Assembly (NCBI GenBank): GCA_018457135.1
Contig: JAGGDU010000052.1
Span: forward strand, 1-48,720
DNA: 48,720 nucleotides
Reading direction: 5' to 3'
Source: Trichodesmium erythraeum GBRTRLIN201
GTDB taxonomy: Bacteria > Cyanobacteriota > Cyanobacteriia > Cyanobacteriales > Microcoleaceae
The translations under genes and the position numbers were made by a program. Shown here piece after piece: positions 1 to 48,720 of the stretch (positions are counted from its first letter, which is position 1; each line of letters opens with the position of its first letter). The notes under the pieces were generated by a model. The model did not search any database and was not told the origin of the DNA. It was given only the letters and a program-made list of their open reading frames with translations.

Positions 1-814
1 AGCAAAAAATATCATTTTTAATATCATAAACTTCATTTTATTTGATAAAAAGAATAGCATTTTTTTCAAGTATTTATTATATTAAATAACATAATTTGAT
101 AATCATAATTTATTCTTAGAAATCGTGAAATAATGAGGCGATCGCCAAAATGAATAAAGATTAAAAATGATGAGGCATCAACTAATTTTTCAAGTCTTCA
201 GAATACCTTAAAAACCAGCAAAAAATATCATTTTTAATATCATAAACTTCATTTTAGTTGCATTAAAAAATTGGATGCTTACAAGCCCAAGGCATCCACA
301 CAAAAGCCAACTAGTCAGAAGTCAGTAGGGTACAATTTAACTATTAGTAAATAATCAAATCTGATTTTACATCTTATTTAAAAATACTTAAGTTGTTAAT
401 TTGCTATATTTGATACAATTTATTCTTTTACATTTCGCCATCAATCTTGTGAATTTAAAGACTCTGTTCTAAGGTAACAGTTTATTGTATCATGACTAAT
501 ATTTTTGATTTAGGCTTACTAAGTTTTTGATTGTATCATTCCTATAAGATTTAAGTAAATATTAACAATTGAAAATATAATTAAAATCCATGATTTTGAA
601 AAGTAATATAATTATGTCATTATTATCTAATTATTGGAAAATTTTATCAAACTAATTTAACAGTTTGTAATCTATTAAAAAAATTGTAATTTTATTGTTA
701 TTAGATAATATATCTCTAAAGTAATATCTATCCGGAAAAACCACAAACTATAGTATTAAAAATTAAATATTTCAGTACACTATATATAGCTTGCTTGGGT
801 AAGCCCTGATCATA
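1..814. repeat. Non-coding stretch with a 40-bp direct repeat
   Basis: No convincing gene is visible here. Positions 1-40 recur exactly at 217-256, so a 40-bp AT-rich direct repeat brackets about 176 bp that include a HIP1 octamer at 138. The first copy touches the window edge and may extend further. The rest is very AT-rich, with stops in all frames. Confidence 0.7.
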
Positions 815-1276
815 TTAACTCTCTGCATAAGGCTCTATACGCTCCATAGTTGCTTCCATAGCACTAAGCAAAGAAAGACCTGTTAAAACCGCACTATTAC
901 TGTAATATCGCTCTTCATCTAAGCGACGTAAGGTTTCAAAACCACTACGACGTTGTGCATCATTTCCAAGTACCCAATAGCGTTGAGTAATTGAATCAAT
1001 ACCAAGCCATCCTTCTCCTTCCACTTGTCCTAGCTCACTATGCTGAAGAACAAAGGTATAGCGTCGTTCATCACTGTCAAGACGGCCTCTGTATTGTAAA
1101 ATAATTTCCTCACGGTCTTGAGTGGGAAATATTAGTTTTGTTACCATAGAGAACCAATCCGTACGATCCCATGTCACGATAGTTTTACCCTTGACAGTAA
1201 TTAACATTCCATTACGTTCTAACCAATTTCCTGCTATATTCCACTTGCCTGATTCTAATATAAATGTATGAGCCAC
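815..1276 (-). CDS. Conserved hypothetical cyanobacterial protein, 153 aa
   Basis: I cannot assign a function. The protein is soluble, with no signal peptide or membrane segment. The first two thirds look beta-rich, with many aromatic residues (WNIAGNWLERNG near the start, then WDRTDW, RYTFVLQHSELGQVEGEGW). The end is charged and helical and contains RRLDEERYYSN. The start is a GTG preceded by AGGAAT, a plausible ribosome-binding site. The next ATG, at MLITVKG, would remove the first 23 residues and is less attractive. The gene stands alone between non-coding stretches. Codon use and length suggest a real gene. Confidence 0.7.
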   Translation of the reverse strand: MAHTFILESGKWNIAGNWLERNGMLITVKGKTIVTWDRTDWFSMVTKLIFPTQDREEIILQYRGRLDSDERRYTFVLQHSELGQVEGEGWLGIDSITQRYWVLGNDAQRRSGFETLRRLDEERYYSNSAVLTGLSLLSAMEATMERIEPYAES

Positions 1277-1798
1277 AGTCTTATTCCTATGCTGCTAATG
1301 CTAGCTTGATCAAATTTACGGCTTGGATACCCCACAATTACCATTAGTAATGGTTGTCATGACAACTAACCTCCAAAATGCTGGATTCACAATAGACCCC
1401 ATTTTCTATAGCTAACTGAAAGGATATATACTTGGGAGCATCTGTATAGTTATTCTAACTATTACAGTTTGTAGGTAATGGTTAATTTTTCCTTATAGAC
1501 TAAACAACTTTTTAGCCTTACTTAACTCACTTGGGAATGGTCTTACAAAAACTACAACAGCTAGAAAAGTTAGGTCGATTGACTTACCTAGCTTAGTGCT
1601 AAAACTAGAAGTGTATTTTAGCTAGACCGTCGAGAACCCTCACGCCATAATTTGTGATTTGCCGTGAGATGAATCAGCAGTAGATTTATGGGGTTAAATA
1701 TCCATCAATTTATAAACTTTTATACTAAGACTTAATATAGCTGGTTTAAGTTAACAACGGCTAGGGTAAACCATAAAAATTTAATAAGACATGGAGTA
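1277..1798. other. Non-coding stretch without a recognisable gene
   Basis: I see no gene. A short inverted repeat (CTCACG paired with CGTGAG) spans about 1638-1667 and has no T-run after it, so it is not an obvious terminator. The stretch runs into IS1-type debris from about 1799. Confidence 0.5.
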
Positions 1799-1995
1799 TT
1801 GCACAATAGAAAATGATATTCAATAATTTTATTGAGAGATGGATTATCCTTATTGTCAGAGCCATAAAGTAGTTAAAAATGTTATATTATCAGGGAAAAC
1901 AGAGTTATTTGTGCCGTGAGTGTGGCCGTCAATGAGCCTTCAAACCCGTGTCTTATCTGTTGCTCTTAATGCTCTTAAAGAGTTTTGTCTAAAAA
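1799..1995 (+). pseudogene. Decayed 5' end of an IS1-family transposase, copy A
   Basis: From about 1841 the plus strand reads MDYPYCQSHKVVKN and then, after frame damage, stretches resembling the zinc-finger N-terminus of IS1 InsA (CPYC...CxxCGRQ). A piece like LSVALNALKEF follows at about 1950-1985. Frameshifts and stops break the reading frame and nothing of the catalytic part is present. About 230 bp downstream lies a second copy of the same 5' segment. The family call rests on the CPYC start and on the clearer IS1 C-terminus at 39 kb. Confidence 0.6.
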
Positions 1996-2032
1996 TGCCC
2001 CTTAACCCCATGTTATTCTGAGTCATTGGGTC

Positions 2033-2155
2033 TTGAACAATAAAGAATGATATTTTATGACTTTATTGAGAGATGAATTGTCCTTATTGTTAAAACCATA
2101 AAGTAGTCAAAAATGGTCATTATCAGGAAAAACAGATTTATTGGTGCTGTTTAAT
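2033..2155 (+). pseudogene. Decayed 5' end of an IS1-family transposase, copy B
   Basis: This segment parallels copy A. Both share the run TTTATTGAGAGATG and then code for M-(D/N)-(Y/C)-PYC...HKVVKN. Copy B keeps the frame a little longer (HKVVKNGHYQ) before decaying at about 2155. Only the first 35 or so codons survive. Two truncated 5' ends in the same orientation suggest two insertions, or a duplication followed by deletion. Confidence 0.6.
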
Positions 2156-2171
2156 GCTACTCGTATTAGAG

Positions 2172-2304
2172 TAATATCAAATTTGGTATCATTGGTATGA
2201 TATAGTATTGAAGCATAATTAAATCTATATTCTAAGGTATAAAGGCCTTTGGCCTATAATGACAAGAAAAATTATATGACTCCAAAGCCAACGGATTTGA
2301 TATA
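2172..2304. mobile_element. MITE-like element with terminal inverted repeats
   Basis: The left end reads TAATATCAAATTTGG (2172-2186). The right end (2288-2304) is its approximate inverse; its complement reads ATATCAAATCCGTTGG. The interior is non-coding and has a central hairpin (AGGCC TTT GGCCT, about 2243-2255). About 130 bp with inverted ends and no ORF fits a miniature inverted-repeat element. No clear target-site duplication is visible. Confidence 0.45.
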
Positions 2305-2399
2305 ACTACTGTGTTGTAAGCTAGATTCGTAGTCCGACTAACTCTCCTTAAACTACTACCTTCCCCGTGTACCCATAACACTATACGAATCTTTTCGGC

Positions 2400-2580
2400 T
2401 TCAATTTGTCAACAATAGTAGAGAGCATCAAAAGTTTCTGTGAAAGTTTGTTGGTAAGCTCGGCAATAGTAAGGCTGACAACATTTAAACGTCGCAAAAA
2501 AAAGACTAAACACTTGTAAACAAATCAAGAAAGCCCTGAAAAAACAACTAAAATATCTCAGTAAAAATTTCACATCATAG
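2400..2580 (+). pseudogene. Decayed transposase fragment, IS5/IS1182-like
   Basis: Two reading-frame pieces survive on the plus strand: KRRKKKTKHL at about 2491-2520, and one frame later QIKKALKKQLKYLSKNF at about 2522-2572. A basic segment followed by this helix is typical of the middle of some DDE transposases. Frameshifts separate the pieces, and the DDE residues and element ends are missing. The family assignment is tentative. Confidence 0.4.
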
Positions 2581-2685
2581 AGCTGCTAACCAAGAAGGAA
2601 AATTATTTTTAATAATTATTTACCCCAATAAAATTATATTGCTAAACCACAAATCTCAATAATGGATCTTATTGAATTTTTGTTC

Positions 2686-5274
2686 CTAAATCAAAACAGG
2701 TATTCGCAGAGGATTAGAACGAGCAATAATCAACCACTGCGAATCATCAGTAACATAACCAATTTCTGCGAAATAATCAACATAGCCAACAGAACTAACA
2801 TTGATAGGAATTTCTTGTTTCTGGCTAGATCCATCACAATCATACTGTTGTACATTTTGAGCGTTCTGTGAGTCTATATCAATATCTGTAATATCAAAAA
2901 TTCGTAACTGGTATTGCTGTCCACCTTGTTGTTTAGCTAAATTTTTAGCAGTTTGAGAAACTCCCCAATGAACATAGGCGCTTTGACTACTAACAGGAAC
3001 TATAATAACCCAACTTGATTTCAATGCTTCCTCTTGAATTACCGCTTTAGTCTGAGTTACATTGAGCTGTGTAGTTTTTACATCATCAATTTCAATAGCA
3101 GGTATGCGGATACGATTAGAACGAGCTAATTTCAACAATTTGCCATAATCAGTAACATAGCCTATCTCAGCTTGATATTCGCGGTTAATCATCAAAACAG
3201 GTACTTGCATTTCCTGAATTGATTCTTGACAATTATAACCTTGTACATTGTAGGCTGGCTGTTTATCTAAGTCAATATCCGTCACATCATAAATACGCAG
3301 TTGATATTCTTTTCCACCCTGTTCTTTTAATGCATTTTGTGCTGTTTGAGAAACTTTCCAAGTCACCATCATATTTTCTGCATCATCAGGAGTAATAGTA
3401 ATTTTACAGGGAAGTAATACCCCTCTTACTCTTTCTCCCCTTTCTAAATCTGGTTCTTTTACTACCTCAATATCTTTATTAACATAATCTTCTACCGTTA
3501 TATCTCTCAATAAAAGGTTATCAAACCCTTGTCCAGCTCTTCCCAAATCAGCATTTTTGGATATATCTATTCTAACCCGGTTAGAACGAGCCAATAGTAA
3601 CCATCGATCATCATCGGTAGCATAACCTATTTCAGCTTGATATTCGCGATCAAACAGTAAGCTTCCTATTTGCCACTGCTGATTCGAATCTTCAAAATTA
3701 TAATACTTGATACTTTCAGCCAGTTCTAAATCTAGGTCTATATCTGTCACATCATAAACCCGCAATTGATATTGTTTAGCTCCATGTAATTTAGCTGCAA
3801 GTTGATCAGCTTCTGGTACTGACCAACTTGCTAATACTGTTTGACTTTCCCCTGGACTCAGACTTATTTGACTATTTTTTTCAAGGCTAGCCCAGGTTGC
3901 TAATAATTCTCCTACTCCCTCTACCCCTGCTACACTTATACTGGGATCAACAACAGCTACTTCATTACCATTTTCTGAACTTGTTTCTGTTAAATCATTT
4001 GCCTCAGTAACTTCAGCCTCAGCAAAAAGAGTTTCTCCTACCGAGGTGAAGTCTGAATCTGTAGTTGTTCCTGGAACTACTCTAGTTCCACCTGTTCCTA
4101 CTGACTGATTTCCACGTCTTCTAAGAAATACCCATAGTAATGCTCCAAGAATAGGAATATTCAACAATAGTAAAATCCACCAGGGAATTCTTTTTGTTCC
4201 CGTTTCCTTACCAATATCACCTATAAGTGCAGTTACCAGACCTCCAAAAGTTTCCGAATCAGTTTTCTCTTGTTTGTTTAATTCTGTCTTTATTTGAGTA
4301 TCAAGACTAGGTGATGTTACTATATCTGAAGAGTTCGCTTTATTGGTCGAGCTAAGATTTGCTAAATCACTTCTCCCTTGTTTATCTGCTTTTGCCACAA
4401 CTTGTTGACCATCTTCAGAAGTGACTAAACCCAGAAATGCTAAAACTTCTGGAGAGGCAGTGTCATTTTTGTAAACAAAGTTACGAGGTTGAGAGTATGG
4501 ATATAGGGGGTTAGTCGGCAGAGTTTTGTGCATCGGAATAATCCGAACATTTTCCCTGTTGAGAACTTGGTCCATGATTGCATAACTAATCCCATTTTTA
4601 CCTAGTTCTTTTATGACTACTGCTGTATCGTCCTCGGATAACTGGATAGCGTTACGTCCAGTCATAAATGGACTTTTTTTAAACACATCATAGCTTTTGA
4701 GAGCTTCCCTCGTATCACTAGATTCTGGGCGATCAATTAAGCGAATGGGCAGTTGTGGACCACCTAGTTTTGACCAATTGGTGATTTCTCCCCGGAATAT
4801 TTGAGCAAATTTCTCAAATGAGAGGTTTTCTTGAAATGGATTATCTGAGGCAACTACAATAGCAATCTTACCCCGATTAATGGGGACTTCAACTAATCCT
4901 TGGTTTTTTTCTTCAGCAGTTAATCGACGTCCCAAGGCTACTAAATCTGTTTCTCCTTTTAGAAGTACTTCTAATAGTTCACTTGTATCACCTCTTGTTA
5001 TTTCAACTTGAGCATCTGGATATTTTTCTTCGTAAACTTGTTTTAGTACTTGATTAATAACTATCATACTACTAGAGCTAAACAATTTGATTTTTCTGCC
5101 ACTTGGTAATGATTTAGGTGCTGAGTAAGTAGTATCTGAGTTGATGGATTGATTTAGGATAGTATTACTTAAAAAAGATAAATTATTAGCTGTTAATTGC
5201 CTAGGAGTAGCAATCAAAGTTAGCAATACTACTAATAATTGAACGGATTTTTTCCTAAAGAAATACATTTTCAT
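2686..5274 (-). CDS. PstS-like solute-binding domain fused through a membrane helix to three DUF4912-like domains
   Basis: A signal peptide lies at about residues 1-29. Residues about 58-300 resemble the phosphate-type periplasmic binding proteins (PBP-like superfamily): KIKLFSSSSM, then GRRLTAEEK, FRGEITNWSKLGG, RPESSDTREAL and DDTAVVIKELGKNGISYA. A polar linker leads to one transmembrane helix (about 368-388, WWILLLLNIPILGALLWVFL) followed by RRR, which predicts that the rest is cytoplasmic. After an acidic linker come three repeats starting near 478, 638 and 768. Each has a W-x-VS/P motif, then QYQLR(V/I)(Y/F)D(V/I)TDID(L/I)D, then an EIGY(V/A)TDD...LARSN.(V/L)RI end, as in DUF4912 proteins. 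The gene stands alone with no pst transporter genes nearby. A role in sensing a periplasmic ligand is inference; ordinary transport is unlikely given the fusion. Confidence 0.85.
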   Translation of the reverse strand: MKMYFFRKKSVQLLVVLLTLIATPRQLTANNLSFLSNTILNQSINSDTTYSAPKSLPSGRKIKLFSSSSMIVINQVLKQVYEEKYPDAQVEITRGDTSELLEVLLKGETDLVALGRRLTAEEKNQGLVEVPINRGKIAIVVASDNPFQENLSFEKFAQIFRGEITNWSKLGGPQLPIRLIDRPESSDTREALKSYDVFKKSPFMTGRNAIQLSEDDTAVVIKELGKNGISYAIMDQVLNRENVRIIPMHKTLPTNPLYPYSQPRNFVYKNDTASPEVLAFLGLVTSEDGQQVVAKADKQGRSDLANLSSTNKANSSDIVTSPSLDTQIKTELNKQEKTDSETFGGLVTALIGDIGKETGTKRIPWWILLLLNIPILGALLWVFLRRRGNQSVGTGGTRVVPGTTTDSDFTSVGETLFAEAEVTEANDLTETSSENGNEVAVVDPSISVAGVEGVGELLATWASLEKNSQISLSPGESQTVLASWSVPEADQLAAKLHGAKQYQLRVYDVTDIDLDLELAESIKYYNFEDSNQQWQIGSLLFDREYQAEIGYATDDDRWLLLARSNRVRIDISKNADLGRAGQGFDNLLLRDITVEDYVNKDIEVVKEPDLERGERVRGVLLPCKITITPDDAENMMVTWKVSQTAQNALKEQGGKEYQLRIYDVTDIDLDKQPAYNVQGYNCQESIQEMQVPVLMINREYQAEIGYVTDYGKLLKLARSNRIRIPAIEIDDVKTTQLNVTQTKAVIQEEALKSSWVIIVPVSSQSAYVHWGVSQTAKNLAKQQGGQQYQLRIFDITDIDIDSQNAQNVQQYDCDGSSQKQEIPINVSSVGYVDYFAEIGYVTDDSQWLIIARSNPLRIPVLI

Positions 5275-6386
5275 ATAGCTTTTATATTTATCAAATATTA
5301 TTAAATTGAAGTTGATAAAAACCCATTAATTTGACCTATAAACTTATTATTAAAAATTAGTACTTTTTACTAATTAATTTACGGATAAAATAAATACTCT
5401 ATGAAGGTTAAATTCCTGATAAATGATTTTAGTAATTAGATCCTCAGTTTACCTTTATTAACTGCAAAATATAGTTTGTTTAAGTCTATTTAAATCTATT
5501 TTTAGTATTAGCAAAAATTTAGTTAAGACGAGTTTTTTTGATAATTTTTTATCTTAATAGTTGTTAATTTTTACATATTTACCATTGAATTTATCAATTA
5601 TCCTTCATTATCTTCAAGGTAACTATCAAATAAAAATTGATAAATATTTGTTTTTTTAGCACTTCTAAAGTTAATGTATCGTCATCACCATTTAAAGTTT
5701 AACAACTAGCTTCAGCTTTCAAATTAGTTTTTTATTAATTGACTTGCCACCACAAATATTAAACATAAAAATAGGTTGAACAATATGATTTGCATCGTTT
5801 AGCTAGCTAAACAAACTACTGCAGATTCTAGTTACATATATCCCTTATTCTAATTTTTAGAAACTACTGTTTCTTTCTGAATTTTGCCTCTAGCTTCAAC
5901 ATCAAACACATAATAGTTTTTTTGTGTCAATCTTCAGACCCTTAACTTTACAACCTTCCATATTTATTTTTATTTTCTAAGAAAATTTGTTAGTCTTTTA
6001 AACTGTGGACATGATTTTGTTGAGTTTTCTAAACTTTGGCTATTCTTACTGTTAATTTTAAAATCTACATAACTGCCTAAAGAATTAATAAATAAGTTAA
6101 GTGGCTAAACAAAATTGTTTATCTATTCTAGTTTGACATAAGGCATATCGTATAAGAGGTTCAGTTTCACATATATATTAGATGTAATTAATTTTGTGTG
6201 CCTACTTACAAGGGCTACCTTAAATTTAAGAGTCTTTAATTATATTTATTAAGTTTACACCTATTTCGTCCTTTTATCCATACCCTCACTCTTGGGCCAC
6301 ATAAAAATATTAAATAATGTTGCCAACTTTGAAATTTTAAGTTAAGCTATATTACAAGAACTTAAAACACAATAAAAATAGTAAAT
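5275..6386. other. 1.1-kb non-coding stretch upstream of the hli gene
   Basis: No intact gene is visible on either strand. The minus strand between about 5600 and 5990 carries short open pieces between many stops, which might be an old gene, but none resembles a family I know. The last 100 bp should hold the promoter of the hli gene. Confidence 0.4.
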
Positions 6387-6530
6387 ATGGATAACCAAGA
6401 GAAAAAGTTAGGTTTCACAGAGTTTGCAGAAACTTGGAATGGTCGCTTGGCTATGTTAGGTTTTATTATCGGTATTGCTACAGAACTATTAACAGGTCAA
6501 GGTATTCTTTCCCAAATTGGTTTAATGTAA
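6387..6530 (+). CDS. hli: High-light-inducible protein (HLIP/small CAB-like protein), 47 aa
   Basis: This short gene codes for a one-helix relative of the chlorophyll a/b-binding proteins. The core motif [14 protein letters not shown], followed by [13 protein letters not shown], is the conserved chlorophyll-binding helix with its ExxNGRxAM signature. HLIPs sit in the thylakoid membrane, bind chlorophyll and carotenoid, and protect newly made photosystem II components under light stress. At 47 residues it is a minimal family member. The ATG is the first in frame, in an A-rich context without a strong ribosome-binding site. A clear Rho-independent terminator lies about 200 bp downstream, so it is probably transcribed alone. 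Confidence 0.9.
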
Positions 6531-6736
6531 TTCTTCTAATATTTTTTTGTTACTTTAACTAAATAGACTAAATAGTAGAAAGTTCTTCTCAGAACTATTT
6601 CTAGCTCAGGCTTACAGCTATCTGAAGGTTAGAAAGTTTCTTAAAAAAATATAAATGCTGTAAGCCAATTCCTATAATGTTTTCAGCCTTCAAAGCCAAT
6701 AGTTTTTAGGAGAACTTTGTACTCTCCAGTAAATAG

Positions 6737-6776
6737 AAAAGGGATTGAAATTTTCAATTTCAATCCCTTTTTTTTT
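6737..6776 (+). terminator. Rho-independent terminator downstream of hli
   Basis: A perfect 14-bp stem (AAAAGGGATTGAAA paired with TTTCAATCCCTTTT, arms 6737-6750 and 6758-6771) with a 7-base loop is followed by further T residues to 6776. It suits plus-strand transcription from the hli gene. The rest of the 6531-7025 gap holds no gene. Confidence 0.85.
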
Positions 6777-7025
6777 ATCAATAGAATAAGATAGGTCTGA
6801 AGCCCTACCCATTTTCGGAAAAATGATTTACAAGTCATTAATAGTAAAAAACTTGTTGTTATGGCATCTAACCCACTAAATTTGTGTCTCACCTTCAGCT
6901 TGGTTGTATTCTAAAATCTGGAAACTGGGGAAAGTGATAGATTAACTACCATACTGATATCTATCTTCTATAAACCCAGTTTCCAATAATACTTCACTCC
7001 CAAGAAGATCTAATATAATTTAGTG

Positions 7026-9734
7026 TTAAATTGAACTTTTTAAAACTTCTTGATCCTTAGGCTCTCTTTGACTATCTTGAAGCAATTCAATATCTTGAAT
7101 AACGTGACGACCTTCTATTAAACTAATAGCTCTGTTAACACTTTCTGGTAAAATCACTACTAATCCATCAATTGGAGCTCTGTCTAAAGCTGTATTAATA
7201 GCTGCTGTCTCATCTAATATTGACTCATAAGTAGCTTTTGATTCAGAATTTTTTATTCCATTTAAAAACTGTTTTACACCCTGACAAATAAGCTCAGCAG
7301 CATTCCCTCTAGGTCGTCCTCTAGTATCATCATCTTCTTTAATAATAATTTCATCAAAGATATCTGCTGCTAGTTCTCCAAGAGAAACAAAGTCTTCATC
7401 ACGGCGATCGCCTGGTCCACCAACCACACCAATTCGTTTTCCCGGCCAATTTCTGACAAATCCACCTAATGCTTCATAGCTAGCAGGATTATGAGCATAA
7501 TCTACCAAAGCATGATAACTACCCATATTAAACATATTCATCCGGCCTGGAGTTTGATCCACTGAAGCCACAAAAGTTGACAAACCTTTCCGAATATGCT
7601 CTATCTTTACTCCTTGAGTAAAAACTGCCAAACAAGCTGCCAGAGCATTAGCAATCATAAAAGGAGCTTTACCAGCCATTGTAATTGGCACATTAACTGC
7701 TTTTTCAATTCTTAAAGTCCAATCCCCTTTCAAAATTGAAATATAGCCATTCTCATAAATTGCTGCCAGACCCCCTGCTTCTGTATGTCTTAATAACAAT
7801 TCATTATTTGGATCCATTGAGAAATAAGCAACTTGACCTTTAACTCTATCTGCCATAGCTGCGACTAATGGGTCTTCAGCATTCAAAACTGCATATCCTT
7901 TTGGCATTACCGACTCAGCTACTACACTTTTTAGTTTAGCCAATTGTTCTATGGTATCTATATCTCCAATACCCAAGTGATCGGCAGTTACATTTAATAC
8001 TATTCCCACCTCACAACTTGAAAAACCTAAACCAGAACGCAAAATACCACCCCGTGCTGTTTCTAAAACAGCGACCTCTACTGTAGGGTCTGAAAGAATT
8101 AAATGTGCACTTTGAGGTCCAGTATTATCACCAGTTTCAGCCAAATACTCACCAATATAAGTACCATCAGTAGTAGTATATCCAACTACTTTACCTGTCT
8201 GTTTAATAATATGAGCCAGTAGTCGTGTAGTAGTTGTCTTTCCATTAGTGCCAGTAACAGACAATATTGGTATTCGTCCATTTTTTGATCCGGGGAATAA
8301 CATATCCATCACTGCCCCCGCCACATTTCTTGCTAGACCTCTACTAGGAGCAACATGCATCCGGAAACCAGGGGCAGCATTAACCTCTACTATAACTCCT
8401 TCCACTTCTCGTAGTGGTTGAGAAATATCTTCAGTAACTACATCTATACCTGCAATATCTAGACCAATTATCTTAGCAACTCTAGATAATAGCCAAACAT
8501 TTTCCGGGTGTATCTCATCAGTGCGGTCTACTGCTATACCACCAGTGCTTAGATTAGCCGTTGCTCTTAAAAAGCACTTTTTTCCTTTGAGAGGTATTGA
8601 ATCTATACTGTATCCCTGTTTTCCTAGAATATCAAGGGCAGACTTATCTACCGTTATTCGAGTCAAGATGTTATCATGTCCATCCCCTCTTTGAGGATCT
8701 CTATTGGTCTCTTCAATTAGTTCCGCTATTGTAGACTTACCATTTCCCACCACATGGGCTGGAACTCGTTCAGCTACAGCTACAACTTTGCCATTTACTA
8801 CTAAAACTCGGTGGTCTTTGCCCGTGTAGTAACGTTCAACAATTACAGTTTTTGTTTTCGAAGCTTTTCTAGCTAAATCGTATGCTTCTTCTGCCTCTTG
8901 CCAATTTTTAACATCTATGGTAATGCCACGACCATGATTTCCGTCTAGAGGTTTAATGACAATAGGATAGCCTCCGACATATTCAATAGCATCTTGAAGC
9001 TCATCAAAATAACGAGCAACTGTACCACGAGGTACTGGTACTCCTGCATCTTTGAGAATTCTTTTTGTGCCTTCTTTGTCACAAGCAAGTTCTACACCAA
9101 GAATTCCGGTTTGGTTACTTAGGGTTGCCTGAATTTTCTTTTGATTAACCCCATAACCAAACTGAATCATAAACCTAGCACCTAGTTGAGTCCAAGGAAT
9201 ACCTCTTGCTTCTGCTTCTTTAACTATAGCTTCTGTACTTGGACCTAAAGATGCCTGATTTTTTAATTCCTTAAGGTCTTCTAAATCTTGCTGTAATTCT
9301 GTTGCTGGATATGTACCTGTGTCAACAATACTTTGGCAAAGCCTTACTGCTGCTCGTGCTGCATAACGACCTGCTTGTTCATTTTCATATTCTATTACTA
9401 CCTGGAATACTCCTGTAGTAGATGTTTCCCTTGTCCTACCAAAACCAACTGGCATTCCTGCTAGCTCTTGTAATTCTATGGCAACGTGTTCGATTACATG
9501 GCCTATTAATGTTCCTTTTTCCACACGAGTTAGGAAACCACCCTTGACTCCAGGCGAACAAAGGTGTTCTACCAAACTTGGTAGAACTTCTGTTAATCCT
9601 TTGTAGAAACCAGGGATGTCAGATGTATATTTTTCGTAAAGATCTTCCAAATCTAGACGCATAACTACCAGCTTATGGCGGTGTATGCTCCAATAATTTG
9701 GACCACGTAATGTCTGGAGTTTGAGGATTTTCAT
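7026..9734 (-). CDS. cphA: Cyanophycin synthetase
   Basis: CphA polymerises aspartate and arginine into cyanophycin (multi-L-arginyl-poly-L-aspartate), the nitrogen and carbon reserve of cyanobacteria, using ATP for each addition. At 902 aa it is full length. An N-terminal domain (about 1-160, with HVIEHVAIELQ) is followed by an ATP-grasp domain (about 215-480, with YPIVIKPLDGNHGRGI and EVNAAPGFRMH). A Mur-ligase-like domain follows (about 485-890), with the P-loop GTNGKTTTTR near 495 and the later motifs LNVTADHLG and VDYAHNPASYEA. Cyanophycinase lies 310 bp upstream on the same strand, so the two genes form the usual cphB-cphA unit. The ATG gives the conserved start MKILKLQTLRGPNYWS. Confidence 0.97.
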   Translation of the reverse strand: MKILKLQTLRGPNYWSIHRHKLVVMRLDLEDLYEKYTSDIPGFYKGLTEVLPSLVEHLCSPGVKGGFLTRVEKGTLIGHVIEHVAIELQELAGMPVGFGRTRETSTTGVFQVVIEYENEQAGRYAARAAVRLCQSIVDTGTYPATELQQDLEDLKELKNQASLGPSTEAIVKEAEARGIPWTQLGARFMIQFGYGVNQKKIQATLSNQTGILGVELACDKEGTKRILKDAGVPVPRGTVARYFDELQDAIEYVGGYPIVIKPLDGNHGRGITIDVKNWQEAEEAYDLARKASKTKTVIVERYYTGKDHRVLVVNGKVVAVAERVPAHVVGNGKSTIAELIEETNRDPQRGDGHDNILTRITVDKSALDILGKQGYSIDSIPLKGKKCFLRATANLSTGGIAVDRTDEIHPENVWLLSRVAKIIGLDIAGIDVVTEDISQPLREVEGVIVEVNAAPGFRMHVAPSRGLARNVAGAVMDMLFPGSKNGRIPILSVTGTNGKTTTTRLLAHIIKQTGKVVGYTTTDGTYIGEYLAETGDNTGPQSAHLILSDPTVEVAVLETARGGILRSGLGFSSCEVGIVLNVTADHLGIGDIDTIEQLAKLKSVVAESVMPKGYAVLNAEDPLVAAMADRVKGQVAYFSMDPNNELLLRHTEAGGLAAIYENGYISILKGDWTLRIEKAVNVPITMAGKAPFMIANALAACLAVFTQGVKIEHIRKGLSTFVASVDQTPGRMNMFNMGSYHALVDYAHNPASYEALGGFVRNWPGKRIGVVGGPGDRRDEDFVSLGELAADIFDEIIIKEDDDTRGRPRGNAAELICQGVKQFLNGIKNSESKATYESILDETAAINTALDRAPIDGLVVILPESVNRAISLIEGRHVIQDIELLQDSQREPKDQEVLKSSI

Positions 9735-10044
9735 AGGAGGATTTTAAGGTAATGCTTAGAATCAGAGAAGCAATGGCATTTTTAATTTCAGCTCATACCA
9801 TTGACTAGACTGTTTACTACAAACTTTTTTGAGGATGCGCTAATCCTTTCTCCATCTTGAAAATATCCGATCAATTTATCAGTTTTTTGATAATCCTTTG
9901 ATGGTAGAAGAATTTTGGCTTTCTATTAATTTTGGCTACTATACATAGTATTCAGTATAATTATGCTTCCTGTCTACCAATTAGATCAGCTACTCATTTG
10001 CAGAGACTAACTGCTCAAGAACTGATAAATTATCAGAAATTCTA
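9735..10044. other. cphB-cphA spacer
   Basis: This 310-bp gap between two same-strand genes has no ORF or clear hairpin terminator. It is long enough to carry a separate cphA promoter. None stands out by sequence alone. Confidence 0.4.
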
Positions 10045-10920
10045 TTAGTCTAGAGGCATAATTGTTTCAGAAAGTCCTGGTTTCATAGTGTGGGAATGGA
10101 GATCGTAACCATCACCATGACATAGTATATGTACTCTGAGATTCGATAAACTCAAAGGATCTTCTACCCCTACTTTTGCTGAATTTGTATAGGACATTTC
10201 TACTGGATCTATAATTGTGACTGTACCTTTACCCATAACTTGGATCATACTGTCTCTTTCAAACAATGCGCAGGTATCTTCATCTATGCCTATACCAACT
10301 TTGTCTGAATGAGTGGCGATCGCGCTTAATAAACGGGCCATACGATTTCTGTTATGAAAATGTTGGTCTACTATTAAGTCTGGCAATATAGCTAGACCTT
10401 TTGTTATGTCAACTAAAGACCTATTGGGAGATGAGCCACTACCACCACCTGCTATCATGTGGTAGCCCATCACTGCTGCCCCTGCACTTGTTCCAGCTAG
10501 GGCGATTTTTCCTTCTAGGGCTTTACTTCTAATATTGTCCATTAAAGGTGTCTCAGCAAGTAAGGAACAAAGACGTAGTTGGTCTCCACCAGTCATAAAT
10601 ACTCCAGTGCAGTCTTCCAAATACTTTAACCAGATTGGGTCTTCTCCTTGATACCTTTCCCGAATATCAAATATTCTAATATTATCATTCAGAGTACCCA
10701 TGTCTTTAAACACCTTGCGGTATCTATCTCCTTGGGATCCCGGTTCTCTCGAAGCGGAAGGAATAACTGCTAGTTTAGCATTTACTCCTCCTGAACGATT
10801 AAAAAAAGTTTGTAGAATCTCTTTTCCATGAACTTTATCCTCTGCCCCTCCAATCACCATAATAGTTGTTTTTGTCGGACGTAATGTATCTAGTTCTAAG
10901 CTTTGAGACTCTAACTGCAT
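10045..10920 (-). CDS. cphB: Cyanophycinase
   Basis: CphB is a serine-type exopeptidase (peptidase family S51) that cuts cyanophycin into beta-Asp-Arg dipeptides. The nucleophile motif GTSAGAAVMG is near residue 143, preceded by GVFMTGGDQLRLCSLL and followed by VDQHFHNRNRMARLL and GIGIDEDTCALF, all typical of the family. I start the gene at 10920 (MQLESQSLELD, 291 aa). An in-frame ATG at 11007 would add 29 residues that do not look like family sequence. There is no signal peptide, in line with cytoplasmic cyanophycin granules. The gene is first in the cphB-cphA pair. Confidence 0.95.
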   Translation of the reverse strand: MQLESQSLELDTLRPTKTTIMVIGGAEDKVHGKEILQTFFNRSGGVNAKLAVIPSASREPGSQGDRYRKVFKDMGTLNDNIRIFDIRERYQGEDPIWLKYLEDCTGVFMTGGDQLRLCSLLAETPLMDNIRSKALEGKIALAGTSAGAAVMGYHMIAGGGSGSSPNRSLVDITKGLAILPDLIVDQHFHNRNRMARLLSAIATHSDKVGIGIDEDTCALFERDSMIQVMGKGTVTIIDPVEMSYTNSAKVGVEDPLSLSNLRVHILCHGDGYDLHSHTMKPGLSETIMPLD

Positions 10921-11394
10921 ATTGTTAATCTTAGAAAGCAGGTACACATTCAATTTTGATAATTTTAATAATCTGTTATGATAGTAGATTATCTTATAAC
11001 CTTGCAAGTACCCAACTTGCTCTATAATTTTTCAACATTTGATTATTTTAATTATAACTCATTTAGTCTCCTTATTTTAGCTAAATACCTTTGTTGAAGT
11101 AGCTAGCTTACTGAGCAATTTTATCCATTTAAAACTTCTGTAATGGACAACTGAAAACTATTTATTTATGCCAATCATAATTAAAACAATAAAATTTAGG
11201 GCTAATTATTAGCCAAGGAGCTATGGAATAGGTTCTATAAATTTGTATTTATTTATTGTGGTATAATTATATACCCACTTTATGCCCAGTATTGGGACAA
11301 TAGATATCTATCATAGCTTAATACAGGAGGAAAACCCCAAGCTAGAGATAACTCTTATATCCTTATAACGTTCCAGGTAAATGTTAATCCTAAT

Positions 11395-11845
11395 CTTTTA
11401 TTGAAAGACACAGACTGGCAGAGCGTTCTGAAGAATATATTTAAGTTGCAAAAATTGATGCTTTTTAATTTACAAAGCATCCAGACGTGGAAAAATCTGC
11501 AAGATGGGTAAATGAGATTTATGCCCAAAAGTTATTATGCCTTGGTCCTATCTGTTAGACGGGCATTCCAGGATAACCAAGGTAAGAAAACTGCTGGGAT
11601 GGATGGAATTAAAAAGCTTTCTCCCAAACAGGGATCGCCCCTTAGCAAACCTTCTAAATAGACAAAATATGTTAGAGCTGGAATAAAACGCACCGTTTGA
11701 ATCTAATAATTATAGTTTTATTAGACCAGGAGCATCAAAATATGATGCCATAGTGACTATACATAGAGACATTAGTAAAAAACCGAAATATATACTTGAT
11801 GCCGAATATATCCAACAATTCTTTTGACAGTTTCTATAAATAATT
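11395..11845 (+). pseudogene. Decayed group II intron reverse transcriptase/maturase
   Basis: Several pieces of a group II intron-encoded protein survive in different frames. They are DWQSVLKNIFKLQK (about 11408-11452), IYKASRRGKI (about 11470-11500), LSVRRAFQDNQGKKTAGMDG with IKKLSPKQ (about 11545-11630), and YSFIRPGASKYDAIVTIHRD with ISKKPKYILDA (about 11710-11805). These match the RT-0 region and the FRPGRS...DAI...KPKYVLDAD block of the reverse transcriptase domain. The parts between are deleted, and the catalytic YADD box, maturase and endonuclease regions are absent. No intact intron RNA is recognisable next to it. It lies about 220 bp upstream of trmD on the same strand. Confidence 0.8.
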
Positions 11846-12061
11846 TTTCCAGAAAAGTGCTTGCTTAGTCTAAGGACTTGTAACCCCATAGTCTGCTTTA
11901 TAAAATCAATCAGGGTTTACGCATTTTTATGATACATTAGTTTTTTAGATTCCTTCCTAAGTTATGGCAATTACATTAATTACATACCTTTTGCGCAATT
12001 ATTGTAACTCTCAAGAATGTCATACATTTTTTATAAAACCTTATAACTTAATTTTACTTCT

Positions 12062-12745
12062 GTGCGATTTGATGTTATTACCCTGTTCCCAGATTTTTTT
12101 ACAACACCTCTAAATTCAGGTTTACTAGGGAGAGCCTTTAACAAAAATATTGCCAAGGTTAATCTAGTTAATCCTCGTAATTATACCACAGATAAGTATA
12201 AAAAAGTTGATGATGAGTCTTATGGTGGAGGAGTAGGAATGGTTTTAAAACCAGAGCCTATATTTGCTGCTGTAGAATCATTGCCAACTCTTTCCAAACG
12301 AGAAGTAATTCTATTAACTCCTCAGGGAAAAAGAATGCACCAAGGACTATTTCGAGAACTAGCTACAGATTATGAACAACTAATTCTAATTTGTGGCCAT
12401 TATGAAGGTATTGATGAAAGAGTCCAATATTTAGTTAGTAGAGAAGTATCTTTAGGAGATTTTGTCCTTACAGGCGGAGAAATACCAGCTTTAGCTTTAA
12501 TTAATGGTGTAGTTCGACTACTTCCTGGAACTGTAGGAAAGGCTGAATCCTTAGAATGTGAAAGTTTTGAATCGGGATTACTTGACTATCCTCAATATAC
12601 TCGACCTGCTAACTTTCGTGGTTGGAAAGTTCCTGAAGTTTTACTCTCAGGGCATCATGCCGAAATAGCAAGATGGCGTTATCAACAACAACTTCAGAGA
12701 ACAAAATCTCGTCGTCCAGATTTGCTCAAAAATGATGATAATTGA
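12062..12745 (+). CDS. trmD: tRNA (guanine-37-N1)-methyltransferase
   Basis: TrmD transfers a methyl group from S-adenosylmethionine to G37, next to the anticodon, which prevents +1 frameshifts. The 227-aa protein has the SPOUT trefoil-knot core: MRFDVITLFPDFF at the start, YGGGVGMV, LICGHYEGIDERV, LGDFVLTGGEIPALALI, and ESFESGLLDYPQYTRP at the substrate site. The start is GTG at 12062; it gives the canonical MRFDVITLFP and no upstream start fits. No good ribosome-binding site precedes it. The gene stands alone between a broken intron reverse transcriptase and an ORF-less group II intron. Confidence 0.96.
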   Translation: MRFDVITLFPDFFTTPLNSGLLGRAFNKNIAKVNLVNPRNYTTDKYKKVDDESYGGGVGMVLKPEPIFAAVESLPTLSKREVILLTPQGKRMHQGLFRELATDYEQLILICGHYEGIDERVQYLVSREVSLGDFVLTGGEIPALALINGVVRLLPGTVGKAESLECESFESGLLDYPQYTRPANFRGWKVPEVLLSGHHAEIARWRYQQQLQRTKSRRPDLLKNDDN

Positions 12746-12858
12746 TTGAATCAAAATTTTGTGAAAATATTTTAAGGCTTAAAGGCAGGAAATAGGAAAT
12801 AGGCAATAGCCCATAATTTTCATGTAAAATTTTTTGCATTTTTCCCAGTCAAATGAAT

Positions 12859-12880
12859 CAGGAAAAAATTCCTGGTTTTT
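12859..12880 (+). terminator. Possible terminator downstream of trmD
   Basis: The arms CAGGAA and TTCCTG with an AAAA loop are followed by GTTTTT. The stem has only 6 bp, but the T-run and its position about 115 bp after the trmD stop fit a simple terminator. Confidence 0.5.
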
Positions 12881-13159
12881 AACCTTAATTTCATTAGAGT
12901 TTGCTGAGTAGGATTTGTTGATCCAAGAAAGCCATTAAGCCATAAGCTTCAAATATCTGAATTAGAATTAATATTTATCAGAGCTCATAACTCACAACTA
13001 TATTAATGGTTAAATTGCTCTCCTCATTTCTTCTGCTTCCCTTATTTTTCTGCCTTCTGCCACAGACTCTCTTCAAAAAGAAGGAATAACTTCTTGTATC
13101 TAGTTACAAAAGTTAATATATATATTTATAAAATACTGCTAATGATGATATTTTTTTTC
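12881..13159. other. Non-coding spacer with short purine/pyrimidine repeats
   Basis: No gene is supported. A pyrimidine run with CTTCTGC-type heptamers at about 13025-13065 resembles the short tandem repeats common in cyanobacterial spacers. Just upstream, at about 12787-12808, there is a GGAAATA repeat. Confidence 0.4.
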
Positions 13160-13840
13160 TGGACGTGGGACTGGTTGGCTACTAAACCAAGGAATTAGGT
13201 ATAAATGGCCTTCCCTAATCAACACATGAAGTTAACACTTTGACTTGAGGATAAACTTATCTCCTTGTTGGTGAAATTCTAACCGCCTTGTTGTTGGTTT
13301 GACAACGTGGGCTACATAGTAAAGACTGAAAATCAATCATTGAAGTTTGTTCAAATAGGTCGAAGCTCTAACTACCAAAATCAGTGAGACTTCTAGCAAA
13401 GACTTACAGGCTGATGAACACGAAGGTAATCAAACTTTCGCAAAAAAAACATTCCAAAGGTACCTGTGGAATTTAGGACGAAAGTCAGAGGGGCCATGAA
13501 TAAGTAAGTGGATTGACCTTTAGACTAACTGACCTCATAAAAGTTGACCATATAAAAACAAGGTTTAAGGGTGTTGACAACACAATAAAAAATAAACAAT
13601 TTTTGCACCGATATTGTCACTATACAAAAACGCCTTTCGATTACAAAAGATATCCAAAACCAACATTATAAAGACTTACCTAATAGATATAAATGGATTA
13701 ACGATATGTTGATAATAGAGGAAAGGGATGTACCCATGACAAGGGGCATTGAAAAGATAAGTCGGGTGAGGTTCAAGTCTCATGTCCAGTTTGAAGACAA
13801 GTCGGGTAGGGTAACTTACGTAGCGAACGTTTAACATTAA
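13160..13840 (+). mobile_element. ORF-less group II intron RNA (remnant)
   Basis: About 13270-13500 reads like domain I of cyanobacterial group II introns. Landmarks are AACCGCCTTGTTGTTGG, AAAGACTGAAAATCAATC, GTTCAAATAGGTCGAAGC, a TGATGAACACGAAGGTAA block and TTTAGGACGAAAGTCAGAGG. About 13723-13840 reads like domains V and VI: GTCGGGTGAGGTTCAAGTC, TCATGTCCAGTTTGAAGAC, then GTCGGGTAGGGTAACTTAC and an end near AACGTTTAAC. Only about 220 bp separate the two parts, so the domain IV reading frame is gone. The 5' boundary is unclear; GTGGGACTGG at about 13165 is one candidate. The domain assignment is from memory of related introns, but the same 3' segment recurs at 23.9 kb in this window. Confidence 0.7.
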
Positions 13841-14838
13841 GCAAGAAATTGAGGACTTCACAGATTCATAACTTGAGAACCTCAAGCTTTTTATTTGGGA
13901 AAAAATGTGAAGTCAAAGATTCTCAACTCAAAAATGTTATTACTAGTTTTTACAATTAGAAACTAGATAAGTCTTAATTGATTAATTGGGTCAAACTTGA
14001 GGGTACATGACCTAAACTATTAGCCAAGTCTAAAGGACTATAGCCGAAGTTACAAGAGTTATCTATCATGGATAGGTATGCAAATCCTATCAAAACTCTC
14101 ATTACCCTAGCTTAGGTTAATTTTCCAAGTATCCCTAGCAAATTAATACGGTATGTTTTGTGTACCTCTAAGTATTTCAGCATTACTTGTGGATATTCCT
14201 GGTCATAGCAAGCATACTGGCTTCAAAAGTCTTTAGGGTGACACTAGGGCTTAGGGAAATTACAGAAGATATGGGTCAGGTCAATGGTCCATAAAAATTC
14301 CCCTTTTAGATGCTGAAAATCCTCATATTTTCAACTTAGGGGAGCAAGAACTTTGCACTTTTAGAGCAAACACAAAGGTTTAAGCATTATTAGAGTTGTT
14401 TTTTCTGGGAAAACTTAAAATGCTCCAAAGCTTACTATATAAAGTTTTATGGATTTTTATTAAAGTTTTTTAGGTTTAATAACTAGGGTTTGCTAGTTAT
14501 TTGATGCCACTTTTTTTAAGTTTTTATCACACTTAGACTTCAAAGGTACGATAAGGGTTATATCAACAGTTTCATCCAGGGTAAAGCCTAGATAGTATTT
14601 GTTAAGAAATTTAGATTTATCTAAATCTTAGTTACAAAACTATAATAATTGCCACTTCCATAATATTTCAGTGATAGGTTTATAAAAAGTTGTTAGTCTT
14701 GAATTTTCCCAATGTTTTATATAGCATGACAAAGCAATATTCAGATCCCCAAGGGATGGTCAGTTTCTGATCAGGGAAATTTCAAACCTTCAAACAACTT
14801 TGATATAAATTGTTTAACAAAAATATCCTGGGTTAAAA
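13841..14838. other. 1-kb non-coding stretch
   Basis: I see no gene or recognisable element on either strand. It is AT-rich with frequent stops. The last 100 bp should contain the promoter of the following small gene. Confidence 0.4.
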
Positions 14839-15015
14839 ATGTATAATAATCATTCAAACCGTGACCCATTAGTTGTAGCTATTACTGCTGGTTTAGGAGC
14901 TGGTGTCGTTACTTCTTTTGCTATTAGTCAAGGCCAAAATCCCTTAACTGCTCTGGGAATTACTATTTTTGCTGCTATCGTAGTTTTAATTTGTGATCGC
15001 GCTGGTTTAGTTTGA
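14839..15015 (+). CDS. Small two-helix membrane protein, 58 aa
   Basis: This ORF starts MYNNHSNRDPLVVAITAG and ends ICDRAGLV. It contains two hydrophobic segments, at residues about 10-30 (glycine-rich, LVVAITAGLGAGVVTSFA) and about 37-53 (LTALGITIFAAIVVLIC), joined by the short polar turn SQGQNP. Such composition is hard to get by chance in this AT-rich DNA, so I think it is a real small membrane protein of unknown function. I cannot place it in a family; it is not one of the small photosystem or cytochrome b6f subunits I can recall. It is flanked by long non-coding stretches. Confidence 0.65.
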   Translation: MYNNHSNRDPLVVAITAGLGAGVVTSFAISQGQNPLTALGITIFAAIVVLICDRAGLV

Positions 15016-15377
15016 GTAAAGGAAGTGTAATTTAAGGATAATAATATTTCTTAACTTTTGGTGATTTTTCAATCCTAAAACAATTATAGGTATACTTACT
15101 GTAGTTATACAAAATTAATTATAAGAAAAATTTAATTACTTTAATCCAATTTAGCTTATAAGCATTCATCTGATTCCCATTCAGCTTTTAGGTTTTGAAT
15201 AAATAAGTCGGTGTTTAAATTAGTTGCTATGTAACAAAATTTACATTCACCTTAAATCAACTCTGTAGATGAGATTGAAGTCAGTATATAAATCTTAATA
15301 CAGCTCAGTTTTTTTATGCCTACCTACTTATATTCAAGCAAGGACTGAAAGCTGTTTTTTAAACTTAGTTGAGAGTT

Positions 15378-15656
15378 TTATATTACCTAGCTTTTCGTAA
15401 GTTGGAATTACTGGTCAATAACTGCTAAAACTTAAGCATTTTTTTTAAGGAATTCACCTTCTTGAGGTTTACCGTATAAATCAGCTCTAAGATGAGGTGA
15501 TGACCAATTTCATCCAGAGCTGATTTATTAACTTAGCTTAAAATATTATATTACCTAGCTTTTAATAATTTGGGGTATTATAGAATTAAACTTATCACCA
15601 AGTCTAAGTATAGTAAATAATTTAACCGTTTAATATTTACTTTATAAATCAGCTCT
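15378..15656. repeat. Repeated modules and a long hairpin upstream of the peptidoglycan-binding gene
   Basis: TTATATTACCTAGCTTTT occurs exactly at 15378-15395 and 15547-15564. TAAATCAGCTCT at 15477-15488 pairs perfectly with AGAGCTGATTTA at 15516-15527, forming a 12-bp stem, and the same 12-mer recurs at 15645-15656. The repeats point to a local duplication in this spacer. The rest of 15016-15790 contains no gene. Confidence 0.65.
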
Positions 15657-15790
15657 CATAGCTCCAAAATACTCCTTTGGTCACTAATTTATACTTTATT
15701 TGATGATGATGAGTTAATAACTGATAGCTGTTCCCTGAATGATTACATATCCCTTGTTAATCTCAAAACAAAAATCTCCCAGAAGAATTT

Positions 15791-17254
15791 ATGGAATCCC
15801 TTGCATACATAGAACTTTTTCTAGTTAATAAAGAAATCAAGGATTTAAAATTTATTGAAAAACTTAACTGGAAAAAACTTCTCAATTTAACTTACATCAA
15901 CTTTTTATCAGCAGTAATTGTTAACTCTATTCTAATTAATGATAGTTTGGCTCAGGTGTCAGACATTTCTATTCCTAAAACAAATAGTTATAGTGATTTT
16001 AATATTAGTAGAACTCAAAATAATAAAACAGCTCAAGAACAAGTAGCACCTAACTCTTTTGTGTCTAGTTCCAGACTAGATAATAATGCTGTAATTCCTA
16101 CTCCCAATAGCCAAGTGTATTTAAGATGTGGAGACTTTTCAGAGATAGTAGCAGAAGTTCAAAGAGAACTTAGAGAACTAGGCTATTTTACTGCTAATCT
16201 AACTGGGTATTATGGTCAAGAAACAGAAATAGCTGTCAAACAGTTCCAGCAAGAAAAGGGTCTTAAACCTACTGGTGAAATTGAACCTACTACCTGGTTA
16301 TTACTATTTCCAGATAGAAAAAATAGCCAAACTAATAGTCGGTTCTTCAATTCTTCCACAAAAGTATTATCTTTTGGAGAAGTTAATCCTCAAGTAGCAA
16401 TTATTCAAAGACAATTAGCAGAACTAGGCTTTTACAAAGGTCAAATCAATAGTATTTATGACCAAAAAACTAGAACTGCGGTGATCCAATTTCAAAATGT
16501 TTATGGAATTACACCTACTGGTCAGGTAGGATACACCACTAGGGAATTTTTGTTTGAGACCAGAACTATTCCTGTGGAGAGAGTTTTGAGGCTGGGAAAC
16601 ACAGGTCTAGATGTGAGGAGATTACAGCAACGTTTACGAAGTTTAGGTTATTATCAGAGGCAGATAACTAACTATTTTGATCTAAGTACAGAAACGGCAG
16701 TCATTGATTTTCAAAAAAGAAACAGAATTACTCCTACAGGTATAGTTGGACAAACAACTAAAGCATTTCTTTTTGATGCTGATCAAGTTCTACCTCCAGG
16801 TCCAGTATCTTACTCTAGAGGGAATTATGCTAGGAAACATTACTCATACCAAGGTTTACTGAAACCGGGCAATGAAGGTTGGGCTGTTGAACAACTCCAA
16901 ATTTTATTAACAAGATTGGGTTATTATTCTGGAGTGATTGATGGTTTTTTTGGACTTAGAACAGAATTTGCTGTCAGAAGCTTTCAGCAGGATTTGGGAC
17001 TAGTTGATACTGGAGTAGCAACAATAGATACATTACAGGCCTTAAGACATCCTTTGATTATCAACCAAAATATTTCTGAGGAGCAATTTAGTGATATTGG
17101 TAACCAAACACAAGTATTAGAACTTCAAAATCGACTTCGTTTACAAGGCCTTTATACTGGTCCATTGAATGGAGTTTATAATTCACAAACTAGATCAGCA
17201 GTAGCAGAAGCTCAACTAATTTATGGAGTTAGTGGGAAAGATATTGTAGACTAA
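15791..17254 (+). CDS. Peptidoglycan-binding protein with five PG_binding_1 repeats
   Basis: The protein has five tandem repeats of the PG_binding_1 type, each about 60-70 residues. Each has the pattern L..G..g.(V)..(L)Q..L..LGYY.g.i.g.(Y/F)...T..AV..FQ...g(l/i)..TG. They begin near residues 110, 190, 260, 350 and 430; the last is shorter and diverged (LRLQGLYTGPLNGVYNSQTRSAV). A hydrophobic segment at about 38-53 ending in SLAQ looks like a signal peptide behind an unusually long N-terminus. The first residues MESLAYIEL recall cyanobacterial homologues, so I keep this start. It is probably exported to bind the cell wall. No enzymatic domain is visible, so a structural or targeting role is inference. 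It is monocistronic, with a terminator 110 bp downstream. Confidence 0.9.
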   Translation: MESLAYIELFLVNKEIKDLKFIEKLNWKKLLNLTYINFLSAVIVNSILINDSLAQVSDISIPKTNSYSDFNISRTQNNKTAQEQVAPNSFVSSSRLDNNAVIPTPNSQVYLRCGDFSEIVAEVQRELRELGYFTANLTGYYGQETEIAVKQFQQEKGLKPTGEIEPTTWLLLFPDRKNSQTNSRFFNSSTKVLSFGEVNPQVAIIQRQLAELGFYKGQINSIYDQKTRTAVIQFQNVYGITPTGQVGYTTREFLFETRTIPVERVLRLGNTGLDVRRLQQRLRSLGYYQRQITNYFDLSTETAVIDFQKRNRITPTGIVGQTTKAFLFDADQVLPPGPVSYSRGNYARKHYSYQGLLKPGNEGWAVEQLQILLTRLGYYSGVIDGFFGLRTEFAVRSFQQDLGLVDTGVATIDTLQALRHPLIINQNISEEQFSDIGNQTQVLELQNRLRLQGLYTGPLNGVYNSQTRSAVAEAQLIYGVSGKDIVD

Positions 17255-17363
17255 TTTCTCTAATTTAGATAGATACAAAAATTAGGTCAATAACCTGTCT
17301 TTTTTAGGGGATAAAAAATTTTGGATTCAGTGGGATATGCTGATAATTGATAATTGAAGTGAC

Positions 17364-17397
17364 CCCACTTTTAGATAAAGTGGGATTATTTTTTATT
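17364..17397. terminator. Terminator between the peptidoglycan-binding gene and furA
   Basis: CCCACTTT (17364-17371) and AAAGTGGG (17377-17384) form a perfect 8-bp stem with a 5-base loop, followed by a T-rich run. It lies between two convergent genes. The T-run favours the plus-strand gene, but it may also end furA transcripts. Confidence 0.8.
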
Positions 17398-17410
17398 CAT
17401 AAAATTTTAT

Positions 17411-17923
17411 CTATTCACAGTTTTCTTTATCTGCAAGTGCTCGTGGGCAATAGCAATCAGAAGAAACTAGGGAAGGCCATCCCTTTCTTAGGGCTTCATA
17501 GCAAATTGTATGAATAGTTAACTGACAATCTAAAAGATGTAATCCTGATTTTTCGGCTTGTTTGAGACCTATTTTTAAAATAGAATCATTCTTAAATTCA
17601 ATAGTTTTATTACATTGTACACAAACAAGATGATGGTGATGATGAGGGTAAGGTTGATTTATTTCATAATGTTTATGCCCTTCTGCTAATTCTAGTTCTC
17701 GTAGAATTCCCATCCTTGCCATTAATTTTAAGGTTCTGTAAATGGTGGATAGACTAATTCTTTCACCCCTATTTTTTAACATGTTATAAAGATCTTCGGC
17801 ACTCAGATGATTGCCTTTTGGCAGGTTTTGAAAAATGTGCAAAATTGTCTCCCTTTGAGGAGTCATTCGCCAACCTTTTTCATTTAGTTCTGCTTTAAAT
17901 GAAGATGGTGTGTAAAGAGCCAC
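17411..17923 (-). CDS. furA: Ferric uptake regulator, FurA type
   Basis: This is a Fur-family, metal-dependent DNA-binding repressor that in cyanobacteria controls iron uptake and links it to redox state. Residues about 8-85 form the winged helix (LNEKGWRMTPQRETILHIFQ, SLSTIYRTLKLMARMGILREL). The metal site includes HKHYE and the histidine run PHHHHHLVC.QC, and the dimer domain contains IEFKNDSILKIG and LLDCQLTIH. These motifs match FurA better than the Zur or PerR branches. The usual C-terminal CPxCQR is replaced by ICYEALRKGWPS, and the protein runs on to SDCYCPRALADKENCE, so the second CxxC pair of many Fur proteins is missing. A Fur-box-like site lies upstream, suggesting autoregulation. 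Confidence 0.9.
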   Translation of the reverse strand: MALYTPSSFKAELNEKGWRMTPQRETILHIFQNLPKGNHLSAEDLYNMLKNRGERISLSTIYRTLKLMARMGILRELELAEGHKHYEINQPYPHHHHHLVCVQCNKTIEFKNDSILKIGLKQAEKSGLHLLDCQLTIHTICYEALRKGWPSLVSSDCYCPRALADKENCE

Positions 17924-17949
17924 GGTATTTTATCAAAAATCTATAGTTA

Positions 17950-17984
17950 TTGACAATGATACACAATTACTAAATGATTGTCAA
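17950..17984. promoter_or_regulatory. Candidate Fur box upstream of furA
   Basis: Positions 17952-17970 match the classic 19-bp Fur box GATAATGATAATCATTATC at 13 of 19 positions by my count. The site lies in an inverted repeat, TTGACAAT (17950-17957) with ATTGTCAA (17977-17984). It is about 30 bp upstream of the furA start. Function is inferred. Confidence 0.45.
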
Positions 17985-18814
17985 AAAAAGTAATTTATTG
18001 ATAATTACTTGCTATAAGGAGTGATAAAATGTCCGAATTTAGGAAGAAAAGTTAAATTTTAATGATCAGGGGTTTCCTAGTAGTTGAAAAAGTCAAAGAA
18101 AAAATACTAGAAATTCTAATTCAACTAACACTTTCTGACTTAGTCGCGGATGGCCAAACCGATACTTCAAAACGAATAGCTTGGAAAACGTAAGTCGCGC
18201 TTTGCCCATAGCGCTAATTCAAATCATGTATCAACCAGCTTTGAGTCTGAAAATTTAGGTTGTTTGAAGAGATGGAAATCTGTCTTTCATAATTTTTGAT
18301 TTCATGTTAGAAGGATTTCAATGCTCAAGTAAATCAGGAATTGTGATCAGATTATCTGACATTAGAATTGAAAGATACTGCAGTTAAAGTCAAATTTATC
18401 CGACTCTAATAACTGAAGCTTTTTTAATGAATAGTCAAGCGATCGCTCTTCGCAACGGAAGAGCAATAAAACAAAAGTAAACTGAAGTCTGCACTATATA
18501 GTTAGTGTCTTTAAGTAATTCCTTACTAAAGGGTTTTGCTTGGAGCAACTAAATGTTTCTGGCGTAATGCAAAACAGTAAATTGATAACTTCAAAGAGAG
18601 TGACAAGATATGAGTATTCATATTGGGTAGGTATGTTTCTACTACTGCTTAGTTTCTACTCCTAAATCTACTCCTCGCTCATTATCATCAAGGTAAAGTC
18701 TCAAATTATTTCTATATAGCTCTACTATCTAAATAAATTTACTCAAAACCCTTGTTAGTAGGGTGATATATTTGTTAAGGTTAATGTGTAGATAAAACTA
18801 CAGCAGAGGAAAAA
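17985..18814. other. Non-coding stretch between furA and lipA
   Basis: No intact gene is visible. It holds two small hairpins: GCGCT...AGCGC at about 18197-18214, and GCTCTTC GCAACG GAAGAGC at 18445-18464 next to a HIP1 octamer. The lipA promoter should lie near the 3' end. Confidence 0.45.
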
Positions 18815-19693
18815 GTGGTAGTAAAACCAGATTGGTTAAGAGTCAAAGCTCCCCAATGGCAGAGAGTCGGTACGGTTAAAGAAATTTTGCGAGACTTAAG
18901 TCTCAAAACGGTCTGTGAAGAAGCTTCCTGTCCAAACATTGGTGAATGTTTTAATGCTGGGACAGCAACTTTTTTAATTATGGGACCAGCTTGTACTCGT
19001 GCTTGTCCTTACTGTGATATTAATTTTGAGAAAAAACCTCAGCCTTTAGATGTTAATGAACCAAAACAGCTAGCAGAAGCAGTAAAAAGATTAAGACTTA
19101 ATCATGTAGTTATTACTTCTGTCAATAGGGATGATTTAACTGATGGAGGTGCTACTCAGTTTGCTAAATGTATTTCTCAAGTCCGGGCAATTTCACCTCA
19201 GACTACTATAGAAGTCCTGATACCAGATTTATGTGGTAATTGGCAAGCTTTAGAAATTATTCTTAATGCTAAACCAGAAGTTATTAATCATAATACTGAG
19301 ACTGTTCAACGGTTATATCGCCGAGTTAGGCCTCAAGGTAATTATCATCGAACATTAGAACTGTTGAAGCGAGCTCGAGAATTAGCCCCAGAAATATATA
19401 CAAAATCTGGAATTATGGTAGGTGTCGGAGAAACTGACGCAGAAGTCCAAGAGGTAATGAAGGACTTACGAGTTGTTGACTGTGATATTTTAACTATTGG
19501 ACAATACCTACAACCAAGTCTTAAACATCTACCAGTAGATACTTTCATCAAACCTGAACAATTTGATCAATGGAAAAAAATAGGGCTTTCAATGGGATTT
19601 TTACAAGTTGTGGCTTCGCCCTTGACTCGTAGCTCATATCATGCTGAAGAGGTAAAAGAATTGATGGTAAATTATCCAAAGACCAAAAGTTAG
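18815..19693 (+). CDS. lipA: Lipoyl synthase
   Basis: LipA is a radical SAM enzyme that inserts two sulfur atoms into protein-bound octanoyl groups, giving the lipoyl cofactor of pyruvate dehydrogenase and the glycine cleavage system. Both iron-sulfur sites are present: the auxiliary cluster motif [12 protein letters not shown] near residue 34 and the radical SAM motif CTRACPYC near residue 60. The conserved end TRSSYHAEE is also there, so the 292-aa protein is complete. The start is GTG at 18815, preceded by AGAGGA, a good ribosome-binding site, and gives [15 protein letters not shown]. The gene is monocistronic; no lipB is nearby. Confidence 0.96.
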
Positions 19694-20404
19694 CAATTTA
19701 CTTCTAATTTTTACCTTTTTATGAAATCTGCGAAAAGGATAGTAGCTTAGTAGGTATATAATCCATCACTCATGGTGGTATATCTAGTTACTGGTAAAGT
19801 GTGATGTTGAGAGATGATTATTGTATTCTGAGTAACTTGATACCTGAAAATAGATAGGTAAATATATTAAATATACTACATATAAATCACTAAATAAAAT
19901 ATAAGAGAAATATTTCTGAAAAATTAAAACTACAAAAATATAAAAATACTGAAAAGAAAAAATTTAACTGCCATAATAAAAAAATTTATGAAGTGATCGG
20001 GAACAACTCTAATAGTGATGAGTATTAATATAGCTTCTGATGAAGGTCACTTTTTTATTGCATAAATATTAATATACTAACGATTAGGTCTAAAGAAGTT
20101 AACTGGAGAGAACAAATAATAGACAAATGTACTTTAATAGTCGACAGTCTTTCCCTAAAGAGTGAGGTAACTATTTAAAGCTAAAAATTTTATTAATTAA
20201 AGCTTTTAGTGTTCCTCATTTAATTGGGAACTGCTATTGCTATAGAGTTAATAAACTTAGTATAAGCGATCCCCTAAGTCCATTTAGTCTAGGTTGTTGT
20301 TATTAATCAGAAAACATAAGTATAAAAAACGCCAACTTTTTATAAATTAGGCATTTTATTAATAGACCATAACTAAGTGTAGCCTCTTTTCAGGAGTAAA
20401 CGAG
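19694..20404. other. Non-coding stretch upstream of sigC
   Basis: No ORF is supported. The last 300 bp should contain the sigC promoter region. An imperfect hairpin (ACGCC...GGCATT) lies at about 20327-20356. I see nothing else I can name. Confidence 0.4.
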
Positions 20405-21637
20405 ATGATCACTACCTCAGAAATTTATCCTTACACTGAAGACACACTGCAATCTAATAACTTGCAGAATGAGTGTTCTGAACATCTAGGTCAAACTATC
20501 AATGAATTAACAATAGAGGATAAAAAAGTAGATAGTTCTCAAATAAACACTAACTATAGTGGCAGAGATTCAGTCCGTTCATACCTCCAAGAAATTGGGC
20601 GAGTTGATTTGCTTCAAAGAGATCAAGAAGTTTCTACAGCTCAAAAAGTTCAACGTTATGTACATTTATTGGAGTTACGCAACAAAGCCGCTGAACAAGA
20701 ACAAGAAATTCAGCGTTATGTTGAGATGATCAAGATTCGTGATCGTCTGGCAGCTCGTTTAGGACATAAACCATCATTTGAGCGGTGGCTAAAGGCAGGA
20801 AATTTATCTATGGCAGAACTGAAAGAGATCATTGCTGTAGGAAAACTTCGCTGGGCAAAGTTAACAGGTTTAAATGTAAAGGAACTTGAGCAAATTCAAA
20901 CCGAAGGCATTGAAGCGAGACATCAGATGATAAGTACTAACTTGCGCTTAGTAGTCTCAATAGCAAAAAAGTATCAAAATCGTGGTGTAGAACTTTTAGA
21001 TTTAATCCAAGAAGGTACTTTGGGTTTAGAAAGAGCTGTTGAAAAATTTGATCCACAACGGGGATATAGATTTAGCACTTATGCTTACTGGTGGATTCGT
21101 CAAGGAATTACAAGAGCAATTGCTACTCAAAGTCGAACAATTCGTTTACCTATCCATGTTAGCGAAAAATTAAATAAAATCAAAAAAGTACAACAAAAAA
21201 TTTTTCAAGAAAAAGGATATACGGCTAAAGTTGAAGAAATTGCCCGAGAATTAAAAATTACAGCTGCCCAAGTTCGAGAAGTGTTAGTAAAAATTCCACA
21301 CTCGGTTTCCTTAGAAACTAAGGTCGGTAGGGATAGAGATACTGAATTAGGGGAACTTCTGGAAACTAAAGATGCTTCTCCAGAAGAAATGTTAATACGA
21401 GAGTCTCTGGTACAAGCTTTAAAAGAGTTACTATTAGATTTAACTCAACGAGAAAGGTATGTAATTACTATGCGTTATGGCTTAGAAGATGGTCGTGCCT
21501 GCTCCTTATCAGAAATTGCGTCTGCATTGAAACTCTCTCGGGAACGAGTACGTCAAATTGAAGTCAAGGCTCTACATAAGTTGCGTCAACCAAAGTTTCG
21601 TAATCAAATACAGGATTATTTAGAATCTTTGAATTAA
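20405..21637 (+). CDS. sigC: Group 2 sigma-70 factor, SigC type
   Basis: This is an alternative, non-essential primary-like sigma factor that directs RNA polymerase to subsets of promoters. Region 1.2 is seen as RDSVRSYLQEIGRVDLLQRDQEV. Region 2 follows, with NLRLVVSIAKKYQNRGVELLDLIQEGTLGL and the -10 recognition and melting segment YRFSTYAYWWIRQGITRAI. Region 3 is TIRLPIHVSEKLNKIKK, and region 4.2, which binds the -35 element, is SLSEIASALKLSRERVRQIE. An insert between regions 1.2 and 2.1 with LELRNKAAEQEQE and RDRLAARLGHKPSFERW is characteristic of cyanobacterial SigC. The ATG is preceded by GGAG. SigC has been linked to stationary-phase and nitrogen- or carbon-related control; its targets here are unknown. 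Confidence 0.9.
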   Translation: MITTSEIYPYTEDTLQSNNLQNECSEHLGQTINELTIEDKKVDSSQINTNYSGRDSVRSYLQEIGRVDLLQRDQEVSTAQKVQRYVHLLELRNKAAEQEQEIQRYVEMIKIRDRLAARLGHKPSFERWLKAGNLSMAELKEIIAVGKLRWAKLTGLNVKELEQIQTEGIEARHQMISTNLRLVVSIAKKYQNRGVELLDLIQEGTLGLERAVEKFDPQRGYRFSTYAYWWIRQGITRAIATQSRTIRLPIHVSEKLNKIKKVQQKIFQEKGYTAKVEEIARELKITAAQVREVLVKIPHSVSLETKVGRDRDTELGELLETKDASPEEMLIRESLVQALKELLLDLTQRERYVITMRYGLEDGRACSLSEIASALKLSRERVRQIEVKALHKLRQPKFRNQIQDYLESLN

Positions 21638-21879
21638 AAAAAATTGAGATCACTCAAATAATATAATTAGGAGTTATTCAAGTACCCTATATGTTGTTTA
21701 CTCATTATTAGAGATATTTATAAAAAAGTATAAAATTAATTCCTAAAAAATCTCAATTATAAGATATAGCAGTCGAAGCATAGGTTAAGATATTAATTTC
21801 GGTTACATGAGCAGATCAGGAATAGTTCAGAGTCCTAAGCTTTTTTTCGATTGCTATAATTAATTATTAGGCAATTAAA

Positions 21880-22092
21880 TTGTTACTAATTTTAAAAAAA
21901 ATATTAATTTTAATTATATTTATTTTATACCAGTACTTAATCAATTCTCACAAAGACTATACTTTAACTAATTTAGCTAACCACCTAGAAAAAGTTAGCC
22001 ATGATATAGTATTCTGCGCATTGGTTGCGGCAAAATTATATACTGAAAAAGTTTGGGAAAGTCGAATATTTGACTATAGGGAAAAAACTTAA
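21880..22092 (+). CDS. Doubtful small ORF, 70 aa, one hydrophobic segment
   Basis: The ORF starts with TTG and has a very hydrophobic N-terminus (LLILKKILILIIFILYQYL), then a polar part with LANHLEKVSHDIVFCALVAAKLYTEKVWESR. The second half looks like protein, but the first half could arise from AT-rich DNA. There is no ribosome-binding site and I recognise no family. It may be a small protein or the tail of a lost gene. Confidence 0.25.
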   Translation: MLLILKKILILIIFILYQYLINSHKDYTLTNLANHLEKVSHDIVFCALVAAKLYTEKVWESRIFDYREKT

Positions 22093-22186
22093 ATAGTCAC
22101 TTAACCATTTTCAAATAATTGCAAAGATCATCAAATTCTCTTATAAAATTTTGGGCTTGTCAGCAAATATATTCAATAGATTTTTC

Positions 22187-22370
22187 AGCTATTTTTTGTT
22201 ATTAAATATTTTTGAAATTATCTCAAGTTATGATCAGTGGCTCTATTTTGCTCCGCGACATTAAGAGCAAATTTTGTACAATTTATTAACCATTATTCTT
22301 CGATTTTTTTAGCTATTTTTTGTTATTAAATATTTTTGAAATTATCTCAAATTATTATCAGTGGCTCTAT
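22187..22370. repeat. 60-bp direct repeat pair
   Basis: Positions 22187-22246 and 22311-22370 agree at 58 of 60 bases, 124 bp apart, starting AGCTATTTTTTGTTATTAAA and ending CAGTGGCTCTAT. The intervening bases are unique. They lie upstream of a decayed minus-strand reading frame and may be the trace of a duplicated element end. Confidence 0.75.
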
Positions 22371-22559
22371 CCCTAAATATTACTGATCTTTTTCCCTACC
22401 TTTGCTGCTGTAAATACTTAAATATTTTTCATGATATTTTCAGTATTTCCACCTTTTTTATTGAATAATAAATTCTTTGCTTTGATAGTCTAAGATGCCA
22501 GAATAAGTAAGCCTTAATTTTTTATTAGTGAAGCGAAATTTCTGTTATTTTATCTGTTC

Positions 22560-23040
22560 TTCCCCAAGCATAACCGATCAAGATATCGCCATAGCATAAT
22601 GATCTTTGTAAATTATAAATACTACTTGCCTTATGGGTTCTATTTATGTTTGCAATTTTGCTGATTTATCCTCTTTAACTTTTTTTGCTTTTACTAATTC
22701 ATCATTTTTAGTGGGATTCTTTTTGCGAGTTTTTTTTCAAAGAGTTTAGAGGCAAAATCAAACCAAAAATGATTTGATTTTTTATCTTTTTGAGAATATT
22801 GAAGAGCTTCACAATGGGCATAGTTTAATTTCTATACGGAAACAAATCTCCAAATAAGGTTTTTTGAAGGGAATGAACAACCCTTTCTAATTCATTAATA
22901 AGATTTCTTTGAGTCATTTTTTTGAATGTATCAATATGAGCTTTACTATCAGCTTTTCCTAAATATTTGTATTGAGTTTTTTTATGACTATCAGTAACCT
23001 TATAAAGAATCGGATCCCAAGATTGTAATTTATAATATTA
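22560..23040 (-). pseudogene. Decayed protein-coding remnant, unidentified (probably a transposase)
   Basis: The minus strand from about 23030 stays open for some 60-70 codons (landmarks ILYKVTDSHKKTQYKYLGK, ADSKAHIDTFKKM, NELERVVHSLQKTLFGDLF), then hits a stop. It continues in another frame as NYAHCEALQYSQKDKKSNHF, WFDFASKLFEKK and RIPLK. Frameshifts make it non-functional. The setting among repeats and intron debris suggests a transposase, but I cannot name a family. Confidence 0.5.
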
Positions 23041-23347
23041 GTAGCTAATAGTTTTTATAGTCGATGATATTTTATTGGTAAAAAGGTTAAACAAAAAGAC
23101 TTAATTACACTTCACAATAATTAGGATTAATCGGATATTTTTTTATCAATTGATCAGAGAAATAAATCAGGGAAAAATTGAGGAAATCTTGGTTGGTATG
23201 GAGATAAATTTGACCTCATAAGAAAAGAATACTTGGCATCAACCACATTGGGTTAGTAAATCAATTTTTACTACTCAAAAAAGTCATTAACTGACTCTAA
23301 TAATTTCCGGTTGGAACCAGATATTAATTAAAGTCACTAAAACCTAG

Positions 23348-23452
23348 GCTGAAAATGAATAGATTCAATAACATTTTTAAGGGGAATTTTTTAGGACTCA
23401 GAAATCATCATCAGGATCCAGAGCTGAAAATGAATAGATTCAATAACATTTT
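23348..23452. repeat. 30-bp direct repeat pair
   Basis: A 30-bp sequence starting GCTGAAAATGAATAGATTCA occurs exactly at 23348-23377 and 23423-23452, 75 bp apart. No gene is present around it. Confidence 0.75.
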
Positions 23453-23884
23453 AAATCGTCAATCATCTTTCTTATGAATCTGAAAAATATCATATTATAG
23501 TATACTTAATCCCCTCAGTTTATAGAATAATATATTATTAGTTATTTGTGTAATTAATTTTGTTCAGTTACTTAAACTGTGAAAAATTTACTATTGCCCA
23601 TTAAAAATAAATTGTGTCCCTAGATAAAACCGGCGGTATATAAAAATATTGCTGAACTAATATAGAATAAATCAGAAAAAATATCAGGTAAAATAGTAAA
23701 AATCAAAGGTCTTCCAAAGCATAAAAAAGTTTAGCTACTTATGAGTAATTGTTTCTACTAACAACAGCTAAATATTGTGCTAAAACTTTACCTAAGTCAA
23801 TGCAGTAAAGATGCTGTATAACTTGAGTATGGTGGCTTAGATAAAAAAACAGTAACTATTAGAACTCATCAGGAATATACTAAC

Positions 23885-24015
23885 TTTGAAGGATGTACCT
23901 ATGTTAAGGGACTTTTAAGAAAGAAGTTGTGTGAGGTGAAAGTCTTATACAAGATTTTGAAGGCCAACGAGCCTTATATAAGGTTAATCGGAAATAGACT
24001 CGTTGAGGTTTAACT
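23885..24015 (+). mobile_element. Group II intron 3' end remnant (domain V/VI-like)
   Basis: This segment aligns with the 3' part of the ORF-less intron at 13.7 kb. Shared landmarks, in order, are GGATGTACC(C/T)ATG, AAGGG, then GTGTGAGGTGAAAGTCTTAT here against GGTGAGGTTCAAGTCTCAT there, then TTTGAAG, and an end in GTTTAAC. No domain I or reverse transcriptase is visible upstream, so only the tail remains. It ends about 40 bp beyond the purQ stop codon. Confidence 0.6.
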
Positions 24016-24054
24016 ATTTTCAGAACGAAAGCAACTGGTATAGATGACTGTAGT

Positions 24055-24750
24055 TTATATTCTAACTACATCCATTAATAACCCTTTAAACAATTTCATG
24101 CCATCTGTATTACCTAAAATTGGGTCTGATGCTCTTTCCGGATGAGGCATCATTGCCAACACATTACCTTGACGGTTGCAGATACCAGCAATATTGTTTA
24201 AAGAACCATTAGGATTAGCTTCTGGGCTAATTCCACCATTTTTTGTGCAGTAACGAAACAAGATTTGACGATTATTTTCTAATTCTTGCAAAGTATCTAC
24301 ATCAACATAATAACAACCTTCCCCATGAGCTATTGGCAAACTAATTATTTCTTTTGTTCTATAAGCAGATGTCCAAGGAGTATTAGAATTTTCTACTCTG
24401 ATATAAGTTTGATTGCAAATAAAATTTAATTTATGATTTCGCACCAAGACTCCAGGCAATAACCCTATTTCTGTCAATATCTGGAAACCATTACATATTC
24501 CTAAAACTAATTTCCCCTTTTGAGCGTGGGTAATAGTTGCTTTCATTACTGGAGAAAAACGGGCAATTGCTCCACATCTTAAATAATCTCCATAACTGAA
24601 GCCTCCAGGGATAACTATTACATCCAGATCAGAAATATCTTCTTCTTGGTGCCAAACCATGCGAGTTGGTTGACCCAATAACCCCTGAGTTACCCAAGCT
24701 ACATCCCGATCGCAATTTGAACCAGGAAAAATAATAATGCCAAATTTCAT
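24055..24750 (-). CDS. purQ: Phosphoribosylformylglycinamidine synthase, glutaminase subunit
   Basis: PurQ hydrolyses glutamine and passes ammonia to PurL in the fourth step of purine synthesis, forming FGAM from FGAR. It is a class I glutamine amidotransferase. The oxyanion and nucleophile region is [21 protein letters not shown], with catalytic Cys near residue 88, and the His-Glu pair sits in [11 protein letters not shown] near the end. The conserved start [16 protein letters not shown] supports the ATG at 24750; an in-frame ATG four codons upstream is less likely. purS lies 252 bp upstream on the same strand, so they are probably co-transcribed. purL is not in the window. Confidence 0.96.
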
Positions 24751-25002
24751 ATTAATTTTCAATTAAGTCATTCTTCCGACCCTAATGTAGAAGGCTTTGT
24801 CTGTTTTTTTAAACCATCTACTGTTTAATTATTTTATGGTAAAAGTTTCACACAAGCCGGTATTAAAGGCAATATTGATGGCAATTACCATAAGAGTCTT
24901 CCTTATAGGTTTTCCCATATCTTCTAGCAATATTAAGAGGAAGATTAGTCTGAGAAACAAAATCCTAAATTAAATATTTTCTCACTTCTTCCTTCTTCCT
25001 TC

Positions 25003-25266
25003 TTATATTTTTACTTCATTTAATTCAAAGCGATAATTTTCAATGACAGGATTTGCTAATAATTGATCACAAATTAATTCTACTTGTTCTCTAGCAGTTT
25101 CTTCATCTGTTGCATTAAGTTTCAACTCAATATATTTACCAATTCTAATTTGTTCTAAATTTTTATGTCCCATCTGTGCTAAACCAGATTTAACTGCGGT
25201 ACCAGCAGGGTCTAAAACAGATGGTCTTAGGGTAACATAAATATATACCTGATATTTTTTGATCAC
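25003..25266 (-). CDS. purS: Phosphoribosylformylglycinamidine synthase subunit PurS
   Basis: PurS is the small subunit that bridges PurL and PurQ in the three-part FGAM synthase. The 87-aa length and the sequence fit the family: YQVYIYVTLRPSVLDPAGTAV at the start, then GLAQMGHKNLEQIRIGKYIEL, and a helix with EQVELICDQLLANPVIENY. It is upstream of purQ in the same direction and divergent from a Zur-type regulator. Its stop codon is followed at once by the purine-rich repeat GAAGGAAGAAGGAAGAAG, a pattern also seen after two other genes in this window. Confidence 0.95.
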   Translation of the reverse strand: MIKKYQVYIYVTLRPSVLDPAGTAVKSGLAQMGHKNLEQIRIGKYIELKLNATDEETAREQVELICDQLLANPVIENYRFELNEVKI

Positions 25267-25305
25267 TTTAGTACAAAGTTTTAGATTTTAATTGAACTAC
25301 TCACT

Positions 25306-25318
25306 CAGATATTATCTG
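25306..25318. promoter_or_regulatory. Candidate operator between purS and the Zur-type gene
   Basis: CAGATA T TATCTG is a perfect 13-bp palindrome, 32 bp upstream of the zur ATG and 40 bp upstream of purS. Cyanobacterial Zur sites are AT-rich palindromes of the TGATAA...TTATCA kind, so this is a reasonable but unproven autoregulatory site. Confidence 0.35.
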
Positions 25319-25349
25319 TTAAGTTTAACCTAAATTAACTATATTGGCC

Positions 25350-25745
25350 ATGAAAACCAAGCGCACCCATTCTCAAGAACGTATTTTAAAATTACTAAAA
25401 AACCAGAAGCGATCGCTATCTGCTCAAGATATTTATTTAAAACTACGCAGATATGACAGACCTCTGGGGCTAGCAACAATATATCGTTCTTTGGATGCTC
25501 TCAAAAAAGAGGGTGTAGTAATTGTTCGGACTTTGGTCAATGGTGAATCTGTTTATAGTTGTCTACAGCAAGACCAATATTATTTGAATTGTGTTAAATG
25601 TGGGACTTCTATACCTATTAATAAATGTCCTGTCTACAATTTGGAGGATAAATTACAGCAGTCCTACAAATTTAAGATTTTTTACCATACTTTGGAATTT
25701 TTTGGGCTTTGTGAACGCTGTACCTTAACTGAAGATATTTCTTAA
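25350..25745 (+). CDS. zur: Zinc uptake regulator, Zur (FurB) type
   Basis: A second Fur-family protein (131 aa) matching the cyanobacterial FurB/Zur branch. The winged helix is seen in RTHSQERILKLLKNQKRSLSAQDIYLKLR and LGLATIYRSLDALKKEGVV. The zinc-site region has NCVKCGTSIPINKCPV, and the C-terminus has KIFYHTLEFFGLCERC, giving both CxxC motifs (CVKC and CERC). Zur represses zinc import genes when zinc is sufficient. I start it at ATG 25350 (MKTKRTHSQE); the TTG two codons upstream is less likely. It is divergent from purS, with a 13-bp palindrome between them. No zinc transporter genes are adjacent. Confidence 0.9.
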   Translation: MKTKRTHSQERILKLLKNQKRSLSAQDIYLKLRRYDRPLGLATIYRSLDALKKEGVVIVRTLVNGESVYSCLQQDQYYLNCVKCGTSIPINKCPVYNLEDKLQQSYKFKIFYHTLEFFGLCERCTLTEDIS

Positions 25746-26006
25746 CATTCTCCCCAGCTATTAGTTTGGGGTAGTCTTACAATCTAAAGCTAATAAAATA
25801 CGGATTGACCTTTATCTTAGTCTACTCCAAAGGTTGGCCCTAGTCAAACCCCTTGAAGTGCATTTCTGTTTTTATCCTAGAATACTCACAAACAACTAAC
25901 TGAAACTAGAGTTTATATTAACATATTTATTCAAAAAAAACAACTAATAAATTGTCTGCTTATGAGAAAGACTTTAAACCAAATTTTTTGCTAAACTACC
26001 ATTCTT

Positions 26007-26972
26007 CTAAATGCTCACTGAATTTTTGTTGTCTGTCACAATAGAACGCATACCTTCTAAAGTTGCTGGAATATTTCGAGGGTCCATAAACATAACTTTA
26101 CTACTTTCACTAGTACCAATTTTTTGACCCATATCCAGATAATTTTGAGCCAATAAAAATTCGAGTGCCTCCTTTGCATTGGGGTCTTTACGGAGAGTCT
26201 TAGTAATAATTTCTAATGCTTCAGCAGTTGCTTGAGCTTTCAATACCTGAGATTGACGTTCAGCTTGAGCCTTCAAGACAATTGCTTTTTGTTGTGCTTC
26301 TGCTTCTAAAACAGTTGCCTTTTGACGTGCTTGAGCATCAAGAACTTGTGATTCTGCTCTACCTCTGGCAGAGTTAATAGCAGAATCTCTTTCCCCTTCT
26401 GAAGTTAAAATTGCTGCCCGTTTTTTTCGTTCTGCAGTCATTTGTAATTCCATAGAATCTTGTACTGCTTTTGATGGGCTAATATCTCGTAACTCTACCC
26501 TAGTTACTTTTACTCCCCAAGGGTCAGTAGCAATGTCTAATTCTCTGAGTAATACCTCATTAATTTCCGTGCGAGCTGTAAAAGTTTGGTCTAATTCTAA
26601 TTTACCCATTTCTGCCCGAATTTGAGTTAAAACTAAATTAGTCATTGCAGATTGGAGATTTTCTACTTTATAGTAAGCTTTCTCCATATCCATAATTCGC
26701 CAATAAACTACAGCATCTACACTAATTGCTACATTATCTCTAGTAATACATGGTTGAGGTTTAATATCTAATACTTTTTCACGAATAGTTTCTTGATAAG
26801 AAATTTTATCTAAAAATGGTATAATAAGTTTCAAACCAGCATCTAATTTTCTGCCGTTATATCTACCTAAAGTTTCAACCAAAGCTTCATTGCCTTGATT
26901 AATAACTTTGACACTTCCTGCTAAACTTGAACCACCTAAAACTAAAAATACAAGTAAAAAAAACTGTTGCAT
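26007..26972 (-). CDS. SPFH/band 7 (stomatin/paraslipin-like) membrane protein
   Basis: The 321-aa protein has an N-terminal membrane segment (residues about 2-20), then an SPFH (band 7) domain: [58 protein letters not shown] and [20 protein letters not shown] long alanine/glutamine-rich coiled coil with repeated [26 protein letters not shown] follows. This layout matches the paraslipin/QmcA group, which forms membrane rings linked to membrane quality control. The NfeD-like gene 180 bp upstream on the same strand is the classic partner of SPFH proteins, so they probably act together. The precise function is unknown. Confidence 0.92.
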
Positions 26973-27152
26973 TTTTCATCTCCTAATTATCTAAATTATA
27001 AGATTTATCTAAATTAATGCTACACTTGGATTTTCCTAAAAACTACTACAAATATCATAGAGGTGAGTTAAGAATAAAATTACCTCAATAAATAGTATTT
27101 AGAGATCGAAAATATTAAGTATAGCAAAATTTTTAAGGATTTGTATTAGCTG

Positions 27153-27617
27153 TTATTTCAATTGATTTTGGTTGGGAAGATAAACTGAAGAATTTAATAA
27201 ATTTTCTGGCAATATAAATAAAGTATTACCTTCTCGTCTAAGGACAATAACTTTTTCTTGAGCAGGAATCATAATATCTTGATCGTCACATTTAGCTCGC
27301 CAAGAATTACCTTCATAGAGTACTCTACCAGGCTGACCTGGTAATATTTCTGTTAAAGTTTCTCCTTCCTTGGAATCAGCAATAATAGCTATTTTACGGT
27401 GGGGCAACAGATAACGGAAAGCAAAAATAGAAGCTACAGAAAAAATCATCCACAAGGCTACCTGTAAACTCACACTAGGAATTAAGAGGGACACAAGTGC
27501 CACAACAAAGGCACTCAGTCCCATCATAAATTCAACAAAAGCCGTGGGCACAAAGAATTCTAAAAAACAAAGTGTTGCCCCAGCTAGTAACCAAAATATA
27601 GTTGGATTTAATAGCAC
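27153..27617 (-). CDS. NfeD-family membrane protein
   Basis: The 154-aa protein starts with three closely spaced membrane segments (about 8-26, 28-47 and 50-70: FWLLAGATLCFLEFFVPTAF, FMMGLSAFVVALVSLLI, VALWMIFSVASIFAFRYLL). A small C-terminal OB-fold domain follows (about 85-140), with GQPGRVLYEGNSWRA and AQEKVIVLRREGNTLFI. This is the short NfeD form that lacks the protease domain. It is followed by the SPFH gene in the same direction, the common NfeD/stomatin operon order. NfeD proteins are thought to help SPFH partners organise membrane domains. Confidence 0.9.
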   Translation of the reverse strand: MLLNPTIFWLLAGATLCFLEFFVPTAFVEFMMGLSAFVVALVSLLIPSVSLQVALWMIFSVASIFAFRYLLPHRKIAIIADSKEGETLTEILPGQPGRVLYEGNSWRAKCDDQDIMIPAQEKVIVLRREGNTLFILPENLLNSSVYLPNQNQLK

Positions 27618-27936
27618 GGATAAATAGGATCAGTGAGATTAAAGAAGTTATCAGCGGTTAGTATTTAACAAAATTAGCAAAAGCATTTTTTTTTAGGCTA
27701 AACAGGAGATTTCAACCCTGTCTAAAACATCTAGTACAAAAGTTAACAGGGATTTTCACCCATAGCTGCTCAAAGTCGAACATTCCGGTATGGAGGCATT
27801 AATAACTGTTTGGTTTTCACTAATTATTTTTGTGGACAACTTGTGCAGATTCATTTGTTTCTTAAGTGGCTTAGGAGCATCAACTTTTTCAGCATATAGG
27901 GAACCCTAGTATTTTTTTTTAGTCTGAATACTGGCT
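27618..27936. other. Spacer without a convincing gene
   Basis: A 39-codon plus-strand ORF with one hydrophobic segment starts at 27791 (MEALITVWFSLIIFVDNLC) and ends at 27910. It has no ribosome-binding site and matches no family I know, so I do not call it. Nothing else is visible. Confidence 0.35.
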
Positions 27937-28167
27937 TTAAACCCATTTATTTTGTGCCTCAAAAACCTTAAATGCTACTAATAAATAGTATAATAGTATA
28001 TTTATAAAACCAAAACAAATAAAAGTTAGCCTATAGGGGTAAGGCTTCAAACCCAATAATTTTTCGGTAAGATTGATCAAGGCAAGTTCTATTTTAATAT
28101 ATCTTTGCGCTTTGACCTTAAAAAAGTCCTCTGAAAACCTCCTAAGTAATTTATTTATTAAAAGCAA
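27937..28167 (-). CDS. Possible small membrane protein, 76 aa
   Basis: The ORF has a basic N-terminal half (LRRFSEDFFKVKAQRYIKIEL), then YPYRLTFICFGFINILLYYLLVAF, one likely membrane helix, and the polar end KVFEAQNKWV. The residue mix is more protein-like than most AT-rich shadows, and the ORF lies divergent from the phosphatase gene with about 110 bp between. I know no family for it. Real gene or chance ORF are both possible. Confidence 0.35.
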   Translation of the reverse strand: MLLINKLLRRFSEDFFKVKAQRYIKIELALINLTEKLLGLKPYPYRLTFICFGFINILLYYLLVAFKVFEAQNKWV

Positions 28168-28276
28168 AAAAACAATACCAACACGAAAATTATCAAATTA
28201 ATTTTTAAATAGTAAAACTTTTGACTTCATAAAGAGTAAATTGTATTACTTTTGATTTTTGACTTAATTCCCAACT

Positions 28277-30214
28277 ATGATTAATTCTGCGCCAATAATT
28301 CATTGTCCAAATATTAATTGTTCTAGTGTTTCTCACTCTTGGGATCAGGAAGAGTGTGAAGCTTGCCAAACTAAATTAATCTATCGCTATTTATGGGCAG
28401 TTGCTCCAAAAGTCGAGATTTCTGTAGGGGAGTTATTGGGCGATCGCTACTATGTTGTAGCTCCACAAGTTTGGCTAGATACGAAGCCTGGTGAACCTCC
28501 ATTTATGCACGAGGAATTTCCAGATTATATTATGCCTTATCTACGCTTATATCCTGAGAGGCTTCATACACCAGATGTATATGGTTTTTATCAGTATGGA
28601 GAAGAAACATATCCTACAGATATTCTATTATTAGATAATGTTCCTCTGGACTCTAAAGGTAATTTGCTTCCTAGTCTTGTAGAAGCTTGGCCCACAGCAA
28701 GTCCTGTACGTCAGGTCTACTGGTTGTGGCAAATGATGCAATTATGGAAACCTCTATCAGAAGAGCGTGTAGCTTTTAGTTTATTGACCAATAATTTACG
28801 GGTGGAAGATTGGCGATTACGATTGTTAGAGTTAAACCTAGAAACCCGTAAAACTAAACTTAGAGATTTTAAGATTTTTTGGTCAAATTTGCTTCCGACA
28901 GCTCATCCTAACGTTCAACAACCATTGACAGAGATTTGTCATATGATTAGTGATATTGGGGAATCTTTAGAGGCGATCGCTCCGAAATTAAACCAACTAC
29001 TATTAGAACAGGCAGCCAAATTACCATTAAAATCCGATATCATGGGGGCGACGGATACAGGTCCCGTGCGTATGCATAATGAAGACTGTTGTTATCCTAC
29101 AGAAGAGGACTTAAATAGTAATCAACTAGTGCCCAATTTAGCAATAATTTGTGATGGAGTGGGTGGCCATGATGGCGGAGAGGTAGCTAGTCAACTTGCA
29201 GTACAATCAATAAAAAAATTAGTTCAAAATTTATTAATAGAGGTAGAGCAACAAGAGGAGTTAACATCCCCAAACTTAGTCAATAAACAACTAGAGGAAA
29301 TTATTCGGGTAGTCAATAATATGATTGCTACGGAGAATGATGAACAAGGAAGAGAGTCTCGACAGCGCATGGGTACAACACTAGCCATGGCATTACAGTT
29401 ACCCCAACAGGTGAAACCTTCCCCAGAATCTAGTCCAAATAATGCCCATGAGTTATATATAGTTCATGTGGGAGATAGTCGTGCTTATTGGTTAAGTAGA
29501 AATACTTGTCAGTTGTTGACTGTGGATGATAATGTTGCTTCTAGAGAAGTTGGTTTGGGTCATTGTTTGTATTGGCAGGGTTTAAAACGTCGTGATGGTG
29601 GTGCCTTGACTCAGGCTTTGGGTACAAGAGATGGGGAGTTTATTTATCCTACTATTCAAAGATTTTTGATCGAACAAGAGGGGATATTACTTTTATGTTC
29701 CGATGGCCTGAGTGATAATAATTGGGTTGAGAATTCTTGGGCTGAATATGCTTCTAAAGTTTTCCAGGGTGAAATTTCTCTAAAACAGGGGGTAGAGTCT
29801 TTAATTGAGCTGGCGAATCATAAAAATGGTCATGATAATACTTCGGTGGTGCTTGTCCACTATCGTCTTTCTCCAGAGAAGTTAATCTTATCTAATATTC
29901 CTACAGTAACAACTCCAGAAAAGGAAATTTTAATGACAGAATTGTCTGAGGCTTCTAAAGAGCTTCTTTACAATAATGATGAAGAAGTATCAGAAGCTGA
30001 GTCTGAATTTCAGTTGGAACCTGTCCAAAATTTTTTCTGGTTAAAACCCTGGATGTGTATGATGGGTGTCTTATTTATCTTGTTGGTGGGGGCAATTATA
30101 TCGGTATGGCGCAATTGGGAAAATTTTCAGTCAACTCCTAGGGATAGTCCTGCACCTTGGGAGAGTCCTATGAGACCTGAGCCTTCAGAAACTAGAATTT
30201 CTCCTAGTTCTTAA
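28277..30214 (+). CDS. PP2C-family serine/threonine phosphatase with N-terminal zinc ribbon and C-terminal membrane anchor
   Basis: The 645-aa protein starts with a zinc-ribbon-like CPNINC...CEAC (residues 10-33). A region of about 200 residues resembling the front part of cyanobacterial PP2C proteins follows, and then the catalytic domain (about 255-530). Its PP2C motifs are GATDTGPVRMHNEDC, IICDGVGGHDGGEVAS (metal-binding Asp), RMGTTLAMAL, IVHVGDSRAYWL, GALTQALG, LLLCSDGLSDN and GHDNTSVVLV. All metal-binding aspartates appear to be present. One transmembrane helix lies near 590-610 (MCMMGVLFILLVGAIISVW), before a proline-rich tail, which suggests the enzyme is anchored to the membrane. It probably reverses Ser/Thr phosphorylation set by Hanks-type kinases; no kinase is adjacent. 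ftrV follows in the same direction. Confidence 0.93.
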   Translation: MINSAPIIHCPNINCSSVSHSWDQEECEACQTKLIYRYLWAVAPKVEISVGELLGDRYYVVAPQVWLDTKPGEPPFMHEEFPDYIMPYLRLYPERLHTPDVYGFYQYGEETYPTDILLLDNVPLDSKGNLLPSLVEAWPTASPVRQVYWLWQMMQLWKPLSEERVAFSLLTNNLRVEDWRLRLLELNLETRKTKLRDFKIFWSNLLPTAHPNVQQPLTEICHMISDIGESLEAIAPKLNQLLLEQAAKLPLKSDIMGATDTGPVRMHNEDCCYPTEEDLNSNQLVPNLAIICDGVGGHDGGEVASQLAVQSIKKLVQNLLIEVEQQEELTSPNLVNKQLEEIIRVVNNMIATENDEQGRESRQRMGTTLAMALQLPQQVKPSPESSPNNAHELYIVHVGDSRAYWLSRNTCQLLTVDDNVASREVGLGHCLYWQGLKRRDGGALTQALGTRDGEFIYPTIQRFLIEQEGILLLCSDGLSDNNWVENSWAEYASKVFQGEISLKQGVESLIELANHKNGHDNTSVVLVHYRLSPEKLILSNIPTVTTPEKEILMTELSEASKELLYNNDEEVSEAESEFQLEPVQNFFWLKPWMCMMGVLFILLVGAIISVWRNWENFQSTPRDSPAPWESPMRPEPSETRISPSS

Positions 30215-30336
30215 TCCTTATTTGAGGGTTTTTAACAGTAAGTTTTATGCAAAAATAAGAAAATTGTTAAATAAGCTTGTAATTTCTTCTTGGAGTTGCA
30301 TAAAAATTTATCAGAGAGAATAGTAGAAGGTTTTAT

Positions 30337-30558
30337 ATGAAATTAGGCGATCGTGTTCGCGTTAATAGTTCTGTTGTTGTTTACATTCATCCTGAACATA
30401 AAGGACAACCATTTGATATTAAAGATCACGAAGGAGAAGTGATTAATATTATCAATGAATGGAAAGGTAGACCAGTTAGTGCGAATTTACCAATTCTTGT
30501 CAAATTTACAAAATTTAAAGTTCATCTTAAGGAGGAGGAGTTAGAAATAATCTCATAA
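30337..30558 (+). CDS. ftrV: Ferredoxin-thioredoxin reductase, variable chain
   Basis: FtrV is the small, SH3-like beta-barrel subunit that supports the catalytic FtrC chain in passing electrons from photosynthetically reduced ferredoxin to thioredoxin. The 73-aa sequence is characteristic: MKLGDRVRVNSSVVVYIHPEH, then GEV and EWKGRPVSANLPILVKF, then KFKVHLKEEELEII. The ATG is preceded by AGAAGG, a reasonable ribosome-binding site. It lies 122 bp downstream of the phosphatase gene in the same direction. A hairpin with T-rich sequence after the stop probably ends the transcript. Confidence 0.93.
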   Translation: MKLGDRVRVNSSVVVYIHPEHKGQPFDIKDHEGEVINIINEWKGRPVSANLPILVKFTKFKVHLKEEELEIIS

Positions 30559-30573
30559 GTTGAGGTGAATACT

Positions 30574-30608
30574 AATGGGGTTTATGTAGGGCTGTCCCCA
30601 TTTATTGA
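30574..30608 (+). terminator. Likely terminator downstream of ftrV
   Basis: AATGGGG (30574-30580) pairs with CCCCATT (30596-30602), and a T-rich run follows. The loop is long at 15 bases. A TTTA/ATTT simple repeat extends to about 30636. Confidence 0.5.
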
Positions 30609-30661
30609 TTTATTTGTTTATTTATTTATTTATTGAATAGATTATAGAGGTTATATTTGAG

Positions 30662-30691
30662 TTGTAGCAACTTGATAAATTCTTGCTACAA
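30662..30691. repeat. 9-bp inverted repeat
   Basis: TTGTAGCAA (30662-30670) and TTGCTACAA (30683-30691) form a perfect 9-bp stem with a 12-base loop. There is no T-run, so it is probably not a terminator. Confidence 0.6.
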
Positions 30692-30751
30692 ATATTTAGG
30701 GTTTGATCTTCTTTATCTTTTTCAGGAGTAGGAGAATAGGGAGGTGGGTAG

Positions 30752-30771
30752 GGACGTTGCATGCAACGTCC
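30752..30771. repeat. 20-bp perfect palindrome, a dispersed cyanobacterial repeat
   Basis: GGACGTTGCATGCAACGTCC is its own reverse complement. From memory, this sequence with GTAG/CTAC flanks is scattered in many copies through Nostoc- and Oscillatoria-type genomes. Only one copy lies in this window. The surrounding 30603-31242 stretch has no gene I can support. Confidence 0.65.
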
Positions 30772-31242
30772 TATAGAAAAACAGGGAATTTATAGAAGAG
30801 GTAGTTGAATGTATTTTTTCCTTGTGGCCTTTTTCAGTGATCTCCCCAAAATATTATTTTTTAAAGCTCTAGAGCGCCAAAAATAGATGTTTGTTGGGAA
30901 TCCAGCAATGCTAAAATCTCTATATTTCAATGCTTTTATCTTTCATCAGCAAGCCCTACTTAGGCTGCTTCTAGTGCTTATTCATAGCACAATATGATTC
31001 AGTTAAGGATTTTTTTTGAAGTTCTGCAAAATTTAAAGGCTCATAATTCTGGTTCTATTGTTTAGTTGCAAATTTTAGTAATATTATTTTTGTCTGACTT
31101 CTTTTTGGTTTAAACTCAGATTCTTTAATTTAAAGTGTAGTGCAAAAATACCGTAAGAAAAGGAGCACGATTAATTAAGTATTAATACTGAAAGTCAGGA
31201 TAAGTTGGCGCAAGTAAAATACATAAAAAAAATAGTTGGCAA

Positions 31243-31446
31243 ATGGCTAATAAAAGTCCCTGGAGGCTAAAATTTGATGGAAAAATTCACTCTTGGAAGA
31301 GGGGAGCGATCGCCTATCACCAATTTCAGATTTTCTGGCATTTAGCTATTTACAACTGTCCAGACCCAAATTTGTTTTTTTTTGAGGTTACACAAACTTT
31401 TTTATTGATCAAGGGTAAGCAGTTTCAGGAGCTCAAAGTTCTCTAG
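31243..31446 (+). CDS. Doubtful small ORF, 67 aa
   Basis: The ORF begins MANKSPWRLKFDGKIHSW, contains a HIP1 octamer and ends KGKQFQELKVL. There is no clear ribosome-binding site, membrane segment or known motif. It lies in a gene-poor stretch and may be a chance ORF or a gene remnant. Confidence 0.25.
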   Translation: MANKSPWRLKFDGKIHSWKRGAIAYHQFQIFWHLAIYNCPDPNLFFFEVTQTFLLIKGKQFQELKVL

Positions 31447-32157
31447 TTTGAATATATGCTTGGTGCAAGCTGTACCCAGTTAAGCAGGGTCCAAGGGGTT
31501 AAGTCATTAGCGAGCTCTAAATATTCTAATATAGTTATTTTAAATAGATGATTAGCAACATTTTACACCTAGATGTAATTTACGCGATGTTCTATGTTTA
31601 CCAAAATCTATGAGTTTTGGTTTTCTATTTACGAACAGGAGTAAGTTTTAACGCCTGTCTGTAGAATATACTGCGGTGGGAAAAACTTGGTATCATTAGT
31701 CTAACTGGTATCACAATATTTAACTTTCTCAAATTACGGGATACGTTACTATGGTTTGGCACAGGTAAATCTAGTTTCCTCAAGTCAGATAAAAATTATC
31801 CTTTGTGTTTGTCCTCATGCTGCTATCAAGTAGAAATTCCATAACCCAGTTGCTGTTAGGATTAAGATTAATTTGTGCTCAAAATTATCTTGATGACTAT
31901 GTTAAATTTAACTAATAGCTCTATAACGCTTGATGCCTGCAAACGCATTTTCATATACTCACCTTGGCTCTTCTTAATTTCTGATTCTCCAATTATTGTT
32001 TTACTTTAGGTTTTTTATGGGTAATACAGATGTTTTCATATTAGTTTTGGAGACCTTGGAAACCACTTATAAGTTCTATCCAAATCTTCACAGGCATATC
32101 TCTTTCAGAGGAAGCTGGGTAGTCTGAAGGAGTTATCGTTGCAGAAACAGAATGTAA
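31447..32157. other. Non-coding stretch before the CRISPR-like array
   Basis: I see no gene and no remnant of cas genes. At 32103-32119 the sequence TTTCAGAGGAAGCTGGG resembles the 3' half of the array repeat and may be a further, eroded copy. Confidence 0.4.
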
Positions 32158-32404
32158 GTTTCCATTAATTCCGCTTCAGGCGAAACTGGGGATAAACGTT
32201 AAAGGTGATTATTTTGATCCGTATTTAGAGGACAGGTTTCCATTAATTCCGCTTCAGGCAAAGCTGGGGGGGAACCAAAAAGGAGGCAGGTGCTTAACGT
32301 TTCTATTAATTCCGCTTCAGGCAAAGCTGGGGCGGAGTATAATTAGCCTATTCAGGGAGTTGATAGAATATTTCCAATTAATTCCGCTTTAGGTGAAGCT
32401 GGGG
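32158..32404 (-). CRISPR. Small orphan CRISPR-like array, four repeats
   Basis: Four repeats of about 34 nt start at 32158, 32236, 32299 and 32370. They share GTTTC(C/T)ATTAATTCCG followed by CTTCAGGC(G/A)AA(A/G)CTGGGG; the fourth has one extra base and four changes. Unrelated spacers of 44, 29 and 37 nt lie between. On the minus strand the repeat begins CCCCAGCTTTGCCTGAAG and ends GGAATTAATGGAAAC, the GAAAC end typical of type I and III CRISPR repeats, so I assign the minus strand. Uneven spacers and a diverged end repeat suggest a decaying array. No cas gene is in the window. The alternative is an ordinary dispersed tandem repeat. Confidence 0.6.
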
Positions 32405-32971
32405 GGATCTACGATTTTAAAACACAACACAGCAATACTTTCAGACCCCCAAATATACTCACTCCTTTGATAAAAAAGTCAATATAGCAGTTTTTACTAA
32501 AATAATAGCCCTCAAATCCAATCCCAGTATGGGAAAAACGCAAGTCAACGAGATAATCAGAGTTTCAGCAATTCTGGGATGTGAGTATGTCAGGTTTTCA
32601 TGAAGATAAAAAAACTACTCTAAATTACTTCTAATAAGCTATAAATTACTAAAAAGATATTGCCATTTATTTTTTAAATTTATTTATACTATAAAACTTA
32701 CTTTTTATCTGACCTATAAGAATACGAATTGTCAATCCATAAACAATATATTTTTTGTGGAAAATGGTAATAGAATTTGGGCTAACTTTTTACTTAGAGA
32801 AGTAGGAGATACATTGAATTGAATTGTGCATTTACCCCGTTTTTTGCTGAACCTCTATTTTTTTAGTTGCCTGTGCATATTTCTAGTTTGTATAAACCTA
32901 TTACTATCATTCTGAAATAGATAAATTTTTTAGTTTTGATGATAAGTAATATTAATACTATACCACAAAAA
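32405..32971. other. Non-coding stretch beside the CRISPR-like array
   Basis: No gene is visible. If the array is read on the minus strand, its leader would lie here, just above 32404. The sequence is AT-rich, as leaders usually are, but has no feature I can name. Confidence 0.35.
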
Positions 32972-33004
32972 GTCACAGGAGTGACAAGGGTGACAGCCGT
33001 GACA
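32972..33004. repeat. Three 9-bp tandem GTGACA units with an inverted copy
   Basis: GTGACA occurs at 32981, 32990 and 32999, with an exact 9-bp period. GTCAC at 32972 is the inverse of the first unit. The cluster lies about 45 bp upstream of a small ORF with a good ribosome-binding site. It could be an operator or chance. Confidence 0.6.
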
Positions 33005-33050
33005 AAATCAAAAGTTCCATGATCAGACAAAATTAATAGGAGATATACCT

Positions 33051-33203
33051 ATGAAGACACCAATAGAAGTTATGAGTGCTTTCCAAAGTCTCCAAAATCA
33101 ATATAAAAATATCTGTATTCCCCATAAAAAAGTGAAGGGAAGACAATTAAGGGAAAAACAAAAATTGGAAAATCAGAAATTAAGAATAGTCAAGGATAGT
33201 TGA
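33051..33203 (+). CDS. Possible small basic protein, 50 aa
   Basis: The ORF starts at an ATG preceded by AGGAGA, the best ribosome-binding site in this region, and codes for MKTPIEVMSAFQSLQNQYKN, then a strongly basic, helical tail with KKVKGRQLREKQKLENQ. It is too short for any family I recognise. Tandem 9-bp repeats precede it. It could be a small DNA-binding or regulatory protein, or the 5' remnant of a longer gene. Confidence 0.4.
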   Translation: MKTPIEVMSAFQSLQNQYKNICIPHKKVKGRQLREKQKLENQKLRIVKDS

Positions 33204-33889
33204 TAAAAATGCGTTCAAGTCCCCCGATGGACGAGGGAGGGTTTCAACCTAATTTTTCGGTAACTTGTTTTATGGATATAATTAATATTAATTACAACTA
33301 CATTCTCTTAAGAACACTTATCATCAGAATAGTTGCCCAAAAAAATATGTAAATTCAGTATAATATTTTGTATTAAACAAAAAGAGGAAAAAAGTAGGTA
33401 GATAGATGGACCCAAAGAGTAGAAGATTTATGATAATGAGTCTTGGCTAATTAGCTATCAAATTATTAGCATATAAAGGTTTTAGCTTCTTAGGATTAAA
33501 AAAAAGTGCCAGCTTTTCGATTGTTTAAACTCAAGAAGTTAACCTTTTGATCAGACAATAGCAGAAAAATCATGGGATAAATATATCTAGATACCTCTGA
33601 GTTAATTCAATACAGTTCAAATAAGAAAAAAAACTTATAAGGCATGGAACCAAAATTATGGGCTTTTGAGCTAGCATAAATCGGGCAAAAAATCCTTAAA
33701 TAAAGCGTATTGCTTTATAATTCCTATTTATCCTTACTCTTTAAAAAAAACAAAAAAAAGTAATCCTTAATGAAATATATTCTGGATAAGTTTAAGAGAT
33801 AAGTTTCTACTTAAAAATTAGATATTAAATAATCACAAAAAATATAATATTATTCCAGAATTTGTCCTATCAGCTTCTAGGAAAAAATT
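33204..33889. other. Non-coding stretch upstream of the TPR gene
   Basis: I see no gene or repeat that I can support in this AT-rich stretch. The TPR gene promoter should lie at its right end. Confidence 0.35.
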
Positions 33890-35584
33890 ATGAGCAAAAC
33901 TCATGCTAAATCATCGGAAAAATTGACATTTTTAACTACATTAAATACTAAAAATAATCAAACTATTTCCTCTTCTAAGGGAATTTTTAGCATCTTTTCT
34001 GCGTTCCCAGAATATGACCGTGGTAACAGACTGTATGAAATGGGTAGATACGAGTCAGCTATTCCCTACTACGAAAATGCAGTGAAAATAAAGCCAGACT
34101 GGGCTATAGGTTGGTTAAAACTAGCTGAGGCCTTATCTAAATTGCAAAAGTATGAACAAGCAGTAGAGGCTTATAAAAGATCCCTATCTCTCAAACAAAA
34201 CGCTCATCAAGCTTGGCATAGTTATGGAGTTGTATTATCTAATTTAAAGCAGTATGAGCAAGCGATCGCTTGCTTTGACAAAGCAATTAAAATTAATCCA
34301 AATGATTATCAATCATGGTTTAATAAAGCAATTATTTTAAGCGAATTAAAACAAGATTTACCTGCGATATACTGCTACAAAGAAGCACTAAAAATACAAC
34401 CTATGAAGGGAGAAATTTGGTATGGTCAAGGTCAAGCATTATTAAATGTGCAAAAATATGCTGAAGCATTAGCAGCTTATGATTGTGCTGCGAAGCTGCA
34501 ACCTGATAATTATGATATTTGGTTTAAGAGAGGATTAGCTTTATTTCAAACTCAACGTTATGCAGAAGCAGTTATCAGTTATGGCCACGCTATAGAATTA
34601 CAACCAGAGAATTATCTAGGTTGGTTTAACTTAGGTATTGCTCAAAGTAAACTACATAAATATCACGATGCAGTCTCTTCTTTTAATAAGGCAATTAAAT
34701 TAAATCCTGATGATTATGAAGCTTGGTATTATAAAGGATTAGCTTTAAAAAATCATTGGAAAGAAGGAGGAGTTGCTTGTTTAGATAAGGCAATTAATTT
34801 TAACCCTAATTTACCAGAAATTTGGATTAGTCGTGGTTATATTTTATTAGATTTATTTAAATATCGTGAGGCATTAGAGTCTTTTAATAAGGCAATTACA
34901 ATTAACTCTAATTATCCCGAATCTTGGTTAGGTAGAGGTAAAGCATGGATGGCTCTAGGTAAATATAATGAAGCTCTTATTGCTTATGGTAATGCTGTTA
35001 GTATTGAGCCATATTTTTTAGAGGCTTGGAATTGTCGAGGTGAAGCATTAGAAAGAGTCCAAAATTATGATCAAGCATTGGCAGCTTATGACAAAGTGAT
35101 AAAAATGAGTTTTGAGCAAGGAGTTTCTGTTGCTAAAGTAGGTTTACAGAGAGGAGCAGCTTTAGAAAAGTTAGAGCGATATCCTGAAGCAATAGAAGCT
35201 TATAATTTGGTAATTGAAAAACAACCAAATAATTTTGATGGTTGGTTAAACCGGGGATTAAACTTAGAAAAAATGGCAAATTATGAAGAAGCTGTTTTGA
35301 GTTATAGTCGAGCTATTAGTATATGGCCTAGTAATTATCAAGCTTGGTTACAATTAGCTTTAATGCTGGAAAAATTAGAGAGGTTAGATGAAGCGATCGT
35401 TGCCTATAACAAAATCATTTCTTTAAGGCCTGGTAATCATGAAACTTGGTTGAAAAGAGGATTAATTCTGGAAAGATTAGGATATGTTCAAGAAGCTGTT
35501 AGTTCTTACAAAATTGTATTAGAAATTAAACCTGACTATCACGAAGCAATTGAAAGAAAAAAACGATTAGAATTAACTGTTTAA
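33890..35584 (+). CDS. Tetratricopeptide (TPR) repeat protein, 564 aa
   Basis: After about 45 polar N-terminal residues the protein consists almost wholly of about 15 TPR units of 34 residues. Each follows the pattern W...G..L..L.(K/R)Y.EA...Y..A(I/L)...P. There is no signal peptide, membrane helix or enzymatic domain. TPR arrays form a curved scaffold for protein binding, so this is probably a cytoplasmic adaptor with an unknown partner. One spacer between units (KMSFEQGVSVAKVG, near residue 404) breaks the regular 34-residue period. The gene stands alone, with no ribosome-binding site of note upstream of the ATG. Confidence 0.9.
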   Translation: MSKTHAKSSEKLTFLTTLNTKNNQTISSSKGIFSIFSAFPEYDRGNRLYEMGRYESAIPYYENAVKIKPDWAIGWLKLAEALSKLQKYEQAVEAYKRSLSLKQNAHQAWHSYGVVLSNLKQYEQAIACFDKAIKINPNDYQSWFNKAIILSELKQDLPAIYCYKEALKIQPMKGEIWYGQGQALLNVQKYAEALAAYDCAAKLQPDNYDIWFKRGLALFQTQRYAEAVISYGHAIELQPENYLGWFNLGIAQSKLHKYHDAVSSFNKAIKLNPDDYEAWYYKGLALKNHWKEGGVACLDKAINFNPNLPEIWISRGYILLDLFKYREALESFNKAITINSNYPESWLGRGKAWMALGKYNEALIAYGNAVSIEPYFLEAWNCRGEALERVQNYDQALAAYDKVIKMSFEQGVSVAKVGLQRGAALEKLERYPEAIEAYNLVIEKQPNNFDGWLNRGLNLEKMANYEEAVLSYSRAISIWPSNYQAWLQLALMLEKLERLDEAIVAYNKIISLRPGNHETWLKRGLILERLGYVQEAVSSYKIVLEIKPDYHEAIERKKRLELTV

Positions 35585-35639
35585 TTTAATTTTGAGTAGT
35601 ATTTGAGGCGGTAGATAATCCTTAAATTAGATCAAATCC

Positions 35640-36230
35640 AGATCATTTATTATAGGTCTGTAGAGTGTACCTTATCTATACAAGTCCATCAATTTAAATA
35701 TAGATTCGGTTAAAAGCTTCCGTCTATTATTGAGCAGTACCAAACAATAATTGTATAGTCAATAGTAATTTAATGGGGGTATCACTATAGATATTTGATG
35801 CTCTCCTACGTCTAGTTTTCTGTTGCTTTACCCAATGTTCTATTACTTCATCATAAGCACCAAAATATAAGACTTCCTCTCTGCTTTAGAGAAGCACCAT
35901 ACTGAGACTAGTTGCTGAGGAACTACTTGTATTTGGACTTCGACTTAACTAATATCTAACCTTGGAGTAGTTTTTTTTCTGCTAAACAATTTTTTTGACC
36001 CTATTTACTTTCTTTTCGCAAAAAAGCCGGTCTGCAGCTACTGGAACGTAGTGGAAGGGAGCAATTATCTTCGGTGGGCCAATAGTTTTTCCTATTGTCG
36101 CCATGATAACTTTTCCGTAGACTTTGGTGTTGTATCAAAGGTGAAGTAAAGAATACTACAAAAAGGTCTCCCTGATCTTGGTCTTAATTTCCCCTAACTA
36201 TTCGTCATTAGGAGGAAAAGTCTTCCTATC
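35640..36230 (-). pseudogene. Decayed IS5-type transposase
   Basis: On the minus strand, about 35850-35730 reads EVIEHWVKQQKTRRRRASN, then IYSDTPIKLLLTIQLLFGTAQ, two stops, and TEAFNRIYI. This parallels the start of IS5-type transposases (W...(K)RGRP..YSD.AI...L.(I/L)..LF...(R)QTEGF). Upstream minus-strand sequence to about 36230 is open only in short pieces that I cannot identify. The DDE part is missing. Confidence 0.55.
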
Positions 36231-36277
36231 TTATCAACTTTGAAATTAAACTTCTTTCTTCCTTTTTATTTCTTCCT

Positions 36278-37060
36278 TTAACTAGAAGCACTTGTATAAT
36301 AGCGCAGAGCGAGTCGCCAAAATTGAATAGAGGCAAAAAATAATCCGCCTGCTAAAACAAAAGAACCCAATATCCAAGTACTTCCAGCCTTACCTAATAT
36401 GGTTTGAGCTGGTACAGTAGTTAAAAATGCCACTGGTACTAGAAAAGTGAAGAAGAAACGATAAGCAGTAGGGTAAGCTACTATTGGATATCTTCCTGCT
36501 CCTAATAAACCTCTGAGGACTTCTGTTAAGTTATAAATTTTGACAAACCAAATACTGGTAGAGCCCAGGATAAACCAGATACTATAAAGAATAATTATCC
36601 CACAGACCATTGGAAGTATGGTAAGCAAATAATTGCTTATTCCTAAACCAAGTTTACTACCGGCATATTCTAAGAGGAACCCGCCAAAAATTATGTCTAG
36701 TATTCCCCAGGGAGAAATTGTGCGAGTAGAAAGCAAAAATTGACTACTAATGGGTTTGAGAAGGACAAAATCTAGGGTACCTTCTTGTACCTGCTTCACA
36801 ATTCGGTTTAAACTAGGAATCAAAAAAGTTGCTGAAAGACCCTGTAAAATGGTAAAAATTGCTAGGATAATTAAAGATTCTTCCCAATTCCAACCTTGAA
36901 ATTTGTAGCCTGTTCTATAGAATAGAAGTAAACTAAATAAGCTACCTAGTAAACCTCCTATGCTGCTAATGGCTGCGATCATAAAGTTGAAACGGTATTC
37001 TAATTCAGCCGCAATAGCTGCACTCCAAAATAATTTTAGTACTTGTAAGTATCGTTTCAT
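36278..37060 (-). CDS. ABC-2 type transporter permease
   Basis: This is a 260-aa integral membrane protein with about six helices. Segments visible include FMIAAISSIGGLLGSLFSLLLFY, LIILAIFTILQGLSATFLI, LLTILPMVCGIIILYSIWFIL, FFFTFLVPVAFLTTVPA and ILGSFVLAGGLFF. The cytoplasmic loop NRIVKQVQEGTLDFVLLKPIS is the hallmark of the ABC-2 permease subfamily that works in pairs with a second permease and an ATPase. The substrate cannot be predicted. No ATPase or partner permease is in the window, so the other parts must be encoded elsewhere. Purine-rich GGAAGAAA repeats directly follow its stop codon. Confidence 0.9.
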   Translation of the reverse strand: MKRYLQVLKLFWSAAIAAELEYRFNFMIAAISSIGGLLGSLFSLLLFYRTGYKFQGWNWEESLIILAIFTILQGLSATFLIPSLNRIVKQVQEGTLDFVLLKPISSQFLLSTRTISPWGILDIIFGGFLLEYAGSKLGLGISNYLLTILPMVCGIIILYSIWFILGSTSIWFVKIYNLTEVLRGLLGAGRYPIVAYPTAYRFFFTFLVPVAFLTTVPAQTILGKAGSTWILGSFVLAGGLFFASIQFWRLALRYYTSASS

Positions 37061-37315
37061 TGTGACTTAATTGAAAGTAAAATAATAGCAGCAAGTAAAT
37101 TGAACCCAATTCTATCTTACTTCTGTCTGTAAGAGGAATTCATAAATTCCCCCTACTATTAATTTTGTTATGTTTTGGACAACAAAATTGGTAACTAGAA
37201 AAGTAAGAAATAGTTTTGATCAGATGAGAGAATAGGTAATTAGATCAAATAGTTATTTACAAGAAGTTCTATCAATATATTGATGTGCTTCCTATTTCTT
37301 CCTTTTTCTTTCCTT

Positions 37316-37897
37316 CTAATTAGATGTTAAAAGTACAAAATCAGTTACTTTACCTCCACTATAACTCCGCCAATATTCTGATACTTGAAAAAGCTTTTCG
37401 TTTGACTGAATTTGATTCATAATTGGGATAGTTTGTGGGGGATAATTTATTTCTTGGTTAGGTTGATTTTTCCTGAGATTTGCAACTAAGTTTTCCATAA
37501 ATTCATATCCGTCACAAAAAGCATTTGGAGGTTCACCTATTTGTCCATCTGTATAAGCAACTCCTGCTAGATAAATTATATTTTCATAAAAAGAATGTGA
37601 ATCCATTTGATATAAGTACCTGCGTAATTTTAAAGGTGATGGTGCGATTAAATAGACATTTTTACAGTCAGGTTCAGCACACATTAATTCATCCCAATTT
37701 TTGTAAGATTGTAGGGTTTCTCCTGACTCTAATGTATAACCTAAAGCCAGCTGCATTTCATCTAATAATTCTGTTTCCCAATAATTTTTAGATATTCGTT
37801 CAAGCCAATAGTGTATAGTATTATAAAATTCTATGTCTGATAAGGAAAGTAATGCCTCTTTGACAGCATCAGTGTATAGTTTTGTTTTTAATTTCAT
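37316..37897 (-). CDS. Hypothetical protein, 193 aa
   Basis: I do not recognise this protein. It is soluble and acidic to neutral, with several aromatic and cysteine residues: FYNTIHYWLERISKNYWETE near the start, MCAEPDCKNVYLIAPSPLKL in the middle, and NAFCDGYEFMENLVANLRK later. It has no signal peptide or repeat. The codon pattern and the length without stops support a real gene. A clear GGGGGTAAT-type ribosome-binding site precedes the ATG (GGGGG at about 37905-37909, seen as CCCCC on the plus strand). It is followed by purine-rich repeats and then the ABC-2 permease in the same direction, 255 bp away. Confidence 0.6.
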   Translation of the reverse strand: MKLKTKLYTDAVKEALLSLSDIEFYNTIHYWLERISKNYWETELLDEMQLALGYTLESGETLQSYKNWDELMCAEPDCKNVYLIAPSPLKLRRYLYQMDSHSFYENIIYLAGVAYTDGQIGEPPNAFCDGYEFMENLVANLRKNQPNQEINYPPQTIPIMNQIQSNEKLFQVSEYWRSYSGGKVTDFVLLTSN

Positions 37898-38975
37898 AGT
37901 ATTACCCCCTTTTTTTGTTTGTTTAATCGACTTTGACTTAGTTTAATTAATTGGCTTTTCTCAGGTAGATAAGTAGTATTACAAAATTATTTACCTATTT
38001 TAATCTTTGCCCTCGTAATTAAAGCAAAGAATTCAGCTTGTATAGATGTGTAATTAATTTTTTAACACCACTTATCCTTCAAGATTAACTATAAATATTT
38101 CGCAGTTTTCTGCTTGTATAGGAAGCAGAAAAGGATGATTTTACTTCCTTCTTAAAGAGCTGAGTTATCCTTTGCATGTCTTGTCTATAAGACTGAAAAA
38201 TTTCCTTCTCACCTGGTTTGTTATTTCCTCTATTTTTTTGTTCTTCTAGAATGACTATTGATGTTGTTTATCCCTACCGATAAACCGATAGGGTTTTGGT
38301 ATAAATCTCTAGTGAGTCAAGAAACTGTATCATATATGATACTGTTGCTACAATTTTCAACACTCCTCAGACAAGAGGTCCATCTACTATTTTATATTTA
38401 GGATGGGATTCAGAGTAGATAATTTATACGCCAAAACTAAAATCCTAGTATATAAATAAATTTTTGTCAATCATTTTTTGAGTTTATCGTATTGATTTTT
38501 TATTTGTAATTAATAGATTATGGAATAACTATACAGATCAACAGCTAACTAATAAGTAATAATTAATACCTGTTTCATAAACTTGAAATTTTACTGGTAA
38601 ATAAATCTATTAAGCTTGAAAGCTAAGAGCTCAAGTTATATTTAGTCTAACTTTAGGAAATTGCTATAAAATGACTATTACCCAACCTATGATCACACTA
38701 ATAAATTTTTAAAAGATATTACTTCTTGAAAGGCTCAGGTCAAAATATTTCTTGAAGCATCACTTTTTTGGGTGTTGGTAAATTAGGGTATGGTTTTTTC
38801 AATAAGCCCAGTTGAACTTCAATACAATTTTCTCGATGTTAATCAATTCATATTCATAAAAATGAAAAAAAAGAAAGGAAAACAATGATTAAGTCTAAAT
38901 CTATGTTGGTTGTGAGTAGAAGACCTTTTTTAGACTACTATCAAACACAAAGAAGCTATTGAGATGATCTAAAAC
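37898..38975. other. 1.1-kb non-coding stretch
   Basis: I see no gene. A small hairpin (CCCTACCG...CGATAGGG, followed by TTTT) lies at about 38272-38297 and looks like a terminator for plus-strand transcription, but no plus-strand gene precedes it. Confidence 0.4.
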
Positions 38976-39510
38976 ATGAATTACGTCGATGGCATGGTTT
39001 TTTTTGGTCAGTTAAAAGGCATAAGTCCTCTGGCAATTATCAATTGTATAAATAAGTAGGAAAATTATTACAAAAAAGCTTATGAGCTGGAAACAATTGT
39101 TCAAGTGGGAGAATTAGAGGAACTAGAAGTCTCTGTGAGATCAAAAAAAAACAAAATTTTGCTCTCAAAAGTTGTAGCTCCTATATGAAAAAGTCATAAA
39201 AGGAAGGTTACTTGAAGATCATTGCGTCGAAACCTTCCAACTATTATGGGAAATAGTGGATCTCAAGGAGATGCTACTTTGACGTCACTGATGGCTGGAA
39301 AGTTACTCCAAGTTTTCTTCCGGATGGAGTTGTTAGCAAAATTTACATCAGTTGAGTTGAGGGAGAAAACACCAAAGTATGAGATAATCTTGCTTGCTCA
39401 AAGAAAAACCCTTTGTTGCTCTAAGTCTGAAATGATGCTGAGAAATTCAGTGAGTCAATAATCTCACTATCTCAAATTTAGAAGTGTTCCTATACCTTAT
39501 ACTGAGAAGA
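38976..39510 (+). pseudogene. Decayed IS1-family transposase, C-terminal two thirds
   Basis: Pieces in different plus-strand frames follow the IS1 transposase closely. They are LKGISPLAIINCINK, YELETIVQVGELEELE, then RSKKNKILL, ETFQLLWEIVD, VTDGWKVTPSFLPDG, QRKTLCCSKSEMMLRNS and HYLKFRSVPIPY. Normal IS1 proteins read VGELDELETFVGSKKNKIW, VTDGW and RKTLCYSKS at these places. At least four frameshifts or stops and some small deletions make it inactive. No terminal inverted repeats are clear. The N-terminal part, of which two copies exist at 1.8-2.2 kb, is missing here. Confidence 0.8.
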
Positions 39511-40064
39511 CTCAGCAATTTAAGCACGAAACAGCGGTCGCATTTTTTCCTAGTCATATCTTCATTTACCAATGCTTTTTTTTGAATTTGATAATAATAT
39601 GTGGATGGTTGTTGAAAAATGATGATTTGTTGAGCTTTGACATTTACAACTATTCTCAAATTTACAGTGCTTTTGTTCCCTTATGAGGTATAGTAACAGT
39701 AATGAGTAAATTCATAAAATAATTATGTTTCATAGACGATCGCTAAAGTTAAAATAATAATTTGGTGATATTGCTTATCTACACCTTTACTAATAAAGAT
39801 TATTTTTTTTTACAAACGGTCAAGTTTTCACTGAGTGAATATCTTTACCTCTCCATCTCATAATAGTTTTCAGTTGCTTCTTACCCCGTGAGCTTACAAA
39901 TTCAAACCAAAAACTGAGTTTATTGCTATAAGTATGATTTTTCACGACTCTTGGGAAAGTTGTTGTTATAAAACGATCCTAATAAAGATAAAAAAGATCA
40001 TTTTGTTACAAATACTTGAGGACAGTTATAGTAAATTAAGATTCTAAGCCATTCTAAAGTATCA
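39511..40064. other. Non-coding stretch upstream of the glycosidase gene
   Basis: No gene is visible. The promoter of the following gene should lie at the right end. Nothing else stands out. Confidence 0.35.
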
Positions 40065-42740
40065 ATGATTATGAATACTCAAAACCATAACATTTTGACT
40101 CAAGAAGAACAAAGACTGGAAGCAGATCTTAACCATAAAGCATACTGGCAACGTTGGGGACCTTATTTGAGTGAGAGACAATGGGGAACAGTACGGGAAG
40201 ACTATAGCGAAGATGGTTCTGCTTGGGATTATTTTTCCCACGAACAATCTCATTATCGTGCTTATAGATGGGGAGAGGATGGTATTTGTGGTATTTCTGA
40301 TAATCATCAACGACTGTGTTTTGCGATCGCTCTTTGGAATGGCGAAGATCTAATGCTCAAAGAACGACTTTTTGGTTTAACTGGCACTCAAGGAAATCAT
40401 GGTGAAGATGTCAAAGAGTATTATTTTTATTTAGATAATACCCCCAGCCATAGTTATATGAAGGCACTTTATAAGTATCCCCAAGCTGCTTTTCCCTATA
40501 CTGAGTTATTAACAGAAAATCAACAGCGCGATGGTAAGTCTTTAGAATATGAATTGCTTGATACTGGAGTCTTTGCTGAAAATCGTTATTTTGATGTCTT
40601 TGTTGAATATGCTAAAGCTACAGCGGAAGATATTCTGATTAAAATTACAGTAAATAACTTAGCTTCAGAAACTAAAACGTTACACTTATTACCCACTCTC
40701 TGGTTTAGAAATACTTGGTCTTGGACTCAAGATTCAGAGAAGCCTATCCTCAAAAAAATTAATCATGGTCTCGTTGAAGCTAACCACCCTACTTTAGGTA
40801 AAAGGTGGCTTTATTTTTCGGAAACTATGGAACTATTTTTTACTGAGAATGAAACAAATGCACAACGTTTATCTGGAGAAAAAAATACTTCTCCTTATGT
40901 GAAAGATGGCATCAATAATTATTTAGTAAATGGTCAAAAAGATGCTATTAATCCTAATATGTCTGGCACAAAGTTTGCTCCACATTATCTTTTAGAACTA
41001 AAACCAGGTGAAACTAAAACTATTAAATTAAGACTTGCTAATTCTTCAGAAATTAGACAACCATTTGATGCCAAGTTTGACGATACTTTTCAAAGAAGAA
41101 TTCAGGAAGCAGATGAATTTTATCAGAGGATTTCTCCCTGTAAAATGAAGGATGAATTGCGAAATATTCAGCGTCAAGCTTTTGCTGGATTATTATGGAC
41201 AAAACAATATTATCATTATGTTGTAGAAGATTGGTTAAAAGGGGATTTTCAAGAGCCGTCAATATTAGAAAATAGGAAAAATATTAGAAATTCTGAGTGG
41301 ATTCATCTATTTAATGATGATATAATTTCTATGCCTGACAAATGGGAATATCCTTGGTATGCTGTTTGGGATTTAGCCTTTCATACTATACCTTTAGCAA
41401 TAATTGATCCTAATTTTGCTAAACATCAATTAGACTTAATTACTAGGGAATGGTATATGCACCCCAACGGTCAATTACCAGCTTATGAATGGAATTTTAA
41501 TGATGTCAATCCTCCGGTTCATGCTTGGGGAACTTGGAGAGTTTATCAGATAGAAAAAGAAGTTTATGGTCGCCAGGATAGAAAGTTTCTCGAAAGAGTA
41601 TTTCAAAAGCTTTTACTCAATTTTACTTGGTGGGTTAACCAGAAAGATATTGAGGGAAATAATGTTTTTGAAGGAGGCTTTTTAGGATTAGATAATATTG
41701 GGGTATTTAACCGGAGTTCTGAACTACCAACTGGAGGGCATATTGAACAATCAGATGGTACAAGTTGGATGGCAATGTTTTGTTTGGATATGTTAAAAAT
41801 TGCTCTGGAACTTGCCCTCGAAAATGATGTTTATGAAGATATTGCGTCTAAGTTTTTTGAGCATTTTCTCTACATTGTAGATGCCATGAATCATTTAGGT
41901 CCTGGTGGTACTCAACTTTGGGACGAAACTGATAATTTTTATTATGATGTTTTGCATGAACCAGGAAAGGAAGATATACACTTAAAAGTTCGTTCTATAG
42001 TAGGATTAATACCATTATTTGCTGTAGCAATTATTGACTCAGAAACTTTGCAAAAATTACCGAAATTCAAAAAAAGAGTCAACTGGTTTATGCAAAATAG
42101 AGTTGATCTTAGTGCTAATATTGCTTGTCTGGAAGCTTGTGGAATTGAATCAGAACGCTTACTCGCTATTGTTAGTCCGGAAAGGCTGAAAATTATCCTG
42201 GAAAAAATGTTAGATGAAAATGAGTTTTTTAGTGATTATGGCGTTCGTTCTTTGTCTCGTTACCATGCGGAAAATCCTTATATTTTTTATGCTGATGAAG
42301 ATGAATACAGAGTAGATTATGAACCTGCTGAATCTGTTAGTGCAATGTTTGGAGGAAACTCTAATTGGCGAGGTCCTATATGGTTTCCAATCAATCATTT
42401 AATGATAGAGTCTCTGCAAAGGTTTCATAATTATTTAGGTGATGATTTTCGGGTAGAATGTCCGACTGGTTCTGGTCAGATGATGAATTTGTGGGAAGTA
42501 TCATTAGAAATTGAAGCGAGACTAATTAACATTTTCCTTAAAGATAAAAATGGAAAACGTCCGGTTTATGGAGATACGGAAATGTTCCAAAATGACGATC
42601 ACTGGCAAGATTTAATTCTGTTTTATGAATATTTTCATGGTGATAAGGGTGCGGGTTTAGGTGCAAATCATCAGACTGGTTGGACTGGTTTGGTGGCGAA
42701 ATTGATTCAGCAGCGGAGTGAGTATAGTTGTGAGATTTAG
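40065..42740 (+). CDS. Glycoside hydrolase, GH63/MGH1-like (alpha/alpha-barrel glucosidase)
   Basis: The 891-aa protein belongs to the glucosidase group related to GH63 (mannosyl-oligosaccharide glucosidase-like). The N-terminal part has [22 protein letters not shown], then [19 protein letters not shown]. The middle has beta-sandwich segments ([29 protein letters not shown]). From about 380 an alpha/alpha barrel follows, with [47 protein letters not shown] and [18 protein letters not shown]. These acidic and aromatic clusters line the active site in this fold. No signal peptide is present, so it probably acts in the cytoplasm, perhaps on glucose-containing solutes or glycogen fragments; the substrate is unknown. 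ATG codons at 40065 and 40071 are both possible. Confidence 0.85.
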
Positions 42741-43581
42741 TTGTCTTGCTGGTTGATCTTAAGTCTCTGTAGATTCCTAATTATGGGATTTTGGGCAGGT
42801 AGAGAGGCCGGGAGATGTGTTTTTGGGAAAGATGGAGATATGAGGCTAACTACTAAAGCCGAATAATACCAATTCCCAAAAATAATTCTCTACTTAGGTT
42901 GGATTTCAATTGTTAAGTAATTAATACCAAGGGTGAAAAAATAATGTTACCAATTGTAAGGAGGATAAAAAGATTTTAGAGGGGATTTTTGTTTGAAAAA
43001 AAAGATGATTTCAGATAAAAAATGGTATTAAAGCTATTAATTATGATTCCTGATTTCTGAGATATAATTTATAAAAAATTTTCTCCAAATTTGTAGCAAA
43101 CATTTATCAAGTTGATGTCACAAAAATTGAGTTACTTTTTTGATAATTATTAGCTAGAAGTTTATCAATTATTTTTATGTTGATCTCTCTCTTCATGAAT
43201 AGGGAGGTTACATACAATCTCTCTACCTAGGCTTAATTAGTTTTTTCTCAGCGTCTAAAGAAATCTAGAAACTAAAAAATTTAATTGTTGTTAAATTGCA
43301 GGAAAGTTTTAATAATTATCTTCAGCTAGGAGAAAAAAATATGATAAAAACTAACTTACTTCAGATAATGGCTGTTAATATTCAAACTTAAATTAACATG
43401 AACATTAGTCACGAATGATTTGTTTTTTCAGTAGGGTTTAACCAATATTTATATTAAAAAATAATGGCTACAGAAGAATTAATTATTCTGGTACAGATAG
43501 GAAGTAATACAGTTAGAGAAAATTTAGGTATTGAAACACGATATATAATATAGATATAATTTAGTTACAGATTTATCGGAG
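42741..43581. other. Non-coding stretch
   Basis: This stretch carries no gene I can support. A 29-codon open piece at 43464-43553 (MATEELIILVQIGSNTVREN) might be a remnant but is too short to name. Confidence 0.35.
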
Positions 43582-44991
43582 TTAAATATCTAATAATCCG
43601 TATTTTTTTTGGATGCTTAATAGTTTTACCCTAGCTTCTCCAGCATTATCTGCTAAATCAGCAAATTCTAAGAAACGTTTTAACTCCTTTTTGAGTAAAT
43701 TTCGTTCTATTGCTAAGGTACTTCTACCCATATCTGGAGGCAAAACAATCATATCAAATAAAGTTGCCCTTTCTTTACTAGAATGAGGTCGTAAAATTCT
43801 ACCTCTTCTCTGAATAAATTGTCGGGGGTTTTGACTGCTTGCTAAAATAACTGCATTTTTAATTGCTGGTATATCTATTCCTTCATCTAAACAACGAATT
43901 GCTACTAAACCTTGTAATTCTCCATTTTCAAATTGTTTTCTTAACTTTTCTCTTGTTTTAATCGAAGTTTCAGAGGTATAAGTATTAACACGATAACCTA
44001 ATTCTGATCCTAATACTTTTACTACTGCTTCCATTTGTCGTAAATTTGAAATATTGTTTTTTTCTACCCATCCATCTCCACAATAAAATAAGGTATGAGT
44101 TGTTTGTAAACGATTTAGCATTAATTTTTTTAATGCCGTCAATTTGTTTTTTGCAGAAGCAATTAATCGAGAACGCTGCATTAATAAAGCTGTTAAATCT
44201 TCTTTCTCTATTTTTACGTTTCTTTTTTCTGACAATAATAATGCCCAACCAATTTTAGAGGTTAGTTTGACATAATCTCGACTTTCTGATTCAGTCAACT
44301 CTACTAAAATTGGATAATAAAGATAACGAGCTAAAGCACCTTGTTGAATGGCATTAGCTAAAGTTAGTTCTGGTTGCAATACTTGACCAAAATAATCTAA
44401 AATTGCTGTAGTTCCTTGGCTGTCAAAATATCTTTCTGGGGTAGCTGATAGGGCGAGTCTTAAGCCAAAATTTTTTGGTAAGCTTTTCTCTAATTTTGGG
44501 GAACCTAAATGATGAGCTTCATCGCCAATAATTAAAGTTTTTTCAGGAAAATATTTAAGCTGAGATTGAAAACTATCTGAGATAAAAGTAGAGTTAGTAG
44601 TAATAATAGAAATAAATTTTTTATTACCAGAGTGAATGTTATAAAGTATGGTAGAAAGTTGATTTTGCCAAGCATTTACATTCTCAAAAGCTAGAATTGG
44701 TTGGAAGGCAAATTTTTCACATTCTCTTCCCCATTGAGTTACTAAGTGACGATAAGGACAGACTACTATTAATACTTGTAAGCTAATTTTTTGATAAAGT
44801 TGAGTAGCGATCGCTAAAGCAGTTATTGTTTTACCAGTACCAGTTGCCATCTTTAAAATGCCCCTACCTCGATTAGCAAACCAATTATTAATAGCTTGTT
44901 CCTGATAGGGTCGTAATGTTAAATGAGATGGCATTCTAGGAATTCCTAAATTTTCTACTAAAATATTCACTTTTGCTACTTTTATATACAC
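43582..44991 (-). CDS. SF2 helicase resembling the DNA phosphorothioation system restriction protein
   Basis: This is a two-domain superfamily 2 helicase of 469 aa. LTLRPYQEQAINNWF leads to Walker A MATGTGKT (about 48-55), then a DEAH box (DEAHHLG), LALSATPERYF (motif III), IRCLDEGIDIP and QFIQRRGRILRP (motif VI). The whole sequence, up to the end LEFADLADNAGEARVKLL, resembles from memory a cyanobacterial family annotated as phosphorothioation (Dnd) system restriction protein. No dndB, C, D or E gene is in the window. The longest frame starts with GTG at 44991; GTG at 44970 (then NILVENLGIPRMP) or ATG at 44934 (MPSHLTLRPYQ) may be the true start. A general DNA repair helicase is the alternative. 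Confidence 0.8.
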   Translation of the reverse strand: MYIKVAKVNILVENLGIPRMPSHLTLRPYQEQAINNWFANRGRGILKMATGTGKTITALAIATQLYQKISLQVLIVVCPYRHLVTQWGRECEKFAFQPILAFENVNAWQNQLSTILYNIHSGNKKFISIITTNSTFISDSFQSQLKYFPEKTLIIGDEAHHLGSPKLEKSLPKNFGLRLALSATPERYFDSQGTTAILDYFGQVLQPELTLANAIQQGALARYLYYPILVELTESESRDYVKLTSKIGWALLLSEKRNVKIEKEDLTALLMQRSRLIASAKNKLTALKKLMLNRLQTTHTLFYCGDGWVEKNNISNLRQMEAVVKVLGSELGYRVNTYTSETSIKTREKLRKQFENGELQGLVAIRCLDEGIDIPAIKNAVILASSQNPRQFIQRRGRILRPHSSKERATLFDMIVLPPDMGRSTLAIERNLLKKELKRFLEFADLADNAGEARVKLLSIQKKYGLLDI

Positions 44992-46286
44992 TACTTTTTG
45001 ATAAATTAAATCTATTGCTAGCCGTCAATTAGTAATAGTTTTTACTCTTACTTTATGATAATTAAATAAATTTACTAAATAATATTTTATAAGCTTCTTC
45101 AGAATTAGTATACTAATTATAAGTTATATCAAAAAAAAGTATCATATATAGTAAAATATGGTAAGCTAAGTAATTGTACTTTTCCATGATACATCGTTTA
45201 TCTTAAAAATTATTTAGGGTTAGTATACTAGTGATTTATTAATCTTTTCAAAAAAGACCACTTTCCCAACTTTTCCTAATAAGGTGCGTGGGAGTTAATA
45301 AGACTTTATATTCGTAATAAAGAGCTTTGGATAGATATTTTTTATGAATTGAAAAATAGTTTTTTAGATATACACGGATTACCAATCTATTTTATTAGAT
45401 ATAACTCTGTACTTCACTAGTATAATAGCTGATTTATAACGTACATTTTAAGAGTCTAGATTCTATGCTATATTTAGATTTCGTGAGTTATATTTTTTTC
45501 CAAAATTACTAAAATATAGGTAATATCAGACTTTAAGCTAAGTTTACAAATCAGATTTAAGAATTGCTATATTGATTAATTATTTGGAACTGAACGTAAG
45601 TAGAATGATTAACCATCTATAGCAGCAATTCCAGATAGTTTGTGACAGATATATAGCAGTCCTGAGTATATCTTAACAGATATAATAGTAATAATAAATA
45701 TCTCCAGTCAAAAGATAAAAAATTGATTTTTGAGATTAAGCTAAATAATTTTATACTTTAGACATACATAGTCTAAATAAATAAAAAGAGTCTTAGCTAT
45801 AAAAGTGATTTTTTATGGAAATATTTACATAAAGTAAAAAAATATTACAAAAAATTCTTAAATGTTTCTCACAGTTTATGGTGTGAAATTAAAAAAATCA
45901 GTACTGTTTCATGATTTAGAAAGTTTAAGGCTTCAATATTAAGGAATAAAAGTTTGCTTAAAGGCTGAATAAAAAAATCAAATAATTGATTGCTTGAAAG
46001 AAAAAGATTATCTGCAATTATCAGATTTACTAAACTATTTACAGAACCAATATAACGTGGTTTTACTAATATCATCTGCTATGGGGAGACTTTGAGCGGT
46101 TGTGGTTGGGGAAGAATAGATAAAATAATAAAAATTCTACTCAAAACTTCAAATTAAAGGCCTACTTATTATGGTGTATTAGACTATTAAAACAAAAAAA
46201 ATATTTTTCAATCAAAGAACTATAAAGACTGAAAATACTATAAAATTGGTTAAGTATTTAATGCTTATCTTTATTTATAAAGTTAT
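44992..46286. other. 1.3-kb non-coding stretch, possibly with a transposase remnant
   Basis: No intact gene is visible. Around 45985-46070 the plus strand is open for the piece DCLKEKDYLQLSDLLNYLQN, then QYNVV, which could belong to a decayed IS630-type transposase, but the evidence is thin. The remainder is AT-rich spacer. Confidence 0.35.
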
Positions 46287-46316
46287 TTGTTGAAAATTTA
46301 TAAAGTAGAAAAAAAC

Positions 46317-47201
46317 ATGACTAAAACAGGACTATTTGTTGGATTAATTACCTTAGATTTAGTTTATCTCACAGCAACTTATCCCGATAATAATCAAAAA
46401 GTTGTTGCTGCTAATTATGCTGTTACTGCCGGAGGTCCTGCCACAAATGCAGCAGTAACATTTAGCTACTTTAATAATCAAACAACTCTTATCGGTGTGT
46501 TAGGAAATCATCCGATAACTCATCTAATTAAAGCAGATTTAGAAAAGCATAATGTGAGAATACAAGACTTAGATAAAAATCGTTCTGAACCACCACCAGT
46601 TTCATCAATAATTACTACTCAAGATACAGGCGATCGTGCTGTTATTTCTATCAATGCTACTAAGTCTCAAATCTCAAAAGAATTAATTAGCTCAGAAATT
46701 CTTCACAACATTGATATTGTCTTAATTGACGGTCATCAAATGGCAGCAAGTCTAGAAATTGCTCAACTTGCTAAGTCAAAAAATATTCCTATTGTTATAG
46801 ATGGAGGTAGTTGGAAACTAGGGTTTGAGGAAATTTTACCTTTTGTTGATTATGCTATTTGTTCGGCTAATTTTTATCCTCCTAATTGTGAAAGTCAAGA
46901 GGAAGTTTTTGAATATTTAGCAAGTCAAAATATCCGGCATATTGCCATAACCCAAGGGGAAAAATCTATCAAATATTTGAATAAGGGTAAGTTTGGTAAT
47001 ATAGCAATTCCCAAAGTTAATGTTGTTGATACTTTAGGTGCAGGTGATATTTTTCATGGAGCATTTTGTCACTATATTTTTGATGGAGAATTTACAGAAG
47101 CTTTGAGAAATGCTGCTAATATTGCTGCTCATTCTTGTCAATATTTCGGTACTAGGAATTTATTTTTGGTAGGGGAAAATCCGGATTTATCTCAGGATTA
47201 A
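46317..47201 (+). CDS. PfkB-family carbohydrate kinase
   Basis: This is a ribokinase-like sugar kinase that uses ATP to phosphorylate a sugar or nucleoside. The substrate-binding start is GLFVGLITLDLVYL with the glycine pair AVTAGGPATNAAV. The signature near the C-terminus is VNVVDTLGAGDIFHGAFCHY, containing the anion hole GAGD with catalytic Asp. The protein is about 294 aa from the ATG at 46317 (MTKTGLFVG). A TTG start 10 codons upstream is open but less likely. The fold is clear but the substrate is not; no sugar transporter or pathway gene is adjacent. Confidence 0.92.
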   Translation: MTKTGLFVGLITLDLVYLTATYPDNNQKVVAANYAVTAGGPATNAAVTFSYFNNQTTLIGVLGNHPITHLIKADLEKHNVRIQDLDKNRSEPPPVSSIITTQDTGDRAVISINATKSQISKELISSEILHNIDIVLIDGHQMAASLEIAQLAKSKNIPIVIDGGSWKLGFEEILPFVDYAICSANFYPPNCESQEEVFEYLASQNIRHIAITQGEKSIKYLNKGKFGNIAIPKVNVVDTLGAGDIFHGAFCHYIFDGEFTEALRNAANIAAHSCQYFGTRNLFLVGENPDLSQD

Positions 47202-47545
47202 AGCTTTACTATGAACTTTAATTATAATAGGTTGAGCACGTCTATTTTCTAATGGGGTGAGGGTTGTTGCAGGTCAGCAGGTCAGCACGGATAAATGCCT
47301 TGGTCACCATGGAGGTAGTAGTAAGAATTGTCTTCTGATTTTTTGGTCTAGATATACCCAAAATCCTCTATTCTGATACTTTTAAAAAGCCCGAAATTTG
47401 GCTATGAGCATAATTTATGTTAATGCTTTGAGAATTAATTACCAAGCCTTCACTATTGAACTGGATATAATATAAATTTAAATGGTAGAGCTTAATATCA
47501 CAAATTCAGCAACTCAAGTTAATTATTGTTATTTAAAGCCAGAAT
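47202..47545. other. Spacer between the PfkB and membrane protein genes
   Basis: A short doubled AGGTCAGC motif occurs at about 47270-47286. I see nothing else and no terminator. Confidence 0.35.
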
Positions 47546-48214
47546 ATGAACAACTTAAACGAATATCTAACAGCAATTCAAACACTATTAAAGAATAGTG
47601 ATTTTTGGCAAAAGGTTGCTATTGCTATTATCTCTGCTTTTTCAGTAGCTCTATTTAATTATTTCTCATCAAACAAGCAACGTCAAGACCAAGCTATGGA
47701 GCTTTCCTATACAACAAATATATTGAGTATTTTAGAATTCAAAAAAGATATAGACCAGAAAAATATTAGTATCCTTTATGGTGAAGATTATGAAGTTGTA
47801 GATTTGTATGTCATCTCTTGCGACATTGAAAATACTGGTAAAAAAGTAATTAAAAATCAAGAAATTACTTTTGAGTTTATTTCTACAAATGTTGGAGTTT
47901 TAGAACAATTTTTTGAACCACCTTTGAATGATAATGCAATGGGTATAGAGGAAATTGAGATAGAGGATATTAAGCAAGGTGAAGTAAAAAAAAGGTATTT
48001 AATAAGAGAAATTTTACCTAAACGTAAAGTAGGATTTCGATTTTTGTCGGGAAGGCAAACTCAGGAGGATGAAGTACCAAAATTGTTTTGCTCTATTCAA
48101 GATATTAGTAAAGTTGAACTCATTCCAAGAACATATAAAGGAGAGAGGGATGAAATTGCTATAATTATGAATTTGTTATCTCAGTTTTTGATGATTTATA
48201 CTAATAAAAATTAG
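47546..48214 (+). CDS. Hypothetical protein with one N-terminal membrane helix, 222 aa
   Basis: I do not recognise this protein. A transmembrane helix at about residues 22-42 (FWQKVAIAIISAFSVALFNYF) is followed by a basic SSNKQRQDQ and then a soluble, probably beta-rich domain. Landmarks are VVDLYVISCDIENTGKKVIKNQEITFEF and LIREILPKRKVGFRFL. The pattern is like that of beta-sandwich domains behind a membrane anchor. The last codons overlap by a few bases the end of a decayed IS5-type transposase on the other strand, so the true C-terminus may have been replaced when that element inserted. Confidence 0.6.
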   Translation: MNNLNEYLTAIQTLLKNSDFWQKVAIAIISAFSVALFNYFSSNKQRQDQAMELSYTTNILSILEFKKDIDQKNISILYGEDYEVVDLYVISCDIENTGKKVIKNQEITFEFISTNVGVLEQFFEPPLNDNAMGIEEIEIEDIKQGEVKKRYLIREILPKRKVGFRFLSGRQTQEDEVPKLFCSIQDISKVELIPRTYKGERDEIAIIMNLLSQFLMIYTNKN

Positions 48215-48720
48215 GCAATTATTAGTCGCACTAAACCATATATTTTTAAAATTACTTTTTGATAATTATTATATTTTAATCTGAATCTTTCTTGAGAAAT
48301 TATAAATATTTTAATTAATCTTATTACATGTTCTACAAATATTCTTTTTTTGGCTTTATTCTTGATTTTATTCTTTAATTTCTGGTAGCATTTCTTTTTT
48401 TCTTGGTTTCTTTTTTGGTGTAGTAGTTCTTTCTACTCCTTCATCAGCTTTATCTCCTTAAAATTTTTGTTTTTTATCAAATTTATCCGGTTTTTTATTA
48501 ATATTCTTAAATCACTTATTGGACCTTTTTCTCCTATTATTACATCCACTATTTCTGTTCCTTTTGGCGTCGTTATTATTTGATTTTTCAAAGTATAACT
48601 TTTCTTTTTTAATATTTGATATTTTTCTTAGTTTTTATATTTACCTGGTTTTTTATACCTAGTTCTGTACTATCTACAATTAATTATAATTCTGTTAATA
48701 TCTCCTTTACCCATTCCAAT
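48211..48720 (-). pseudogene. Decayed IS5-family (ISL-like) transposase, continuing past the window
   Basis: The minus strand read from 48720 gives LEWVKEILTEL, VDSTELGIKKPGKY, YTLKNQIITTPKGTEIVDVI, then GEKGPISDLRI, GDKADEGVERTTTPKKKPRK, and FVEHVIRLIKIFKISQERFR, ending YGLVRLIIA with TAA at 48211-48213. This follows the usual order of IS5-type DDE transposases (KNQ..., GDKAYQG, R.(F/I)VEH.I). Several stops and frameshifts show it is inactive. The N-terminal part lies beyond the window. Its stop overlaps the stop of the 47.5-kb gene on the other strand. Confidence 0.8.

Follow-up and report, generated by a model that had tools for sequence, protein, structure and literature searches.

The CRISPR-like array at positions 32158-32404 is very probably what remains of a type III-B CRISPR array, a fossil without function whose system has been lost. 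The window, that is, the whole stretch of DNA that was analysed, comprises 48,720 nucleotides and corresponds to the complete contig C52; the genome to which it belongs has 241 contigs with 7,221,323 bases in total and was rated 99.97% complete. The repeats and the leader of the array belong to families that are found in relatives, and both carry an excess of changes. The -10 box of the leader has lost its A, the trailer end of the array is cut, and the Cas queries found no match in the genome. The array is probably neither transcribed nor processed now. The coordinates of all features are collected in Table 1.

The species assignment of the genome was based solely on FutA, which is identical in 316 of 316 residues (G000:C179) to PDB 6G7N, whereas the corresponding proteins of the relatives G005 and G006 have lower scores and many differing sites. 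According to PMC6254336, 6G7N is Tery_3377 of T. erythraeum. Webb et al. (2023, PMC9950141) report CRISPRs in T. thiebautii, Okeania, Hydrocoleum, and non-fixing Trichodesmium; they report them in none of ten T. erythraeum assemblies, the closed IMS101 genome being completely without such a system. No report of T. erythraeum arrays or relics was found in a literature search by title and the start of the abstract, with most subscription papers lying outside that search; PMC8867640 speaks of retroelements. The loss of CRISPR-Cas in T. erythraeum, a marine cyanobacterium that forms blooms, has so far been inferred from absence, and the fossil array with its leader gives direct sequence evidence that this lineage once possessed such immunity and later lost it. 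The fossil also marks the genomic place, and the divergence of leader and spacers between strains could serve as a clock for the loss.

Table 1. Positions of the array, its leader, and the neighbouring dispersed repeat in the window
Feature	Position	Strand	Evidence
Dispersed-repeat fragment, ending where R0 is cut	31817..32102	.	Homology search; inverted copy at 33040-33215
R0, 3' half (plus-strand reading) of a fifth, trailer-end repeat; other half missing	32104..32122	-	17/19 to repeat half; dispersed-repeat homology stops at 32102
Spacer S0 between R0 and R1, 35 nt	32123..32157	-	Read from sequence; within the 34-49 nt of intact arrays
Repeat R1	32158..32193	-	Direct-repeat and consensus search
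Spacer S1, 42 nt	32194..32235	-	One frame, read by eye, gives NVKGDYFDPYLED; no phage match beyond chance
Repeat R2	32236..32271	-	Direct-repeat and consensus search
Spacer S2, 27 nt, below any spacer of the intact arrays compared (34-49 nt)	32272..32298	-	
Repeat R3	32299..32334	-	Direct-repeat and consensus search
Spacer S3, 36 nt	32335..32370	-	Read from sequence
Repeat R4, leader-proximal	32371..32404	-	3 mismatches to 28-nt core vs 1, 1, 2 in R1-R3
Decayed leader, homologous to intact-array leaders in four relatives (G002-G005)	32405..32745	-	Leader alignment
Inverted-repeat arm ATACTCAC of leader	32455..32462	.	Leader alignment
Inverted-repeat arm GTGAGTAT, partner of 32455-32462; one pair type absent from the other 16 leaders	32581..32588	.	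Leader alignment
-10 box TCAGAT, vs TANNAT in 15/15 other leaders with the region aligned	32707..32712	-	Simple promoter scan: no site
-35 box TTGACA, intact	32730..32735	-	Leader alignment

A CRISPR array consists of direct repeats of approximately 23-50 nt that are separated by unique spacers of similar length. In the window, four direct repeat copies start at 32158, 32236, 32299, and 32371, with a spacing of 78, 63, and 72 nt, and a degenerate 28-nt consensus recovers exactly these four copies and none in each of 100 shuffles. The four-repeat CRISPR-like array described in the initial annotation is confirmed by these searches. The repeats are 34-36 nt long and span 32158-32404. With a repeat length of 36 nt, which was taken from the intact arrays of relatives, spacers S1-S3 measure 42, 27, and 36 nt. 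The earlier values were 44, 29, and 37 nt, of which the first two hold for a 34-nt repeat, while the third comes to 38 nt. The repeats had also been described as ending in GAAAC on the minus strand, which is true of R1-R3 but not of R4, ending in GGAAA. A partial fifth copy, suspected at 32103-32119, proved to be real. When the 3' half of the repeat (19 nt) is compared with both strands of the window, the top match lies at 32104 (17 of 19 positions, against 13 of 19 at most outside the array), and since this half repeat stands one spacer length (35 nt) before R1, at least five repeats were formerly present. The array is composed, then, of four repeats and a half repeat with spacers of 35, 42, 27, and 36 nt, all of them different, and it is accompanied by a leader (32405-32745) that is homologous to 16 other leaders. 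Intact arrays of this repeat family have spacers of 34-49 nt and start-to-start distances of 70-85 nt.

As for the origin of the spacers, the whole array had no match among plasmids (E up to 1e-5) or phages (E up to 1). When searched alone against phages with E up to 10, S1 returned 24 records (best E 0.8) and S3 returned one (best E 7); none covered 80% of the query, and they were taken as chance. The repeat pattern and a degenerate pattern of the S1 peptide had no match in viral contigs.

A dispersed intergenic repeat could mimic a CRISPR. Dispersed repeats are abundant in this genome, and fragments of one bracket the array. The initial annotation had considered that the repeat unit might lie scattered in many intergenic places without spacers, and the genome-wide search gave a different picture. 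With up to 2 mismatches allowed, seven sites match the 18-nt core: four in the array, two on contig C122, and one in a coding sequence, which we take to be that of ribosomal protein L11. Two clusters and one coding-sequence match in 7.2 Mb mean that, at these mismatch limits, the repeat is not scattered. Moreover, in relatives the same repeat forms genuine arrays, which have unique spacers and are accompanied by cas genes, and the leader is homologous to array leaders. A dispersed repeat is hardly conceivable against this evidence, unless copies too diverged for these limits are common; 32158-32404 is a true CRISPR. A repeat-pattern scan of the genome contigs found one contig. The strict pattern of the repeat family was present in 2 of 7 genomes of the genus, 2 of 61 of the family, and 2 of 388 of the order, the same two throughout, and these tallies are lower bounds, because the pattern is tied to the TGGG ending and misses arrays of relatives that were later found by means of the leader and looser cores.

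The cluster on C122 (L008:12795-13646, G000:C122) is a second relic, with three diverged copies at a spacing of 75 and 72 and without a leader. It adjoins a gene remnant, presumably of a DNA cytosine methyltransferase, whose DNA matches G003 and G002 at 88-89%, and the intact G002 protein aligns with the remnant in one frame at 71.7% over 212 residues and in a second frame at 57.9% over 38. As the methyltransferase homology begins at the end of the third repeat, the leader side is gone, presumably by rearrangement. Should the methyltransferase have been part of a restriction system, this contig would bear two defence loci that decayed side by side.

The comparison within the genus covered seven genomes, the genome itself included. 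On contig C648 of G003, there are two intact arrays of 58 and 41 identical repeats with the 5' core GTTTCCATTAATTCCGCTTC, and Cas1 and Cas10 genes lie between them. This Cas10 gene is 73-80% identical to Cas10b of G005, and the G005 Cas10 protein used as a query, together with two neighbours, matches the Cas10b, Cmr3, and Cmr4 models. The G003 arrays resemble the window in the first 20 nt of the repeat, which are the same as in R1 and R2, in the position of the hairpin GCTTC/GAAGC, and in the leader. However, their repeat ends in ACTAGAG instead of the TGGGG of the window, and there are zero differences among their copies. Six arrays of G002, with 2-36 repeats each, belong to the repeat family of the window; the arrays of G005 and G004 use other repeats. 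The closest repeat found is that of a relic in G005 (C301:8135-8400, in agreement with JAKQYF010000037.1 of Trichodesmium sp. MAG_R03), which also has four diverged copies and a partial leader. It differs from the window array in its setting: Cas10b-Cmr3-Cmr4 lie at a distance of 2.6 kb, and its genome has kept III-B genes. This relic (L019:8135-8600) is decayed, while the other G005 arrays examined are uniform and have another repeat. The type III-B arrays of T. thiebautii and its relatives, described in PMC9950141, come from the same genus, and the relatives examined share the leader and partly the repeat family; in contrast to these arrays, the window shows divergence among its repeats and a changed -10 box, and the Cas queries found no match in its genome. 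The flanks of the window array match contigs of relatives, with no flank-array junction among the matches listed.

The window leader of approximately 340 nt matches the 16 fully aligned array leaders at 67.7-73.6% over 291-405 nt, and this leader is common to arrays with differing repeats. The partial leaders on G006:C383 and G004:C314 and the leader of the G005 relic were left out of the alignment. The position of the leader sets the direction of transcription to the minus strand, which had been guessed from GAAAC and is now borne out. The promoter of the other leaders has the form TTGACA, 17 nt, TANNAT (15 of 15, with the -35 box beyond the aligned range in two and with the sixteenth leader, G002:C323, not included), which we take to be a promoter motif of sigma-70 form. 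A terminator-like hairpin was observed on the minus strand of the decayed leader at 32522-32534, one being found against 0.6 expected from shuffles.

The decay can be expressed in numbers. Per 36-nt repeat, the window shows a mean of 5.33 differences and C122 one of 7.33, compared with 0.00, 0.00, 0.25, 0.00, and 0.25 in five intact arrays, which were picked from a larger set and whose copies were counted with a core allowing up to 4 changes. The G002 arrays on C151 and C423, with one trailer-end copy of 5 core changes each, and on C89, with 2 repeats, were left out of this count, and the value for the G005 relic (15.0) was set aside because it is distorted by a misplaced start of the second copy. 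The repeats of the window are not near-identical, and for this reason the array is a relic. Single diverged trailer-end copies also occur in the otherwise uniform arrays on C151 and C423, where they are not next to the leader. In the window, it is the leader-adjacent repeat, R4, that is the most diverged. New repeat copies in live arrays are made at the leader end, so this speaks against recent spacer gain. The leader itself has changed at 20 of 145 columns that are invariant in the 15 others, while each other leader, in the same test, has changed at 0-4 of 125-129. Its terminal branch measures 0.40 substitutions per site, and the longest other branch measures 0.16, both the test and the tree being free of G002:C323.

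The trailer end is bordered by a dispersed repeat, whose copies at 31817-32102 and 33040-33215 are mutually inverted and bracket the array together with its leader. They match copies on C73, C20, C107, and C170 and in G003 at 67.9-78.6% among the matches listed. Several other copies continue past the point that corresponds to 32102, so the junction resembles a rearrangement and not the natural end of the element. The reading as a decaying array, one of two that had been offered at the outset, is supported by the repeat family, by the homologous leader, and by the excess of changes in both.

The other reading was that of an orphan array still in use. In that case, its transcript would be cut by Cas6 or by a nuclease of the host, and a Cas complex encoded at another place in the genome would take up the products. 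The repeat hairpins still partly fold and the -35 box is intact, and the presence of intact arrays in relatives that have no Cas6 match leaves room for processing by another nuclease. On the other hand, the own genome, at 99.97% completeness, had no match to RAMPs (PF03787; present in 6 of the 7 genus genomes), Cas1 (PF01867; 2 of 7), Cas6 (PF10040; 2 of 7), or the G005 Cas10 protein with E up to 1 (5 of 7, some weakly). These results do not weigh equally. G004 and G005 keep intact arrays without a Cas1 or Cas6 match, and G002 does so without Cas1; those two absences therefore prove little, and it is the RAMP and Cas10 negatives that carry weight. G001 has RAMPs and Cas1 and no match to the G005 Cas10, so a distant Cas10 could escape the query. 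With the effector queries unmatched, the -10 box altered, and the repeats and leader far more diverged than in intact arrays, continued use of the array has a very small probability, and the service by Cas proteins encoded elsewhere that had been proposed finds no support in these searches.

That no cas gene lies near the array, as had been noted before, agrees both with the null results of the genome-wide Cas queries and with a search for cas remnants. For the latter, open frames of at least 120 aa were collected from eight loci of relatives that bear CRISPRs, and none of these 88 frames gave a cas match at 26000-40000 of the window. Two weak matches near the array (E 5e-5 and 3e-4) were rejected as cas, since their source frames extend across an intact array and the similarity lies in the repeats themselves. 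Frames of G001:C466 and G002:C323 that match C122:14160-14750 were likewise set aside, the gene being, by its look, one for a repeat protein and not cas. No convincing cas remnant was found near either cluster. Among the relatives, G002, G004, G005, and G006 have RAMP genes (G002, G004, and G005 also intact arrays) and no Cas1 match, which could reflect either assembly gaps or arrays that are kept without a Cas1 of their own.

The fossil probably came about as follows. A T. erythraeum ancestor would have had III-B immunity, with its arrays read from the leader of approximately 340 nt that is common in the genus. The lost system would have been of type III-B and inherited from a common ancestor. 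By analogy with III-B systems, transcription of the live array would have run on the minus strand from approximately 32700, the transcript would have been cut at the repeats into crRNAs, and the crRNAs on a Cmr/Cas10 complex would have attacked transcribed phage or plasmid sequence. The loss of the cas genes would have come before the decay. Without new spacers and without selection on the crRNAs, the repeats, the leader, and its promoter would then have collected point changes, one or more of the spacers would have shrunk, and a rearrangement beside the dispersed repeat would have cut the trailer end.

The leader alignment exposes a covarying long-range inverted repeat that is common to the III-B leaders of the genus (e.g., L059:7155-7505 and L069:4441-4790; 32455-32588 in the window) and testable in species with live arrays. 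It is possible, although rather doubtful, that the leaders hold a conserved RNA or cruciform element, the stem of which is kept by compensatory changes across arrays with differing repeats and of which the T. erythraeum fossil bears a trace. For 17 leaders, RNAalifold predicted 56 pairs, the covariation term amounting to only -1.68 kcal/mol. The stem that was tested is the long-range RNAalifold stem of 16 pairs, a structure derived from the same alignment that was used for the test. In this stem, 93.8% of cells pair (87.3% in shuffles) and 16 cells are changed on both sides (5.7 in shuffles), and 0 of 500 shuffles reach either value; slid controls have 0-3 cells changed on both sides. Doubly changed pairs number 4 (3.0 in shuffles; 136/500) and further pair types 11 (10.0 in shuffles; 137/500), and neither measure exceeds the shuffles. 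When the stretch is folded alone, z reaches -3 or lower on the transcript strand of 9 of the 16 intact leaders and on the opposite strand of 10, while some leaders, e.g., that of G005:C57, fold no better than shuffles. As the folding signal is present on both strands, RNA and a DNA cruciform are not distinguishable. A third copy of the arm motif, seen by eye, stands between the two arms and varies partly in step with them, as if the arms might switch partners. The covariance models of Rfam 15, with E up to 1, had no match in five leader-bearing loci, including the window. If the element is real, it may set the frequency of array transcription or the site of entry of new spacers.

In the window leader, 14 of the 16 stem positions still pair, with one pair type of its own, and the plus strand folds with z of -3.34 over the 158-nt core and -1.60 over 216 nt. 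The retained pairing and the plus-strand fold suggest that the leader was constrained for part of its separate history, or that it drifted that way. They are also what would favour a relic without immune use in which the leader or the repeats are kept for another role, as an RNA or a DNA site. Such a role is very improbable, though, in view of the 20 of 145 conserved leader columns that have changed, the altered -10 box, and a transcript-strand fold that is no better than shuffles (z -1.03 over the 158-nt core and +0.24 over 216 nt). Hairpins of leader and repeat are said to occur, among other systems, at II-C arrays. Those of type VI, according to PMC13187072, are similar to the stem described here in that a structured leader RNA precedes the first repeat, but they block the first repeat, whereas the III-B stem lies inside the leader, approximately 50 nt from it.

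Finally, a more diverged copy of the leader was observed on G002:C323 (L068:5191 onward) beside an array whose repeat is entirely different; other RAMP genes lie on the same contig. To judge from this arrangement, it looks as if leaders and repeats may have recombined between systems.
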